From assembly GCF_002075885.1 (NCBI RefSeq), contig NZ_MDET01000019.1, positions 1 to 64,000 on the forward strand: DNA of 64,000 bases, written 5' to 3'. Both the position numbers and the translations under genes were made by a program. The notes beneath the pieces were generated by a model that did not search any database, had not been told where the DNA came from, and was given only the letters and a program-made list of their open reading frames with translations. Below, in pieces: positions 1-64,000 of this stretch. The DNA comes from Manganibacter manganicus (GTDB lineage Bacteria > Pseudomonadota > Alphaproteobacteria > Rhizobiales > Rhizobiaceae). Each line of letters begins with the position of its first letter. Within the stretch, counting starts at the first letter, position 1.

Positions 1-1
1 A

Positions 2-466
2 TGGATCGAGCGCCGCGAGAACGTCATCGCGCTCGGTCCCAGCGGCACGGGCAAGACCCATGTCGCGCTCGGCCTCGGCCTGGCGGCGTGTCAGAAGGGC
101 CTTCCCGTCGGCTTCATTACCGCTGCCGCCCTGGTCAGCGAGATGATGGAGGCCCGCGACGAACGGCGTCTGCTACGCTTCCAGAAGCAGACGGCTGGCT
201 ACAAGCTCCTCATCATCGATGAGCTCGGCTTCGTGCCGCTCTCCAAGACCGGGGCAGAATTGCTGTTCGAGCTGATCTCGCAACGCTACGAGCGCGGTGC
301 GACCCTGATCACCAGCAATCTTCCTTTTGACGAATGGACGGAAACGCTGGGGTCGGAACGCCTGACCGGCGCTCTGCTCGACCGCATCACCCACCACGTC
401 AACATTCTCGAGATGAACGGCGATAGCTACCGTCTCGCTCAAAGCCGCGCCCGAAAGGCTGGCTGA
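2..466 (+). CDS. istB: IS21-family helper ATPase IstB, 5'-truncated by window edge
   Basis: IstB is the AAA+ ATPase that works with the IstA transposase in IS21 transposition. Reading frame 2 is open from the first base and gives a Walker A motif GPSGTGKT (about 32-55), then a Walker B-type stretch LLIIDELG (208-231). After that come LITSNLPFDEW and a C-terminal segment ending near RLAQSRARKAG, all family hallmarks. About 155 residues are present of a usual 240-260, so the N-terminus is missing only because the window begins inside the gene. No frameshift is seen, so the protein may be intact. Confidence 0.93.
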   Translation, partial: WIERRENVIALGPSGTGKTHVALGLGLAACQKGLPVGFITAAALVSEMMEARDERRLLRFQKQTAGYKLLIIDELGFVPLSKTGAELLFELISQRYERGATLITSNLPFDEWTETLGSERLTGALLDRITHHVNILEMNGDSYRLAQSRARKAG

Positions 467-551
467 AACCCTCACAAAAATCGCCGACGCCGCAAGCGGG
501 AAACTCTGGTCGGGCTACGCCCTCCCGACGTTCCCCACTTGCGGCGCGAAG

Positions 552-594
552 TGGCCTACTTTTGCGCCGCCCAATGGCCTGATTTTGCTCCGCC
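552..594. repeat. IS21 terminal repeat pair
   Basis: Two related 20-bp blocks lie head to tail at 552-571 and 575-594. Both start TGGCCT and share TTTTGC and a CCGCC or CGCC ending. Repeated blocks just inside the terminus are the transposase-binding sites expected at an IS21 end. The assignment rests on position and on similarity between the two copies. Confidence 0.7.
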
Positions 595-601
595 GTTGAC
601 A

Positions 602-1174
602 CTTGAGGGATTGTGCAAGGTCGACACTCGCCTGTTTGAGGCTGGAGGATACGAAATTGCCGAGTGCCTCCCTGTTCTCGGCGCGTACCCGCATCGTGAA
701 ACCGGGATTCTTTTCGCTCGGATCTGCAAACACGATGCTGCGCACAAATGCCAGGGCATCGTCCTGTCCAGGCTGCGTACCTTTGCCAGTTTTCAGAATT
801 TGGCTCTGTTCGGCGATCTCGAGCAGATGCGCCGGATTTTGCAGGTACCGGGTGAATTCTTTGAACAGATCGTCGCGGGAGTAGGGGAATGCCGCCTTTA
901 CGCCGGCATCCTGTTCGTTTTGATTTTCACCGGCAGAGGGGAGCGCGGTCGATGTCGCCAGTTCGATATAGCCCGCATATTGCGATTGCCTGAGCGGGAA
1001 GACAGTCGCAACCGATTCATAGCTGCGCGGGACGACGGCATACAGAATGATGCCGACAACCAGTGCGAATAGCATGGTAGCAAGAATCGTCCATCTTCCC
1101 TTCCACAGGACGGCTACAACCGCCAGAAGATCGATTTCCCGGTCGTTGGCACTTTCCAAACCGCGTTGCTCCAA
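602..1174 (-). pseudogene. Wzz/GumC-type polysaccharide chain-length determinant, interrupted by IS21
   Basis: The first about 190 residues match the N-terminal Wzz domain. There is a short cytoplasmic start, one membrane helix (about residues 29-51, rich in L, V and I) and the following VPRSYES segment, then a periplasmic helical region. Such proteins set the length of O-antigen or exopolysaccharide chains together with a Wzx/Wzy pathway. After ...LAQSLK the frame runs into the IS21 end at 601 and the family resemblance stops, so the gene is broken. The remainder, if retained, lies on the far side of the element outside this window. It is last in a minus-strand row after two nucleotide-sugar dehydrogenases and a sugar aminotransferase, 39 bp behind the nearest one, which supports a surface-polysaccharide role. 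Confidence 0.8.
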
Positions 1175-1213
1175 CTTGTTGAAATTATACTAAAAGGCGG
1201 TGGGGCCGGGAGA

Positions 1214-2536
1214 TCAGGCCGATACGACATGCTCGTGTAGCGTGCGATATTTGCCGCGTGTGTCGATTACAAGGCGCGCGTGCTCAAGAATCATGTCGTA
1301 TGGAAAGCTGGAATGATCGGTGAGCAGAACGACGCAGTCATATGACGCCAGGGTTTCTGGAGTAAGTTGCACCGACGTCATATCGAAGCGATGTTCACGC
1401 ATCTTGGGAAAGACTGGAACATTCGGATCGCAGTAGTCGAGATGGGCCCCCTTGGCGCGCAGGAGTTCCATGACCATCACCGAGGGTGATTCCCGCATGT
1501 CATCGACATCGCGTTTGTAGGCAATGCCAAGAGCCAGCACACGGCTGCCTTTCAACGATTTGTTCCGCTGATTAAGGGCATCGATGACCTTTTCGAGGAC
1601 CCATTGCGGCATATCGCGATTGATCTCGCCGGCCAATTCGATGAAATGGGTATTCAGACCATATTCCCGCGCCTTCCATGTCAGGTAGAAGGGATCGATC
1701 GGGATACAATGGCCGCCGAGACCGGGGCCGGGATAGTAAGGCGTGAAGCCGAAAGGCTTGGTCGCGGCTGCATCGATGACCTCGAAAATATCGATTCCCA
1801 TCCTGTCGGCGATGATCTTCATCTCGTTGACCAGGCCGATATTGACGGCGCGTTGAATATTTTCCAGCAGTTTCGTCAGTTCGGCCGCGCGTGTCGAACT
1901 GACGGGGACGACCCTGTCGATAACCTGGCCATACAGCGCAAGCCCGACATCGAGACAAGGCTTGGTGTGACCGCCGCAGACTTTCGGAATGGTGCGCGTA
2001 GTAAAATCCTTATTGCCCGGATCCTCGCGCTCGGGAGAGTAGACGAGGAAGAAGTTTTTGCCGACCTCCAGGCCACGCGATTGCACGCGCGGCAAAAGCT
2101 CTTCTTCGGTCGTGCCGGGATAGGTTGTGCTTTCCAGCGAAAGCACCTGGCCCTCACGCAGATATGGAACGACGGAATCGACCGTGTCGATCACGAAGCT
2201 CAGGTCCGGTTCGCGATGTTTATTAAGCGGCGTCGGGACACACACGATAAGCGCATCGACCTCCGATGCGCGCGAGAAGTCCGTTGTCGGCTCAAAGCCG
2301 CTGTCGATTGCAGCGCCGATCCTGACGTCGGAAATATGATCGATATAGCTGCGCTTGCCAGCAAGTGCGTCAACTTTCGACTGGTCGATGTCAAAACCGA
2401 TGACCTTGTAGCCGACCTCGTTGAAACGCAGGACAAGAGGCAATCCCACGTAACCGAGCCCCAGAATGCCTATGCGAGCCGTCCTGTTCTTGAGTGCGGC
2501 GATCAATTCATCGCCGGAATTGGTATGTGTATCCAA
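1214..2536 (-). CDS. UDP-N-acetylglucosamine 6-dehydrogenase-type nucleotide-sugar dehydrogenase (WbpA-like)
   Basis: The product (440 residues) belongs to the UDP-glucose/GDP-mannose dehydrogenase family, which oxidises a nucleotide sugar at C6 with two NAD+. It shows the Rossmann motif [12 protein letters not shown] (about 23-34), the [10 protein letters not shown] loop and the active-site [11 protein letters not shown] with Cys277. The C-terminal domain has [28 protein letters not shown] and YKRDVDD.RESP are typical of the UDP-HexNAc/WbpA-TviB branch rather than of UDP-glucose dehydrogenases, whose version is present next door as a separate gene. It probably feeds UDP-GlcNAcA to surface polysaccharide synthesis. 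The exact substrate is inferred from motif type only. Confidence 0.88.
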
Positions 2537-2701
2537 ACTATTGCCTCCGTGGGAGCGGTGATTCTAGGGCTGGATGGCCATGGGCTATCAGCGTGTCCTT
2601 TGTGTGGACTTTGTCACTAACGAAACGAAGTGCCCCTCGATTCCAATGCATTGCACCCTGACCGTGGTGATAGGCCTTCTGAGGCGTGATTTCGGCTCAT
2701 G

Positions 2702-4051
2702 CTAACCGCCGTCACTGGCGGTGCGTCCAACGCTGTAATAGGACCACCCGTCGGCCTTCATTCTGGCGGGTGAATAAAGATTGCGGCCGTCGATGACGAC
2801 TTTGCGTGCAAGACGACTCTGCATTTCTTGGAAATCCGGCGCACGGAATTGCTGCCATTCGGTGCAGACGATCAGCGCCTCAGCGCGGTTGAGTGCATCG
2901 TATTTGTCCTCGACCAGTTTGAGGTCGGCGCGTTCGCCGTAGATTCGATGCGCTTCATCCATGGCGACAGGGTCGTAGGCCTGCACATTCGCCCCAGCCC
3001 GCCATAGCGCTTCCATCAACGTACGACTTGGTGCTTCGCGCATGTCGTTGGTGTTCGGTTTGAAGGACAGGCCCCAAACCGTAAACGTCTTGCCCCGAAG
3101 ATGCTCGGCACCGCCGAAATGCCGTATGAGCTTGGCAAAAAGCGTGGTCTTCTGGCGATTGTTGACGTTCTCGATGGCCTCCAGCAACTCCGCACGATGT
3201 CCGAGCGAATTGGCCAGTTTTGCCAGGGCCCGCACGTCCTTGGGGAAGCAGGAGCCGCCATAGCCTGCTCCCGGATAGATGAAATGATAACCGATGCGCG
3301 GGTCCGAACCGATGCCCTTGCGCACATCTTCAATATCGGCGCCGACCAGTTCCGCGACGTTGGCGATCTCGTTCATCACGCTGATCTTTGCGGCCAGCAT
3401 GATGTTGGCCGCGTATTTGGTGAGTTCGGCGGACTCGACATCCATAAAGACGATGCGTTCGCGAGACCGGTTGAACGGCTCATAGAGTTCTTGCATCAGC
3501 GCGCGAGCTTTGGCTCCCGCTGCGCCGACGATGATGCGATCCGGCTTGAGGAAGTCGCTGACCGCGGCACCTTCCTTGAGAAATTCCGGATTCGAAATCA
3601 CGTCAAAGGATGGTGTCTCCGATGTGCCGCGTGCCTTGAGCGCGGCGGTGATCCGCTCTGCTACTTTGTTGGAGGTGCCAACCGGAACCGTCGATTTGGT
3701 GATGATTGCGCGATAACCCCGCATTGAGGCGGCGATCGCGTCGGCGACGTCGAACACATAATGAAGGTCGGCGCTGCCGTCCTCCCCCGGCGGGGTACCA
3801 ACTGCGATCATCTGGATCGCGCCATGCCGGACTGCTTTGGCCGCATCGGTCGTAAAGGAAAGATGACCGGCTTCGATATTGCGCTCGACGATCTCCTGCA
3901 GCCCCGGTTCCCAGATCGGCAGGATGCCTTTTCTGAGGTTGTCGATCTTGGCCTCGTCCACATCCATGCAGATGACCGAATGGCCGACCTCGGCCAGGCA
4001 GGCTCCCGTCACCAATCCGACATAGCCGGTTCCGAATACGCTGACCTTCAT
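2702..4051 (-). CDS. UDP-glucose 6-dehydrogenase
   Basis: The product (449 residues) converts UDP-glucose to UDP-glucuronate, the precursor for acidic capsule, exopolysaccharide and LPS sugars. It begins MKVSVFGTGYVGLVTGACLAE, a textbook N-terminal NAD-binding motif. It then has WEPGL, VGTPPGEDGSADL, STVPVGT, NPEFLKEG and the catalytic GAGYGGSCFPKDV with Cys268. The open frame extends 66 codons upstream, but the extension has no family resemblance, so the ATG at 4051 is chosen. The gene starts 14 bp after the DegT-type aminotransferase gene in the same direction. The 165-bp gap to the next dehydrogenase holds nothing recognisable. Confidence 0.94.
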   Translation of the reverse strand: MKVSVFGTGYVGLVTGACLAEVGHSVICMDVDEAKIDNLRKGILPIWEPGLQEIVERNIEAGHLSFTTDAAKAVRHGAIQMIAVGTPPGEDGSADLHYVFDVADAIAASMRGYRAIITKSTVPVGTSNKVAERITAALKARGTSETPSFDVISNPEFLKEGAAVSDFLKPDRIIVGAAGAKARALMQELYEPFNRSRERIVFMDVESAELTKYAANIMLAAKISVMNEIANVAELVGADIEDVRKGIGSDPRIGYHFIYPGAGYGGSCFPKDVRALAKLANSLGHRAELLEAIENVNNRQKTTLFAKLIRHFGGAEHLRGKTFTVWGLSFKPNTNDMREAPSRTLMEALWRAGANVQAYDPVAMDEAHRIYGERADLKLVEDKYDALNRAEALIVCTEWQQFRAPDFQEMQSRLARKVVIDGRNLYSPARMKADGWSYYSVGRTASDGG

Positions 4052-4064
4052 GACGCCCCTCCAC

Positions 4065-5207
4065 TCAGCCAGCCGCGTGATGTGCGGAATTCGAGCCGAT
4101 ATAGTTGCGGATTGTCTCGATAATGCGGTCCTGATCGGCCTCGCTGAGATAGGGGTGCATCGGCAGGCAAAGGATTCGTTCCGGCAACCCTTCCGAGACG
4201 GCAAGTCCGGTCGGTGTGCGCGGATAGCGATTATACGCAGTCTGCGCATGCAGCGGTTTGACGTAATAGATGACGGACGGGATGCCTTTTTCCTGAAGAT
4301 GCGCCTTCAAGCCGTCCCGTTTCGGGGTTTCAATGGCATATTGCGCCCAGGCTGAGCGCCCATGGTCCGGGTTGGCGGCGGCCGTGACGATATCGCTGAG
4401 ACCCTTGGCGTAACGGTCGGCGACTTTGCGCCGCGCCTCCATTTCGTCTTCGAGTATGGCCAGTTTCTCGATCAGGATCGCCGCCTGCAATGTATCGAGC
4501 CGTGAATTGATGCCGACGCGGATGTTATCGTATTGCGTTTCGCCCTTGCCGTGAAAGGCAAAGGAGCGCAGCTTTTCCGCCATCTCGGCGTCATTGGTGA
4601 ACATGGCGCCGCCATCGCCATAGCAGCCCAGCGGTTTGGCCGGGTAGAAACTGGTGCCGGCAACGTCGCCGAATGCGCCGCATCTGGAACTCTCTGCCTG
4701 ACCGCCGATCGACTGTGCGGCATCTTCGATTACCAGAAGGCCTTCGCGCTTGGCGATCGCCATGATCGCCTGATAGTCCGCCGCAAGACCAAACAGATCG
4801 ACGGGGATAATCGCTTTCGGCTGCAACCGGCCCTCCTGCCTAACCATGGCAATCGCCGCTTCCAGGCTGTCAGTGTCGATGTTGTAGGTCTGCGGACCGA
4901 CATCGACGAACACCGGCTCAGCCTTGGTCAGAGCCACCACTTCGGCAGTTGCCGCGAAAGTGAAACTAGGCACGAAAACCGCGTCGCCGGGACCGATACC
5001 GGCGGCAAGCAGGGGCAGCAGCAGCGCGTCGGTGCCATTGGCGCAAGCCACCACATGCTTGACGCCGACATAGGCTGCCAGTTTCTGCTCGAATTCCGTG
5101 ACCTGCGGCCCCAGAATGTAGCGGCCGTCGTCCACAACATGCTCCATTGCCGCTTTCAGCCGATCGCGGATTCGTTCGCGCTGCGCACCAAGATCGATGA
5201 ATTGCAT
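4065..5207 (-). CDS. DegT/DnrJ/EryC1/StrS-family sugar aminotransferase
   Basis: This is a PLP-dependent enzyme of 380 residues that aminates a keto nucleotide sugar. Visible features are FIDLGAQRERIRDR near the start, ANGTDAL (about 57-63), FVPSFTFAATAE and VIEDAAQSIGG. The SFYPAKPLGCYGDGGA motif carries the PLP lysine at about Lys191. Family length is 370-400. It resembles WbpE, which aminates UDP-3-keto-GlcNAcA, and a WbpA-like dehydrogenase is encoded two genes on, but a WbpB/D pair is not seen here. ATG 5207 is preferred over upstream starts because MQFIDL is the conserved beginning. Confidence 0.9.
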   Translation of the reverse strand: MQFIDLGAQRERIRDRLKAAMEHVVDDGRYILGPQVTEFEQKLAAYVGVKHVVACANGTDALLLPLLAAGIGPGDAVFVPSFTFAATAEVVALTKAEPVFVDVGPQTYNIDTDSLEAAIAMVRQEGRLQPKAIIPVDLFGLAADYQAIMAIAKREGLLVIEDAAQSIGGQAESSRCGAFGDVAGTSFYPAKPLGCYGDGGAMFTNDAEMAEKLRSFAFHGKGETQYDNIRVGINSRLDTLQAAILIEKLAILEDEMEARRKVADRYAKGLSDIVTAAANPDHGRSAWAQYAIETPKRDGLKAHLQEKGIPSVIYYVKPLHAQTAYNRYPRTPTGLAVSEGLPERILCLPMHPYLSEADQDRIIETIRNYIGSNSAHHAAG

Positions 5208-5307
5208 GTCATGCCTTAAGGTCGTTCGAAGGATAATGGCTGGTATCAGACTTGTAGCGGTCGGAAAAGATACGCCTTCCGGAGGCTTTGACCTGAAATG
5301 TTGCCAT

Positions 5308-6231
5308 TCAGGCGATCTCATCGCGCCAAGGAGGATTGGCGCCGGCCCGCGAAACGGTTACCGCGGCGGCCTTGATGCCAAGGTGGAGCGCCTGACGTAT
5401 AGCTGTTTCGCTCAAATTGGTGATCGCTTCTTTCGTCAGCAGTCCCTGCTCGTGCAGCGAGGCGAGCAGCCCGCCATTGAATGTGTCACCGGCCCCGACC
5501 GTATCCACGACCTTTACAGGCAGCGGCGTTATGGTGACGGTGTGCTTGTGGCTATAGGCCGTCGCGCCTTTACCACCGCGGGTAATCACGATCAGGCTGG
5601 GGCCGCGTTTCAGCCAGTCTTGCACGAATGTTTCCTGCGCTGTGGAACTGTCCAGCCAGGAGAGATCCTCATCCGACAGTTTCACGATGTCGGCCATGGC
5701 CATCATATTGTGGATACGCTGCCTGTGCTTTTCCTTGTCGGGAATGAAGTTCGGGCGGATGTTGGGATCGAGCATGATGACGCGACTTTGATGTTCGCGC
5801 CGCATGAATTCCTCGTATGTGCCGCCAGCTGGTTCCGAGATCAGGCTGATCGCGCCGAACAGCATGGCCGTCACGTCGCTGTCCAGCAAGGGGAGATTAA
5901 CAGGTTCCAGCATGCGGCCGGCGGTGTTCTCGTCATAGAATACATAGCTGGCGTGACCATCACTCAATTGCACGAAGGCGAGCGTCGTCGGCCGTTCCGA
6001 AATATGTGCATAACCTGTATCGACCTTGCTGGCCCCCAGGACCTGCGCCAGTTTCGCGCCGAAAAGGTCACGCGAGAGTCCGGAGAAAAAGCCTGTCGGC
6101 GCACCGAGTCGGCCAAGTGCGATCGCGGTATTGAACACGGCGCCGCCGGCATAAGGCGCAAAGGCGGGTTCCCCAGCGGGAGTTTCGCGCGGCAACATAT
6201 CGATCAGCGCCTCGCCGCAACACAGGATCAT
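5308..6231 (-). CDS. frk: Fructokinase, PfkB/ribokinase family
   Basis: The product (307 residues) has the PfkB layout: an N-terminal sugar-binding half (CCGEALIDMLP; YAGGAVFNTAIALGRLG) and the C-terminal signature DTVGAGDTFNGG. The catalytic Asp is at about 249. Its place between a ROK regulator and a fructose ABC transporter points to ATP-dependent phosphorylation of imported fructose. It lies 36 bp downstream of frcR on the same strand and probably shares its promoter. In Sinorhizobium meliloti the transporter is accompanied by frcK and frcR. Here the kinase is a PfkB enzyme placed after the regulator. The sugar specificity is inferred from context. Confidence 0.88.
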   Translation of the reverse strand: MILCCGEALIDMLPRETPAGEPAFAPYAGGAVFNTAIALGRLGAPTGFFSGLSRDLFGAKLAQVLGASKVDTGYAHISERPTTLAFVQLSDGHASYVFYDENTAGRMLEPVNLPLLDSDVTAMLFGAISLISEPAGGTYEEFMRREHQSRVIMLDPNIRPNFIPDKEKHRQRIHNMMAMADIVKLSDEDLSWLDSSTAQETFVQDWLKRGPSLIVITRGGKGATAYSHKHTVTITPLPVKVVDTVGAGDTFNGGLLASLHEQGLLTKEAITNLSETAIRQALHLGIKAAAVTVSRAGANPPWRDEIA

Positions 6232-6267
6232 GTTAGGTTCTTTCCTTGAGAATAGACATTAATGGCA

Positions 6268-7443
6268 TCAAACATTTGTCGGGAGGGACATCGCGCCGAC
6301 GAGATATCGCTCCGACAGGGGCAGGCTTGCCGCGCCCATGGCACGCGCATTGACGCCGATCGTGCCCTCGCGCACGGTTGGCAGGTTGAGGCCCTCGGCG
6401 TCAATCCTGGGAAGTGCATGTGAAACCGCTTCGACCAACCGTTGCCGTATCGCCGCCGGCATCCAGCCGTCGATGACGGCCGCCTCGAAGTCGATGACCG
6501 AGGCCGCCGAGACAATGGCGTAGGCGAGGGCGGTTCCCGCCTTCTCGACCCATATGTCGAGTTCGGGGCCAAGATCACCCCAGTCCTGGGGTGATGACCA
6601 CAGGGGGGAGGCGTCGCGGTCTGCGGCATCGAGTGCCTTTTCCAGCACAGTGATGGAAGCCAGGTCGATCAACTGCACCGGGGCGCCATTCGGACCCGGT
6701 ACAGGCATCGAGCCCAGTGCTCCGGCATTGCCGGTCGGGCCGCTGTAAAGCCGGCCGTCGAGCACGATTCCGCCGCCGGCGAAGGCGCCAATATAAAAAT
6801 AGACGAAGTCGCGCAGATCGTTGCTCTTGCCGAAGACCAGTTCGGCGCCGCATGCCGAGGTGGCGTCATTATCGAGATAGACCGGGAAATCGCAGAGCGC
6901 CTGAATGTCGGAGCGGATATCGCGGTGGCGCCACTCATCCATGACCATGCGCGGTGCGCCTGCCGCGTCGGCCCAATTCCACAATTGAAACGGCATGGCG
7001 ATTCCAAGCCCGGCAATGCGACTATCCTGCTCAGGCGTAAGGGCGGTGCGTAATTCCCTGATCGACGATGCGACGAAATCGACGGCGGTGCCGGGATCGG
7101 GATAGCGGTAGGGCAGGCGGTGCGTCGAACGTATGCCGCCGACGAAATCGATTAATACGAGTTCGGCGCTGCGTCGGCCGATCTTGAGCCCAATGAAGTA
7201 GGCGCCGTCCGGGTTGAGCGCCATGGGGATTGATGGTTGGCCGACACGTCCACGCTGTGGCGGCCGGCGAAGCAGGAATCCGTCTTTCTCCAGTTGGCGC
7301 ATAATGACCGAGACGGTCTGCGCCGAAAGCCGCGTCATGCGTGCAATGTCGGATTTGGCGAGGCTGCCATGCCGACGCACCAGCGAAAGCACCAGCCGCT
7401 CATTGTGTTCGCGCATGCCGCTTTGGTTGGTGCCGCGGTGCAT
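6268..7443 (-). CDS. frcR: ROK-family transcriptional regulator of fructose uptake (FrcR-like)
   Basis: An N-terminal winged helix-turn-helix (REHNERLVLSLVRRHG, then SLAKSDIARMTRLSAQTVSVIMRQLE) is followed by a ROK sugar-kinase-like domain with GLKIGRRSAELVLID, DNDATSACGAE and FVYFYIGAFAGGGIVLDG. The expected regulatory ligand is fructose or a phosphorylated sugar. ATG 7443 gives 391 residues. A further in-frame start at 7560 would add 39 residues of low complexity without family features. The gene is divergent from frcB, and a perfect 9-bp-arm palindrome of A+T type lies between them, as in NagC/Mlc-type ROK operators. Repressor versus activator action cannot be read from sequence. Confidence 0.85.
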   Translation of the reverse strand: MHRGTNQSGMREHNERLVLSLVRRHGSLAKSDIARMTRLSAQTVSVIMRQLEKDGFLLRRPPQRGRVGQPSIPMALNPDGAYFIGLKIGRRSAELVLIDFVGGIRSTHRLPYRYPDPGTAVDFVASSIRELRTALTPEQDSRIAGLGIAMPFQLWNWADAAGAPRMVMDEWRHRDIRSDIQALCDFPVYLDNDATSACGAELVFGKSNDLRDFVYFYIGAFAGGGIVLDGRLYSGPTGNAGALGSMPVPGPNGAPVQLIDLASITVLEKALDAADRDASPLWSSPQDWGDLGPELDIWVEKAGTALAYAIVSAASVIDFEAAVIDGWMPAAIRQRLVEAVSHALPRIDAEGLNLPTVREGTIGVNARAMGAASLPLSERYLVGAMSLPTNV

Positions 7444-7561
7444 AGGGCTGGGTTCGGGCTCTGTTGAGCCGCGCTTGAAAGCGCTGTTTTGCACCGAATC
7501 CTCCCCCGGCCGTCTAGCCGGCCTCATGCCAAAACTGCGGGATCGATGCAATTGTGTCAAT

Positions 7562-7586
7562 AATAAATAAGAGTGAGTTATTTATT
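7562..7586. promoter_or_regulatory. Palindromic operator candidate between frcR and frcB
   Basis: AATAAATAA (7562-7570) and TTATTTATT (7578-7586) are perfect inverted repeats around a 7-base centre. ROK repressors such as NagC and Mlc bind A+T-rich dyads of this type. The site is 107 bp upstream of frcB and 118 bp upstream of frcR, so one regulator could control both directions. No clear -35/-10 pair was assigned. Confidence 0.7.
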
Positions 7587-7693
7587 GACAGCTTACGAAG
7601 TCTGTTATCTCTTTGCGGCCTGCCTGTGCGGGAGGAAACCGGTTCGGCCGGATCGACAAGCAGCATCGGGCGCATCGTCACTGGGAGGATTTC

Positions 7694-8722
7694 ATGGGAA
7701 AATGGACGTTCTTGAAGGTCGCCACTATCGGTCTGGCCGTTTATGGCACGACGGCGACTACATCCTATGCCGCCGACATTGTCGGGCTGATCACCAAGAC
7801 CGAAGGCAACCCGTTCTTCGTCAAGATGCGGGAAGGGGCCCAGGCTAAGGCCAAGGAACTGGACCTCGATCTGCGCACTTTTGCCGGCAAGTTCGACGGC
7901 GACAATGAGAGCCAGGTCGCGGCGATCGAGAATCTGATTTCGGCTGGCGCGAAAGGTTTCGCCATTGTGCCGAGCGACTCGGCCGCCATCGTGCCGACCA
8001 TCAAGAAGGCGCGTGATGCCGGGCTTCTGGTCATCGACCTCGATACGCCGACCGAACCCATGGATGCGGTCGATGCCACGTTCGCCACCGATAATTTCAA
8101 GGCTGGTGAACTGATCGGAGAATGGGCGAAGGGCACGCTCGGCGACAAGGCCAAGGATGCCAAGATCGCCTTTCTCGACCTCGCGACCAACCAGCCGACC
8201 GTCGACTATCTGCGCGACCAAGGCTTCATGAAGGGCTTCGGCATCGACATCAAGGACCCGAAGAAATATGGCGACGAGGACGATGCGCGCATCTGCGGCC
8301 ATGAGATGACCGGCGGCGCCGAGGACGGTGGACGCACGGCGATGGAAACATTGCTGCAGAAATGCCCCGATGTGAACGTCATGTACACGATCAACGAACC
8401 GGCTGCCGCCGGCGGTTATCAGGCACTCAAGGCTGCCGGCAAGGATGACGGTTCGGTGCTCGTTGTCTCGATCGATGGCGGCTGCCCGGGTGTGAAGAAT
8501 GTTCAGGCAGGAGTCATTGGTGCGACCTCGCAGCAATACCCCCTGAAAATGGCCGCGATGGCGATGGAGGCGATAGCGACCTTCGTTAAAACGGGGGAGA
8601 AGCCGAAACCGACCGAAGGCAAGGAGTTTACCGATACCGGAGCCACGCTGGTTACCGAGAAGCCAGTCGAAGGTGTGCCTTCGATCGATACGAAGGAGGG
8701 GCTGAAACTGTGCTGGGGGTGA
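7694..8722 (+). CDS. frcB: Fructose ABC transporter, periplasmic binding protein
   Basis: A signal peptide ([18 protein letters not shown]..., cut probably after TTSYA) leads a periplasmic-binding-protein fold of the ribose/galactose type. Motifs are [38 protein letters not shown] and [41 protein letters not shown] follows near the C-terminus. The mature chain matches FrcB of rhizobia in length (342 residues with signal). A strong GGGAGGA ribosome site at 7683-7689 fixes ATG 7694 against upstream frame extensions. It delivers fructose to FrcC/FrcA. It is separated from frcC by a 297-bp hairpin-rich spacer. Confidence 0.92.
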
Positions 8723-8730
8723 GAAACCGG

Positions 8731-8941
8731 TTCGCGTAGCGAATTCATCGTGCCGGTGGCACGATGAAAGGCTTCGAACGCCGGGGAGTTGCCGAAGGCA
8801 GCGGGCCCCCGGCCGGGAAAGCGGTCCGCGTAGCGGACGAAAAGCCCCAAAATGGGCTTTTCGAGCGACGAACGGTGAACGGCGGCATGCGAGCCGGCCA
8901 ACTTCGAACCGTAAAGATTCGATCCGCCTTTGGGCGGATCG
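8731..8941 (+). promoter_or_regulatory. Hairpin cluster in the frcB-frcC spacer
   Basis: The 297-bp space between frcB and frcC has no plausible gene. It holds five inverted repeats, four with perfect stems of at least 6 bp: 8744-8754/8758-8768 (11-bp stem, 3-base loop), 8824-8829/8833-8838 (6 bp), 8838-8847/8854-8863 (10 bp) and 8920-8928/8933-8941 (9 bp). A weaker 5-bp one at 8731-8743 shares the core CGCGTAGCG with the second. None has a proper U-run, so these are not classical terminators. Such structures commonly protect the 3' end of a binding-protein mRNA and lower expression of the distal permease gene. That role is inferred. Confidence 0.65.
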
Positions 8942-9019
8942 GATTTTCGACAGACGCAGGCTTGCGGCCTAACTGGCGACGTGTTCGCACGATCGAAAAT
9001 TCTGGTGTAGGGGACACTG

Positions 9020-10093
9020 ATGAGCGACGACGCAACCGGATCGGCTCTGGCGGAACGGGGACTCTCTGGCGAGGACCAGGCAGCCAGTTTCGAAGAGGAG
9101 CGGCGTTCGGGGTTGCGCTGGGTGCAGCGTTTCCTGCATGAATATCCAACCGCTGTTCCCTTCATCGTGCTTGTCGTTGGCGTGCTGATCTTCTCGGTCG
9201 TGGTGGGCGGCCGGTTCTTCGCGCCCTTCAACCTGTCGCTGGTGCTTCAGCAGGTCACCATCATAGCGGTGCTCGGCATCGCGCAGACGCTGGTGATCCT
9301 AACCGCGGGTATCGACTTGTCGGTCGGGGCGATCATGGTGCTGTCCTCCATCGTCATGGGGCGTATGGCCGTCGTCTGGGGGCTCCCGCCCGAAATCAGC
9401 TTCGTGTGCGGCCTGGCGGCAGGCACTGTCTGCGGCTTCATCAACGGCGTGCTGGTCGCTCAGATCAAGCTGCCGCCCTTCATCGTGACATTGGGCACAT
9501 GGAGCATTTTTGGCTCCATGGTCATCTTCGTCTCGAATTCCGAGACGATCCGCGCGCAGGATATCGAGTCGGCCGCGCCAATCCTGCAATGGCTCGGCCA
9601 TACCATCCGGCTGAGCGGTGGAGCGGTCCTGACCTATGGCGCTATCGCACTTATCATCATTTCGGTGATCGTCTGGTATATGCTGAACCGCACGGCCTTC
9701 GGCCGTCATGTCTATGCAACCGGCGATGATCCGGAGGCTGCGCGGCTTGCCGGCATCAATACCGCGCGCACGCTGATTGCCGTCTATACGCTGGCAGGCT
9801 TCATCTGCGCGCTGGCGAGTTGGGTATTGATAGGCCGCATAGGCGCAGCAAGTCCTCTCGGCAATCAGACCGCCAATCTCGACGCCATCACGGCCGTTGT
9901 CATCGGTGGCACATCGCTGTTCGGCGGTCGCGGCTCTCTCGTCGGCACGCTGATCGGGGCGCTGATCGTCGGCGTCTTCCGCAACGGCCTGGCGCTCGCC
10001 GGCTTTGCATCTCTCTGGCAGGAATTCACCGTCGGCATTCTCATCATTCTGGCCGTAACCATCGACCAGTGGATCAGGAAATTATCGGCATGA
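9020..10093 (+). CDS. frcC: Fructose ABC transporter, permease
   Basis: The product (357 residues) is a BPD_transp_2-family inner-membrane permease of the RbsC type. A hydrophilic N-terminus of about 45 residues is followed by many hydrophobic segments. Conserved permease stretches are VLGIAQTLVILTAGIDLSVGA, LPPFIVTLGT, GRHVYATGDDPEAARLAGI and VIGGTSLFGGRGSLVGTLIGALIVGV. It forms the membrane channel for FrcB-delivered fructose and pairs with the single-cassette ATPase FrcA, whose start overlaps its stop by 4 bp. The hydrophilic leader is longer than in RbsC. Confidence 0.92.
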   Translation: MSDDATGSALAERGLSGEDQAASFEEERRSGLRWVQRFLHEYPTAVPFIVLVVGVLIFSVVVGGRFFAPFNLSLVLQQVTIIAVLGIAQTLVILTAGIDLSVGAIMVLSSIVMGRMAVVWGLPPEISFVCGLAAGTVCGFINGVLVAQIKLPPFIVTLGTWSIFGSMVIFVSNSETIRAQDIESAAPILQWLGHTIRLSGGAVLTYGAIALIIISVIVWYMLNRTAFGRHVYATGDDPEAARLAGINTARTLIAVYTLAGFICALASWVLIGRIGAASPLGNQTANLDAITAVVIGGTSLFGGRGSLVGTLIGALIVGVFRNGLALAGFASLWQEFTVGILIILAVTIDQWIRKLSA

Positions 10094-10875
10094 GCACGAC
10101 AACGCCAATCCTCGAAGCAAAAGGTCTTTCCAAACGCTATGGGCGTGTCGTGGCATTGGATAATACCGATTTCGACCTGATGCCGAACGAGATCCTGGCG
10201 GTCATCGGCGACAATGGCGCCGGCAAATCGACGCTTATCAAGGCGCTGTGCGGTGCTGTCATTCCCGATAGCGGCCAGATATTCCTTGACGGCAAGCAGG
10301 TACATTTCCGCTCGCCCATGGAGGCGCGCATGGCTGGCATCGAGACGGTCTATCAGAACCTCGCTCTGTCGCCGGCGCTCTCCATTGCCGACAATCTGTT
10401 CCTTGGTCGCGAATTGCGCAAACCGGGCTGGACGGGGCAGGTGCTGCGCCGTCTCGACCGGGCGCGCATGGCCAAGCTTGCCAGAGAAAAACTGTCCGAA
10501 CTCGGCTTGATGACCATCCAGAACATCAACCAGTCGGTCGAGACACTTTCAGGCGGCCAGCGGCAGGGCGTGGCGGTGGCGCGCGCCGCCGCATTCGGTA
10601 GTCGCGTCGTCATCATGGACGAGCCGACGGCAGCACTTGGCGTCAAGGAAAGCCGGCGCGTGCTGGAACTGATGCAGGACGTCAAAAGGCGCGGCCTGCC
10701 GATCGTGCTGATCTCGCACAACATGCCGCATGTGTTCGAAGTGGCCGATCGCATCCACATTCACCGGTTGGGCCGTCGGCTGACCGTTATCGACCCAAAG
10801 CAATATACCATGTCCGACGCCGTGGCTTTCATGACCGGGGCCAAGGAACCCCCGGCACAGCCCATGGCGGCTTGA
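10090..10875 (+). CDS. frcA: Fructose ABC transporter, ATP-binding protein
   Basis: A single ABC cassette of 261 residues: Walker A GDNGAGKST (40-48), Q-loop region VYQNL, signature LSGGQ (153-157) and Walker B VVIMDEP with Asp177/Glu178. The H-loop is ISHNMPH. Most sugar permeases of this class use a two-cassette ATPase (RbsA, MglA), whereas FrcA has one, which supports the frc assignment together with the flanking genes. It starts inside the frcC stop (ATGA), a sign of translational coupling. No kinase gene follows. The next gene is glgP, 135 bp on. Confidence 0.92.
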   Translation: MSTTTPILEAKGLSKRYGRVVALDNTDFDLMPNEILAVIGDNGAGKSTLIKALCGAVIPDSGQIFLDGKQVHFRSPMEARMAGIETVYQNLALSPALSIADNLFLGRELRKPGWTGQVLRRLDRARMAKLAREKLSELGLMTIQNINQSVETLSGGQRQGVAVARAAAFGSRVVIMDEPTAALGVKESRRVLELMQDVKRRGLPIVLISHNMPHVFEVADRIHIHRLGRRLTVIDPKQYTMSDAVAFMTGAKEPPAQPMAA

Positions 10876-11010
10876 AAGCGCCGAATTTTCCCGTCAAACG
10901 AACGGAAATGGACTAAATCGATTGAAAATCGTGTCATTCAGCGCCATGAAAAAGCGGAATGATGGGATGATGAACATCCCCGCGATACCAAAAGGCAGCC
11001 GAGATCACAC

Positions 11011-13470
11011 GTGCAATCCCGCTCCATTCAGCCACTTCCGGAAAATCCGGAACCTCAACGCCTCGCGGATGAAATTTTGCAGGCATTGCGCTACCGCTTG
11101 GGCAAGGACACCACTGTCGCCACCCCGCATGACTGGCTGACCGCCTCCATCAAGGTGGTGCGCGACCGCATCATCGACCACTGGATGAAGGGGACCAAGG
11201 AGACCTACGAGCAGCAGGAAAAGCGGGTCTACTATTTGTCGCTGGAATTCCTGATCGGCCGCCTGATGCGCGATGCCTTCTGCAATCTCGGATTGATGGA
11301 GGCGATGCGTGAAGCGCTCGCGTCGCTCGATGTCGATATCGACCTGATCGCCAGGCTTGAACCGGACGCGGCACTCGGCAATGGCGGTCTTGGCCGGTTG
11401 GCCGCCTGCTTCATGGAATCTATGGCTACGCTCGACATTCCCGCCCATGGCTACGGCATCCGCTACGTCAACGGCATGTTTCGGCAGGAAATCCAGGACG
11501 GTTGGCAGGTGGAACTGCCGGAAACCTGGCTTGACCATGGAAATCCGTGGGAGTTCGAGCGCCGTGAGCGCTCCTTCGAGGTGGGATTCTGTGGTTTCGT
11601 CGAATCGCCGTCTGATGGCGAGGGCGACGCGCCCGGCCGTCATATCTGGAAGCCGACGGAGCGTGTCCTGGCGGTGGCCTACGATACGCCGGTGGTCGGT
11701 TGGCGTGCCAATCGCGTCAATACGCTGAGGCTCTGGTCCGGCATGCCGGTCGATCCGATTCTGCTCGACAAATTCAACGCCGGCGATCATATCGGCGCGC
11801 TGGCCGAGAGCAACAAGGCCGATGCGTTGTCGCGCGTGCTCTACCCTGCCGATTCCCATCAGGCGGGACAGGAACTCAGGCTGCGGCAGGAATATTTCTT
11901 CTCCTCGGCCTCGCTGCAGGACATTTTGCAGCGGCATGTGAGCCAGTATGGCGAAATCGCCTCCCTCCCGGACAAGGCGGCAATCCATCTCAATGACACG
12001 CACCCGGCTGTGGCCGTGCCGGAACTGATGCGGCTTTTGATGGACGAGCATGACATGCCGTTCGCGCTGGCATGGGACATGACCCGCCGCACCTTCGCCT
12101 ACACCAATCACACATTGTTGCCCGAGGCGCTGGAAAGCTGGCCGGTGCCGTTGTTCGAACGGCTTTTGCCGCGCCATATGCAGATCGTCTATGCCATCAA
12201 TGCGGCTGTGCTGCTTGAAGCGCGGCAAGGCGGGCATTTCAACGATCAGCAGATTGCCAACATTTCGCTGATCCAGGAAAACGGCGAACGCCGCCTGCGC
12301 ATGGGCAATCTCGCCTTTGTCGGCTCGCATTCGGTCAACGGCGTCTCGATGTTGCATACGGAACTGATGAAGGAGACGGTCTTTGCCGACCTGCATCGGC
12401 TCTATCCGGACCGTATCAACAACAAGACCAACGGGATTACGCCGCGCCGCTGGCTGCTTCAGTGCAATCCCGGGCTGACGACGCTTGCGCGCGAGGCGAT
12501 CGGTGATGCCTTCCTTGACGACATCGCGGCGATCCGCGCGCTCGATCCGTTGGCCGACGACGCTACGTTCCGTGAGAAATTTGCGGCGGTCAAACGGCAG
12601 AACAAGGAGCGCCTCGCCCGTCTCGTTGCTGAACGATTGGGCATCAGGATAGACCCTGCCGCCCTGTTCGACGTTCAGATCAAGCGCATTCACGAATACA
12701 AGCGGCAGTTGCTCAACATTTTGGAGGCCGTGGCGCTCTACGACCAGATCCGGTCGCACCCCGAACGCGATTGGGTGCCGCGCGTGAAGTTTCTGGGCGG
12801 CAAGGCTGCGCCCAGCTATCACAATGCCAAACTCATCATCAAACTTGCGAATGATGTGGCCAGGGTCGTCAATCGCGATCCTGCGGTGCGCGGCCTTTTG
12901 AAGATCGTCTTCGTGCCGAACTATAATGTCAGCGCCGCTGAAATCCTGATCCCTGCCGCCGACCTGTCAGAGCAGATTTCCACTGCCGGAATGGAGGCGT
13001 CCGGCACGGGCAACATGAAGTTTGCGCTTAACGGTGCGCTGACCATCGGCACTCTGGACGGCGCCAATGTCGAAATCAGGGAGCATGTCGGGCCGGAAAA
13101 CATCTTTATCTTCGGCCTGACCGCCGATGAAGTGGCCGAGCGGCGCAAGGGCGACGCCCAGTCGCGCGCAACCATCGAAGGCTCGCGTGAGTTGTCTCAG
13201 GCGATCGCGGCTGTTTCGTCCGGCGTATTTTCGCCGGACGATCCGTCACGTTATCGCGAGTTGATGAATGGGCTTTATCAGCATGACTGGTTCATGGTCG
13301 CCGCTGATTTCGAAGCTTATGCCGCTGCACAGCGCGACGTCGACGCCAAATGGCGTGACAGCGCGGCGTGGTATGCAAGCGCCGTCCGCAATGTGGCGCG
13401 GGTTGGCTGGTTCTCCTCCGACCGCACGATCCGCGAATATGCGAAAGACATCTGGAACGTGCCGGTTTGA
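11011..13470 (+). CDS. glgP: Glycogen phosphorylase
   Basis: The product (819 residues) is a GT35 phosphorylase that releases glucose-1-phosphate from glycogen alpha-1,4 ends. Landmarks are YYLSLEFLIGRL, ALGNGGLGRLAACFMES, THDW-type start residues and KRIHEYKRQLLN. The PLP site is EASGTGNMKFALNGALTIGT. The likely start is GTG 11011, because the conserved block ...EILQALRYRLGKD begins shortly after. No in-frame ATG upstream gives a better match. It opens the glycogen operon. Phosphorylase and synthesis enzymes encoded together mean glycogen can be made and mobilised from the same transcript. Confidence 0.94.
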   Translation: MQSRSIQPLPENPEPQRLADEILQALRYRLGKDTTVATPHDWLTASIKVVRDRIIDHWMKGTKETYEQQEKRVYYLSLEFLIGRLMRDAFCNLGLMEAMREALASLDVDIDLIARLEPDAALGNGGLGRLAACFMESMATLDIPAHGYGIRYVNGMFRQEIQDGWQVELPETWLDHGNPWEFERRERSFEVGFCGFVESPSDGEGDAPGRHIWKPTERVLAVAYDTPVVGWRANRVNTLRLWSGMPVDPILLDKFNAGDHIGALAESNKADALSRVLYPADSHQAGQELRLRQEYFFSSASLQDILQRHVSQYGEIASLPDKAAIHLNDTHPAVAVPELMRLLMDEHDMPFALAWDMTRRTFAYTNHTLLPEALESWPVPLFERLLPRHMQIVYAINAAVLLEARQGGHFNDQQIANISLIQENGERRLRMGNLAFVGSHSVNGVSMLHTELMKETVFADLHRLYPDRINNKTNGITPRRWLLQCNPGLTTLAREAIGDAFLDDIAAIRALDPLADDATFREKFAAVKRQNKERLARLVAERLGIRIDPAALFDVQIKRIHEYKRQLLNILEAVALYDQIRSHPERDWVPRVKFLGGKAAPSYHNAKLIIKLANDVARVVNRDPAVRGLLKIVFVPNYNVSAAEILIPAADLSEQISTAGMEASGTGNMKFALNGALTIGTLDGANVEIREHVGPENIFIFGLTADEVAERRKGDAQSRATIEGSRELSQAIAAVSSGVFSPDDPSRYRELMNGLYQHDWFMVAADFEAYAAAQRDVDAKWRDSAAWYASAVRNVARVGWFSSDRTIREYAKDIWNVPV

Positions 13471-13520
13471 TGTGATTGCATGAGGATGGAAATGCCGCCC
13501 GATGGGAGAGGAGGAGCCGC

Positions 13521-15734
13521 TTGACGAAAAAGCCGCGTGCGATCGCTGCGGACGTCCGGCCCGAAGGTCTGGCGACGCATGAAGATATCGTCGCAATCGT
13601 CAACGGCACGCACCGTAATCCCTTTGCTATTCTGGGCATGCAGCAGGCTGGTGCCGGTTTTGTCGCCCGTTGCTTCGTCCCGCATGCCGAGGCAGTCACC
13701 GCCTACACGCTTGCCGGCAAGAAGGCCGGCGAACTCGCCCGCCGTGCCGATGCAGGTTTTTTCGAGGGCAGGCTGTCCATCCGCAAACGCCAGCCGCTAC
13801 GGTACCATGCAAGCAATGCCGGCGGCGACTGGTGGCTGGCCGATCCCTATTCCTTCGGCCCGGTGCTGGGCCCGATGGACGACTACTACATCGCCGAAGG
13901 TTCGCACCTGCGGCTTTTCGACAAGCTCGGCGCCCATCTGATCAACCATGAGGGCGTGAATGGAACCCATTTTGCCGTCTGGGCGCCCAATGCCAAGCGG
14001 GTATCCGTGGTGGGGGATTTCAACGAATGGGACGGCCGCCGTCATCCCATGCGTTTCAGGCAGGATACCGGTATCTGGGAAATCTTCCTGCCCGATGTCG
14101 GCGCGGACCGAGCCTATAAATACGAGGTGATAGGGGCGGGCGGGATACGCCTGCCGCTCAAGGCCGATCCTTTCGCGTTCCGGTCGGAGTTGAGACCGGC
14201 GACGGCCTCCGTCACGGCGGCCGCTTTGGCGCACGAATGGGGCGATGCCGTACATCGCGACTTCTGGAAAAGCGCCGATGCGCGGCGCCAGCCGGTCGCG
14301 ATCTACGAGGTCCATGCCGGTTCATGGCAGCGGCATGACGACGGCTCGTTCCTTGCCTGGGACGAACTGGCCGAGCGGTTGATCCCCTACGTGATCGATA
14401 TGGGCTTCACCCATATCGAATTCCTGCCGATCTCCGAATATCCCTATGACCCGTCCTGGGGCTATCAGACCACCGGGCTTTATGCGCCGACGGCCCGTTT
14501 CGGCGACCCCGAAGGCTTCGCCCGCTTTGTCGATGGTGCCCACCGTGCCGGTATCGGCGTCATCCTCGACTGGGTGCCGGCGCATTTCCCGGTCGATGAA
14601 CATGGGTTGATCCGCTTCGACGGCACGGCCCTTTACGAGCACGCCGACAGCCGCAAGGGTTTTCACCCGGATTGGAACACCGCCATCTACAATTTCGGCC
14701 GCCGCGAGGTCGTCTCCTTCCTGGTCAACAACGCGCTCTATTGGGCCGAGAAATACCATGTCGACGGGCTGCGCGTGGATGCGGTCGCTTCCATGCTCTA
14801 CCTCGATTATTCGCGAAAAGCGGGCGAATGGCTGCCCAACGAAAAGGGCGGACGTGAGAACCTCGAGGCCGTCGCCTTCCTGCAGAAGATGAACAAGGAG
14901 CTTTACGGCCATCATCCCGGCGTCATGACGATTGCCGAGGAATCGACCTCATGGCCCAAGGTCTCGCAGCCCGTGCACGAGGGCGGGCTCGGTTTCGGCT
15001 TCAAGTGGAATATGGGGTTTATGCACGATACGCTGGCTTACTTTGCCCGCGAGCCCGTCCACCGCAAGCACCATCACGACGAACTGACCTTCGGTCTGAT
15101 GTACGCGTTTTCCGAGAATTTCGTGTTGCCGCTTTCCCATGACGAGGTGGTGCACGGCAAGGGCTCGCTGATTGCCAAGATGGCCGGCGACGACTGGCAG
15201 AAATTTGCGACCCTGCGCGCATATTACGCCTTCATGTGGGGCTATCCCGGCAAGAAACTGCTGTTCATGGGGCAGGAGTTCGCGCAACGGCGCGAGTGGA
15301 GCGAGGATAGAACGCTTGACTGGAATATGCTCGACCATGCGCCGCATCGCGGCGTGCGGGATGTGGTGCGCGACCTCAACACTCTTTATCGTTCGCGCCC
15401 GGCGCTGCATGCCCGCGACTGCGAGCCGGAGGGTTTTTCGTGGTTGATCGTGGACGACAGGCAGAATTCGGTTTTCGCCTGGCTGCGCATGGCGCCAGCG
15501 GCTAATTCGATTGCCGTGATATGCAATTTCACACCGGTGCCGCGGGAAGACTATCGCGTGCCGTTGCCGCATACCGGCCGCTGGCAGGAGATCATCAATA
15601 CTGACGCTGCCGACTATGGCGGCTCGGGCGAAGGCAATGGCGGGTTCGTCGAAGCATGCGAAGAGAATGGCAAGGCCGTGGCTACGATGCTTTTGCCGCC
15701 GCTCGCTACGATTATGCTGGAATTCGTCGCGTAA
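13521..15734 (+). CDS. glgB: 1,4-alpha-glucan branching enzyme
   Basis: GH13 branching enzyme, 737 residues, with an N-terminal CBM48 region (FAVWAPNAKRVSVVGDFNEWDGR) and the catalytic barrel. Catalytic motifs are DGLRVDAVASMLYLDYSR (nucleophile Asp), TIAEESTSWP (acid/base Glu) and LSHDEVVHGKGSL. It makes the alpha-1,6 branches of glycogen. A TTG start at 13521 follows the purine block GGAGAGGAGGAG (13504-13515). The frame is open up to 13476 but those codons contain the ribosome site. The length with the TTG start agrees with rhizobial GlgB. Confidence 0.93.
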   Translation: MTKKPRAIAADVRPEGLATHEDIVAIVNGTHRNPFAILGMQQAGAGFVARCFVPHAEAVTAYTLAGKKAGELARRADAGFFEGRLSIRKRQPLRYHASNAGGDWWLADPYSFGPVLGPMDDYYIAEGSHLRLFDKLGAHLINHEGVNGTHFAVWAPNAKRVSVVGDFNEWDGRRHPMRFRQDTGIWEIFLPDVGADRAYKYEVIGAGGIRLPLKADPFAFRSELRPATASVTAAALAHEWGDAVHRDFWKSADARRQPVAIYEVHAGSWQRHDDGSFLAWDELAERLIPYVIDMGFTHIEFLPISEYPYDPSWGYQTTGLYAPTARFGDPEGFARFVDGAHRAGIGVILDWVPAHFPVDEHGLIRFDGTALYEHADSRKGFHPDWNTAIYNFGRREVVSFLVNNALYWAEKYHVDGLRVDAVASMLYLDYSRKAGEWLPNEKGGRENLEAVAFLQKMNKELYGHHPGVMTIAEESTSWPKVSQPVHEGGLGFGFKWNMGFMHDTLAYFAREPVHRKHHHDELTFGLMYAFSENFVLPLSHDEVVHGKGSLIAKMAGDDWQKFATLRAYYAFMWGYPGKKLLFMGQEFAQRREWSEDRTLDWNMLDHAPHRGVRDVVRDLNTLYRSRPALHARDCEPEGFSWLIVDDRQNSVFAWLRMAPAANSIAVICNFTPVPREDYRVPLPHTGRWQEIINTDAADYGGSGEGNGGFVEACEENGKAVATMLLPPLATIMLEFVA

Positions 15735-15761
15735 TGAGTGACGTTTCGTTGGGAGGCTGAA

Positions 15762-17027
15762 ATGTTGGATCCAAGAAGAACCCAGCCGCTGGCGCGCGAC
15801 GCGATGGCCTATGTTCTGGCCGGCGGGCGTGGCAGCCGCCTGAAGGAACTGACCGATCGCCGCGCCAAGCCTGCGGTCTATTTCGGCGGCAAGACCCGCA
15901 TCATCGATTTCGCGCTGTCCAATGCGCTGAACTCAGGTATCCGCCGTCTCGGCGTCGCCACCCAGTACAAGGCGCATTCGCTGATCCGGCATTTGCAACG
16001 GGGTTGGGGTTTCTTGCGGCCGGAGCGCAATGAAAGCTTCGATATCCTGCCGGCCAGCCAGCGCGTTTCAGAAACGCAATGGTATGAAGGCACTGCCGAC
16101 GCCGTTTACCAGAACATCGATATCATCGAGAGCTATGGTCCCGAATATATGGTGATCCTGGCCGGCGACCACATCTACAAGATGGACTACGAGTTGATGC
16201 TGCGCCAGCATGTCGATGCCAATGCAGACGTCACCGTTGGTTGTCTCGAAGTGCCGCGCATGGAGGCAAGCGGCTTCGGCGTCATGCATGTCGACAAGAA
16301 GGACAACATCATCTCCTTCATCGAGAAACCGGCCGATCCGCCGGGCATGCCCGACAAGCCCGATTTCGCCCTGGCCTCGATGGGCATCTATGTCTTCAGG
16401 ACCAAATTCCTGATGGATCTTCTGCGCAAGGATGCCGCCACCCCCGATTCCAGCCGCGACTTCGGCAAGGATATCATTCCTGACGTGGTCAAGAACGGCA
16501 AGGCGATCGCGCATCGCTTCGGCAAGTCCTGCGTGCGCTCGTCTCAGGAGGCAAAGCCCTATTGGCGCGATGTCGGCACGGTCGATGCCTATTGGGAGGC
16601 CAATATCGATCTCACCGATGTGACCCCCGAACTCGACCTTTACGATCGCGACTGGCCGATCTGGACCTATGCCGAATTGCGGCCGCCGGCAAAGTTCGTG
16701 CACGATCTGGAAGGGCGCCGGGGCGAGGCCATTTCTTCTCTGGTTTCGGGCGATTGCATTGTCTCCGGAGCCTCATTACGCCGCAGCCTGATCTTTACCG
16801 GCGCACGCATCAATTCCTATTCGCGGCTGGAAGAGGTGGTGATGCTTCCCGATTGCCATATCGGCCGTAACACCCGGCTGAAACGCGTGGTGCTCGACCA
16901 CGGTGTTCATGTCCCGGAAGGGCTGGTGGTGGGCGAAGATCCGAAACTGGATGCCAAACGCTTTCGCGTTTCGGAAAAAGGCATTTGCCTCATCACCCAG
17001 CAGATGATCGACCGGCTGGGGGCCTGA
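15762..17027 (+). CDS. glgC: Glucose-1-phosphate adenylyltransferase (ADP-glucose pyrophosphorylase)
   Basis: The product (421 residues) makes ADP-glucose, the committed precursor for glycogen. The N-terminal nucleotidyltransferase domain shows [48 protein letters not shown] and [16 protein letters not shown]-terminal left-handed beta-helix follows ([15 protein letters not shown]..., [18 protein letters not shown]). The start ATG 15762 has GGGAGG at 15751-15756. The frame is open to 15738 without family features. In this enzyme class, regulation is by fructose-6-phosphate and pyruvate type effectors, which would tie glycogen synthesis to the fructose genes upstream. That link is inferred. Confidence 0.95.
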
Positions 17028-17032
17028 CCTGA

Positions 17033-20109
<3,077 letters not shown>

Positions 20110-20161
20110 GGGGTGAGCCGGCATCTGTCCCACCCGTGAAGAACGGCGAGGCGGGCTGTAG

Positions 20162-22165
20162 ATGACGACTCTTGGCGCTTCCATCGTACGTGGAGGCGTT
20201 CGCTTCGCCGCTTGGTCTGGCACGGCCAGCCGCCTCTGGGTCAGCCTGTTCGACGAAAATGGGGACCGCGAGATCGAGCGGCTTTTGCTTGAGCAGCAAG
20301 GCGATGGCATCCATGCGCTGACGGTCAAAGACCGTGGCGCCGGATCACGCTACGGCCTGCGCGCCGATGGCGATTATGCACCGGGGCAGGGGCTTTGGTT
20401 CGATCCTGATAAATTGCTGGTCGATCCCTATGCGCTCGCCATCGACCGGCCCTACATTTACGACGAACGGCTTGCCGCCCGACGCGGCGAAGGCGGCGAT
20501 ACCGCACCTTTGATGCCGAAGGCGATCGTGCAGCACTTGCCGCAACCGCCCGCTCGGCAGCCTCCACGCTTCCTGCCCGGCGGATTGATCTATGAGATCG
20601 CCGTGCGCAGCTTTTCCATGCGTCACCCCGATATTCCGGAACTGGATCGCGGTACGCTGCGTGCATTGGCACATCCAGTAATCATCGATCATTTGAAAGG
20701 GATTGGCGTTTCGGCCGTGGAACTGATGCCACTCACTGCCTGGATCGATGAACGGCATCTGCCGCCGCTCGGCTTACGCAATGCGTGGGGCTACAACCCC
20801 GTGACCTTCATGGCGCTGGACCCGCGCCTCGCGCCGGGCGGGCTGGCGGATCTGCGCAATGTTGTCGATGTCCTGCATAAAGCCGGCATCGCCACCATTC
20901 TCGATCTCGTCTTCAATCATACCGGCGAGAGCGACGAACTCGGTCCGACGCTCTCGCTGCGCGGGCTGGATAGCCGCGCCTATTATCGCCATGATGAACT
21001 CGGTCAACTGGTCAACGATACCGGCACCGGCAACACGCTGGCTTGCGATCATCCGGCCGTACAAGAGTTTATCCTCGATAGCCTGCGCCACTTCGTTATT
21101 CATGCCGGCGTGGATGGCTTTCGCTTTGATCTTGCACCAGTTTTGGGTCGTGTCGACGGGGTTTTCGATGCCGATGCGCCGCTGTTTGCGGCCATGCGCG
21201 CCGATCCGGTTCTTTCCGACCGCGTATTGATTGCCGAGCCATGGGATATTGGCCCGCACGGCTATCAACTTGGGTGTTTCTCCCCGCCGTTTCTGGAATG
21301 GAACGACAAATATCGCGACGATCTGCGCCGCTTCTGGCGCGGCGATATGGGCATGGTGGGAACGCTTGCCACACGTCTTGCCGGTTCATCCGACATATTC
21401 GGTCGCATTGGCGTGCGGCAAAGTCGCACCGTCAATTTCATCGCCGCGCATGACGGCATGACGCTGGCCGACCTGTCGCGTTACGAACGCAAGCATAACG
21501 AGGCCAATGGCGAGAAGAACCGCGATGGCCACAATGAGAACCTGTCATGGAACAATGGCATCGAAGGGGAAACGACCGATGCCAAGGTCAACGCCCAGCG
21601 TGTTATCGATAGCCGCGCCTTGCTGGCGACCCTGTTTGCCTCGCGCGGCACGATCCTGCTCACCGCCGGCGACGAATTTGGCCGAACCCAGCGCGGCAAC
21701 AACAATGCCTATGCACAGGATAACGGCACCACATGGCTGGATTGGTCTGGACGCGACCGAGCGCTGGAAGCCCATGTGATCGCGCTTTCCGGCTTGCGGC
21801 AACGGATGCAGGCCCTGTCGGAAACGGCCTTCCTTTCCGGAGAGCCGCCGCCCGGTGAGGATTATCCGGACGTTGCGTGGTTCACCGAAACCGGCATGCC
21901 GATGGACGAGGCAGCATGGAACGATTTGGAGCGGCGCCGTCTCGTCATGGTGCTGGCGCATGGAACGGAAGCGGGTAGTAGATTGGCCGTGCTGATCAAT
22001 GGCGACCGCCGCGCCTGCCGCTATTCCTTGCCGGAGCGTCGAGGCTGGCATTGGGTTCCGGCACAGGCTGACCGGGTGCAGATTGAATTGACGCCGGACG
22101 CTGATAACCCGCTGCCGGGCCGCAGCGTCGCCTTCATGGTCGAGGAAGAAGATGCAGCACGATAG
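20162..22165 (+). CDS. glgX: Glycogen debranching enzyme
   Basis: GH13 isoamylase-type enzyme, 667 residues, that removes phosphorylase-limit branches. A CBM48-like N-terminus (VRGGVRFAAWSGTASRLWVSLFD) precedes the barrel with NPVTFMALDPRL, DLVFNHTGESDELGPTLS, GFRFDLAPVLG (nucleophile) and IAEPWDIGPHGYQLG (acid/base). These are followed by FIAAHDGMTLADL and the GlgX-typical NEANGEKNRDGHNENLSWN. It starts 52 bp after pgm. Its last 14 bp overlap the next GH13 gene, an unusually tight arrangement. Confidence 0.94.
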   Translation: MTTLGASIVRGGVRFAAWSGTASRLWVSLFDENGDREIERLLLEQQGDGIHALTVKDRGAGSRYGLRADGDYAPGQGLWFDPDKLLVDPYALAIDRPYIYDERLAARRGEGGDTAPLMPKAIVQHLPQPPARQPPRFLPGGLIYEIAVRSFSMRHPDIPELDRGTLRALAHPVIIDHLKGIGVSAVELMPLTAWIDERHLPPLGLRNAWGYNPVTFMALDPRLAPGGLADLRNVVDVLHKAGIATILDLVFNHTGESDELGPTLSLRGLDSRAYYRHDELGQLVNDTGTGNTLACDHPAVQEFILDSLRHFVIHAGVDGFRFDLAPVLGRVDGVFDADAPLFAAMRADPVLSDRVLIAEPWDIGPHGYQLGCFSPPFLEWNDKYRDDLRRFWRGDMGMVGTLATRLAGSSDIFGRIGVRQSRTVNFIAAHDGMTLADLSRYERKHNEANGEKNRDGHNENLSWNNGIEGETTDAKVNAQRVIDSRALLATLFASRGTILLTAGDEFGRTQRGNNNAYAQDNGTTWLDWSGRDRALEAHVIALSGLRQRMQALSETAFLSGEPPPGEDYPDVAWFTETGMPMDEAAWNDLERRRLVMVLAHGTEAGSRLAVLINGDRRACRYSLPERRGWHWVPAQADRVQIELTPDADNPLPGRSVAFMVEEEDAAR

Positions 22166-23804
22166 CAATTGGTGGCGCGGCGCGGTCATCTACCAGATCT
22201 ATCCGCGTTCCTTTCAGGATACGACCGGTGACGGCAGTGGCGATCTTCGCGGTATCTCCCAGCGTCTCGGCCATGTCGCCGCCCTTGGCGCGGATGCGGT
22301 ATGGCTCTCGCCTTTCTTCAAATCGCCGATGGCCGACATGGGCTATGACGTGTCGGACTACTGCGCCGTCGATCCGATATTCGGCACGCTGGCGGATTTC
22401 GACGCCTTGCTGGCCGAGGCGCACAAACTCGGCCTCAAGGTCATCATAGATCAGGTTCTGGCGCACACGTCGGACCGGCATGAATGGTTCGTCGAAAGCA
22501 GGACGAGCCGCGACAATTCCAAGGCCGATTGGTATGTCTGGGCCGATGCGAAGCCGGACGGCACGGCGCCCAACAATTGGCTTTCGGTTTTTGGCGGGCA
22601 GGCATGGGAGTGGGAGTCCACGCGCCGGCAATATTACCTGCATAATTTTCTTGCCTCCCAACCGGCGCTCAATTTCCATAACCGCAAAGTGCAGGATGCA
22701 GTGCTCGACAGCGTGCGCTTCTGGCTGGAACGCGGCGTCGACGGCTTTCGCCTCGACACGGTGAATTATTATTTTCAGGATCGACGGCTACGATCCAATC
22801 CACCGCTGGGCGCTACAGCCTGGCTTGAGAGCGAAACCAACCCCTATAACTTCCAACAACATCTGTTCGATAAATCGCTGCCGGAGAACATCGATTTTCT
22901 AAAGCGTTTCAGAGCGTTGCTGGATGAATATGATTCAAGGGCTTCAGTCGGCGAAGTGGGAGATGAGGAGCGCTCGCTTGAAACGCTTGCCGCCTATACG
23001 TCGGGTCGCGACAAACTCGACATGGCCTATACATTCGATCTGCTCGGGCCGAAGTTTTCCGCCGCCCATATCCACAAATGCGTCAGCGCCTTCGAGGCGG
23101 CGGCGCCGGATGGCTGGGTTTGCTGGGCATTCTCCAACCACGATGTTATGCGCCATGCCAGCCGCTGGACGCCGCCCGGCGGAGACAGACAAGCAGTTGC
23201 CAGGTTCTGCATAAGCCTGCTTTCCTGCCTGCGCGGTTCGATTTGTCTTTACCAGGGCGAGGAACTCGGCTTGAGCGAGGCCGATCTGGCATTTGAAGAC
23301 TTGCGCGACCTTTACGGCATACGTTTCTGGCCCGGCTTCAAGGGACGTGATGGCTGCCGCACGCCCATGCCCTGGGAAGGCAGCACCCCCAATGCCGGGT
23401 TCACAACAGGAAAGCCGTGGCTGCCGGTTCCTCCTGAACATCGTGCCTCGGCTGTCGATGTTCAACTTGGCGATGCCTCCTCGGTGCTGGCGCATTACAA
23501 GGCGGCCCTTGCCTTTCGCCGCACACATCCGGCGCTGGTTCGCGGGGCGATCCGCCTGTTGGACGACGATGCCGACGTGCTGGCTTTCGTTCGCGAAGGG
23601 GAAGGTGAAAAACTGCTTTGTGTGTTCAATTTTTCTGAAACACAAAAGCAATGGCCCCTGCCTGACGGCTTGCGGCCGCAGGCGGCGTTGGAAGGCTCTG
23701 CGCGGTTAACTGTGCAATCGCTTGTCCTGCCCCCATTGGGAGACTTTGTCGGGCGTCTTTCGCTCACAGAACCAGCACGGAGCGGCCGCACGTTGCCCCG
23801 GTGA
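22152..23804 (+). CDS. GH13 alpha-glucosidase
   Basis: The product (550 residues) starts NWWRGAVIYQIYPRSFQDTTGDGSGDLRGI, the signature of GH13 alpha-glucosidases/oligo-1,6-glucosidases. The catalytic set is present: GVDGFRLDTVNYYF (Asp nucleophile), SVGEVGDEERS (Glu acid/base) and FSNHDVMRHASRW. It lacks a signal peptide, so it acts in the cytoplasm, presumably on short maltodextrins left by GlgP and GlgX. Trehalose synthase was considered, but the insertion pattern and NHDV motif fit AglA-like glucosidases better. It overlaps glgX by 14 bp. Its 3' end overlaps the convergent TadG-like gene by 41 bp. Confidence 0.88.
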   Translation: MQHDSNWWRGAVIYQIYPRSFQDTTGDGSGDLRGISQRLGHVAALGADAVWLSPFFKSPMADMGYDVSDYCAVDPIFGTLADFDALLAEAHKLGLKVIIDQVLAHTSDRHEWFVESRTSRDNSKADWYVWADAKPDGTAPNNWLSVFGGQAWEWESTRRQYYLHNFLASQPALNFHNRKVQDAVLDSVRFWLERGVDGFRLDTVNYYFQDRRLRSNPPLGATAWLESETNPYNFQQHLFDKSLPENIDFLKRFRALLDEYDSRASVGEVGDEERSLETLAAYTSGRDKLDMAYTFDLLGPKFSAAHIHKCVSAFEAAAPDGWVCWAFSNHDVMRHASRWTPPGGDRQAVARFCISLLSCLRGSICLYQGEELGLSEADLAFEDLRDLYGIRFWPGFKGRDGCRTPMPWEGSTPNAGFTTGKPWLPVPPEHRASAVDVQLGDASSVLAHYKAALAFRRTHPALVRGAIRLLDDDADVLAFVREGEGEKLLCVFNFSETQKQWPLPDGLRPQAALEGSARLTVQSLVLPPLGDFVGRLSLTEPARSGRTLPR

Positions 23805-25527
23805 CACGTATATCGACCTCGCCGAGGCCAACGCCCAACCCCTCCAGAACGCGGTTCAGAAGACCGTCGATGGGTTTCGTTAGCGTGCCAAGTATGTCCA
23901 CGACCGGCCCTTTGAGAACGCCGAGCAAGGCGCTGACGAGCTTAAGATCGAGATTGAGCAGTTTGACGTCGAGAGTAAGGCCGGAGATCAACGAACTTGT
24001 CAGGGACTGAGTGAAATTGCTTGTCTTGATCGTCTTCGTTGTGCCGAATTCATTATAGCTGAATGTCACCGAAATCGGCGCTTGATCGCCAAGGTCGGGA
24101 TAGGCCGAACCGATGAGCTGCACCAGCGGCAGATGGAGGAAGAGAAGATTGACGCTGGCTGTCGCAATGACCGCGTCATGGAACGTTTGTTGTCTGGTGA
24201 AGTCGGCGAAGCCGGCGCTGTCATTGTCGGCAAGGGCTGCCGAGACGACCCCCGGCCTGACTGCAAGAGTCACGCGCGGCCGATCAAGGTGGCCTGCCGG
24301 GCAACTGATGTCGGTGAGTTTCGCCTCGCCATAGGCGACCTCGACATTGAGCGGCAGATGGATGCCCAGAAGCTTGTAACCGATGGGCAGGCTGGCGCCG
24401 CCGACATCGACATCGGCGGTCAGACGGAGGCGTGTCTGCGCCGTGCGTACGATGGCGCCTTCTTCGCCGATTGTCACCCACGAAGAGGATTGCGGTGGCT
24501 CGCCGATGGCAAGCTTGAGTTGGATATTGCTCAGTCCGGGAATGGAATTGTTGAGATCGAGCGCCATCTGATTGTTGCCATTGGCCAGCGCCGCGGCCAC
24601 GGTCAGCATCTGCAATGCGCTGGCGGCTATATCCAGGCCGGGCGGCTTCTGGCCGACCTTCAATTGAGCGGCCGAGCCGAAATCGATGATCTGCTTCAGC
24701 GGCAGTTCAACGCTGCTATGGCTGCCGGCAATCATCGCTTGCAGGGCCGCCTTGCTCGTACCATCCAGGTCGGGAATATCCGCCATGGCATTGACGATCT
24801 GCGTGATCGTTGCGTCCGCCGCCAGCACGTCCGAATAGGTTCCGCCCGTCAGGTCGAGTTTCACCGCCAACTGGTCGAGGAATTCCAGCACGTCGATATC
24901 CGTTTTGAGCAGCGCGTCGTAATCCATGGCGCTCAGCGACACCTTGGTGCCCAAAAGGCCGCCGAGCAGGGCATTCAGCAAGGGGCTCTTGGTCGTGTCG
25001 ACCGATACGAGACGTGAGCCGATCGAAAACGCGGCCTGTGCCGAGGTTCGGGCGACCGCCGTCGTGCCGATAGTAGGCGGTGCCATGATGCCGGCACCGA
25101 AGAACAGGCTGCCCTTCTTGCGCAGTGTTACCCTGACGGCATTGAAGGGTTGTTGCCCGGCCTGAAATCTCTCGCTTGCCGCAATCGCGGCGTCGGGTTT
25201 GTAGTGGCCGCGGATGACGTTGAGAACGGCGTTATCCGTGGTCGGCTCGACGGTCGTCCCTTCGGGTTCTACTACCGCCGTGATGCCATTGTCGCTGAAC
25301 GTCGTAACCGCCGCTGTCTCTGCCGCGCCCAGGTTCGCAGCGGCGGTGATGGCGGCCAGATCGGTCAGCGATTGCGCCGACCGCCGCTCGGTGTAGAGCG
25401 AACCTTCATCGACCGCAAAGGCAGCGAGAACAATGGCGAATGGGGCACATACCGCCGTCATGACGGCGAAATTGCCTTGCCGTTCGCGAAACAGGCGCTT
25501 GCAGACTCGTGAAATCTTGGTGAGCAT
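23764..25527 (-). CDS. TadG-like pilus/surface protein with N-terminal Tad domain
   Basis: The product has 587 residues. After MLTKISRVCKRLF comes RERQGNFAVMTAVCAPFAIVLAAFAVDEGSLYTERRSAQSLTDLAAITAA, the TadG/TadE-like N-terminal motif (RxxxGNxAVxxA plus one membrane helix). A long secreted region of about 520 residues follows, rich in A, L, T and S, without cysteines until ATCGRS near the end. Such proteins are minor components or assembly factors of Flp/Tad pili. It starts at 25527, sharing one base with the TadE-like stop (TGATG), so the two are coupled. The rest of a tad cluster (secretin, ATPase, prepilin) is not in the window. Confidence 0.8.
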   Translation of the reverse strand: MLTKISRVCKRLFRERQGNFAVMTAVCAPFAIVLAAFAVDEGSLYTERRSAQSLTDLAAITAAANLGAAETAAVTTFSDNGITAVVEPEGTTVEPTTDNAVLNVIRGHYKPDAAIAASERFQAGQQPFNAVRVTLRKKGSLFFGAGIMAPPTIGTTAVARTSAQAAFSIGSRLVSVDTTKSPLLNALLGGLLGTKVSLSAMDYDALLKTDIDVLEFLDQLAVKLDLTGGTYSDVLAADATITQIVNAMADIPDLDGTSKAALQAMIAGSHSSVELPLKQIIDFGSAAQLKVGQKPPGLDIAASALQMLTVAAALANGNNQMALDLNNSIPGLSNIQLKLAIGEPPQSSSWVTIGEEGAIVRTAQTRLRLTADVDVGGASLPIGYKLLGIHLPLNVEVAYGEAKLTDISCPAGHLDRPRVTLAVRPGVVSAALADNDSAGFADFTRQQTFHDAVIATASVNLLFLHLPLVQLIGSAYPDLGDQAPISVTFSYNEFGTTKTIKTSNFTQSLTSSLISGLTLDVKLLNLDLKLVSALLGVLKGPVVDILGTLTKPIDGLLNRVLEGLGVGLGEVDIRVTGATCGRSVLVL

Positions 25528-25985
25528 CACAAACCTCCCATACGGATCGTGGATTTGCGTGCGATGGTCATTGACGGCATCGGCAAGTCGCTGAGCAGGT
25601 TCCATATCGGCAGGTTGCGTGCGTCATATTTGATTGCGACGACGAATTGGTTCGGATCAACCATGCTGTCCTCGGCAATGACGATGATCTTGCCGGGATC
25701 GACGAAGGCATATGCTCCCGCGTTGTGGCTGATGAAATCGGAAACCAGATTTTGACGGTCGCCTGAATTGAGGCCGGCGATGGCCGTTCGTGCGGCATCG
25801 GCCGCCAGTTGCTGAATTGAATGCGCCGCTCCGAAGTAGATGCCGTATGCGCTCATACCCAGGAGCATGAGCAGAAACAGAGGCGCGAGAAACGCAAATT
25901 CGACGGCCGAAGTGCCTCTATTGTTTTTTCTTAGAGATGAAAGTTCATCAATAAGAGTATTCGCCCATACAGTAAGCCAATTCAA
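25527..25985 (-). CDS. TadE-like pilus assembly protein
   Basis: A pseudopilin-like product of 152 residues: RKNNRGTSAVEFAFLAPLFLLMLLGMSAYGIYFGAAHSIQQLAADAARTA is the TadE motif (GxxAVEFAxxxP plus helix). The rest is a small periplasmic domain. No ATG is available at a sensible place. A TTG at 25985 follows GGAGG at 25991-25995 with 5-base spacing, and that decides the start. It is first in a two-gene unit with the TadG-like gene. The first 30 codons are richer in A+T than the neighbours and continue an A+T-rich upstream region. Confidence 0.85.
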   Translation of the reverse strand: MNWLTVWANTLIDELSSLRKNNRGTSAVEFAFLAPLFLLMLLGMSAYGIYFGAAHSIQQLAADAARTAIAGLNSGDRQNLVSDFISHNAGAYAFVDPGKIIVIAEDSMVDPNQFVVAIKYDARNLPIWNLLSDLPMPSMTIARKSTIRMGGL

Positions 25986-26465
25986 TTTGGCCTCCGAAAT
26001 GATAGAATCCCTAAGCCGTATCGAGTTTTAGGATTGTCGTTTAAAGATCCATTAAAAATAAAAATGAATGTTGAGGACGAAAGTACAATTGAATTATGTG
26101 GGAATTTGTTTTCAAGGCGCCACAGTTCAAATTTTATTCAATTAGAGGTTGAAATTTATTGGTGCTTTTGGAGAGCGCACGGCGCAAGTCGCGCCTGCAA
26201 TGGCAGTTGCGGCGTCTCCGCCTGCGAACAGGTTCACGGCTGCTCCCGAGGACGTGGAAAATGCGGCCGGCCGTACCGAGTTGGAACAGCCATAGAACAC
26301 GCCAGAAAGCCGCAGCGTCTCACGTGAGACGCAGCGTCTGATGGATTAACACCATCATTTCAATAGCTTATACCGGTTTTGGGCTCGTCACACGCGTCTC
26401 ACGAATGTTCCACAATCGTTCACGGTTGAGGCATTGATTTAATTGAGGAATTCGGGATTTCCGGC
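25986..26465. promoter_or_regulatory. A+T-rich region upstream of the tadE-like gene
   Basis: These 480 bp hold no convincing gene. Bases 26034-26165 are strikingly A+T-rich (runs such as AAAAATAAAAATG and TTTTATTCAATT) in an otherwise G+C-rich window. A short, unrelated-looking open frame crosses it on the plus strand. The segment between 26166 and 26310 returns to normal composition. A perfect 18-bp palindrome follows at 26315-26332, and its half GCGTCTCACG recurs at 26394-26403. Promoter and silencer sites for the pilus pair probably lie here. Confidence 0.5.
26315..26332. repeat. 18-bp perfect palindrome with an extra half-site
   Basis: GCGTCTCAC followed directly by GTGAGACGC is fully self-complementary. 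The half-site is repeated at 26394-26403 and a shorter GCGTCTG occurs at 26334-26340. Spacing and symmetry suit a dimeric regulator binding between tRNA-Pro and the TadE-like gene. No regulator is identified. Confidence 0.55.
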
Positions 26466-26542
26466 TGGTCGGAGTGGCAGGATTTGAACCTGCGACCCCA
26501 TCGTCCCGAACGATGTGCGCTACCAGGCTGCGCTACACTCCG
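26466..26542 (-). tRNA. tRNA-Pro(CGG)
   Basis: The minus strand folds as a full cloverleaf. The acceptor stem is CGGAGTG/CACTCCG (26536-26542 with 26470-26476). The D arm is GCGC...GCGC. The anticodon loop TTCGGGA lies in a stem ATCG/CGAT, and the T arm contains GGTTCAAATC. The anticodon is CGG, reading CCG proline codons. The discriminator base A and an encoded CCA end (26466-26468) are present. Length is 77 with CCA. Confidence 0.95.
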
Positions 26543-26753
26543 TGACCAGACGGCGGGCTTATAGCTGCCGTGGTGCATTCCTGCAAGCGTCAAAGGTGAT
26601 ATGCTGACAGCAAATCGGTTGCATTATCGGGGTGGCGAGCGAGATGCTTCAATCTCCCGTTAGGCAAGCGCGGCTAAAAGCGGGCTATCTGTGGCGGTCG
26701 TCACAAACGCCTGGAACGGGGTGTTTTTGGGTGGGGAGCGTGCAATTTTGACT

Positions 26754-28268
26754 ATGAAGATCGTTGGCGAAATTCGCCCAAACAGCTTCGAATTCGAGAC
26801 ATCCGCGCTCGTCAAGGCATCGGGCTTTCGTGAATATGACGCGCGCTGGTGGTTCGGTTATCCGGGTTCTGAAAAGGTGCCAGAGCTTAACCTTATCGGC
26901 ATGCAGGCGCTCGGCATGGGGTTGGGCACGCTGATTCGACGCAGTGGCGTTGGGCCGGACATTGTCACGGGCCATGATTTTCGCTCCTATTCGTTGTCGC
27001 TCAAACTGGCACTGGTGGCTGGCCTGATGGCGGCTGGCGCGAAGGTGAGGGATATCGGTCTGGCGCTATCGCCGATGGCTTATTTCGCCCAGTTCGCACT
27101 CGACCTCCCTTCCGTCGCCATGGTGACGGCCTCGCATAATGAGAATGGCTGGACCGGCGTGAAGATGGGAGCGGCGCGCCCGCTGACCTTCGGGCCGGAT
27201 GAGATGAATGCGCTCAAGAAGATCGTTCTCAGCGGAGATTTTGATCTGGTTGGTGGTGGTTCCTACGGGTTCGTGCCCGATTTCCGCGCCCGCTATCTGG
27301 ATGATCTCACACAAGGCAAGCGTATTCATCGAAAGCTGAAGGTGGTGGCAGCTTGCGGCAATGGCACTGCCGGCGCCTTCGCTCCGGAGGCGCTGGAGCG
27401 GATCGGTTGTGAAGTGGTGCCGCTCGACGTCGAACTCGACCATAGTTTCCCGCGTTACAACCCCAATCCCGAAGACATGAAGATGCTGCATGCCATCCGC
27501 GACAAGGTGCTGGAGACCGGGGCCGATATCGGCCTGGGCTTCGATGGTGACGGCGATCGCTGCGGCGTGGTCGATAATGAGGGCAATGAGATCTTTGCCG
27601 ACAAGATCGGCGTCATGCTCGCCCGCGATATTTCCGCTCTGCATCCGGGCTCCACCTTTGTGGTGGATGTGAAGTCCACCGGCTTGTTCCAGACCGACCC
27701 GGTGTTGAAAGCCAATGGTGCGGTTACCGACTATTGGAAAACCGGCCATTCCTATATCAAGCGGCGCGTGGCGGAACTGGGAGCGATCGCCGGCTTCGAG
27801 AAGTCCGGCCATTTCTTCTTCAATCCACCTTTCGGGCGCGGCTATGATGACGGGTTGGTCACTGCCATTGCCATTTGCGCCATGCTCGATCGCAATCCCG
27901 GTCGCAGCATGGCTGATCTCTATCGTGACCTGCCACTGACCTATGGGACGCCAACCATGTCGCCGCATTGCGACGACGACAGGAAATATGGTGTGGTGGC
28001 GCGTGTTACGACAGATTTCGAGGCGATGAGAGCCAAGGACGAGAGCTTCGGCGGTCAGCGGATCGCCGATCTTGTCACCGTCAATGGTGTGCGCGTAGTG
28101 GCTGAGGATGGCACATGGGGGCTGGTTCGCGCATCCTCAAACAAGCCCGAATTGGTTGTGGTGGTGGAAAGCCCAGTCTCAGCCACGCGTCGCCGCGAAA
28201 TGTTCGATGCGCTCGATGCCGTGCTGCGCCGTTACCCGGAAGTCGGCTCCTACAACCAGACATTCTGA
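26754..28268 (+). CDS. Phosphomannomutase/phosphoglucomutase-family enzyme
   Basis: Alpha-D-phosphohexomutase of 504 residues. It has FREYDARWWFGYP near the start, GHDFRSYSLSLKLALVAGL and the phosphoserine loop VTASHNENGWTGVKMG. The metal loop is GFDGDGDRCGVVDN, the sugar loop GFEKSGHFFFN and the phosphate site LVRASSNKPELVVVVES. It most likely turns mannose-6-phosphate into mannose-1-phosphate for the GDP-mannose enzyme encoded 15 bp downstream. Mannose versus glucose preference cannot be told from motifs alone. ATG 26754 is chosen because MKIVGEIRPNSFEF begins the conserved region. The frame extends 21 codons further without features. Confidence 0.88.
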   Translation: MKIVGEIRPNSFEFETSALVKASGFREYDARWWFGYPGSEKVPELNLIGMQALGMGLGTLIRRSGVGPDIVTGHDFRSYSLSLKLALVAGLMAAGAKVRDIGLALSPMAYFAQFALDLPSVAMVTASHNENGWTGVKMGAARPLTFGPDEMNALKKIVLSGDFDLVGGGSYGFVPDFRARYLDDLTQGKRIHRKLKVVAACGNGTAGAFAPEALERIGCEVVPLDVELDHSFPRYNPNPEDMKMLHAIRDKVLETGADIGLGFDGDGDRCGVVDNEGNEIFADKIGVMLARDISALHPGSTFVVDVKSTGLFQTDPVLKANGAVTDYWKTGHSYIKRRVAELGAIAGFEKSGHFFFNPPFGRGYDDGLVTAIAICAMLDRNPGRSMADLYRDLPLTYGTPTMSPHCDDDRKYGVVARVTTDFEAMRAKDESFGGQRIADLVTVNGVRVVAEDGTWGLVRASSNKPELVVVVESPVSATRRREMFDALDAVLRRYPEVGSYNQTF

Positions 28269-28283
28269 GCGGGGCATTTCGCC

Positions 28284-30539
28284 ATGACGGAGCGCATTGT
28301 CAGTTTTGTGATGAGCGGCGGCGTCGGGTCCCGGCTTTGGCCACTGTCACGCGAGGATAACCCCAAGCAGTTTCATGATCTTTCGGGCGACGGTTCGATG
28401 CTCGTCAAGACATTGCGCCGCCTTATCTCCCGGCCTGAGGGAGAGACGCCCGTCTTCGTCATTGCCTCGGAGCGCCATGCTTCGCGCATCGGGACAGACC
28501 TAGCCGGCCTTGATCTTGCGGGCGGCTCCGCCTTGTTTGAGCCCATGGGGCGCAATACGGCGGCGGCCGTGGCCCTCGCCACCTTGCGCACGCTTTCCAG
28601 CTTTGGTGACAGCCTGGTTCTGGTCGTGCCCTCCGACCATGAGATTTCGACAACGCAGCAATTCTGGCAAACGGTGGAGGCTGGCTCGGCTGCAGCTTCC
28701 GCCGGGCAGTTGGTCGTGTTTGGAGTCAAACCCACCGGGCCGGAAACGGGATATGGCTATATCGAGGTGGGTAGTAAGACCGACGCCGCGTTCGATGTTG
28801 TGAGATTCGTCGAAAAGCCCGATCTGGAGACCGCGCAAGCTTATCTCGATGCTGGCAATTTCTACTGGAATGCAGGCATTTTTCTGTTTCGAGCTAGTGC
28901 CATGCGCGCTGCATTCGAGACCTATAGGCCGGACATCTGGGCTGCGACCGAAAGCGCATTCAAGGCGGCGAGGCAGGACCTTTCGGGTCTCTATATGGAG
29001 CCCGGTCTTTACGAGAGAATCCCTTCTATCTCCATCGATTATGCGGTGATGGAACAGGCCAGTGGCATTGGCATGGTCCCGGCGGGCTTCCGCTGGAACG
29101 ATCTTGGCTCATGGCAATCGCTGCTGGAAGTCAGCCCGACGGATGACAAGGGCAATGTCGTGCTTGGCGATGTCGTCGCCATCGATTGTCAAAACTCGTA
29201 CATTCGCTCCGAGGGACGTCTGCTTTCGGCGGTGGGGTTGAAGGACATCGCCATCGTGTCAACAATCGATGCGACCTTCATCGCACCCGTCAGCCACAGC
29301 CAGAACGTGCGCAAGGTGGTCGAGAAACTTGAAAAAAGCGGCCGTCTGGAGACGAAGTTCACGCCCTCGCATGATCGTGTCATTGAAAGTGGTGCATGGC
29401 GGCGGCGCGTGCGGCATTGGCTATTTGAGGAGACCATGCCGCTGTGGTCCACGATCGGGGTGGATGAGCTTCATGGCGGTTTCCATGAGGCATTGGGCTT
29501 CGATGCCGTACCGCTGCCGAAGCCGAAGCGCATGCGCACCATGGCGCGTCAGGTTTATGCTTTCGCGGTGGCCAAGGCGCATGGGTGGGAAGGGCCGGGG
29601 GATAGACTGATCGCCCACGGCATCGAGTTCATGGCGCGCAACGGCCGCACCGACCGAGGCGGCTGGGTCCGGACGCTCAATATAGACGGCAGTGTCGCGG
29701 ATGCGACGGAAGACGCATACGACCATTCATGCGTTTTGCTGGCGCTGGCCCATGCGCATATGTGCGGCAATCGCGACGCCCTGCGGCTTGGGCAGGAAAC
29801 TTTCGATTTTCTGGACAGCTATCTGGAGGATGAGCGCCTCACGGGCTTTCTGGAAGCTACGGGGAAAGCGCAGGCCGAGCGGCGCTCCAATCCGCATATG
29901 CATCTTCTGGAAGCGTTTCTGGCATGGCACGAAGCGACCGGCGAACGCACCTATCTGCGCCGTGCGGCGCGTGTGGTTGATCTTTTCCGCAGTCATTTCT
30001 TCGATGCTGATACCTGGACGCTTGGCGAATATTTTTCGCCAGAATGGAAACATGCGCCGAGTGAGCGGGGCGAATGGACGGAGCCCGGCCATCATTTCGA
30101 ATGGGCATCGCTGCTGGTTGATTTTGCCGCGCGCAGCGGTCAGAACGATCTCACCGGTTATGCGCGCAAGCTCTATGCCTCGGCCATCGCCAGCGGTTTG
30201 AACCGCGCCACCGGCTTGGCCTATGGCGTGGTCAGCCGGCAGGGCATCCCCATTGATACCGTATCGCGAAGCTGGCCGCAGACCGAAGCGATCAAGGCGG
30301 CAATCGCGCTGGACGGGGCCGGCGGCCCCGACCTCAAGCCCGAAATCGAGGCGCGAGTGGGGCGGCTGTTCCGCTGGCACATCGACCCGGCTCCGCTCGG
30401 CTTGTGGATTGACCGGATCGACGAACGAGGCCGCTCATTGGCCGCCGAGGTTCCAGCCTCGATCTTCTATCATCTCGTCTGTGCCCTGATGCAGTATCTC
30501 GATGTGGACGGCGACGAGCAACGACCGCCAAAACGCTAA
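28284..30539 (+). CDS. Mannose-1-phosphate guanylyltransferase fused to AGE-family sugar isomerase
   Basis: A two-domain enzyme of 751 residues. Residues 1 to about 345 are a GDP-mannose pyrophosphorylase: SFVMSGGVGSRLWPLSRED, NPKQFHDL, PMGRNTAAAVAL, VPSDHEI, GYGYIEVG, RFVEKPD and FYWNAGIFLF. From about 375 to 740 it has an (alpha/alpha)6 barrel of the N-acylglucosamine 2-epimerase/mannose isomerase type, with RTMARQVYAFAVAKAHGW, DHSCVLLALAHAHM, SNPHMHLLEAFLAWHEATG and EPGHHFEWASLLV. The usual bifunctional enzyme has a cupin isomerase instead. The fusion probably couples fructose-6-P/mannose-6-P isomerisation with GDP-mannose synthesis, supported by the mutase gene just upstream. Confidence 0.87.
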   Translation: MTERIVSFVMSGGVGSRLWPLSREDNPKQFHDLSGDGSMLVKTLRRLISRPEGETPVFVIASERHASRIGTDLAGLDLAGGSALFEPMGRNTAAAVALATLRTLSSFGDSLVLVVPSDHEISTTQQFWQTVEAGSAAASAGQLVVFGVKPTGPETGYGYIEVGSKTDAAFDVVRFVEKPDLETAQAYLDAGNFYWNAGIFLFRASAMRAAFETYRPDIWAATESAFKAARQDLSGLYMEPGLYERIPSISIDYAVMEQASGIGMVPAGFRWNDLGSWQSLLEVSPTDDKGNVVLGDVVAIDCQNSYIRSEGRLLSAVGLKDIAIVSTIDATFIAPVSHSQNVRKVVEKLEKSGRLETKFTPSHDRVIESGAWRRRVRHWLFEETMPLWSTIGVDELHGGFHEALGFDAVPLPKPKRMRTMARQVYAFAVAKAHGWEGPGDRLIAHGIEFMARNGRTDRGGWVRTLNIDGSVADATEDAYDHSCVLLALAHAHMCGNRDALRLGQETFDFLDSYLEDERLTGFLEATGKAQAERRSNPHMHLLEAFLAWHEATGERTYLRRAARVVDLFRSHFFDADTWTLGEYFSPEWKHAPSERGEWTEPGHHFEWASLLVDFAARSGQNDLTGYARKLYASAIASGLNRATGLAYGVVSRQGIPIDTVSRSWPQTEAIKAAIALDGAGGPDLKPEIEARVGRLFRWHIDPAPLGLWIDRIDERGRSLAAEVPASIFYHLVCALMQYLDVDGDEQRPPKR

Positions 30540-30591
30540 GACAGCGCCTTAGCGTATAAGTCCGATTCAGATCATGAATGGCGCGATGGAG

Positions 30592-32055
30592 TCAGTAGGG
30601 ACTATCGACGTTTCCCGTCTCGACATAAACCGACTTCACCTGCGAATAGTGGCCGAGGGCTTCCAGCGCGTTTTCCCGGCCGATACCAGACTGCTTATAG
30701 CCGCCGAAGGGCATTTCCACCGGCGTGAGATTGTAAGCATTGATCCAACATGTGCCAGCCTGCAATTGCGAGATGACGCGATGCGCGCGTGGCAGGTCTC
30801 TGGTGAAGACGCCGGCGGCAAGGCCGAATTCGGTGGCGTTGGCGCGCTCGATCACCTCGTCCTCATGATCGAAGGAAAGCACGCTCATCACTGGGCCAAA
30901 AATTTCTTCGCGTGCGATGCGCATGTCGTCACGTACACCGGCAAAGACAGTCGGTTCGACGAAACAGCCTTCTTCGAAACCCTGCAATGAGGGCACGTTG
31001 CCGCCGCAGGCCAATTTGGCGCCTTCCTCGCGCCCGATCCTGATGTAATCCGTCACCTTCTGGTGCTGCGCCTTGTTGACCAGCGGACCCATCTGGGTTT
31101 CAGGATCGAGCGGGTCGCCAATGCGGATTTTCTTCGTACGCTCGATGAGCCGTTCGACAAAACGGTCGTGCAGGCCCTTCTGGACAAAGACGCGTGTGCC
31201 GTTTGAGCAGACCTGGCCGGTGGAGTAGAAATTGCCGAGCATCGCTCCGCCAATTGCGTTTTCGAGATCGGCGTCGTCGAAAATGATCAGCGGCGACTTG
31301 CCGCCCAGTTCCATGGTGGCGTGCTTCATCTTCGAGCCGGCAAGGGCCAGCACCCGGCGGCCGGTCGGCACCGAACCTGTGACGGAAACCTTCGCGACGG
31401 CATCGTGTTCGACCAGCGCCGCGCCGACATCGCCATAGCCCTGCACGACGTTGAATAGCCCGTCGGGCAGACCGGCCTCGGTATAGATTTCGGCCAGGGC
31501 TAGCGCCGAAAGCGGCGTGTTTTCGGAGGGTTTAAACACCATGGCGTTGCCCATGGCGAGTGCCGGCGCGGATTTCCAGCCAGCGATCTGGATGGGATAG
31601 TTCCAGGCGCCGATGCCTACGCAAACGCCAAGCGCCTCGTGCCGCGTATAGGCGAACGGTCCGCCAAGATCGATGAAATCACCGTTGTAGGCGGCGATGG
31701 CGCCGGCAAAATATTCAAGGCAGTCAGCCGCCGAAGGCGCATCGGCGGCCAGTGTTTCCTGGATCGCCTTGCCGGTGTCCAGCGTTTCCAGCTTGGCAAG
31801 GTCGTCGTTGCGGGCTCGCAGCAGGTCGGCGGCACGACGCAATATGCGGCCGCGCTCCACCGGCTTCATCCCTGCCCAGGCGCCCTGGGCGGCTCGCGCG
31901 GCTTCGACAGCAAGTTCGATCACGTTGGGCGTGGCCGAATGGAGTGTGGCGATCGTCTCGCCCGTGGCGGGATAGATCACGGGCAGCGCCGCGCCCTGTT
32001 CGTCTTCCACGAAGCGGCCGTTGATATAATGCGAGGCTTCGGGTTGCGCGCGCAT
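30592..32055 (-). CDS. betB: Betaine aldehyde dehydrogenase
   Basis: NAD(P)-dependent aldehyde dehydrogenase, 487 residues, that oxidises betaine aldehyde to glycine betaine, an osmoprotectant. It shows [39 protein letters not shown] (catalytic Glu, about 249) and [13 protein letters not shown] (catalytic Cys, about 283). [13 protein letters not shown] and [15 protein letters not shown]-like residues follow. A GGAG box at 32062-32065 with 6-base spacing favours ATG 32055 over ATG 32061. It is last in the bet operon, 34 bp after betA, and converges on the guanylyltransferase gene with a 52-bp gap. Confidence 0.94.
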
Positions 32056-32089
32056 GGTCATCTCCGGGTTTGGTCGTTCAAGATTTAGC

Positions 32090-33751
32090 TCAGCGATCCG
32101 AAACCTGCCAGCGCGGGTTGATCCATGGTTCCTGATTGGAGGGCGGCAAAGGCGTGCGGCCGAGGATGTGGTCCGATGCCTTTTCGCCGGTCATGATCGA
32201 CGGGCCGTTGAGATTGCCGTTGGTGATACGTGGGAAGATGGAGGAGTCGGCGAGACGCAATCCCTCGACGCCGATCACCCTGCATTCCGGATCGACCACG
32301 GCGTTCGGGTCGTCCTTGCGGCCCATGCGGCAGGTGCCACAGGGGTGGAACGCGCTTTCCACATTGTTGCGGATGAATTCGTCCAGATCCGCGTCGCTTT
32401 GCACATGGCTGCCGGGCGAAATTTCTTCTCCACGGTAAGGGTCGAAGGCAGTCTGGCCGAAGATGTCGCGGGTGAGCCGAATGCAGTGTCGAAAATCTGC
32501 CCAATCCTCCGGATGCGACATATAGTTGAAGCGAATGGAGGGCTTTTCCCTCGGATCGGAAGAGCGCAGCGTTACCGAACCGCGCGACTTCGAGCGCATC
32601 GGGCCGACATGGGCCTGGAAACCGTGCGACTTCGCCGCCGACCTGCCATCATAACGCACGGCCCCGGGAATGAAATGGTACTGGATGTCAGGATAGTCTA
32701 CTCCGGCTCTCGAGCGCACAAAGGCGGCCGCCTCGAAATGGTTGGTGGTGCCGAGTCCGCTTTTGAAAAAGAGCCAGCGTGCGCCGATCAGCGCCTTGGA
32801 GTAAGGATTGAGAACGGAATTCAGCGTGACCGGCTTCGTTGATTCCTGCTGGATATAAAGCTCCAGGTGGTCTTGCAGGTTTTGTCCGACGCCAGGCCGG
32901 TCAGCGATCACGTTGACGCCATTTTCCCGCAGATGCTCAGCGGGGCCGATCCCCGACAGCATCAGGATTTTCGGAGAGTTGATGGAGGAAGCGGCGATAA
33001 TGACTTCATGCCGTGCCTTGACCATCTGGACCTGTCCTCGAGCCTCGATCTCTACGCCGGTGGCGCGTTGATTCTCGACCATCACGCGCCGCGCGAAGCC
33101 TTTGATGAGGCGTACGTTTTTCCGCTTCAGCGCAGGGCGAAGATAGGCATTGGCTGCGGACCAGCGCCGACCCTGGAAGATGGTCTGCTCCATCGGGCCG
33201 AAGCCTTCCTGCTTGGAGCCGTTATAATCGTCGGTCAGTTCGAATCCGGCTTGTTTGCCAGCCTCCACAAAAGCCGTGTAAAGCGGATTGACGCGGGTGC
33301 CCCGCTGCACATGCAGGGGGCCGCGTGTGCCGCGCCAGCCTTCCTCGCCGCCATGCGAATGTTCCATGCGCTTGAAATAGGGAAGCACGTTGGCATAGCC
33401 CCAACCGGTCGCACCCTGTTCGGCCCAGTGATCGAAGTCGCGCGCATGGCCACGTACATAGACCATGCCATTAATGGACGATGAGCCGCCGATGACCTTG
33501 CCACGCGGCGTAACCAGAGAGCGTCCGCCGAGATGCGGCTCCGGTTCACTGGAAAAACCCCAGTCGTAACGCGCCATGTTCATGGGAATGGAGAGGGCCG
33601 AAGGCATCTGGATGAGCGGCCCGGCATCGGTTCCGCCATATTCGATGACAATGACGGAATGCTTGCCGTCTTCCGAAAGCCGGTAGGCCATGGCCGAACC
33701 GGCCGAACCGGAGCCGATGATGACGAAATCTGCTTCGAGAGCGGAACTCAT
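32090..33751 (-). CDS. betA: Choline dehydrogenase (GMC oxidoreductase)
   Basis: FAD enzyme of 553 residues that oxidises choline to betaine aldehyde at the inner membrane. The N-terminal FAD motif is [21 protein letters not shown] (7-27). GMC signatures are [20 protein letters not shown] and [23 protein letters not shown]. The catalytic His is in [12 protein letters not shown] and the C-terminus has [20 protein letters not shown]. It overlaps the preceding glutathione S-transferase stop by 4 bp (ATGA), so translation is coupled. Confidence 0.94.
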
Positions 33752-34386
33752 TTGGCCCTCATGAAGTCGTAGGAGATCATGACATGGCGCGCATAAGCGG
33801 GCCGCTCGGTCAGCCGGCCATAATAGGCCTCGAGATGGGGAAGGGCAGGCCGTTCAATCTCCAGCGTGAAATAGCGGTAGAGCAGCACGCCAACGACGAC
33901 GTCGGCAAAGCAAGGCTCATTGCCGCCGAGATAAGCGCCCGCGGGCAACCGGCCGTCGAGCACGCGCATCACCTTACCCAGATTTGCAATACCCTTCGCG
34001 AGCGCGGCCTCGTCGCGTTCGCCAGGCTTGTTGCGCATCATCGGCTGGAACACATGAGTCAGGAAGGCGGGAACCAGTGTTGTCTTGGTCCAGTCGCTCC
34101 ATTGGTCGAGTTTGGCCCGCTTGAGCGGGTCAGTGGGCCAGAACCGCTCCGAGCCGTAGCGAGCGGCGAGATAGCGCACGATCGAGGCGCTTTCCCAAAG
34201 ATACTCGTCGCCATCGCGCAGCACCGGTATCAAGCGGTTGGGGTTCATGGCGGAAAATTCAGGCGTGTCGAGCCCGCCGAACGGGCCGCCGACATCGATG
34301 CGCTCATGCTCAAGGCCGAGTTCCGCCAGTGCCCACATGACGGTCTGCACGTTGGAGGATGTGGTCCTTCCCCAGACGGTGATCAT
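33748..34386 (-). CDS. Glutathione S-transferase family protein
   Basis: The product (212 residues) has an N-terminal thioredoxin-like domain ([63 protein letters not shown]). The ESASI motif typical of glutathione binding is included. An alpha-helical C-terminal domain follows. The Ser/Thr-rich SSNV start resembles bacterial theta/beta-like GSTs. It sits between betC and betA, 1 bp after betC and overlapping betA, so it belongs to the operon. Its substrate is unknown. A role in handling the reactive aldehyde intermediate is only an inference. Confidence 0.85.
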
Positions 34387-34387
34387 C

Positions 34388-35917
34388 TTATTCTCCCCTC
34401 GGAAAGCGTTTGTCCGCTTCGAGTGTGTCGAGGTTCATGTGGTTGCGCATGTAGCGTTCCGAAGCCTGCCTGAGCGGCTGGAAATCCCACGGGAAATAGG
34501 CGCCGTTGCGAAGCGCGGGATAGACCACCCAGCGCCGCGCCTGGCTCTGGCGCACCGCCTCGTCGAAGGCAGTCATGTTCCAGCGGGCGTGTACTTTTTC
34601 CATGAAACCGGCAACGAGCGCGGCATTGGCCGGTTCGGCTGCGAGATTGGCGAGCTCCAGCGGATCTGATTCCAGATCAAAGAGTTGTGGAGGATCGATC
34701 TCACAATGCACGAACTTGTATTTGCCCTCGCGCATCGCCACCAGCGGCGCATAGGAGCCTTCGGCCGCATATTCCATCAGTGCCGGCTCGCTGCGCGGAT
34801 GACCTTCCATCTGCGGCTTCAACGACTGGCCATCGGTCCACGGCATGATGTCGGCAATGTCGATACCCGCGAGTTCGCAGAGCGTTGGGCAGATGTCGAG
34901 ATTGGAGGTCGGTGCGTCGATCAGGAGCGGCACAATGCCCTTGCCGGCAACCATCAGCGGCACGCGCGCCGAGCCCTCGAAGAAACTCATCTTGAACCAC
35001 AGGCCGCGCTCACCCAGCATGTCGCCATGGTCGGAACAGAAGACGATGACGGTATCGTCCAGCATCCGCGTACGTTCGAGTACCGAGATCAGTTCGCCGA
35101 CCTTGTCGTCGAGATAGGAGATATTGGCAAAATAGCCGCGGCGCGAGCGGCGCACCTGCTCGGGCGTGATGTCGAAACTGTCGTAATCGCTGGCCAGATA
35201 AAGGCGCTGCGAATGGGCGTCCTGCTTTTCCTTCTCGATGAAGCCGACTTCCGGCTCCAGTGCTGCGCAATTCTCGTAGAGGTCCCAATATTGGCGCCGC
35301 GCCACATAGGGGTCATGCGGATGGGTGAAGGAGGCGGTGAGGCACCATGGACGACGCTGACCATCGTCCGGGACGCGCGCGAAATCGTAGAGCTTCTGGG
35401 CCGCGTGGAACGCGACCTCGTCGTCATATTCCATCTGGTTGGAAATCTCGGCGACGCCTGCACCGGTAACCGAGCCCAGATTGTGATACCACCAGTCGAT
35501 GCGCTCACCCGGCTTGCGGTAATCCGGTGTCCAGCCGAAATCGGCAGGGTAGATATCGGTCGTCAGCCGTTCCTCGAAGCCATGCAACTGGTCGGGGCCG
35601 ACGAAGTGCATCTTGCCCGAAAGAGCGGTGTGGTAGCCGGCAGCGCGAAGGTGGTGGGCGAAGGTGGGAATCGATGAGGCGAATTCTGCCGCGTTGTCAT
35701 AGACCTCGGTGCGCGAGGGCAGTTGCCCGCTCATGAAGGAAGCGCGGCCCGGCGCGCAAAGCGGCGAGGCGGTGTAATTGTTGCGGAAGCGGGCGGAGCG
35801 CGCCGCCAGCGCCTTGAGATTCGGCGCGTGCAGAAATTCGGCCGGTCCGTCCGGAAACAGTTTTCCGTTCAACTGATCGACCATAATGATCAATATATTG
35901 GGTCGGCGAGTGGTCAT
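34388..35917 (-). CDS. betC: Choline-sulfatase
   Basis: Type I sulfatase, 509 residues, hydrolysing choline-O-sulfate to choline and sulfate in the cytoplasm. The metal site [12 protein letters not shown] lies at the N-terminus. The sulfatase signature [15 protein letters not shown] has Cys54 as the formylglycine precursor. [16 protein letters not shown] and [18 protein letters not shown] follow. C54 and [12 protein letters not shown] are as in the rhizobial enzyme. No signal peptide is seen. It shares a 4-bp overlap with betI and leads the catabolic part of the operon, so choline sulfate can serve as a source of both osmoprotectant and sulfur. Confidence 0.95.
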
Positions 35918-36504
35918 TCTGTCTCCTGCGGCCCAAGTCTTGTTTCGAGATAGGCTTCAATAAGTGTGATGGCGGTGGCGGCGTCCGGCACGCCGTCCTT
36001 CAGCGCGCGGCGGATATAGAAACCGTCGATGAGGGCAGCGGTGGTTTCGGCGACCTCGTCGGATTCCGCGCGGGAAAGCAGGCCGCATAGGCCGCTCATC
36101 AGGTTGGAATGCAGTCGTCGCGCGTAGATGCGCAAAAGGCGCCTGAGCGGGTCGGATCTCTGTGCCTCGACGTAAAAGGCGAGCCAGGCCGCGATGGTCT
36201 CGGGCTGGAACTGGACTTCGGAAAAGCTGACGGCGACGACTGCCGACACCCGTTGGCGCGGCGAAGAGGTGGCGTGCAGCGCCCGGACAAGATCGACGTT
36301 CAGTTCCGCCAGCAGATGCCGCATCGTCGCCTGCAGCAATTCGTCCTTGGCACCGAAATAATGATGGGCGAGCGCCGACGACACGCCGGCGCGGCCGGCA
36401 ATATCCGACATGGTAACGTCGAGCGTGCCGCGTTCGCCGATCGCCGAGATAGCGGCGTCGATCAGGGCGCGGCGGCGCAGCGGCTCCATTCCAAGTTTAG
36501 GCAT
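35914..36504 (-). CDS. betI: TetR-family repressor BetI
   Basis: DNA-binding regulator of 196 residues with the BetI start [25 protein letters not shown]. The TetR helix-turn-helix is [27 protein letters not shown]. The C-terminal ligand domain ([23 protein letters not shown]) is BetI-like. It represses bet genes until choline is present, as established for the E. coli and S. meliloti proteins. It is first in the minus-strand unit betI-betC-gst-betA-betB, and a matching dyad lies about 31 bp upstream of its start. Confidence 0.93.
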
Positions 36505-36534
36505 TGAGCTTCTCCCTCCGTGAGCTTATTTTTT

Positions 36535-36548
36535 ATTGACTGGTCAAT
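36535..36548. promoter_or_regulatory. BetI operator candidate
   Basis: ATTGAC-TG-GTCAAT is a perfect dyad and is followed by a further TCAAT half (CAATCAATGA). BetI operators in other bacteria carry ATTGA...TCAAT half-sites. Its place between betI (minus strand) and the thiolase gene (plus strand, ATG 36689) would allow control in both directions. The flank is A+T-rich, as a promoter would be. Confidence 0.6.
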
Positions 36549-36688
36549 CAATGATAATTTTCTGATCCAGAAAACTGGCTTGAAATGGTGCTTTACGCCA
36601 CCGGCGCGCGCGCCCATGGTGACAACAGCCGCCGGGCCGCTCATAAGGGTCGCCAACCGGTTGAGTTTGCTCCCGAAGGAGAATTGTC

Positions 36689-37852
36689 ATGACTGCATGT
36701 ATTGTCGGTTGGGCGCACTCGCGCTTCGGCAAGCTCGAAGGCGAGACGCTTGAAGGCCTCATCACCAACGTGGCCACAGAAGCACTCGACCACGCCGGTA
36801 TCGGCCCTGACGATGTGGACGAGATCGTGCTTGGCCATTTCAACGCCGGTTTCTCGGCGCAGGATTTCACGGCAAGCCTCGTGCTGCAGGCCGATGACCG
36901 GCTGCGCTTCAAGCCGGCCACGCGCGTGGAAAATGCCTGCGCTACCGGTTCGGCAGCGGTGCGGCAGGGCATCCGTGCCGTCGGTGCCGGTTCACGCATC
37001 GTGCTGGTGGTTGGCGCCGAGCAGATGACGACGACACCCGGCCCGGAGATCGGCAGAAACCTGCTGAAAGCGTCTTATCTGCCGGAAGATGGCGACACCC
37101 CCGGCGGCTTTGCCGGCGTCTTCGGCAAGATCGCCCAGGCCTATTTCCAGCGTTATGGCGACCAGTCCGATGCCCTGGCGATGATTGCGGCCAAGAACCA
37201 CAGGAACGGCGTGGAAAACCCTTATGCGCAAATGCGCAAGGATCTCGGCTTCGAGTTCTGCCGGCACGAAAGCGAGAAGAATCCCTTCGTTGCCGGTCCC
37301 CTCAAGCGCACCGATTGCTCGCTGGTTTCAGATGGCGCCGCCGCGCTGGTCCTGACGGACGCCGATACGGCGCTCGGTATGCGCCGTGCCGTCGCTTTCC
37401 GCGCCAATGAGCATGTGCAGGATTTCCTGCCCATGTCGAAGCGCGATATTCTCAGCTTCGAGGGCTGCGAGCGCGCCTGGGCGCAGGCGCTCGAAAAGGC
37501 CGGCGTAACATTGAACGACCTGTCCTTCGTCGAAACGCATGACTGCTTTACCATAGCCGAATTGATCGAATATGAGGCGATGGGCCTGGCCAAGCCGGGT
37601 GAGGGGGCGAAGCTGGCGATGGAAGGCTACACCGCCAAGGATGGCAAATTGCCGGTCAACCCGTCGGGCGGGTTGAAGTCCAAGGGCCATCCGATCGGGG
37701 CAACAGGGGTTTCGATGCATGTGCTGAGCGCCATGCAACTGACCGGCGAGGCCGGCGGCATCCAGGTGCCTGGTGCGAAGCTCGGCGGCATTTTCAATAT
37801 GGGCGGTGCTGCCGTCGCCAATTACGTGTCCATTCTGGACCGGATTCGTTGA
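36689..37852 (+). CDS. Thiolase-family protein (acetyl-CoA acetyltransferase / SCP-x type)
   Basis: The product (387 residues) has ENACATGSAAVRQGIRAV with the nucleophilic Cys (about residue 87). It also has ETHDCFTIAE and NPSGGLKSKGHPIGATGVSMHV, with the catalytic His in GHPIGATG. This pattern is that of SCP2/SCP-x-like thiolases. The second Cys of classical biosynthetic thiolases (CxG near the C-terminus) is replaced by NMGGAAVANYVSIL, so a degradative or atypical thiolase is likely. An AAGGAGAA ribosome site lies at 36676-36683. It is divergent from betI; a link to betaine metabolism is possible but not shown. Confidence 0.85.
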   Translation: MTACIVGWAHSRFGKLEGETLEGLITNVATEALDHAGIGPDDVDEIVLGHFNAGFSAQDFTASLVLQADDRLRFKPATRVENACATGSAAVRQGIRAVGAGSRIVLVVGAEQMTTTPGPEIGRNLLKASYLPEDGDTPGGFAGVFGKIAQAYFQRYGDQSDALAMIAAKNHRNGVENPYAQMRKDLGFEFCRHESEKNPFVAGPLKRTDCSLVSDGAAALVLTDADTALGMRRAVAFRANEHVQDFLPMSKRDILSFEGCERAWAQALEKAGVTLNDLSFVETHDCFTIAELIEYEAMGLAKPGEGAKLAMEGYTAKDGKLPVNPSGGLKSKGHPIGATGVSMHVLSAMQLTGEAGGIQVPGAKLGGIFNMGGAAVANYVSILDRIR

Positions 37853-37877
37853 ATGGACATGATGGCGTAATTCGCAA

Positions 37878-38891
37878 ATGACAAATCCGGTTCTGATCGA
37901 AGTGCTGCGCGGCAGTATTGTGGAAAGCGCGCATCGCGGCGCGGTCTGCGTCGCCGATGCCGATGGTGGGATTGTCTGGGAGACTGGCGATACAGAGCGC
38001 CCGGTTTTTCCGCGCTCGGCGGTCAAGGCTATCCAGGCACTGCCGCTGGTGGAGAGCGGCGCGGCCGATGCCTACGGCTTCGGCCAGCGGGAACTGGCGC
38101 TGGCCTGCGCCTCGCATTCGGGTGAGGCCGCGCATGCCGAACTCGCCCGTGCCATGCTGGCGAAAGCCGGGCTCGACGAAAGCGCGCTGGAATGCGGCAC
38201 TCAATGGCCGACGAACCGCGCGGCAGCCGATATGCTGACGCGTGGCGGCGCAAAGCCATGCGCGCTGCACAACAATTGCTCAGGCAAACATAGCGGCTTT
38301 CTATGCACCTGCGTTCATGCAGGTTTCGATCATCATGGCTATGTCGGCGCCGATCATCCCGAACAGGAGATGGTGCGCTCGGCTATGGAAACTGTCACCG
38401 AGGCTTCGCACGGGCCGGAAAACCGCGGTACGGACGGTTGCTCGATCCCGACCTATGCCGTGCCGTTGCGCAATCTGGCGCGAGGCTTCGCGCGCATGGT
38501 TTCCGGCAATGGCTTGGGGCCGCAACGCGCCAAGGCGGCCGAGCGGTTGCTCAAGGCCTGCATGGCCGAGCCGTTCCTCGTCTCCGGCACAGGCCGGGCC
38601 GATATCGCGCTGATGGAAGCTGCACCGGGGCGCATCTTCGCCAAGACTGGGGCCGAGGGCGTCTATTGCGCGGCTTTGCCGGAACTCGGCTATGGTATTG
38701 CGCTGAAATGCGACGACGGTGCCACACGCGCCTCGGAAGCGATGATTGCGGCTGTTTTAGCCCGGATGCTGGCGGGAGACGAAGGCGTGGCAGCCACACT
38801 GAACACCTTGGCTAACCCGGTGTTTTCCAACTGGAACGGCATCGACGTGGCCAGCTTGCGCCCGACGACGGCTATGCATTCCGAAGGTTGA
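37878..38891 (+). CDS. Class 3 (Rhizobium etli-type) L-asparaginase
   Basis: The product (337 residues) belongs to the asparaginase II family unrelated to E. coli AnsA/AnsB. The residues known to matter in the R. etli enzyme ReAV are all here, shifted by one: Ser47 and Lys50 (PRSAVKAIQ), Cys134 and Lys137 (HNNCSGKHSG), and Cys188 (GTDGCSIPTY), the pair of Cys being zinc ligands. It hydrolyses asparagine to aspartate and ammonia. It lies 25 bp after the thiolase gene, same strand. A pairing in one transcript is likely from spacing. Confidence 0.9.
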   Translation: MTNPVLIEVLRGSIVESAHRGAVCVADADGGIVWETGDTERPVFPRSAVKAIQALPLVESGAADAYGFGQRELALACASHSGEAAHAELARAMLAKAGLDESALECGTQWPTNRAAADMLTRGGAKPCALHNNCSGKHSGFLCTCVHAGFDHHGYVGADHPEQEMVRSAMETVTEASHGPENRGTDGCSIPTYAVPLRNLARGFARMVSGNGLGPQRAKAAERLLKACMAEPFLVSGTGRADIALMEAAPGRIFAKTGAEGVYCAALPELGYGIALKCDDGATRASEAMIAAVLARMLAGDEGVAATLNTLANPVFSNWNGIDVASLRPTTAMHSEG

Positions 38892-39233
38892 GATTGCGTG
38901 CAACATTGCCGCTGCGCATTGCTGCATGGGCACCGTCTTTGAGGTCGTCCATGGCAATGCCTTTGACCGCTTCATTGGCGATATTATCGCCAATTTGGCT
39001 GCTTTCGAAGGTAAATTCCGCGTAAATCGCCGTTTTTCCGCCGCTCAGGCAATTGCTGCCAACAATCCGCGTAATGTTGGGAATGTTGGCTAAAATCGCA
39101 ATTTTTCGATCATATTGTTGGCAATGGCGACGTCGGCAGGCATGCCGCCGGGCTGTCGGCCCATATTGGCTGGATTTCTCGTACTGTGTCGGGCAGGTTG
39201 TGAAGGCCCTGCAACGCGCCTAAGCTGCCAGAC
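38892..39233. other. 342-bp gap with a possible 55-codon frame
   Basis: No recognised gene. One plus-strand frame, 38926-39093, starts with ATG and encodes 55 residues with protein-like composition (FIGDIIANLAAFEGKFRVNRR), but it has no ribosome site. The gap is richer in A+T than its neighbours. GCCAA or TTGGC strings recur, for example at 38992, 39058, 39086, 39113 and 39167. It could be a gene remnant or the control region of the GreA-like gene. Confidence 0.35.
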
Positions 39234-39707
39234 ATGAGCAGAGCATTCACCCGCGAAGAAGACAATGAAGCCATTGCCGATATTGGCGAGCGGCCGGTCA
39301 GCCAGCATCGGAATCTGGTGACTGAACGCGGCCTTGCCCTGATCGAGACCGAACTGGCGGAACTGCGCGAGGCACTTGGCGAGGCTGAACGGCAGGAGGA
39401 CCGCGAGCGCCTCGCCTCGGTTTCCCGCGACCTGCGCTACTGGACAGCGCGGCGCGAAACCGCCGAACTGTCCGTGCCTGAACCCGGCAGCGACGTCGTG
39501 CGTTTCGGCATGGTCGTGACGCTGGAAAACGAGGACGGCAAGACAGTGCATTGGCGCATCGTCGGCGAGGACGAAGCCGACCCTGCCAAGGGCACCATCT
39601 CGCATGTCTCGCCGATGGCGCAGGCGCTGTTCGGCAAGGCGGTGGGCGATCTCGTCGGCGTCAACGGCAAGGAATGGGAGATCGTCGGGCTGACGACAAA
39701 GGGCTGA
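39234..39707 (+). CDS. GreA/GreB-family transcription factor
   Basis: The product (157 residues) has a GreA-type layout. Residues 20-80 are a helical coiled-coil arm (LVTERGLALIETELAELREALGEAERQEDRERLASVSRDLRYWTARRE). A C-terminal FKBP-like domain follows (VVRFGMVVTLENEDGKTVHWRIVGEDEADPAKGTISHVSPMAQALFGKAVGDLV). Such proteins enter the RNA polymerase secondary channel and rescue backtracked complexes. The arm tip carries R-D-L-R rather than the usual acidic D-x-x-E pair of GreA, so cleavage activity may be reduced. The main housekeeping greA would be elsewhere. Confidence 0.85.
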   Translation: MSRAFTREEDNEAIADIGERPVSQHRNLVTERGLALIETELAELREALGEAERQEDRERLASVSRDLRYWTARRETAELSVPEPGSDVVRFGMVVTLENEDGKTVHWRIVGEDEADPAKGTISHVSPMAQALFGKAVGDLVGVNGKEWEIVGLTTKG

Positions 39708-39895
39708 AAAGTGAGTCCCCGATCAGAATCTGGCGCGATGTGAACGGAGCCAGTCGGCAAACGACCCCACCGCCGCCGTTAGGATTGCTCACGCCGCTGT
39801 TCTTTCAAGTCCAGCCTGGCGGCAAAAGACCGCAAGCGGCCTATCCCGATTTGCGCGTCTTCGTCGATCGATTGAGTTGCTTCGGCGGCGGGTGA

Positions 39896-40333
39896 TCACT
39901 TCGCCTCCGCGGTCAGGGCGGCACGCAGGCGACGGACTTCCTGATTGAGAGCGATCATCTCTTTTGCCGTCATACCTGCCTTGGCGAAAAGCGTCTCTCC
40001 AAGACAGCGGCTCTGCTCACTGAGCGCCTTGCCTTGATCGGTCAGATTGACCCGAACGCTGCGTTCATCCTCGGCGCTGCGGGTCCGACGCACCAATGAA
40101 GCTGCTTCAAGGCGCTTGACCAGAGGTGTGATCGTGCTCGGTTCAAGGTCGAGCCGGGCCGCGATCGTGCTGATGCTCAGTCCATCCTTCTCCCACAGGG
40201 CGTTCAGCACGAGATACTGCGGATAGGTGATGCCAAGCCCGTCGAGCAGCGGCTTATAGAGCCGGCTGACCGCCAGGGAGGTAGAGTAGAGCGAGAAGCA
40301 AAGCTGGTGTTCGAGGGGGATGTTTTGGGCCAT
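39896..40333 (-). CDS. ohrR: MarR-family organic peroxide sensor OhrR
   Basis: Repressor of 145 residues. MAQNIPLEHQLCFSLYS carries the reactive Cys (residue 12), which is oxidised by organic peroxides in OhrR proteins. The winged helix is LSISTIAARLDLEPSTITPLVKRLEAASLVRRTRSAEDERSVRVNLT. It reads away from ohr and a near-perfect dyad lies between the two. A GTG five codons upstream is possible, but MAQ is the usual beginning. Short gap to the GreA-like gene (188 bp, no feature seen). Confidence 0.92.
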   Translation of the reverse strand: MAQNIPLEHQLCFSLYSTSLAVSRLYKPLLDGLGITYPQYLVLNALWEKDGLSISTIAARLDLEPSTITPLVKRLEAASLVRRTRSAEDERSVRVNLTDQGKALSEQSRCLGETLFAKAGMTAKEMIALNQEVRRLRAALTAEAK

Positions 40334-40409
40334 AAGCTCACATATCACGCAATTGTTTATCGCGGCAAATAAAAAGCTGGACAGCGAACTGGCGATACGT
40401 TAGGCCTAA

Positions 40410-40440
40410 AATTATTGAGATAAATATTATCGCAATAATT
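40410..40440. promoter_or_regulatory. OhrR operator candidate, 31-bp dyad
   Basis: Arms 40410-40423 (AATTATTGAGATAA) and 40427-40440 (TTATCGCAATAATT) pair at 13 of 14 positions around a 3-base centre. It lies 17 bp upstream of the ohr start and 76 bp upstream of ohrR, inside a long A+T-rich stretch. Peroxide-inducible OhrR operators are A+T-rich dyads in exactly this place. Confidence 0.75.
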
Positions 40441-40457
40441 AAAATCAGGAGACCGAT

Positions 40458-40880
40458 ATGTCCGTCAATGTTCTGTATAGTACCAAGGCCACATCCACCG
40501 GCGGCCGAGATGGCAAATCTCGGATCGAGGGTGGACGGGAGATCGAGCTTTCGACACCCAGGGAATTGGGCGGCAATGGTGGAGAAGGCGCAAACCCCGA
40601 ACAGCTTTTTGCTGCCGGCTATTCAGCCTGCTTCCTCGGCGCGCTCAAGGCAGTTGCCCCCGGAATGAAGCTCCGGGTTCCACAAGACACCGAGGTCACC
40701 GCGACGGTCGGCATCGGGCCGCGCAGCGAAGGAGGCTTCGGTATCACCGCCGCGCTGGCGATTAGCCTGCCAGGCCTTGCTCGTGGCGATGCCGAAAAAC
40801 TGGTCGAGGCAGCGCATCAGACATGCCCGTACTCCAACGCCACACGTAACAACGTCGATGTCGAACTGACAATCATCTGA
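40458..40880 (+). CDS. ohr: Organic hydroperoxide resistance protein Ohr
   Basis: Thiol peroxidase of the OsmC/Ohr family, 140 residues, reducing organic hydroperoxides. VLYSTKATSTGGRDG at the start, NPEQLFAAGYSACFLGAL (peroxidatic Cys58) and HQTCPYSNATRNNVDV (resolving Cys123) are the family marks. An AGGAG ribosome site at 40447-40451 precedes ATG 40458. It is divergent from ohrR with the shared operator. It detoxifies lipid and other organic peroxides in the cytoplasm. Confidence 0.95.
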   Translation: MSVNVLYSTKATSTGGRDGKSRIEGGREIELSTPRELGGNGGEGANPEQLFAAGYSACFLGALKAVAPGMKLRVPQDTEVTATVGIGPRSEGGFGITAALAISLPGLARGDAEKLVEAAHQTCPYSNATRNNVDVELTII

Positions 40881-40903
40881 GTCTGTCCGACCGATGGAAC
40901 GTG

Positions 40904-40927
40904 CCCCGGAGGGCGTGCGCTCCGGGG
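40904..40927 (+). terminator. Hairpin after ohr, no U-run
   Basis: CCCCGGAG (40904-40911) pairs perfectly with CTCCGGGG (40920-40927) around an 8-base loop, 23 bp behind the ohr stop. No T-run follows, so it may stabilise the ohr mRNA or act as a Rho-assisted end. The next gene starts 19 bp later. Confidence 0.4.
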
Positions 40928-40946
40928 TGAACGGAAAGGAACGAAA

Positions 40947-41438
40947 ATGTTTGGAATTACACCCCTCGGCTGGCTGCATACGCTGGGCAGCCTGCCGGCC
41001 ATTCCCGCCGCCGGCTACATGCTTTTCCGCTATGGCCGGATCGTCCCGCGTTCCATCGCCGGCAGGGTATATTTCATCTGCATGGTGATTGGCGGGCTTA
41101 CGGTTTTTCTGGTGGCCAAGGCACCGGAAACGGCTGCGGTCGGGGCCGTCACCCTGCTGGTTCTTCTGGCCGGCTACACGGTCGGACGGATTCAGGTCCT
41201 GGGCCGCGTCCGCTGGTATCTGGAGACGTTTCTCCTGACCCTCACGGTTTTCCTGCTGATGGTGCCGACAGTCTCCGAAATATTGCGTCGCGTTCCCGAT
41301 GGCCACCCGATCGCGGCGGACCCAGGCTCTCCCATTCTGAAGGGCGCGCTCGCGAGTCTCGTGGCGATGTTGGTTCTCGGTCTTGCCGCGCAGTTTATCT
41401 ATCTTTTCAAGTTCAAGGTCAGCAAGAGAGCGCGATAA
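40947..41438 (+). CDS. Small multi-spanning membrane protein of unknown function
   Basis: Product of 163 residues with four or five hydrophobic segments: about 10-30, 42-62, 66-85, 92-112 and 130-155. Polar turns and a basic C-terminus (KFKVSKRAR) join them. No catalytic motif or known family name was recognised. GGAAAGGA precedes the ATG. It lies 66 bp after ohr on the same strand and may be co-expressed, but the hairpin between them leaves this open. Confidence 0.75.
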   Translation: MFGITPLGWLHTLGSLPAIPAAGYMLFRYGRIVPRSIAGRVYFICMVIGGLTVFLVAKAPETAAVGAVTLLVLLAGYTVGRIQVLGRVRWYLETFLLTLTVFLLMVPTVSEILRRVPDGHPIAADPGSPILKGALASLVAMLVLGLAAQFIYLFKFKVSKRAR

Positions 41439-41522
41439 AAAGACTGGCGTCGCAATACACGAAACCCGCCAGTTCCCTTCCTATCCAACCTCGGTCATTC
41501 CCGCTTATGGGGCCACGACCCG

Positions 41523-43640
41523 TTACCCCAGTAACTTGTCGATCAACCTCTCCGCGGCTTCCAGTATGACCGTGCCGGGCGGGAAGATTTCGGCTGCTCC
41601 CGCCTGCTTTACCGCCTCGTGATCCTGTGGCGGGATGACACCGCCGGCGACGATGAGGATGTCGTCGCGGCCGAGTTTCCTCAATGCGTCCTTCAGTTCG
41701 GGGATCAGGGTCAGATGGCCGGCGACGAGCGAGGACGCGCCGACGATGTGCACGTCGTTCTGGACCGCCAGCCTGGCGATCTCCTCCGGCGTCTGGAACA
41801 TGGCGCCGACCGTCACGTCGAAACCGAGATCGGCGAAGGCGGTGGCGACGACCTTCTGGCCGCGATCGTGCCCATCCTGGCCCATTTTCGCGATCAGAAT
41901 CCGTGGTTTGCCGCCGGCCGTCTTCTCGAAGGCGGCAAGCTTTTCCTCCAGCGAGCGGATGCCTGCGCTCTCGCCCAGTTCCTTGCGGTAGACGCCGGAA
42001 ATCGTCTGTACCGCGGCGGCGTGGCGGCCGAACACCTTTTCCAGCGCCAATGAGATTTCGCCGACGGTCGCCTTGGCGCGCGCCGCGCGAATGGCGAATT
42101 CCAGCAGGTTTTCGCCGTTTTGGGCCGCGCCGGTCAGCGCGTCGAGCGCACTCTCCACCGCGCCCACCTCGCGCGTGCCCTTGAGTTGCTGGAGCTTGGC
42201 CAATTGCCGCGCCCGCACCTCGGCATTGTCGATCTTGAGCACGTCCACCTCGATGTCGTGCTTCGGCTGGTAGGCGTTGACGCCGACCAGGATTTGCCCG
42301 CCGGAATCGATGCGCGCCTGCGTGCGCGCCGCAGCTTCTTCGATGCGCAGCTTGGGAATGCCCTTTTCGACCGCCGCCGCCATGCCGCCGAGCTTCTCCA
42401 CCTCCTCGATATGCGCCATGGCGCGTTCGGCAAGCTCATGCGTCAGGCGTTCGACATAGGCGGAGCCACCCCACGGGTCGATGATAGCGGTGGTGCCGCT
42501 TTCCTTTTGCAGCACGATCTGCGTGTTCCGGGCGATGCGCGCCGAATTGTCGGTGGGCAGCGCCAGCGCCTCGTCGAAGGAGTTGGTGTGCAGCGATTGC
42601 GTATGCCCCTGCGTGGCGGCAATGGCCTCGATCATGGTGCGCATGATGTTGTTGTAAGGGTCCTGCGCCGTCAGCGACCAGCCGGACGTCTGGCAATGCG
42701 TACGCAGCGAGCGCGAGCGCGGATCTTTCGGCGCAAAGTTCTTCTGCATCAGTTGCGACCAGATCAGCCGCGCCGCCCGCAGCTTGGCGATCTCCATGAA
42801 GGTGTTCATGCCGATGGCCCAGAAGAAGGAGAGCCGCGGCGCGAATTTGTCGATATCGAGCCCGGCGGCGACGCCGGCGCGGGCATATTCGATGCCGTCG
42901 GCAATGGTGTAGGCCAGTTCCAGGTCGGCCGTCGCGCCGGCTTCCTGCATGTGATAGCCGGAGATCGAGATCGAATTGAACTTCGGCATATGCCGCGAGG
43001 TGTAGGAGAAGATGTCCGACACGATCCGCATCGACGGTTTCGGCGGATAGATATAGGTGTTGCGGACCATGAACTCCTTGAGAATGTCGTTCTGGATGGT
43101 GCCGGCGAGGTCCTTCTGCGCCACGCCCTGTTCTTCCGCCGCGACGATATAGAGCGCCAGGATCGGCAGCACCGCGCCGTTCATGGTCATCGAAACGGTC
43201 ATCTCGTCGAGCGGGATGCCGTCGAACAACTGGCGCATGTCGAGAATGGAATCGATGGCGACGCCCGCCATGCCGACATCGCCGGCAACGCGCGGATGGT
43301 CCGAATCATAGCCGCGATGGGTGGCGAGATCGAAGGCGATGGACAGGCCTTTCTGGCCGGCGGCAAGGTTGCGCCGGTAAAAGGCGTTGGAATCCTCCGC
43401 CGTCGAGAAACCGGCATATTGGCGGATCGTCCACGGCTTTTGCACATACATGGTCGGGTAGGGGCCGCGAATATAGGGCGCGACGCCGGGATAGGTGTCA
43501 AGATTGGAAAGCCCCGCGAGATCGGAATCGCCATAAAGCCGTTTGATGGCGATGCCCTCGGGTGTCTGCCATGTGCCTTCCGCCCTGACCGGCAATGGCC
43601 TGGGCGACGACCACGCAATGTCGCTGAAATCGGGGATCAT
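41523..43640 (-). CDS. Methylmalonyl-CoA mutase, large (alpha) subunit
   Basis: Product of 705 residues, the B12-dependent catalytic subunit that interconverts (R)-methylmalonyl-CoA and succinyl-CoA. The barrel domain has [38 protein letters not shown] and [13 protein letters not shown]. The linker leads to a C-terminal cobalamin domain with DGHDRG (Asp589, His591, Gly594). [14 protein letters not shown] and [10 protein letters not shown] follow. The frame stays open far upstream into the small-subunit gene, but ATG 43640 is the family start and overlaps the small-subunit stop by 4 bp. It completes propionyl-CoA use; no mutase chaperone or epimerase gene is adjacent. Confidence 0.95.
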
Positions 43641-45121
43641 TGCTGGAACTCCCTCGGCCGCGCCTCGCCCGAATCCGCCTCGAAAATCGCGCTGATGCGC
43701 GCCGGCGGCAACGCTTCGCAAAATACCGTGCCGTCGGTGGGGGCAGGGTGGCGCTCCGCCGGCAGCGTCTCGACCGCCCGTTCGGCCTTCAGCGGGTAGA
43801 GCGTGGTGCCGACAATCGCCTTCTCGCCGCTGCGGTAGGCGGCTTCGCGCTGGTGTCTGGCCTCGGTGATGCGGCGCTGGATGTGCCCGTAATGCAGGCT
43901 GGCGAGAACGCCGCCTTCGGCCTCGATCGCCTGGAATTCCGCCCATGCCTTTTCGCACAGGGCTTCCGTCAGCGCCTCGACGCCGCCTGCGCCGTGTGCG
44001 GGGTCGAGAACATGGCCGATATGGCTTTCCCTGGCCATGATGAGCTGGGTGTTGCGGGCGACGCGCCGGGCAAAGCCCGCCGGCAGACCGTGGGCGATGG
44101 TGTGCGGCAGCACGGAAATCGTGTCGGCGCCGCCGGTCGCGGCGGCGAAGCAGGCAATGGTGTTGCGCAATATGTTGGTTTCGCTGTCGGCCTTCGTCAT
44201 CATGCGGAAGGAGGTTTCTGCGTGGATATTGGCGGCGGCGGGCTCGATCGAGCAGCTTTCCTGCGCGCGCGCCCACAGCCGGCGCATGGCCCTGATCTTG
44301 GCTATGGAAAGGAACTGGTCCTGATCGACGCTGAGCGCGAAGCCGATATGCGGCGCGGCATAAATCAGCGCCTGCCGGGCTTCCTCGAACAGCCTGAGAT
44401 GCGCCACCGCCGAGGCCAGCATGATGCCCAGTTCCTGCGCCTCGGTGGCGCCGGCATTGTGGAATACGCGCCCGTCGGCCTCCAGCAGAACGCCGGGCAT
44501 TCCCATGGCGAAGAAATGCGCCAACGACTGCGGCATCGAGGCCTGCAAGGCTTCGATCGACATGCGCAACCGGCCGGAGGACGCGAAGGTCGCGGCCGGG
44601 TCGATGCCGAAGGAGATGCTGAGCTTGGCCGGGTCGGCCCGCCGCTGGGTGAGCAGCGCCACCAGCCAGTCGGCCATGGCGCGGCTGGACGGATGCACGT
44701 CGACGCGCAGATGCACCTGGTTCAGCGGCACGCCGGCCAAAACCTTTTCCAGCGTCGCAGCGCCATTCGGCAGGCCATAGCCGAAGCCGTTGGGCGCGCC
44801 GTCGAACACCAGCGCCAGGCCGGTCGCGCCCTGCGCGATGTCCTCGGCGGCCTGTGCCGCCGCCCGCTCCGGGTCTGGGTCGTCGATGCGCTGGCAGATC
44901 GCCCAGGATCGTGCCGTATCGGCGCGGATATTGGCCTGGGCGCCCTGCGCGCGCGGATAAAGCGGTTGGATGGCGATGCCGTCGTCGGTATGCGAAGTCA
45001 ATGTGTCGGCCGGAGCGCCGGACAGCGCCTTTTCCACCAAAGCGAGCCAGCGCGCCCGCCCGCTATCCGGGCTTTGCCCCTCGACCCGTTCCTCGTCGTC
45101 GCTCAAGGCTTCCGCGCCCAT
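43637..45121 (-). CDS. Methylmalonyl-CoA mutase, small (beta) subunit
   Basis: Product of 494 residues, homologous to the barrel domain of the large subunit but without the cobalamin-binding motif DxHxxG, as in bacterial heterodimeric mutases. Segments include [75 protein letters not shown] and [31 protein letters not shown]. It is translationally coupled to the large subunit gene (ATGA). Long open frames on the other strand over this pair are composition shadows. Confidence 0.92.
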
Positions 45122-45287
45122 TCGCCATCCTCGTCTGCCAGCCGCAGTTTGTCGGGCTCACTCTAGGGTTCCCGGTGCCGTACCGCAATGCAACAGATGG
45201 CGGATGCGGCACCCGCCGCTTTGATTTTCCCGTCATGCCTCTATAGATTTGATCCACCTGTAGAATATGGAGAGGCGTGAACCGCAG

Positions 45288-46793
45288 ATGGCCAGTAACG
45301 ACAGCATCTTTCTCGGCGCCAGCCGCAAACCGGATGACAGCTACCAGCGCCCCGAGCATCTTCTGCTGCGCTACGGCAACCGGCACGGGCTGGTGACGGG
45401 CGCTACCGGCACCGGCAAGACGGTCTCGTTGCAGATCATGGCCGAGGCGTTTTCCAACGCCGGCGTGCCGGTGTTCTGCGCCGACATCAAGGGCGACCTC
45501 TCGGGTATCGCCATGCCCGGCACGGCCGATGAGCCGCTGGTCAAGCGCGCCGCGCAGATCAAGCTCGATCCCTATACGTTCGAGCAGTTTCCGGTCGTCT
45601 TCTGGGACCTGTTCGGCGAACAGGGGCACCCGATCCGCGCCACGATTTCCGAAATGGGGCCGCTGCTTCTATCGCGGCTGATGGACCTGACCGAAGCGCA
45701 GGAGGGCGTGATGAACATCGCCTTCCGCATCGCCGACGAGGAAGGCCTGCTGTTGCTCGACATGAAGGATCTGCAGGCGCTGCTGGCCAGCCTGGCCGAA
45801 CGCTCGACAGAGGTTTCGGCGCGCTACGGCAATGTCAGCAAGCAGTCGGTGGGGGCGATCCAACGCTCGTTGCTGATCCTGGAGCAGCAGGGCGGGGCGC
45901 ATTTCTTCGGCGAGCCGGCGCTGCGCATTGCCGACCTGATGCGCACCGGCCGCGACGGGCGAGGCATCATCAACGTGCTGGCGGCCGACAAACTGATGGC
46001 GAGCCCGCGCCTTTACGCGACGTTCCTTCTGTGGCTGATGTCGGAGCTGTTCGAGGAATTGCCCGAGATCGGCGATCCCGACAAACCGAAACTGGTGTTC
46101 TTCTTCGACGAGGCCCATCTCCTGTTCGACGACGCGCCCAAGGCGTTGATCGAGCGCATCGAGCGCACCGTGCGGTTGATCCGCTCCAAGGGCGTCGGCG
46201 TCTATTTCGTCACGCAAAACCCGATCGATGTGCCGGAGACGGTGCTGGCGCAGCTTGGCAACCGCGTCCAGCATGCGCTTCGCGCCTACACCCCGCGCGA
46301 GCAGCAGGCGGTCAAGACGGCGGCTGAGACCTTCCGCCCCAATCCCGATTTCGATTGCGCCAAGGCGATCACCCAGCTCGGCACCGGCGAGGCTCTGGTG
46401 TCGACGCTGGAGGCCAAGGGCGTGCCCTCTGTCGTGCAGCGCACGCTGATCCGCCCGCCCTCGTCGCGGCTTGGGCCGATCACGCCGCAGGAGCGGCAGA
46501 AGATCATGCAGGATAGCCCTGTCGCCGGGCAGTATGATCAGGCCGCGGATCGCGAATCCGCTTTCGAAATGCTGCAAAAGAAGGCCAAGGCCGCGGCTGA
46601 AGCGGCCGGTGAGGCCAAGCAGGCCAAGGAGGATGACGGTTCCGGCTGGACCATACCGGGCTTCGGCGGCGGTTCGTCCGGCCGGCAAAGTGTCGCCGAA
46701 GCGACGGTCAAATCGGTGATGCGTTCGGTCGGCACGGCGCTCGGCCGGGCCATCGTGCGCGGCATATTGGGCAGCTTTTCCAAAGGGCGCTAA
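45288..46793 (+). CDS. HerA-like ATPase, DUF853 family
   Basis: Product of 501 residues. It has Walker A GATGTGKT (38-45), FCADIKGDLSG and EMGPLLLSRLMDLTEAQEGV. Walker B is KLVFFFDEAHLLFDDAP, followed by VYFVTQNPIDVPETVLAQLGNRVQHALRAYTPREQ. This is the bacterial DUF853/YjgR branch of the HerA/FtsK ATPase superfamily, whose role is not established. Residues 420-465 are an Ala/Lys/Glu-rich linker. The last 35 residues carry a Gly-rich turn and an amphipathic tail. ATG 45288 is preferred; an ATG at 45267 is also in frame. It is divergent from the mutase genes. Confidence 0.88.
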   Translation: MASNDSIFLGASRKPDDSYQRPEHLLLRYGNRHGLVTGATGTGKTVSLQIMAEAFSNAGVPVFCADIKGDLSGIAMPGTADEPLVKRAAQIKLDPYTFEQFPVVFWDLFGEQGHPIRATISEMGPLLLSRLMDLTEAQEGVMNIAFRIADEEGLLLLDMKDLQALLASLAERSTEVSARYGNVSKQSVGAIQRSLLILEQQGGAHFFGEPALRIADLMRTGRDGRGIINVLAADKLMASPRLYATFLLWLMSELFEELPEIGDPDKPKLVFFFDEAHLLFDDAPKALIERIERTVRLIRSKGVGVYFVTQNPIDVPETVLAQLGNRVQHALRAYTPREQQAVKTAAETFRPNPDFDCAKAITQLGTGEALVSTLEAKGVPSVVQRTLIRPPSSRLGPITPQERQKIMQDSPVAGQYDQAADRESAFEMLQKKAKAAAEAAGEAKQAKEDDGSGWTIPGFGGGSSGRQSVAEATVKSVMRSVGTALGRAIVRGILGSFSKGR

Positions 46794-46794
46794 A

Positions 46795-46893
46795 GCCTGA
46801 TCCCGAAAAGTTGCAGACTTTTCGGATAAGATCATGCGTGGGGAAAGCCGCCTGATCCCGAAAAGTTGCAGACTTTTCGGATAAGATCATGCG
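46795..46893. repeat. Tandem pair of a 44-bp palindromic intergenic repeat
   Basis: Identical 44-bp copies at 46795-46838 and 46850-46893, 55 bp apart start to start. Each contains CCGAAAAGT...ACTTTTCGG as a 9-bp stem with a 5-base loop. Related but different elements with a CCGAAAA/TTTTCGG core occur at 50475 and 54324. Two direct copies behind the HerA-like gene suggest recent duplication of a mobile intergenic element. Confidence 0.85.
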
Positions 46894-46908
46894 ACAAAAA
46901 GAACTTGC

Positions 46909-46947
46909 GGCGCCCTTTGTCTTTCCAGTTGAAAACGTGGCGCTCTG
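46909..46947. repeat. Degenerate copy of the GAGCG...CGCTC intergenic palindrome
   Basis: GCGCCCTTTGT at the left and GTGGCGCTCT at the right match the ends of the intact copy at 50534-50577. The centre, GTTGAAAACG, is a decayed form of the central palindrome. It abuts the tandem repeats. Confidence 0.5.
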
Positions 46948-46950
46948 GTG

Positions 46951-46980
46951 GGCAGGGCGCTGTGTTCGCAGCGCCCTGCC
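46951..46980. terminator. Strong hairpin between convergent genes
   Basis: GGCAGGGCGCTG (46951-46962) and CAGCGCCCTGCC (46969-46980) form a perfect 12-bp stem with a 6-base loop. It sits 8 bp behind the L,D-transpeptidase stop codon and 157 bp behind the HerA-like gene. It has no T-run on either side. It probably ends or protects both mRNAs. Confidence 0.55.
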
Positions 46981-46988
46981 GGTCAGGA

Positions 46989-47777
46989 TCAGAACCAGCC
47001 GTAGTTCGACGGCGCGCCATTGTCGATCGGCATGCCTTGCTCGACAGGGCCGAGATTTTCCGCCATCGGCTGCCCGACGCCGGCGGTGACGATCACCGGC
47101 GTCTTGGCCGGCACGCGGCTGTAGAGATCGATGATGTCCTGGTTGATCAGGCGCACGCAGCCGGATGAGACGGATTTGCCGATCGACCACCATTCCGGCG
47201 AACCGTGCAGGCGGTAGAGCGTATCCTCGCCGTTCTGGAACAGATAGAGCGCGCGCGCGCCGAGCGGATTGTCGAGCCCCGGAGGCATGCCGCCATTAGC
47301 GGCGCTGTATTTCTGCAATTCCGGCTGCCGTGCGATCATCTCCGCCGGCGGCGTCCATTTCGGCCATTGGCGCTTGTATTGCACGATGGCGTCGCCCGAC
47401 CATGCGAAACCGGCGCGGCCAAGTCCGACGCCGTAGCGGATCGCCTGGCCATTCTCGCGCACCAGATAAAGATGGTGGCCATTGGTATCGACCACGATGG
47501 TTCCGGGCCGCGCGCCGGTCGGGTCGGGCACGATCTGGCGCAGGAACTGCTTGTCGATCTTGCGGAACGGCACGGCCGGAATGTCGTAGCCATTGTCGAG
47601 CACCGGGCCATACATCGTTTCGTAGCCGCCGAGTTCCGGCTCGACCGGTTCGATCTGCGGCGGCGGGCTGTTCACCGTGGTGCAGGCCGAAACCGCAGCG
47701 GAGGCAACGCCAAGAGCTGCCGTGTTGAGGAAAGCGCGCCGGCTGAGCACGGGTGAGGACAGGGGAGATTTCAACAT
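46989..47777 (-). CDS. L,D-transpeptidase, Tat-exported lipoprotein-like
   Basis: Product of 262 residues. The N-terminus has a twin-arginine motif SRRAFLNTAALGVAS and a lipobox-like VSAC, so export by Tat and possible lipidation are predicted. The YkuD catalytic domain includes IVVDTNGHHLYLVRENGQAIRYGVGLGRAGFAWSG and GNPLGARALYLF-like residues (DNPLGARALYLF). The active-site block is LHGSPEWWSIGKSVSSGCVRL with Cys207. It cross-links peptidoglycan 3-3 or anchors proteins to it in the periplasm. Start ATG 47777 lies directly before the signal. The frame extends upstream through the repeat element, which is not coding. Confidence 0.9.
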   Translation of the reverse strand: MLKSPLSSPVLSRRAFLNTAALGVASAAVSACTTVNSPPPQIEPVEPELGGYETMYGPVLDNGYDIPAVPFRKIDKQFLRQIVPDPTGARPGTIVVDTNGHHLYLVRENGQAIRYGVGLGRAGFAWSGDAIVQYKRQWPKWTPPAEMIARQPELQKYSAANGGMPPGLDNPLGARALYLFQNGEDTLYRLHGSPEWWSIGKSVSSGCVRLINQDIIDLYSRVPAKTPVIVTAGVGQPMAENLGPVEQGMPIDNGAPSNYGWF

Positions 47778-47790
47778 GATGGCCTTTTCC

Positions 47791-47855
47791 AGAGCATTTC
47801 CAGCAAAACTGCGATGCGGTTTTGCGTTCCCAAATGCGTAAAAACAAATAGATGG
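47791..47855. repeat. GAGCATTTCC-type intergenic palindrome
   Basis: The element starts AGAGCATTTCCAGCAAAAC, has the stem GCAAAAC/GTTTTGC (47803-47809 with 47819-47825) and continues AAATGCGTAAAAACAAATAGATGGAGC. This layout is familiar from many copies in Brucella and related Hyphomicrobiales (from memory). It lies in the leader of the L,D-transpeptidase gene, 14 bp upstream of its start. The rest of the gap to 48050 shows nothing recognisable. Confidence 0.7.
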
Positions 47856-48050
47856 AGCAGTTCTGACGATTCTGTTTTCAGTAGTCCCGCTCCGGTCGTC
47901 GGTATCGGTAGAAGAAGTGAACGCGCGAACCGCGCATGAGTTTCCCCGATAGGATGCAGCGATAGGCGGCGCCAATTCTGGCCTTAAGGTGGACAAACGG
48001 AGGCATGGCTGCGAAAGCGCCACACCTGTTGCGATTTGGTAACAGTCGGC

Positions 48051-48716
48051 TCAGCCGGCGCTCACCAGGCCTTCGAGCGATGGCAGGATGAGATTGGGGG
48101 CAAGATCGCCATACTCTTCCGGCTGGCCGCTGCGGTTGATCCACACCGTCTGGAAGCCCGCCTTTGCAGCTCCCGCCACGTCCCAGCGGTTGGACGACTG
48201 GAAGGAGATCGCCTTGGGATAGAGCCGCCAGGCGTTGGTGACGATTTCATAGACGGCCGGATCGGTCTTGAAACGGCCCACCGCATCGACCGAAAACACA
48301 TCGTCGATGATGTGGTCCAGTGCGGCGGATTTGACAGCCGATTCAAGCATTTGCGGCGTGCCGTTGGATAGGATGGCAAGCTTTGCGCCGCCCGATTTCA
48401 GCGCCTTGAGAACGCCCGGCACTTCCGGATAGCAGTCGAGATGCCGATAGGCTTCGAGCAGTTGCGGACGCAGCGCCGGATCGGCTGAGGGGACCTTGGC
48501 GAAGGCGAAATCGAGCGCCTGCTCGGTCAGTTGCCAGAAGTCGGCATAGGCGCCCATCAGCGTGCGCACCCAGGAATATTCAAGCTGCTTTGCCCGCCAG
48601 ATTTCCGAAAGCAAAGGCCCGTCCGGACCGATGGCGCCGGCATGGCGGCGTACCGCCGCGTGCACGTCGAACAGGGTTCCGTAGGCATCGAAGACGAAGG
48701 CTGAAGCATTTTGCAT
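48051..48716 (-). CDS. Haloacid dehalogenase, type II (HAD superfamily)
   Basis: Product of 221 residues with the HAD nucleophile motif FVFDAYGTLFDV (Asp10). Then come motif II AILSNGTPQML, the motif III Lys in VGRFKTDPAVYEI, and SSNRWDVAGAAKAGFQTVWINRSG. The (S)-2-haloacid dehalogenase subfamily is indicated by DAYGTLFDV and FQSSNRWDVAGA. It would hydrolyse 2-haloalkanoates to hydroxyacids; natural substrates are unclear. ATG 48716 is used; a longer frame to 48854 has no family likeness. Confidence 0.88.
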   Translation of the reverse strand: MQNASAFVFDAYGTLFDVHAAVRRHAGAIGPDGPLLSEIWRAKQLEYSWVRTLMGAYADFWQLTEQALDFAFAKVPSADPALRPQLLEAYRHLDCYPEVPGVLKALKSGGAKLAILSNGTPQMLESAVKSAALDHIIDDVFSVDAVGRFKTDPAVYEIVTNAWRLYPKAISFQSSNRWDVAGAAKAGFQTVWINRSGQPEEYGDLAPNLILPSLEGLVSAG

Positions 48717-48867
48717 GACGCATTTGTGATGCCCGCGTGAGGCGAACGCAAGCCCCGATCGCCATTCGGCCGTTTGGTCGAGGGCTGTCGTGCGGGCTGG
48801 CCTCAACAAATCCGCGCCGATGACGATTGACGCCGCGCCGCAAAGATTTTCCAATAGGGCGATTCAG

Positions 48868-49764
48868 ATGGAAGCTGCGATGACCTTGGCAAAAGCCGCC
48901 CTTTCGACGACATGGACCTTTGTGGATGGCGATTGGCATGAGGGCAATGTCGCGGTCGTCGGGCCGCGCAGCCATGTCATGTGGCTGGGATCGAGCGTGT
49001 TTGACGGCGCGCGCTGGTTCGAGGGCGTCGCGCCCGACCTCGACCTGCACGCCGCGCGCGTCAACCAATCGGCGATCGCGCTTGGCCTGAAACCGACGGC
49101 GAGCCCCGAGGAGATTGTCGGGCTGACGCTTGACGGGCTGAAGAAATTCGATGGCCAGACGCCGGTCTATATCCGGCCGATGTATTGGGCCGAGCATGGC
49201 GGCTATATGGGCGTTCCGGCCGATCCCGCCTCGACCCGCTTTTGCCTGTGCCTCTACGAATCGCCGATGGACCCGCCATCGGGCTTTTCCGTCAGTGTCT
49301 CGCCGTTCCGCCGCCCGACGCTGGAAACCATGCCGACCAACGCCAAGGCCGGCTGTCTCTATCCCAACAATGCCCGCGCCATCATGGAAGCCAGGCTGCG
49401 CGGCTTCGACAATGCGCTGGTTCTGGACATGCTGGGCAATGTCGCGGAGACGGGCGCGTCCAACGTCTTCATCGTCAAGGACGGCCATGTCTTTACGCCG
49501 GCGGCCAACGGCACCTTCCTGTCGGGCATCACGCGCGCCCGTACCATAGCGTTGCTCGACGACTACGGTTTCCGCACCACCGAAAAGGCGCTGACGGTGC
49601 GCGACTTCCTCGAAGCCGACGAGATTTTCTCCACCGGCAACCATTCCAAGATCGTGCCGGTCACCCGCATCGAAGAGCGCGAATTGCAGGCCGGGCCGGT
49701 GGCCCGCAAGGCGCGCGAGCTTTATTGGGAGTGGGCGCATTCGACGCCTGTCGCCCGAGCCTGA
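48868..49764 (+). CDS. Branched-chain amino acid aminotransferase, class IV
   Basis: Product of 298 residues, PLP fold type IV. WTFVDGDWHEGNVAVVGPRSHVMWLGSSVFDGARWFEG begins the small domain. TNAKAGCLYPNNARAIMEA contains the PLP lysine. EADEIFSTGNHSKIVPVTRIE closes the active site. It moves amino groups between Leu, Ile or Val and 2-oxoglutarate. D-amino acid transaminases share the fold, but the FDGARWFEG start is that of the rhizobial branched-chain type. An alternative ATG at 48880 has GGAAG in front and is equally possible. It is divergent from the dehalogenase gene. Confidence 0.85.
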   Translation: MEAAMTLAKAALSTTWTFVDGDWHEGNVAVVGPRSHVMWLGSSVFDGARWFEGVAPDLDLHAARVNQSAIALGLKPTASPEEIVGLTLDGLKKFDGQTPVYIRPMYWAEHGGYMGVPADPASTRFCLCLYESPMDPPSGFSVSVSPFRRPTLETMPTNAKAGCLYPNNARAIMEARLRGFDNALVLDMLGNVAETGASNVFIVKDGHVFTPAANGTFLSGITRARTIALLDDYGFRTTEKALTVRDFLEADEIFSTGNHSKIVPVTRIEERELQAGPVARKARELYWEWAHSTPVARA

Positions 49765-49866
49765 AAAAGAGCAAAAGGTTTCCGCGTTCCATGGTTGCTC
49801 AAGCCGGAACGGGACCTATGTTAGAACAGTACTGATGCCGAATTTTTCCATGAGGGAGTAATATCC

Positions 49867-50469
49867 ATGGCTTTCGAACTACCCGCCCTGCCTTACGATT
49901 ACGAGGCGTTGCAGCCTTATATGTCGAAGGAGACGCTGGAATATCACCATGACAAGCACCACAAGGCCTATGTCGACAACGGCAACAAGCTGGCCGCCGA
50001 AGCAGGGATGGAAGGCAAGTCGCTGGAAGACATCATCAAGGAATCCTTCGGCAAGAATCCCGGCCTGTTCAACAATGCCGCCCAGCACTACAACCACGTC
50101 CATTTCTGGAAGTGGATGAGGAAAGGCGGCGGCGGCAACAAGCTGCCGGGCAAGTTGCAGAAGGCCTTCGATTCCGACCTCGGCGGCTATGACAAGTTCA
50201 AGGCCGATTTCGCCGCCGCCGGCGCGACGCAGTTCGGTTCGGGCTGGGCCTGGGTGGCCGTCAAGGACGGCAAGCTCCATGTCGGCAAGACGCCGAATGG
50301 CGAGAATCCGCTGGTCCATGGCGCGAAGCCGATCCTCGGCGTCGACGTATGGGAACACTCCTATTACATCGACTACCGCAATGCGCGGCCGAAATATCTC
50401 GAGGCCTTCATCGATAATCTCATCAACTGGGATTACGTGCTCGAATGTTACGAAAAGGCGACCGCCTGA
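49867..50469 (+). CDS. sodB: Superoxide dismutase, Fe/Mn family
   Basis: Product of 200 residues. Metal ligands are visible: HHDKHHKAYVDNGN, QHYNHVHFWKWM and DVWEHSYYIDYRNARPKYLEAF. GATQFGSGWAWV is the family core. No signal peptide is seen, so it is cytoplasmic. It removes superoxide. Iron versus manganese use is not decided by these motifs. It is a single gene, followed by two palindromic elements and a clear terminator. Confidence 0.95.
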   Translation: MAFELPALPYDYEALQPYMSKETLEYHHDKHHKAYVDNGNKLAAEAGMEGKSLEDIIKESFGKNPGLFNNAAQHYNHVHFWKWMRKGGGGNKLPGKLQKAFDSDLGGYDKFKADFAAAGATQFGSGWAWVAVKDGKLHVGKTPNGENPLVHGAKPILGVDVWEHSYYIDYRNARPKYLEAFIDNLINWDYVLECYEKATA

Positions 50470-50474
50470 TCTAG

Positions 50475-50522
50475 AGCATCGGACCGAAAAGTGGAATCCG
50501 GTTTTCGGGTTGTTCCGATGCT
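50475..50522. repeat. GAGCATCGGA-type nested palindrome
   Basis: Outer arms AGCATCGGA (50475-50483) and TCCGATGCT (50514-50522) pair perfectly. Inside are CCGAAAA (50484-50490) and TTTTCGG (50502-50508). The same element occurs at 54324. It lies 6 bp behind the sodB stop. Confidence 0.8.
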
Positions 50523-50533
50523 CCATCAAAGTG

Positions 50534-50577
50534 TTAGAGCGTCCTTTGTGCGTTCAATTGAACGCACGGCGCTCTAA
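50534..50577. repeat. GAGCG...CGCTC intergenic palindrome
   Basis: Arms TTAGAGC (50534-50540) and GCTCTAA (50571-50577) enclose a perfect 20-bp palindrome at 50548-50567 with centre CAATTG. It follows the previous element by 11 bp. A decayed relative lies at 46909. Confidence 0.75.
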
Positions 50578-50583
50578 TGGTGA

Positions 50584-50609
50584 AAACCCCGGTTCGCCGG
50601 GGTTTCTCT
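50584..50609 (+). terminator. Rho-independent terminator after sodB
   Basis: AAACCCCGG (50584-50592), loop TTCG, CCGGGGTTT (50597-50605), then CTCTT. A 9-bp perfect stem with a UUCG tetraloop and a T-rich tail, 115 bp behind the sodB stop. Confidence 0.8.
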
Positions 50610-50730
50610 TGTCTATCCGGTCATGGTCAAATTCATTTCACACAAGCGTGACAGGAAATTGCCGGAGATTTCCGTCACCTTCGTCCCGCTTATGACATCA
50701 AACGATTTTCCCCTGCACTGGAGCTCTGGA

Positions 50731-51168
50731 ATGAAGAAGCTTGTCCTCGCCATTTCCCTGCTTTCGTTCGCCGCTTCGACCGCCTTTGCCGACACGATTC
50801 TCGACCGGCAGGAATATATGAAGGAGCGCGGCAAACTGGTTAAGCAGATGGGCCAGATGGCCAAGGGCGAAACCGATTTCGACGCCGCCGCCGTGCTTAC
50901 GGCGTTGAAGGGCCTTGAGGCCAATGCCGAGAAATTCGATGCCGAGGCCATGTTCCCGGAAGGCAGCCTGGAGGGGGACACCACCGCCTCGCCGAAGATC
51001 TGGGAGGATTTTTCCGGCTTCAAGGCAGCGGAGGAGAAATATCTCGACGCCGTCAAGGGCGCGGTCGCGGCACCGCCAGGCGATCTCGATGCGCTCAAGG
51101 CCACGATGGGCACCATCGGCGGCGAATGTGGAGCCTGCCACAAGGCCTATCGTATCAAGAAAAGCTGA
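50731..51168 (+). CDS. Cytochrome c-prime/c556-type
   Basis: Product of 145 residues. The signal peptide MKKLVLAISLLSFAASTAFA is followed by a four-helix-bundle cytochrome with heme motif CGACH at 133-137 near the C-terminus, as in the c-prime/c556 family. YMKERGKLVKQMGQMAKGE is the typical first helix. It is periplasmic. Electron transfer or NO/O2 binding is possible. ATG 50731 follows GGAG and begins the signal. It lies 9 bp before a diheme cytochrome gene, so the pair is probably one unit. Confidence 0.9.
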   Translation: MKKLVLAISLLSFAASTAFADTILDRQEYMKERGKLVKQMGQMAKGETDFDAAAVLTALKGLEANAEKFDAEAMFPEGSLEGDTTASPKIWEDFSGFKAAEEKYLDAVKGAVAAPPGDLDALKATMGTIGGECGACHKAYRIKKS

Positions 51169-51177
51169 TTTCGGCTC

Positions 51178-52116
51178 ATGGCCTGGCTGAAGAAACTGGC
51201 CGGCACGGCGGCAGTCGTCGTGGCCGGCTGCGCGGTTGCGGGCTGGGTGCTGTCGGCGCCGGTCAAGCTCGATCGTGATACGCTGGCGCAACTCGGTCCC
51301 GGCGATGCCGCGAAGGGCGAGCGCATCTTTAACGCCGGCGGTTGCACCTCATGCCATGCCAAGCCGGGCGCCAAAGACGACGAACGGCTGCAACTCGGCG
51401 GCGGACTGGAACTCAAGACCGCCTTCGGCACCTTCGTCGCGCCCAATATCTCGCAGGACGAGAATGACGGAATTGGCGCCTGGTCGATAGCGGATTTCGC
51501 CAACGCCATGTTGAAGGGCGTCGGCCCTTCGGGCGAAAACCTGTACCCGGCTTTTCCCTATCCGTCCTATGCGCGCATGAAGCCGTCCGACGTCGCCGAC
51601 CTCTATGTCTTCATGCAGACATTGCCCGCCGTTTCGGGCAAAGCGCCGCCCCACAAACTGGGCTTTCCCTTCAACATTCGCCGTGGCGTCGGCTTATGGA
51701 AGCGGCTCTACCTCAGCGACAAGCCGGTGATCGAATTTGCCGCCGGCACGCCGGATGTGGTTCTTGCCGGCCGCTATCTGGTCGAAGGGCCGGGGCATTG
51801 CGGCGAATGTCACACGCCACGCGATGCGGGCGGCGGCAGCAGAAAAGGCGAATGGCTGGCCGGCGCCGTTGCCGCCGAGGGCGAGGGGATCATACCCAAC
51901 ATCACCACCGGTCCGGGCGGCATCGAAGACTGGTCGGCCGCCGACATCGCCAGCTATCTCGAAACCGGCTTCACGCCGGACTTCGACACGGTCGGCGGCG
52001 CGATGGTGGATGTGCAGGAAAACATGGCCAGGCTGACGCCGGACGACCGCGCGGCGATCGCCGCCTATCTCAAGGCCATCCCGCCTCATCCGAACGGCTA
52101 TCCGGCACGGAAATGA
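51178..52116 (+). CDS. Diheme cytochrome c
   Basis: Product of 312 residues with an uncleaved or cleaved N-terminal hydrophobic segment (about 5-27). Two class I cytochrome domains follow: CTSCH at 56-60 and CGECH at 208-212. Each has a distal-ligand region (SIADFANAMLKGVGPSG... and SAADIASYLETG...). Such diheme proteins are found as the cytochrome subunit of alcohol or aldehyde dehydrogenases and in respiratory chains. No dehydrogenase is adjacent. It may pass electrons to or from the preceding cytochrome c-prime, judged by the 9-bp spacing. Confidence 0.88.
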   Translation: MAWLKKLAGTAAVVVAGCAVAGWVLSAPVKLDRDTLAQLGPGDAAKGERIFNAGGCTSCHAKPGAKDDERLQLGGGLELKTAFGTFVAPNISQDENDGIGAWSIADFANAMLKGVGPSGENLYPAFPYPSYARMKPSDVADLYVFMQTLPAVSGKAPPHKLGFPFNIRRGVGLWKRLYLSDKPVIEFAAGTPDVVLAGRYLVEGPGHCGECHTPRDAGGGSRKGEWLAGAVAAEGEGIIPNITTGPGGIEDWSAADIASYLETGFTPDFDTVGGAMVDVQENMARLTPDDRAAIAAYLKAIPPHPNGYPARK

Positions 52117-52176
52117 AAGATGGCGGCCGGCCAGAGGGGGTAAAAAGCCGACAGTATCCCGCCTCTCATTTCAAAT

Positions 52177-54279
52177 CTACGCCTTGCCCGCCACTTTCAG
52201 CGCGAAGGCGTAGGTGTAGGCAATTTCTTCCAGCCGTGAGAAGCGCCCGGAAGCTCCGGCGTGGCCGGCATCCATATTGATCTTGAACAGCACCGGATTG
52301 TCGCCGCTTTTCAATTCGCGCAGCCGCGCCACCCATTTCGCCGGCTCCCAATAGGTCACGCGCGGATCGGTAAGGCCGGCGACCGCCAGGATCGGCGGAT
52401 AGGCGAGCGCCGCGACATTGTCATAGGGCGAATAGGCGGCGATGATGCGGTAATCCTCCTCCGAGGCGATCGGATTTCCCCATTCCGGCCATTCGGGCGG
52501 CGTCAGCGGCAGGCTGGCATCGAGCATGGTGGTCAGCACATCGACGAATGGCACTTCGGCGATAATGCCGCCAAACGCTTGCGGCGCCATATTGGCAATC
52601 GCGCCCATCAGCATGCCGCCGGCCGAACCGCCCTGCGCCACGATGCGGTCATGCGCGGTATAGTTCTGCCCAACCAGATGCTTCGCACAGGCGATGAAAT
52701 CGGTGAAGGTATTGCGCTTCGCCGCCCGCTTGCCATCGTCGTACCAGCCATAGCCCTTGTCCTTGCCGCCGCGCACATGGGCGATGGCATAGACGAAGCC
52801 GCGATCGACCAGCGACAGGCAGTTGGTGTTGAAGGCCGCCGGAATGGTGATGCCGTAGGAGCCGTAGCCATAGAGCAGGCAGGGCGCGGTGCCGTCGAGC
52901 GGCGTGTCGCGGCGGTAGAGCAGCGAGATCGGCACCAGTTCGCCATCTTCGGCAGGCGCCATCAGCCGCCGCGTCACATAGTCGGCGGGGTTGTGGCCGG
53001 AAGGCACTTCCTGCGTCTTGAGAAGCGTGCGCTCGCGCGTGCGCATGTTGTAGTCGTACACCTGCGCCGGCGTGGTCATCGAGGAATAGGAGAAGCGGAT
53101 CACCTCGGTGTCGTATTCATAGGCACCCGCCAGGCCGAGCGAGAATGCCTCCTCGTCGAACGAGATGGTGTGTTCCTCATCGGTTGTGCGGTCGCGCACG
53201 ACGATGCGCGGCAGCCCGTCCTTGCGCTCCAGCCGCACCATATGATCCTTGAAGCCGAGCACCGAAAGGATCAGCCGTCCTGGTTCGTGCGCCACCAGTT
53301 CGCGCCAGTTCGCGCGCGAGGGATCGGCGACCGGCGCGGTCATGATCTTGAAATCCTTGGCGCCGTCGGCATTGGTCAGGATGAAAAAGACGTCGCCGCC
53401 TTCCTCGAGATCGTATTGCAGCCCGGTTTCGCGCGCGCAGACGAGTTTCGGTTCGGCATCGGGCCGGCTGGCGTCGAGAATGCGATACTCCGACGTTTCG
53501 TGGTCGTTGATGCCGATGAGCACCCAGCGATTGTCGCGCGTGCCGCCGACACCCATGAAGAAGCCGGGGTCGGTTTCTTCATAGACCAGCCGGTCATTGG
53601 CCGGTTCGTCGCCGAGCATGTGAAAAAAAAGTTTCGACGGCCGATGATTGGGGTCGAGCCGCGTATAATAAAAGCCGTCATTGGCGGCATTCCACACACC
53701 GCCGCCGCCAGTATCGGACACGCTGTCGGCAAGATCGGTGCCGGCGGCCAGATCGCGCACCTTCAGAGTGAAGAACTCGGAGCCCTTGTCGTCGAAGCTC
53801 CACAAAAGACGGGCGTGGTCGGCGGAATGATCGACGCCGCCGAGGCGGAAATAGGCTTTGCCCTCGGCTTCGGCGTCGCCATCGAGCAGGATGACTTCCT
53901 CTCCGCCGTCGCGCGGCGTGCGGAAATAACGCGGCTGTTCGCCGCCGAGTCGGAAGGACGAACCATAGGCGTAAGGTCCATCCTTCATCGGCACGGAAGA
54001 GTCGTCCTCCTTGATGCGGCCCTTCATTTCGGCAAACAGGGTTTTTTGCAGTCCCTTCGTTTCGGCCATCAACTCTGCCTGATAGGCATTTTCGGCGTCG
54101 AGATGGAGGCGGATTTGCGGGTCGAGAAGGGACGGATCGCGAAACACCTCCTGCCAATTGCCGGCCCGCAGCCAGGCAAATTCGTCGCTGCGGGTCACGC
54201 CGTGATGTGTGTCCTGCACCGGGCGCTTTTCTGCGCGAGGAGGCGTGGCTGCGGCAAAACTCGTGTTTTTGGTCATCAT
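52177..54279 (-). CDS. Oligopeptidase B (S9 prolyl oligopeptidase family)
   Basis: Serine peptidase of 700 residues cutting after Arg/Lys in short peptides. The beta-propeller N-terminal part includes THHGVTRSDEFAWLRAGNW. The hydrolase part has YGSYGITIPAAFN and RGGKDKGYGWYDDGKRAAKRNTFTDF. The nucleophile is GGSAGGMLMG (Ser552), with LTDPRV (Asp638) and DAGHAG (His673) completing the triad. No signal peptide, so cytoplasmic. Two ATGs stand at 54279 and 54276. The frame continues upstream through the palindromic repeat but is not family-like there. Confidence 0.93.
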   Translation of the reverse strand: MMTKNTSFAAATPPRAEKRPVQDTHHGVTRSDEFAWLRAGNWQEVFRDPSLLDPQIRLHLDAENAYQAELMAETKGLQKTLFAEMKGRIKEDDSSVPMKDGPYAYGSSFRLGGEQPRYFRTPRDGGEEVILLDGDAEAEGKAYFRLGGVDHSADHARLLWSFDDKGSEFFTLKVRDLAAGTDLADSVSDTGGGGVWNAANDGFYYTRLDPNHRPSKLFFHMLGDEPANDRLVYEETDPGFFMGVGGTRDNRWVLIGINDHETSEYRILDASRPDAEPKLVCARETGLQYDLEEGGDVFFILTNADGAKDFKIMTAPVADPSRANWRELVAHEPGRLILSVLGFKDHMVRLERKDGLPRIVVRDRTTDEEHTISFDEEAFSLGLAGAYEYDTEVIRFSYSSMTTPAQVYDYNMRTRERTLLKTQEVPSGHNPADYVTRRLMAPAEDGELVPISLLYRRDTPLDGTAPCLLYGYGSYGITIPAAFNTNCLSLVDRGFVYAIAHVRGGKDKGYGWYDDGKRAAKRNTFTDFIACAKHLVGQNYTAHDRIVAQGGSAGGMLMGAIANMAPQAFGGIIAEVPFVDVLTTMLDASLPLTPPEWPEWGNPIASEEDYRIIAAYSPYDNVAALAYPPILAVAGLTDPRVTYWEPAKWVARLRELKSGDNPVLFKINMDAGHAGASGRFSRLEEIAYTYAFALKVAGKA

Positions 54280-54323
54280 CTTCCCTGGATTTGCAAATGC
54301 CGAATGAGCACGCCTATGCCTAG

Positions 54324-54369
54324 AGCATCGGACCGAAAAGTGGAAACCGGTTTTCGGATAATCCGATGC
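54324..54369. repeat. GAGCATCGGA-type nested palindrome (second copy)
   Basis: AGCATCGGA (54324-54332), CCGAAAA (54333-54339), TTTTCGG (54351-54357) and TCCGATGC (54362-54369) repeat the layout of the element at 50475 with only small differences in the loop. It lies in the leader of the oligopeptidase B gene. Confidence 0.8.
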
Positions 54370-54739
54370 GGCGGAAAAGTCGAAGGTGCGCGCCTTGGTT
54401 CGGTCACAATTGAGTCGCGTAAAACCTATCCGAGCAAATAGCTTTTGCCGTTCGCCGTGCATCTATAAGCGATTTAACATGTATTCGGGGGACCGAGCGG
54501 CGGTTGTGAGGAATTTCCGTCACGCCATTACAAAGAGTTGTAATTCTTTGTCATTGAATCAGGGTAATGGGCGAATGATTCTTTTGTGTTTTGTATAGAT
54601 CACAAAGAACGAATTGACTTGTTGCTCGACAAGCCTCATTAACGCTCTCATCGAATCCCGCGGCAAGCTTTGGTATGGATCGCACCGTCTCCTCTACCGG
54701 GCAATTGTGAACAGTATCTCTCGTTGAGGCCAGAACGAC
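54370..54739. promoter_or_regulatory. A+T-rich control region of mucR
   Basis: No gene is seen in these 370 bp. Bases 54505-54640 are A+T-rich. They hold an inverted repeat ACAAAGA (54531-54537) / TCTTTGT (54546-54552) and a second ACAAAGA at 54601-54607. MucR/Ros proteins repress their own gene through A+T-rich sites, so autoregulation here is likely. GAGG at 54726-54729 is the only ribosome-site candidate. Confidence 0.5.
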
Positions 54740-55165
54740 ATGGACAATACAGAAACGACCCCGCGAAACAGCGACACGCTGATCGAGCTGACCGCAGATG
54801 TGGTTGCGGCCTATGTCAGCAACAATCCGGTTCCGGTTGGTGAATTGCCCAATCTGATCGCCGATATTCATGCCGCGCTCGGGCGGGTCGGCACGCCGGC
54901 CGAGCAGCCGGCCGCGGAAAAGCAGAAGCCGGCCGTCAATCCGAAGCGCTCGGTGCACGACGATTATATCGTGTGCCTGGAGGACGGGAAGAAGTTCAAA
55001 TCGCTCAAGCGTCACCTGATGACGCATTATGATCTGACCCCTGAACAGTACCGCGAAAAATGGGGCCTGGACGCCAATTATCCGATGGTCGCGCCTAATT
55101 ATGCGGCAGCGCGCTCCAAGCTGGCCAAGAAGATGGGGCTGGGTCGCAAGCCGAAGGCTCGCTGA
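54740..55165 (+). CDS. mucR: MucR/Ros-family zinc-finger transcriptional regulator
   Basis: Product of 141 residues. The N-terminal oligomerisation half ([34 protein letters not shown]) is followed by the Ros finger [33 protein letters not shown]. The zinc ligands would be Cys79, Asp82, His92 and His96: Asp replaces the second Cys of Agrobacterium Ros, as known for MucR. The C-terminal [22 protein letters not shown] is conserved. These proteins act as H-NS-like repressors of exopolysaccharide, motility and cell-cycle genes in rhizobia and Brucella. Targets in this window could include the polysaccharide and pilus genes, an inference only. Confidence 0.96.
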
Positions 55166-55195
55166 ACGGCGCGGGCCTTCAAGGCCAAGCTCTCT

Positions 55196-55546
55196 TTATG
55201 GCTGTGAGTCGCGGCGCCTTCGGGCGCCGTTTGGTTTTGCGGCCCGCGCGGCGTTCCGCTTCGGTGGAATGCCGGCCGCTTCGCGCAGCATATCCAGCAC
55301 CTGTTTCAGCGCGATGTGACGGTTGAGATCATAGGTCCAGTGACGGCGCATGCCGCGCAGCCGCTCTCGCTCCAGCGCGCGCGTGATGCGGCCCATCAAT
55401 TGCAGCCGCACCGTTGGCGCAGCCGCCAGCGCATGGGCGAGATCGACGCCGCATGCCAGTTGCAGTGCCGCGATCCTCGTCGCCATTGCGGCCTCGGCTT
55501 GTTTGCGCGCCCCGAAGTTCTTTGCATCCTGCTGGAATTGTCCCAT
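55196..55546 (-). CDS. Small basic conserved-type protein of unknown function
   Basis: Product of 116 residues, all helical in appearance: MGQFQQDAKNFGARKQAEA, LQLACGVDLAHALAAAPTV, then RITRALERERLRGMRRHWTYDLNRHIALKQVLDMLREAAG and a very basic tail (RNAARAAKPNGARRRRD). No family was recognised with certainty. It ends 30 bp from the mucR stop, and its last codons contain the mucR terminator hairpin. ATG 55546 is chosen; the frame extends to 55594. RNA or DNA contact is suggested by the basic residues only. Confidence 0.6.
   Translation of the reverse strand: MGQFQQDAKNFGARKQAEAAMATRIAALQLACGVDLAHALAAAPTVRLQLMGRITRALERERLRGMRRHWTYDLNRHIALKQVLDMLREAAGIPPKRNAARAAKPNGARRRRDSQP
55212..55238 (+). 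terminator. Rho-independent terminator of mucR, inside the convergent gene
   Basis: CGGCGCC (55212-55218), loop TTCG, GGCGCCG (55223-55229), then TTTGGTTTT. The 7-bp G+C-rich stem with a UUCG loop and a T-rich tail lies 46 bp behind the mucR stop. It overlaps the 3' coding end of the minus-strand gene at 55196-55546. Confidence 0.75.
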
Positions 55547-55658
55547 CGAACTGGTCTCCCTTGGTGAGGCCGCCATGATCTGGGCAGTCGGCAAGGGTGT
55601 GGATAAGAAGCGTCGATCCTGGTTGGTGAGAAATCAAAATTTTCTTTTTGGAACAAGG

Positions 55659-55672
55659 AGTTGGGAAATCCC
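55659..55672. promoter_or_regulatory. Small dyad in the DnaA-IV-like gene promoter region
   Basis: TTGGGA-AA-TCCCAA sits in an A+T-rich stretch (55630-55700) 84 bp upstream of the DnaA-IV-like gene. It is a possible operator; nothing else in the 209-bp spacer is recognised. Confidence 0.35.
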
Positions 55673-55755
55673 AAAAATAAATAATGTTCCGCTTTTGTTC
55701 ACAGTTGCGGGCCAGTCGAGTATAAGGAACATATTCCTATCGAGGAGAATGTTTC

Positions 55756-56172
55756 GTGCCACCTGCCACAGCCATCAGCGAAGACCCACCCAATCACGAA
55801 GATCACGCCGAAACGGCGTCGACTGCCCTCCGGCCTGCGCCGAAGCGGCGCGACGAGATGGCGCTCGATAGCTGTGAATGCCTGATCGATATCGGCTCGG
55901 CGTTGTTTTCCCTGCCGAGCAAAGATCTGCGCAAGGCCGGCCGCAGCGCCCTGCCGGTGTCGCGGGTGCGCCAGATCATGATGTATGTCGCCCATGTCGT
56001 GCTGAAACTGTCGATGATGGAGGTCGGCCGAGGCTTCGGGCGCGACCGCACTACGGTGCTGCATGCCTGCCAGATGATCGAGGACATGCGTGAGGACCCG
56101 GATTTCGATCAACTCGTGCTGGTGGTGGAACGCGTCGCGCACGCCGCCTTCCGCGACCGGATCGGTCTTTGA
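55756..56172 (+). CDS. Stand-alone DnaA domain-IV-like DNA-binding protein
   Basis: Product of 138 residues. Residues 1-35 are polar and probably disordered. Residues about 65-115 match the C-terminal DNA-binding domain of the replication initiator DnaA: SRVRQIMMYVAHVVLKLSMMEVGRGF followed by GRDRTTVLHACQMIEDMR, the DnaA signature GGRDHTTVLHA with small changes. No AAA+ domain is present. It should bind DnaA-box-like DNA, and could compete with or mark DnaA sites, but no function is known to me. It overlaps the ribosome site of the next gene (12 bp between stop and start), so it forms a unit with the DUF6456 protein. Confidence 0.8.
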   Translation: MPPATAISEDPPNHEDHAETASTALRPAPKRRDEMALDSCECLIDIGSALFSLPSKDLRKAGRSALPVSRVRQIMMYVAHVVLKLSMMEVGRGFGRDRTTVLHACQMIEDMREDPDFDQLVLVVERVAHAAFRDRIGL

Positions 56173-56183
56173 GGAGGAGCATG

Positions 56184-56969
56184 ATGGCGATTGACGACAC
56201 TGCCATCCGTGTATTGCGCTTCCTGGCCAAAGGGACGGCAACGGTGCAATCGGCGGCCATGCGCGGCAGGGTTCTGCTGGTCTCGGCCGAGCGCGGGGCG
56301 CTCGCGCTGCCCGGCGATCTGCTTGACCGGCTGGTGCGAGAGAAACTGCTGGTTCGCTCAAGACTGGAGGTCGCGCTGTCGCCGGAAGGTACGATGCTGG
56401 CCGCGCGCCTTGCGACGCACCGCCGGCAGGCCGGGGAGGTCGGGGTGGTGAGCGTCGAGATGGATGGGAAGCCGGTCGCGGCGCTCGCCAATCTTTTGGA
56501 ATCGCCGCTGGCGCAACTTGTCCGGCGCAGGACGAAGACCGGTGCGCCGTTTTTAACTGCACGCGAATTCGAGGCCGGCGAGCGCCTGCGCGCCGATTAT
56601 ACGCGCGGCAACATCATGCCGCGTATGGGCGCCAATTGGATCGCCAGCGTGGCATCCGGCAAAAGGGCAGGTGGCGACACGGCGGAATTGACGGATGTCG
56701 CGCTTGCCGCGCGTCTGCGTGTCGAAAAGGCGATTGCCGCCGTCGGTCCCGAACTTTCGGGCGTGCTGATCGACATTTGCTGCTTCCTGAAAGGCATGGA
56801 ACTGGTCGAGACGGAGCGCGGCTGGCCGGTGCGTTCGGCTAAGATCGTCCTGAAGACGGCACTGGCGGCTCTTGCACGGCATTATTTTCCACAGGATTCC
56901 GTGCATGGTTCGCGGCCCGCCACCCTGCATTGGGGCACGGAGGACTATCGGCCGAAGCTGCGTGCATAA
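56184..56969 (+). CDS. DUF6456-domain protein
   Basis: Product of 261 residues. The N-terminal 85 residues look like a winged-helix fold (AIRVLRFLAKGTATVQSAA, LPGDLLDRLVREKLLV, EVALSPEGTMLAARLAT). The C-terminal half has the DUF6456 features ESPLAQLVRRRTKTGAPFLTAREFEAGERLRADYTRGNIMPRMGANW, then ALAARLRVEKAIAAVGPELSGVLIDICCFLKGMELVE and RGWPVRSAKIVLKTALAALARHY. No enzyme motif is visible. GAGGAGG at 56171-56177 favours ATG 56184 over ATG 56181. It is coupled to the DnaA-IV-like gene upstream and converges on sufE with a 9-bp gap. Confidence 0.8.
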   Translation: MAIDDTAIRVLRFLAKGTATVQSAAMRGRVLLVSAERGALALPGDLLDRLVREKLLVRSRLEVALSPEGTMLAARLATHRRQAGEVGVVSVEMDGKPVAALANLLESPLAQLVRRRTKTGAPFLTAREFEAGERLRADYTRGNIMPRMGANWIASVASGKRAGGDTAELTDVALAARLRVEKAIAAVGPELSGVLIDICCFLKGMELVETERGWPVRSAKIVLKTALAALARHYFPQDSVHGSRPATLHWGTEDYRPKLRA

Positions 56970-56978
56970 GGTGGATGC

Positions 56979-57407
56979 TCAGGCGTTCTGCCGGAGCGCC
57001 ATTCCCGCATCATGGCGGATGCGCCTGACCATGGAGCGCAGCCCGTTCGAGCGCTGTGACGACAAATGCTCGTCGAGCCCAAGCGCTTTCAGCGTGTCTT
57101 CTGCATCGGTGGCGACGATCTCGCTGGCTTTGCGGCCGGAATAAAGTGCGAGCACGATGGCGACAAGGCCGCGCACGATATGCGCATCCGAATCGCCCTG
57201 GAACGTCACGATCGGGTCCGGCCCGTCACCATATTCGGTTATCAGCCAGACCTGACTGACGCAGCCCGATACCTTGTTTGCCGGCGTGCGCCCGGTATCC
57301 GGGAATTCGGACAGATCTTCACCTAGTTCGATGACGTAGCGATAGCGGTCTTCCCACTCGTCGAGCAGGGCGAAGTCGTCGCAAATTGATTGAATGGTCG
57401 GGCTCAT
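56979..57407 (-). CDS. sufE: SufE-family cysteine desulfuration protein
   Basis: Product of 142 residues. DDFALLDEWEDRYRYVIELGEDL is the SufE start, and NKVSGCVSQVWLI carries the sulfur-accepting Cys49. FQGDSDAHIVRGLVAIVLALYSGRKASEI and SSQRSNGLRSMVRRIR complete the family pattern. SufE takes sulfane sulfur from SufS for iron-sulfur cluster assembly. The other suf genes are not here. ATG 57407 is preferred because MSPTIQSICDDF is the typical beginning. Confidence 0.93.
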   Translation of the reverse strand: MSPTIQSICDDFALLDEWEDRYRYVIELGEDLSEFPDTGRTPANKVSGCVSQVWLITEYGDGPDPIVTFQGDSDAHIVRGLVAIVLALYSGRKASEIVATDAEDTLKALGLDEHLSSQRSNGLRSMVRRIRHDAGMALRQNA

Positions 57408-57551
57408 ACGCCGCATATAGGCGCAGCGCGTGCCGGCGTCACGGAAAAAGCCCGCCGCCTTACGGAAAAAGAAGGCACCGCAGGTATCGAGAGGGCAGGC
57501 AGGCTGCGGCGACGCTCAAAGCCGATGCGCACCGGTGGAGATGGGAAGACC

Positions 57552-57959
57552 TCACCTCGCAGCCGGAATATTGACCTCAGCCGGCAATACAGTGGCGGTG
57601 CCCGACATCCTGTCGCCCGCAACCCTTTCGCTTGTGGTCGGGCGTTCGATGGCCTCGGCTTCCATCGGCACGCTACCGGTCAATGTCGTTGTGTCGGGAG
57701 TTGGCTTGTCCTCTTCAAGCAGGTCACTCGCGATGCGCGCGGCCTCGCCGGCGCGGGTGGTAATCGTCTGGATGGCGGATTTGCCGGTTTCGCAGACATC
57801 CGGCTTGCGCTCGCAGATGCCGGCGAGATCGCCGACGGCTTCGCGCGCCGCCATCAGTGCCTGGATCGGCCCGACGGTATTCCCGGTTCCGGCAGTTCCC
57901 AGAGGCAGCAGCAACAGCACCAAAGAGAACCAGAACACCATTCGGATGAGGAAGAACAT
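57552..57959 (-). CDS. DUF5330-type single-pass membrane protein
   Basis: Product of 135 residues with one N-terminal membrane helix (MFFLIRMVFWFSLVLLLLPL). A short periplasmic part has two cysteines (ICERKPDVCETG), and a Thr/Pro-rich tail follows. The ICxRxPDVCxTG pattern is what I recall of rhizobial DUF5330 proteins. Function is unknown. ATG 57959 opens directly into the helix; the frame continues upstream to 58028. It is 144 bp downstream of nothing on its strand and divergent from the histidine kinase. Confidence 0.7.
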   Translation of the reverse strand: MFFLIRMVFWFSLVLLLLPLGTAGTGNTVGPIQALMAAREAVGDLAGICERKPDVCETGKSAIQTITTRAGEAARIASDLLEEDKPTPDTTTLTGSVPMEAEAIERPTTSERVAGDRMSGTATVLPAEVNIPAAR

Positions 57960-58378
57960 CGCATTGCCTCTTGGTCGTAACCGGACCGCCATCTTCGGGC
58001 GGCTCACTTGTCGCAGGCACATTGGCACATGGCCGCAAAAGACGGCTTGCAGGAAAGGCGATAATTTGCCTCAAACTTTAAACAATTTGGAAAGATCCTG
58101 TTTTCATCCGGATTTGAATTGAAGTCGTCAGGGCCTCTTGTTCTTTCATTGGTCCGAATTTGCGTGATTTTAGCGGGCGCTATCCTCGCGGGGCGGATCG
58201 TGTGGCTAACCCTCCATTTACCATGGCGGCAAGCGGGGGCCTTTTCGGGAACCGCTCTAGCAATATTTGCTGATTGTGCCGCCGCGAAACCGTCGCCCTT
58301 ATCCTTTCCTTAAACGCTGGGTGCGAGTTTCGAGCCAGTAAGACGATCTGCCGAACAGGTCAGTACGGGTGCGTTGCG
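57960..58378. other. 419-bp gap upstream of the histidine kinase
   Basis: A 64-codon plus-strand frame with a TTG start (58119-58313) encodes one hydrophobic stretch (LVRICVILAGAILAGRIVWL) but has no ribosome site and no known relative. It is not called. Bases 58060-58120 are A+T-rich and may hold the kinase promoter. No repeat or RNA gene is seen. Confidence 0.4.
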
Positions 58379-60229
58379 TTGACTCCGATTACGACCAGAT
58401 TTGAAGAATGGCCGGGAACGCTGGCAGCCGCCTGCGATCGGCTGGTGCATGCCTCGGTGGTCGATGCGGGCGAACGCCGCTGCCGCCGGCGCTTTGTCGG
58501 TGCGATGCTGGTCGCTCCCTTTCTTGTCGCGGCTGCGGCCGTCGTGCTGGTGACCGCGCGTCTCGGCGCTTCGGCAACATTGGCGGTCATCTTCGCCACG
58601 GTCGGCCTTTGCTGGTTGACCGGCCTACTGGTCGCGCAGCGTGCGCGTATGGCATTTGCCGGCATATTGGCGCTGGTCATGGGCGCGCTCGGTCTGGCGT
58701 GTTTGACGACAGCCGCCGGCGGCCTTTCCTCACCGGTGGCGCTGCTGGCTTTGGCATTGCCGGTCGAGGCCTTCTGGATCGGCAATAGCCGCCGTGCGGC
58801 CCTGTTCGGCGGTGTTGCCGCCATCTCAGGCCTTGCTCTGCCGGCGCTGGTGGGACCGGTTGCGTTTCCCGAGGTTATGACGCCGCAGGCCTGGCAGTGG
58901 CTGTTGCCGCTGGTCTGGGGCGGTACGCTCGTGGCGCGCTTCGGCCGGTTCAGCGGCGATCCTGCTGCGCAGGATGCGGTGCAGGCTGAGAGCGAACTGG
59001 AAGCGGCCATTGACGGGGTGGTCGTTCATATGGGCCGGCAAGGCGAGGTGCTCAGCGCTTCCGCGCAGGCCAGAACCATCCTCATGTTGGTTCCCGAACT
59101 TCTCGCAGGCTCCGGCCTCTTCGACCGTATTCACCTGTCCGATCGGGTCGCGTATCTGAACGCGCTGGCGGATTTGCGTGAAGGCGCGACTTTGCGGCGC
59201 GTAGAGATGAGGGTTCGGTTGCCGCAAAACGCAGGCTGTCCTTCCGGCGGCAATTACCAGCCCTTCGTGCTGGACCTCACGCGCGCACCTGAAAATGACG
59301 ATGGCTTCATCGCTCTGCTGCGCCGCAATGACGAGCTTGTGGATATGCGTGACGCGTTGGCGGCGGCCAGTGACGCCGCGGCTGCCGCCGAAATCGCCAA
59401 GTCGCGCTTCCTGGCGGCTGTGAGCCATGAATTGCGCACGCCGCTCAATGCCATCATCGGCTTTTCCGATATGCTGCTGCATGAGATGTTCGGCGCATTC
59501 AGCGATCCGCGCCAGAAGGAATATGTCGGTCTGGTGCGCGAATCCGGCCATCATCTGCTTGAAGTGGTCACCTCCATTCTCGATGTCTCGCGCATCGAGG
59601 CGGGAACTTATGCGGTAGAGCCGGAGCCGTTCCGCTTCGCCGAGGCGGTGGATATGTGCCGCGACATGATGCAGGTTTTGGCGCAGCGCAAGACGATACG
59701 GCTCGACGCGCAGGTTTCCGGCGACGCCGGCGAGATCAATGCCGACCGCCGCGCCGTCCAGCAGATCCTCATCAATCTCGCCTCCAATGCGATCAAGTTC
59801 ACGCTTGAAGGCGGCGAGGTCGTCATCGGCGCACGCCGGATCGGGTCACGCCTGCATTTCTGGGTTCGTGACACTGGCATCGGCATTGCCGAGGAAAACC
59901 TCGCCAATCTCGGCAAGCCGTTTACCCAGATCCACAACGACTACACCCGCCGCTTTGAAGGCACCGGCCTCGGCCTGTCGCTTGTCAAGGGGCTGGTTGC
60001 CCTTCACGAGGGCACCATGTCGATTGAAAGCACGCTCGGCGAAGGCACCATCGTGTCGATCAGTCTTCCGGTGGAAGGGCCGAGAGGCATATCGGGAAAG
60101 CTGGTCAGGCTCGAGGCCGCATCGGCCGATGCGAAGGCGTCGAACCCGGAGCCGGAATCGGCCGGCGAAAGCGTGAAAGGTGGGGCAATGAAAGAAGGCA
60201 GGGATGGCGCGTTCCGCAAAACGGCGTAA
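58379..60229 (+). CDS. Membrane-bound sensor histidine kinase, DivJ/PleC-like
   Basis: Product of 616 residues. An N-terminal membrane domain has about six hydrophobic segments between residues 40 and 187. A PAS-like region (about 205-320) follows, then HisKA with FLAAVSHELRTPLNAIIGFSDMLLHEMFG (His350). HATPase motifs are NLASNAIKFT, RDTGIGIAEENL and RRFEGTGLGLSLVKGL. The H-box resembles the alphaproteobacterial DivJ/PleC/PdhS cell-cycle kinases that act on DivK, so that branch is likely but unproven. No response regulator gene is adjacent. The start is uncertain: TTG 58379 is used, and the frame is open to TTG 58274. Its end overlaps the next gene by 26 bp. Confidence 0.85.
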   Translation: MTPITTRFEEWPGTLAAACDRLVHASVVDAGERRCRRRFVGAMLVAPFLVAAAAVVLVTARLGASATLAVIFATVGLCWLTGLLVAQRARMAFAGILALVMGALGLACLTTAAGGLSSPVALLALALPVEAFWIGNSRRAALFGGVAAISGLALPALVGPVAFPEVMTPQAWQWLLPLVWGGTLVARFGRFSGDPAAQDAVQAESELEAAIDGVVVHMGRQGEVLSASAQARTILMLVPELLAGSGLFDRIHLSDRVAYLNALADLREGATLRRVEMRVRLPQNAGCPSGGNYQPFVLDLTRAPENDDGFIALLRRNDELVDMRDALAAASDAAAAAEIAKSRFLAAVSHELRTPLNAIIGFSDMLLHEMFGAFSDPRQKEYVGLVRESGHHLLEVVTSILDVSRIEAGTYAVEPEPFRFAEAVDMCRDMMQVLAQRKTIRLDAQVSGDAGEINADRRAVQQILINLASNAIKFTLEGGEVVIGARRIGSRLHFWVRDTGIGIAEENLANLGKPFTQIHNDYTRRFEGTGLGLSLVKGLVALHEGTMSIESTLGEGTIVSISLPVEGPRGISGKLVRLEAASADAKASNPEPESAGESVKGGAMKEGRDGAFRKTA

Positions 60230-60998
60230 GAAAAGCAGGCAACAAGGCGCTCTCCAGCAGGGCGCGGTCGCACTTGGTCACAAGATTTCGCAGAATCCGA
60301 TCCTGGTGGGCGGCTCGACCGCTTTCCTGGTGACGCTGTTCTATGTTTCGGCCAATGCGCTCTGGTATCAGCCGTTTCCACACCGCACGACGTTCTTCGC
60401 CACCCGTTCCATGCAAAGCTTTCCGCAAGCCGTGCCGGCTGAGTCGGAAACCACCATCAACATCGAACGGCCGTCACAGGCAGTTATTTCGGCACCGGCC
60501 CAGGCGCCTGTACCCACTGACCCGGTTCTTCAACAGGTGCAGGGCGCGCTCAAGGCGCTCGGCTTCTATTCAGGCAACGTGGATGGGCTGACCGGTCCTG
60601 CGACCCATGCGGCGATCTCGACCTATCAGCGCAAGGTCGGTCTCGATGTTTCGGGAAATGTCGATGCCGCCCTGTTGCGGCAACTCGGCCTCGCGCCGCG
60701 CGCTCCGGCCGCGCCGACGCCGACGCCGCGCGCCGACATTACCGGCGCGATCCAGCCTGCGGTCGAGCCGGCCGCCCTCGCGCCTCTCAAGGCGCCGCTG
60801 GACACCAGTGCGCGTATCGTCAAGATCCAGACCGGGTTGCGCGCCTTCGGCAATGACGACATCCAGCTCGACGGCATTGTCGGCGCCCGCACCCGCACAG
60901 CGATCAAGGAATTTCAGGCGTTGTTCGGCCTGGCGGAAACCGGGGAAGCTGACGAAACCGTCTATGCAAAGATGCTGGAAGTCGGGCTGATCAACTGA
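60204..60998 (+). CDS. Membrane-anchored protein with two peptidoglycan-binding domains
   Basis: Product of 264 residues. A basic N-terminus (MARSAKRRKKSRQQG) and one membrane helix (about 33-52, PILVGGSTAFLVTLFYVSANAL) give a cytoplasm-in, periplasm-out topology. Two PG_binding_1 repeats follow: about 106-158 (VQGALKALGFYSGNVDGLTGPATHAAISTYQRKVGL) and 203-262 (IVKIQTGLRAFGNDDIQLDGIVGARTRTAIKEFQALFGL). A Pro/Ala-rich linker joins them. No catalytic domain. Its start lies inside the histidine kinase gene, so the two are co-translated. It could report cell-wall state to the kinase or anchor it, by inference. Confidence 0.85.
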   Translation: MARSAKRRKKSRQQGALQQGAVALGHKISQNPILVGGSTAFLVTLFYVSANALWYQPFPHRTTFFATRSMQSFPQAVPAESETTINIERPSQAVISAPAQAPVPTDPVLQQVQGALKALGFYSGNVDGLTGPATHAAISTYQRKVGLDVSGNVDAALLRQLGLAPRAPAAPTPTPRADITGAIQPAVEPAALAPLKAPLDTSARIVKIQTGLRAFGNDDIQLDGIVGARTRTAIKEFQALFGLAETGEADETVYAKMLEVGLIN

Positions 60999-61070
60999 CA
61001 AGCTTTGCTGGCCGGCATTCGCCAGACATGACGGCGCCAGCCATCGCAGGAAAATCATCTCGGAATCGAT

Positions 61071-61424
61071 ATGCGCGTAACCTCCGACCTTTGGGTTTCC
61101 GCCCTCATTCGCCGCGTCTTTTCCGCCGGCGGCTTCGCGGCGATCATGCGGCGTGGCGCTGCCGAGGCAGGGGCGATCTTCATTCTTTCGCGGACGCGGT
61201 TGGGCGAGGTGATGCTTTTCGGTCCTGCGCCGCAGGTGGATTATGACACAGCCAGGCCCGATGAGCGGTTTTTCACGCCTCTTTCAGCCGACGAAGACAT
61301 GGCGGCCATCGAGGCGCGTCTTGCAAAGGAAACGCGTTTCGATCCCGACATCTGGGTTGTCGAAATAGAGATTGGCGTGATCCCGGTCGAAGACCTGATC
61401 GTGGTCAGGTCTGGGCCGCTCTGA
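61071..61424 (+). CDS. DUF1491-family protein
   Basis: Product of 117 residues: RVTSDLWVSALIRRVFSAGGFAAIMRRGAAEAGAIFIL, then GEVMLFGPAPQ and a C-terminal ERLAKETRFDPDIWVVEIE-type block (EARLAKETRFDPDIWVVEIE). This is the DUF1491 pattern found in alphaproteobacteria; function is unknown. It is 72 bp after the peptidoglycan-binding gene. Its last 20 bp overlap the convergent DUF2336 gene. Confidence 0.85.
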   Translation: MRVTSDLWVSALIRRVFSAGGFAAIMRRGAAEAGAIFILSRTRLGEVMLFGPAPQVDYDTARPDERFFTPLSADEDMAAIEARLAKETRFDPDIWVVEIEIGVIPVEDLIVVRSGPL

Positions 61425-62286
61425 TCGGCACGACAACCGTCTTGCCGCCTTTCCACCCTTCCACGGTTTCACGGACTGTCCCAGGCTGAAGGCGGCGATA
61501 ATTTTCCAGGAACTGACTGATTGCCGCCGGATCGGAGAACTGTCCCGAAAAGATCGCGGCGGTGATCAGGAACGCTTTGTCCTCGCTGAGGCCGAGCGCC
61601 TTCAGCGCGGTGACGAGCGAGGCATAGCCGGCTTCCTCCGTCAGTCCGCGCGCAACGTCCATGCCGATGCCGAGTGCGACGGAGAGAGCGGCATGAAAGT
61701 GCGCAGGGTCGCTGGTCAGCGCCGTATCCCGCAGCCGCAAATATGGATCCGCATTCGGCTCGTTCGCCTGATCCTTGATCATCATCGCGCGCAGTTTTTG
61801 ACGTGTGTCTTCCAAGGCGCTTCCGGGTTGATGGCCTTGAACTTGTGTGCCTTCCTGCATGGCGAGGGCGGTTTGCCGCTCCAAGGCCCGGACAAGCGCG
61901 GCAATGGCCGGATTGAGGTTGGTGCGCCGGGCAATGGCGCGCGCATGCGGCAGGCCGTGACGCCCGATCAGCGCGATAAGATCGATCTCGCTAATGGCGC
62001 GCGAACGCACCAGAAGCGGGGCGGCGGTCTCGATCGGCGATTCGCTGAGGCGTTTCACCAGAAGCGGCGGCGCATGCTCGCATTCCGAAAGCGCGGCGGC
62101 GGCAAAGCGCAAGGCCTCGGCGGGAACGGCGTCGAACAGCGGCATCGTAAGATCGTCGAGTTGAGCGATTTCGCGGCGCGAAGGGCGCGGCAGCGAGCAG
62201 AAGGCCGAAATCGCCGCGCGGAACAAGCGTTCCGGCTTGCCCGACTCTGCGCGTGTCACGATGTGTCTGAACTCGGAGGATGACAC
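61405..62286 (-). CDS. DUF2336-domain protein
   Basis: Product of 293 residues, alpha-helical throughout. FRAAISAFCSLPRPSRREIAQLDDLTMPLFDAVPAEALRFAAAALS and ETAAPLLVRSRAISEIDLIALIGRHGLPHARAIARR resemble the HEAT-like DUF2336 repeat region. The function is unknown; related proteins occur near cell-cycle and motility genes. The GTG at 62286 opens at SSSEFRHIVTRAESGKPERL, where conservation begins; the frame extends to 62355. It converges on DUF1491. Confidence 0.8.
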   Translation of the reverse strand: MSSSEFRHIVTRAESGKPERLFRAAISAFCSLPRPSRREIAQLDDLTMPLFDAVPAEALRFAAAALSECEHAPPLLVKRLSESPIETAAPLLVRSRAISEIDLIALIGRHGLPHARAIARRTNLNPAIAALVRALERQTALAMQEGTQVQGHQPGSALEDTRQKLRAMMIKDQANEPNADPYLRLRDTALTSDPAHFHAALSVALGIGMDVARGLTEEAGYASLVTALKALGLSEDKAFLITAAIFSGQFSDPAAISQFLENYRRLQPGTVRETVEGWKGGKTVVVPIRAAQT

Positions 62287-62377
62287 GAAACTACGCCTTG
62301 TACGCCACTCGACTCGTCCGGCCTCACATGACCCGAACGGGCTTGGCCGAAACAAAGATCAAGTTAGAGCCGATCCG

Positions 62378-62394
62378 TTAGCGTTCCGTTAACC
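62378..62394. promoter_or_regulatory. CtrA-box-like sequence
   Basis: TTAG-N7-TTAACC matches the CtrA consensus TTAA-N7-TTAA(C) except for one base in the first half. It lies 92 bp upstream of the DUF2336 start and 71 bp upstream of the small plus-strand gene, so it could serve either. Nearby kinase and peptidoglycan genes make cell-cycle control plausible. Confidence 0.45.
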
Positions 62395-62465
62395 CTCTGG
62401 TGGCCTTATCTTACATGGAGGCGTTGCGTAGTGCTCCGGGACAACCGAGAGGGAATGCGCGAACC

Positions 62466-62669
62466 ATGGGCAGGATACTGTCTTTCATGCCGCGACAGGC
62501 GGCAACCGGCCGACCCCCGGACAATCGTGGCCCGAATACTGGTGGATTGGAGGCGGTCGTCATCATATTTCCAGGCGTGCGCTATGAGCGTTCGGGCGAC
62601 AGCACCCGCGCGACAATTTCCGCGGCCAGGGCACAACTGTCGTCGGGCAAGCCTGAGCCGCGTCACTGA
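62466..62669 (+). CDS. Small protein of unknown function
   Basis: Product of 67 residues: MGRILSFMPRQAATGRPPDNRG, then VVIIFPGVRYERSG and a charged tail. The MGRxLSFxPRQAA start and a VVIIFPGVRYER block resemble small proteins I recall from rhizobial genomes, but no family name is certain. No strong ribosome site is seen. A longer frame starts at 62400. It converges on the DUF1254 gene (21-bp gap). Confidence 0.55.
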   Translation: MGRILSFMPRQAATGRPPDNRGPNTGGLEAVVIIFPGVRYERSGDSTRATISAARAQLSSGKPEPRH

Positions 62670-62690
62670 TTGCGCTCAGGTTTCCCGGTT

Positions 62691-63248
62691 TCAGCTTGCG
62701 AAGTCGACGATCTCGCAGGAAGCCTGATCGAGAAAGCGCGCGACTGCCTGCTTCCAGCTTGCGTCGGGAACGAAGCCGCGAACCACGGTGATGCCTTCGC
62801 TGATCGGCAGTTCTATGAAGACCGAGCCCTCCAGGCCTTCGGGCAGCGTTTTGCGGACCCCGATCATTTGAGCCGGTGTCAGCACGATGGCGTTAAGCCT
62901 GCCTTCGGTGGCGCTGAGGTCGTTGTAGCTGTAGAGATTATGACCGTTGCGATCATAGACCGACATTGACCAGAAGGGCAGGTTGTCGATCGGCGAGCGC
63001 AGCCGCACGATGCCGTCGGCGAGGTCGAAGCGGCAGGACGCGGCGAAAAACAGCGGATCGACCGATTTCACCACGGGCGGCCCGCCGGTCTGGTCGTCGA
63101 TGCGCGTCATCGTGTAGAGGCCGGATTTCATCGCCAGCCGCGACCATGCGTCCCGTTCGGAAAATTGCGGCACCAGCAGCAGGACGACGATATGCACGAT
63201 GCCGGCGCCGACCAGCCCGAGAAGGAGCGCATAAAGCACCTTACGCAT
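62691..63248 (-). CDS. DUF1254-type membrane-anchored protein
   Basis: Product of 185 residues. An N-terminal membrane helix (VLYALLLGLVGAGIVHIVVLLLVPQF) is followed by a periplasmic domain with GGPPVVKSVDPLFFAASCRFDLADGIVRL and NLPFWSMSVYDRNGHNLYSYNDL. This matches the DUF1254 half of the DUF1254/DUF1214 proteins, encoded here as a separate gene. Its first 8 bp overlap the stop of the DUF1214 gene. Function unknown. Confidence 0.8.
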   Translation of the reverse strand: MRKVLYALLLGLVGAGIVHIVVLLLVPQFSERDAWSRLAMKSGLYTMTRIDDQTGGPPVVKSVDPLFFAASCRFDLADGIVRLRSPIDNLPFWSMSVYDRNGHNLYSYNDLSATEGRLNAIVLTPAQMIGVRKTLPEGLEGSVFIELPISEGITVVRGFVPDASWKQAVARFLDQASCEIVDFAS

Positions 63249-63825
63249 GGCAGCCGGTCTTTTTGATCGTGGGCAGCATCACGTCGCTCAGGCCCGTGCT
63301 GCTGGCAATCGGCGTATCGTAGAAGGTGAGCACGAAATAGAGCTTGCCGCTGCCTTCGAGCATCAGCCAGTTGCCGGGCCGGGGGGAATGATCGGCGGCA
63401 ATCAGCACGGTATCGTCGGTCCTGTACACAACCTCGCGGGAGTGAAGCGCCGCCGGCCTTTCCTTGCCCGTCCTGATCACGTCGAGAGAAGCGTCGGCGC
63501 CATAGAGCGTCCAGAAGCGCGCCGTCGGAAAACCGCCATCGATGGCATAGGCGCATTCGCGCCTGAGTTCGCCGCCGGCGGAATCCCGCTCCGCCACGAA
63601 GGAAAGCCCCTCGGCCCGGCCAAGCGCCAGAATACCTTCACGCGCCACCCGCGCGGCGGAATAGGGATCGGCCTCCGCCGTGCCGATGTCGGGAAAGGCG
63701 GTCCACGGCCCGATCCGATACGCATCGACGCCCTGGCGCGAATCCAGCAGATACCAGACGCTGCCGGCGCCGCCGACAATGGCGATGGCAAGTGTCAGCA
63801 AGGTGAGGAATGCAGTCTTCAGCAT
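63241..63825 (-). CDS. DUF1214-type membrane-anchored protein
   Basis: Product of 194 residues. A membrane helix (FLTLLTLAIAIVGGAGSVWYLL) and the DUF1214 region follow: WTAFPDIGTAEADPYSAARVAREGILALGRAEGLSF, ARFWTLYGA and SPRPGNWLMLEGSGKLYFVLTFYDTPI. In many bacteria DUF1254 and DUF1214 form one protein; here they are two coupled genes. The gene is preceded on the minus strand by the partial gene at the window end. Confidence 0.82.
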   Translation of the reverse strand: MLKTAFLTLLTLAIAIVGGAGSVWYLLDSRQGVDAYRIGPWTAFPDIGTAEADPYSAARVAREGILALGRAEGLSFVAERDSAGGELRRECAYAIDGGFPTARFWTLYGADASLDVIRTGKERPAALHSREVVYRTDDTVLIAADHSPRPGNWLMLEGSGKLYFVLTFYDTPIASSTGLSDVMLPTIKKTGCHA

Positions 63826-63846
63826 GAAGCGGCCCGGAACCTCAAA

Positions 63847-64000
63847 TCACAGTCGCGAAAGCTTGTCGGGGTTGCCCGGCACGTCGAGAACCGGAGCCGT
63901 GCGGAACATACTGCTCATCTCGCGCAGCACTTGCGTGGTATGGCTGGACAGCACCGGCGGGCGCTCGGCCGCTGCTTTGGCAGCCTCTTCCTCGGCCTTC
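63847..64000 (-). CDS. C-terminal end of an unidentified protein (cut by window)
   Basis: The last 50 residues of a minus-strand gene are present, ending ...ERPPVLSSHTTQVLREMSSMFRTA, PVLDVPGNPDKLSRL and stop (63847-63849). An Ala/Glu-rich stretch (EAEEEAAKAAAE) precedes it. No family can be named from this piece. It ends 21 bp before the DUF1214 start and may be in the same operon. Confidence 0.6.
   Translation of the reverse strand, partial: KAEEEAAKAAAERPPVLSSHTTQVLREMSSMFRTAPVLDVPGNPDKLSRL

Follow-up and report, generated by a model that had tools for sequence, protein, structure and literature searches.

Predicted SOS and RogA-type control of a split GafA switch, gafYZ, near a gene transfer agent cluster in Manganibacter manganicus

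Two adjacent genes of Manganibacter manganicus, one for a DnaA domain-IV-only protein and one for a DUF6456 protein, almost certainly encode GafY and GafZ, the split form of GafA, a switch dedicated to a gene transfer agent (GTA) of the RcGTA type. This identification was drawn from protein family and fold, the published layout of split gafA loci, a nearby GTA cluster and the co-occurrence of the pair with GTA genes. In the Mesorhizobium/Aminobacter/Pseudaminobacter clade, gafYZ probably belongs directly to the SOS regulon, where LexA and a RogA-like repressor would form a double lock of fixed geometry and DNA damage would help to license GTA release. Family membership, the GafY fold, the co-occurrence and linkage with GTA genes and the promoter elements were obtained here. 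Positions are those of the window, the whole stretch of 64,000 nucleotides that was analysed (C19:1-64000), which belongs to a genome of 4.84 Mb in 60 contigs (G000). The features are collected in Table 1.

Table 1. Features of the gafYZ locus in the window and the RogA-like gene elsewhere in the genome.
Feature	Coordinates	Strand	Basis and remarks
mucR, conserved upstream neighbour	54740..55165	+	PF05443, E 4.9e-53
orfx, small divergent neighbour	55196..55546	-	Conserved in relatives; DUF6477 match in 7 of 17 aligned relatives
SOS (LexA) box GTTCCGCTTTTGTTC, GTTC-N7-GTTC, predicted	55686..55700	+	Overlaps predicted -35; conserved in relatives
-35 TTCACA, predicted	55698..55703	+	17-bp spacer to -10; sequence and 27 loci
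-10 TATAAG, predicted	55721..55726	+	Sequence; TATAAG in the 27 listed loci
RogA-type operator TAAGGAACATATTCCTAT, predicted	55723..55740	+	Over -10; core GGAA-N4-TTCC at 55726-55737
Ribosome-binding sequence GAGGAG of gafY	55742..55747	+	Read from sequence
gafY homologue, 138 aa, GTG start	55756..56172	+	ORF, Pfam, PDB sequence matches, AlphaFold, Foldseek
gafZ homologue, DUF6456 protein, 262 aa	56181..56969	+	Pfam PF20057, E 2.5e-46
sufE, conserved downstream neighbour	56979..57416	-	Pfam and loci of relatives
RogA-like Peptidase S24 protein, 220 aa	L232:1441-2103 (contig C56)	-	Pfam; distinct from LexA

The original prediction described the first product as carrying the DnaA signature without an AAA+ domain, and this was confirmed. 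Bac_DnaA_C (PF08299, residues 48-108, E 2.9e-14) was the sole Pfam match at thresholds up to E 1, the signature GRDRTTVLHACQMIEDMR was present, and neither the translation nor Pfam showed an AAA+ ATPase domain. NCBIfam returned hypothetical-protein models and DnaA, all under their cut-offs, while the matches among PDB sequences were DnaA DNA-binding domains, with 1j1v at the top (E 1.4e-8). The counterpart of the signature in the DnaA chain 1j1v is GRDHTTVLHAC; comparison of GRDHTT with GRDRTT in the recognition helix of GafY indicates that the DnaA His is replaced by Arg, and the RDRTT recognition motif was kept in 62 of the 73 scored GafY homologues. The modelling check proposed with the prediction was also run. 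The AlphaFold model reached a mean pLDDT of 85.6, with block means of 92-98 for residues 31-130, and the top 11 Foldseek rows were all DnaA structures (TM-score 0.80, on the target, for 1j1v), placing the protein with DnaA domain IV.

The start codon of gafZ is ATG at 56181 or 56184, which is 8 or 11 bp past the gafY stop, and TGAGGAGGAG spans the stop and the gap, supporting the tight coupling that had been proposed for the two genes. A winged-helix-like N-terminus had also been proposed for the DUF6456 protein. The helix-strand order of its first ~80 residues is compatible with a winged helix; the Foldseek search with its model, however, returned nothing at E<=0.001, a MarR-type chain ranking second at E 0.26, and the missing structural match counts against the GafYZ reading.

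The gene neighbourhood was compared in 81 loci of the order, taken from 83 genomes with DUF6456 (the window and 80 fetched loci, without G008, which is in two pieces, and without the distant match G037), some stretches ending early at contig ends. The co-conservation proposed for the pair was found: gafY lies within 2.4 kb upstream of DUF6456 in 74 of the 81 loci, in two of them in one frame with gafZ. Within the stretches, mucR was present in 57 (56 upstream), sufE in 70 and a small divergent ORF in 44. Among 36 close loci (35 named and the window), gafY was found in 34, mucR in 33, sufE in 34 and the divergent ORF in all 36 of the stretches examined. Judged by GafZ (best identity 64 %), the host falls close to Mesorhizobium, Aminobacter and Pseudaminobacter. 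According to Sherlock and Fogg (2022, PMC9638019), gafA is divided over two genes in Hyphomicrobiales, one of them small and DnaA-like, flanked by sufE on the downstream side and by mucR or a different regulator on the upstream side, and the full-text literature matches for DUF6456 were all on gene transfer agents. Neither the type of the pair nor its function is thus new, the mucR-gafYZ-sufE layout in Hyphomicrobiales being already published, and the earlier remark that no characterised function was known for it was wrong. The standing of mucR is that of a conserved neighbour only.

A single small divergent ORF, orfx, lies between mucR and gafY. Its own sequence had no Pfam match; the best E value among its DUF6477-matching relatives was 8.2e-8. 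At L263, a locus with a fused gafA-like gene, the gene divergent from it clearly encodes a DUF6477 protein (E 7.9e-35), which a direct search with the orfx profile missed. In R. capsulatus, rcc01866 is divergent and adjoins gafA, and its mutant is reported to give immature particles; we infer that rcc01866 is a DUF6477 protein. Distant DUF6456 proteins of about 27-56 bits were seen at nine further loci (L279-L287) and as second copies in G200, G229 and G244. The fetched stretches of those nine loci showed no gafY, and these distant proteins may be another regulator class.

The co-occurrence of DUF6456 with GTA genes was then counted. Among 101 genomes of the order, DUF6456 was present in 83 and GTA_TIM in 75; by eye, 71 had both, 12 DUF6456 only, 4 GTA only and 14 neither. 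The 151 genomes of the family comprised 109 with both, 15 with DUF6456 only, 4 with GTA_TIM only and 23 with neither, an association with a Fisher odds ratio of 41.8 (p 1.9e-13, kinship uncorrected); the 15 and the 4 weigh against the GafYZ reading. In 77 of the 109 family genomes with both, the two share a contig, at most 100 kb apart in 76, and in 71 of the 77 the GTA lies downstream of DUF6456 on the same strand. The distance to GTA_TIM had a median of 23.1 kb and was mostly 20-40 kb. Such linkage of switch and cluster offers a quick route to functional or decaying GTAs.

Two putative operators were recognized in the gafY promoter (Table 1). Across 27 listed loci, the -35 hexamers were TTCACA, TTCACG, TTCACT or TTCCCG. 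Of the 34 close loci with gafY, 22, one of which is the window, have GTTC-N7-GTTC at 60-320 bp ahead of the gafY domain, whereas 0.006 per locus was expected from the remainder of the same loci. The family set, made of the 30 best-scoring loci minus one without gafY, gave 16 of 29; the two sets may share species, L188 and L256 being an example of identical promoters. The start of the SOS box precedes that of the palindrome by 37 bp in 26 of 27 pairs and by 34 bp in one, as counted with a strict pattern that picked up 27 loci. The window promoter falls outside this pattern by one extra base between the -10 and the palindrome half, and its spacing, read directly, is 37 bp. The same SOS box was found directly upstream of host lexA and also upstream of DinB-like and ImuA-like genes, which were named by reading their translations.

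Several counts stand against direct LexA control of gafYZ. The exact box is missing in 12 of the 34 close loci, and order-wide it is rare, being confined to the window, L038 and L060 among 74 loci (about half a locus expected by chance). No GTTC-N7-GTTC within one mismatch was found in the ~1.45 kb upstream of host recA, which had served as a control. In the host genome the box occurs 153 times and its reversed control 100 times; with a box so common, single copies elsewhere mean little. It is possible, though we consider it unlikely, that GTTC-N7-GTTC at the gafY promoter is no LexA operator and simply results from a TTCACA -35 together with a T-rich tract: the box overlaps the -35, its spacer ends in Ts, recA has no box, and related promoters may have inherited it in common. 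The distal GTTC, however, lies outside the -35 hexamer and is kept nonetheless in the close and family sets given above, the box-bearing loci span GafZ identities down to about 50 %, and the box recurs at lexA and the DinB-like and ImuA-like genes. Direct control by LexA in this clade is the reading that we favour. L038 and L060 lie outside the family, and only L060 has the box-palindrome distance of the window. The exact TTATCCCC motif was absent from all three order loci with the SOS box, and the presence of the box without it in L038 and L060 suggests that the inputs of the switch were swapped more than once.

For the second operator, the exact Caulobacter RogA consensus GGAA-N4-TTCC was found at 4 of 74 gafY loci with 0.4 expected. 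By itself this core is not rare in the window (2 against 1.1 expected). De novo dyad counting in the gafY upstream regions gave a wider palindrome, ATAGGWANNNNTWCCTAT, and the core GGWA-N4-TWCC was exact in 19 of the 74 loci, chance matches included. A palindrome of the same type, AACAGGTATTTTTTCCTGTT, is present at the RogA-like gene, its core starting 29 bp ahead of the start codon, suggesting autoregulation. This S24 protein is likely the RogA of the host; Pfam showed no DNA-binding domain in it.

An RcGTA-type cluster lies on the contig of the window, 9.3 kb downstream of gafYZ on the same strand and 2.3 kb beyond the window edge, extending from C19:66287 to the contig end at 79274 (within L003). 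Pfam identified capsid, connector, head completion, tail completion, tail tube, GTA-gp10, DUF2460, baseplate hub, NlpC and GTA_TIM. The cluster begins with a small ORF in the small-terminase position, terminase-like and portal-like ORFs, DUF6107, an ORF in the protease position, capsid and connector. From there it continues with head completion, tail completion, tail tube, GTA-gp10, a further ORF, DUF2460, baseplate hub, NlpC and a partial gp15. Position and reading, and not Pfam, were the basis for placing the terminase, portal, small-terminase, protease and unnamed ORFs, and the GTA_TIM gene is the one we take to be gp15.

This gp15 appears to be interrupted by an insertion sequence. Its first part ends before a DDE transposase at the end of C19 (L003:17074-19275, equal to C19:77073-79274), and its C-terminal part, followed by Rcc01698_C, lies by a transposase at the end of contig C58 (L004:10587-13324). 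The two contig ends have 532 identical bases in common, and positions 116-195 of the GTA_TIM profile (80 positions) are missing from both pieces. The split, the transposase and the profile gap together indicate that host gp15 is apparently broken, barring a collapse of element copies in the assembly, and the target of the switch may therefore be defunct in this strain; this too counts against the GafYZ reading. An apparently broken gp15 beside a still open gafYZ, together with the family and order genomes that have DUF6456 and no GTA_TIM (15/151 and 12/101), would fit a pair co-opted for a host regulon beyond the GTA and retained after GTA loss. We regard this as doubtful, given that at least one such case, a congener genome (G069, locus L114), lacks GTA_TIM and has only a distant DUF6456-like protein whose neighbours include none of gafY, mucR and sufE, that some GTA-less cases are incomplete assemblies (G208 68 %, G242 83 % and G152 88 % complete), and that recent loss fits the rest equally.

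Sites for GafY itself were also sought. Gozzi and colleagues could not predict a GafY motif (PMC9632790), and a single element, at a single promoter, was delimited by Tran and Le (PMC11150451). The motif TTATCCCC was found at 49 of 74 order gafY promoters and in 3 of 861 background windows. It scored lower in the 11 loci with non-RDRTT recognition residues than in the 62 canonical ones (Mann-Whitney p 0.004, kinship uncorrected; one locus gapped). Because of this lower score and its likeness to half a DnaA box, TTATCCCC is proposed as a candidate GafY box; the clade of the window does not carry it. Near the -35, the strongly conserved motif AACTTATCCCCG, which has the look of a half DnaA box, was observed in 49 of 74 order gafY promoters (for example L112, L110 and L074). 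It is missing from the window promoter, where the SOS box occupies its place.

At GTA promoters, exact TTATCCCC copies were found in 2 of 35. Among the 23 that could be scored, 3 exceeded the 99th background percentile and the set as a whole stood above background (p 2e-5), an excess that may reflect AT-richness. A GafY site was thus not convincingly found at GTA promoters with this candidate motif, a further point against the GafYZ reading. From dyad counting at the GTA promoters emerged TAGGA-N10-TGACA, which 11 of 31 promoters have, compared with 2 of 532 background windows. ATAGGAA-N8-TTGACAG, at 11 or more of 14 positions upstream of the terminase, was present in 17 loci among the 33 scanned of 40, a count with no chance level behind it, from which an L115 match inside a gene was excluded. 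The host GTA promoter reads ATAGGAA-N7-TTGACA, one base shorter in spacing, and was hence missed by the N8 scan. ATAGGAA ahead of TTGACA was seen at L003:6155-6197 and at L118, L121, L123, L132 and L141, and these promoters have a palindrome (AGCGTnACGCT or alike) between -35 and -10, CACCGTAACGGTG in the host. That this palindrome sits where Caulobacter has the GafZ element is suggestive only.

DnaA boxes were examined in view of the original prediction that the pair could titrate or occupy such boxes near the origin or cell-cycle promoters. A perfect box, TTATCCACA, lies at 55598-55606 on the minus strand, ~150 bp upstream of gafY. The window holds 5 boxes against a shuffle mean of 1.5, 3 of 100 shuffles reaching 5, and TTWTNCACA occurs upstream of gafY in 6 of 74 order loci with about 1 expected. 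Titration was rejected, as too few gafY loci have a box to account for the pair. The predicted role is also not favoured since the pair tracks GTA genes and matches GafY and GafZ, the ChIP targets of the Caulobacter pair being GTA-related promoters and gafYZ itself (PMC9632790, PMC11150451). These boxes, the DnaA-IV fold and the former publication of GafY as HdaB with a replication role (cited in PMC9632790) would favour a mainly replicative GafY, which occupies or competes for DnaA boxes or blocks the regulatory inactivation of DnaA with GafZ as an accessory, yet this is very improbable given that 68 of the 74 upstream regions have no box, that the box is perfect in the window alone and the one at 55598 is not common to most relatives, that the homologues mostly carry RDRTT in place of the RDHTT of 1j1v DnaA, that the pair co-occurs and is linked with GTA genes, and that Gozzi and colleagues reassign the replication phenotype to GTA production (PMC9632790).

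For the GafYZ switch, published work on Caulobacter supplies a mechanism. There, GafY binds and activates together with IHF and GafZ is an antiterminator (Gozzi 2022, PMC9632790; Tran and Le 2024, PMC11150451), antitermination involving RNA polymerase and Nus factors (PMC11150451), and RogA represses gafYZ at GGAA-N4-TTCC repeats (PMC9632790, PMC11150451). We infer that the biochemical roles of GafY and GafZ carry over from Caulobacter and Rhodobacter to the host. LexA at the SOS box on the -35 and the RogA-like repressor at the palindrome on the -10 would hold gafYZ off, until DNA damage, as one input, or another signal releases it. GafY would then bind target promoters through its DnaA domain-IV-like fold and aid sigma70 RNA polymerase (with IHF in Caulobacter), and GafZ would travel with the polymerase, giving readthrough of terminators in the GTA cluster. 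Transcription of the nearby cluster would follow, a step carried over from Caulobacter.

Cells that release GTAs die. The trigger of the switch therefore decides when GTAs are worth making. A repair role has been reported for the Caulobacter GTA (PMC9632790), and a direct LexA site at gafYZ, if true, would be a simple DNA-damage input for rhizobial relatives in agreement with it. In R. capsulatus, LexA is described as acting via cckA and not at gafA, and a LexA site has been predicted at the GTA cluster of Dinoroseobacter. A search of open-licence PMC papers found no LexA site at gafYZ of Hyphomicrobiales. In the passages found, neither the predicted control by LexA and RogA in this clade nor the tight family-wide linkage between switch and cluster was stated.

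Compared with known systems, the locus shares with the split gafA loci of PMC9638019 the order mucR, DnaA-like gene, DUF6456 gene and sufE; the passages on those loci give no promoter analysis, whereas promoter elements are predicted here. GafA of R. capsulatus (rcc01865) has the same two domain kinds, activates RcGTA and has the divergent neighbour rcc01866. It differs in being one fused protein, activated via CtrA and with a quorum-sensing regulator at its promoter. Caulobacter crescentus GafY and GafZ (CCNA_01111/01112) share the adjacent DnaA-IV-like and DUF6456 genes, the RogA-type GGAA-N4-TTCC operator at the gafYZ promoter and a GTA in the genome. The Caulobacter GTA has another place on the chromosome than gafYZ (locus numbers 02861-02880 versus 01111/01112), whereas that of the host is 9.3 kb away, and the passages on Caulobacter describe RogA as the repressor and mention no SOS box at the promoter, whereas in the host a predicted SOS box overlaps the -35.
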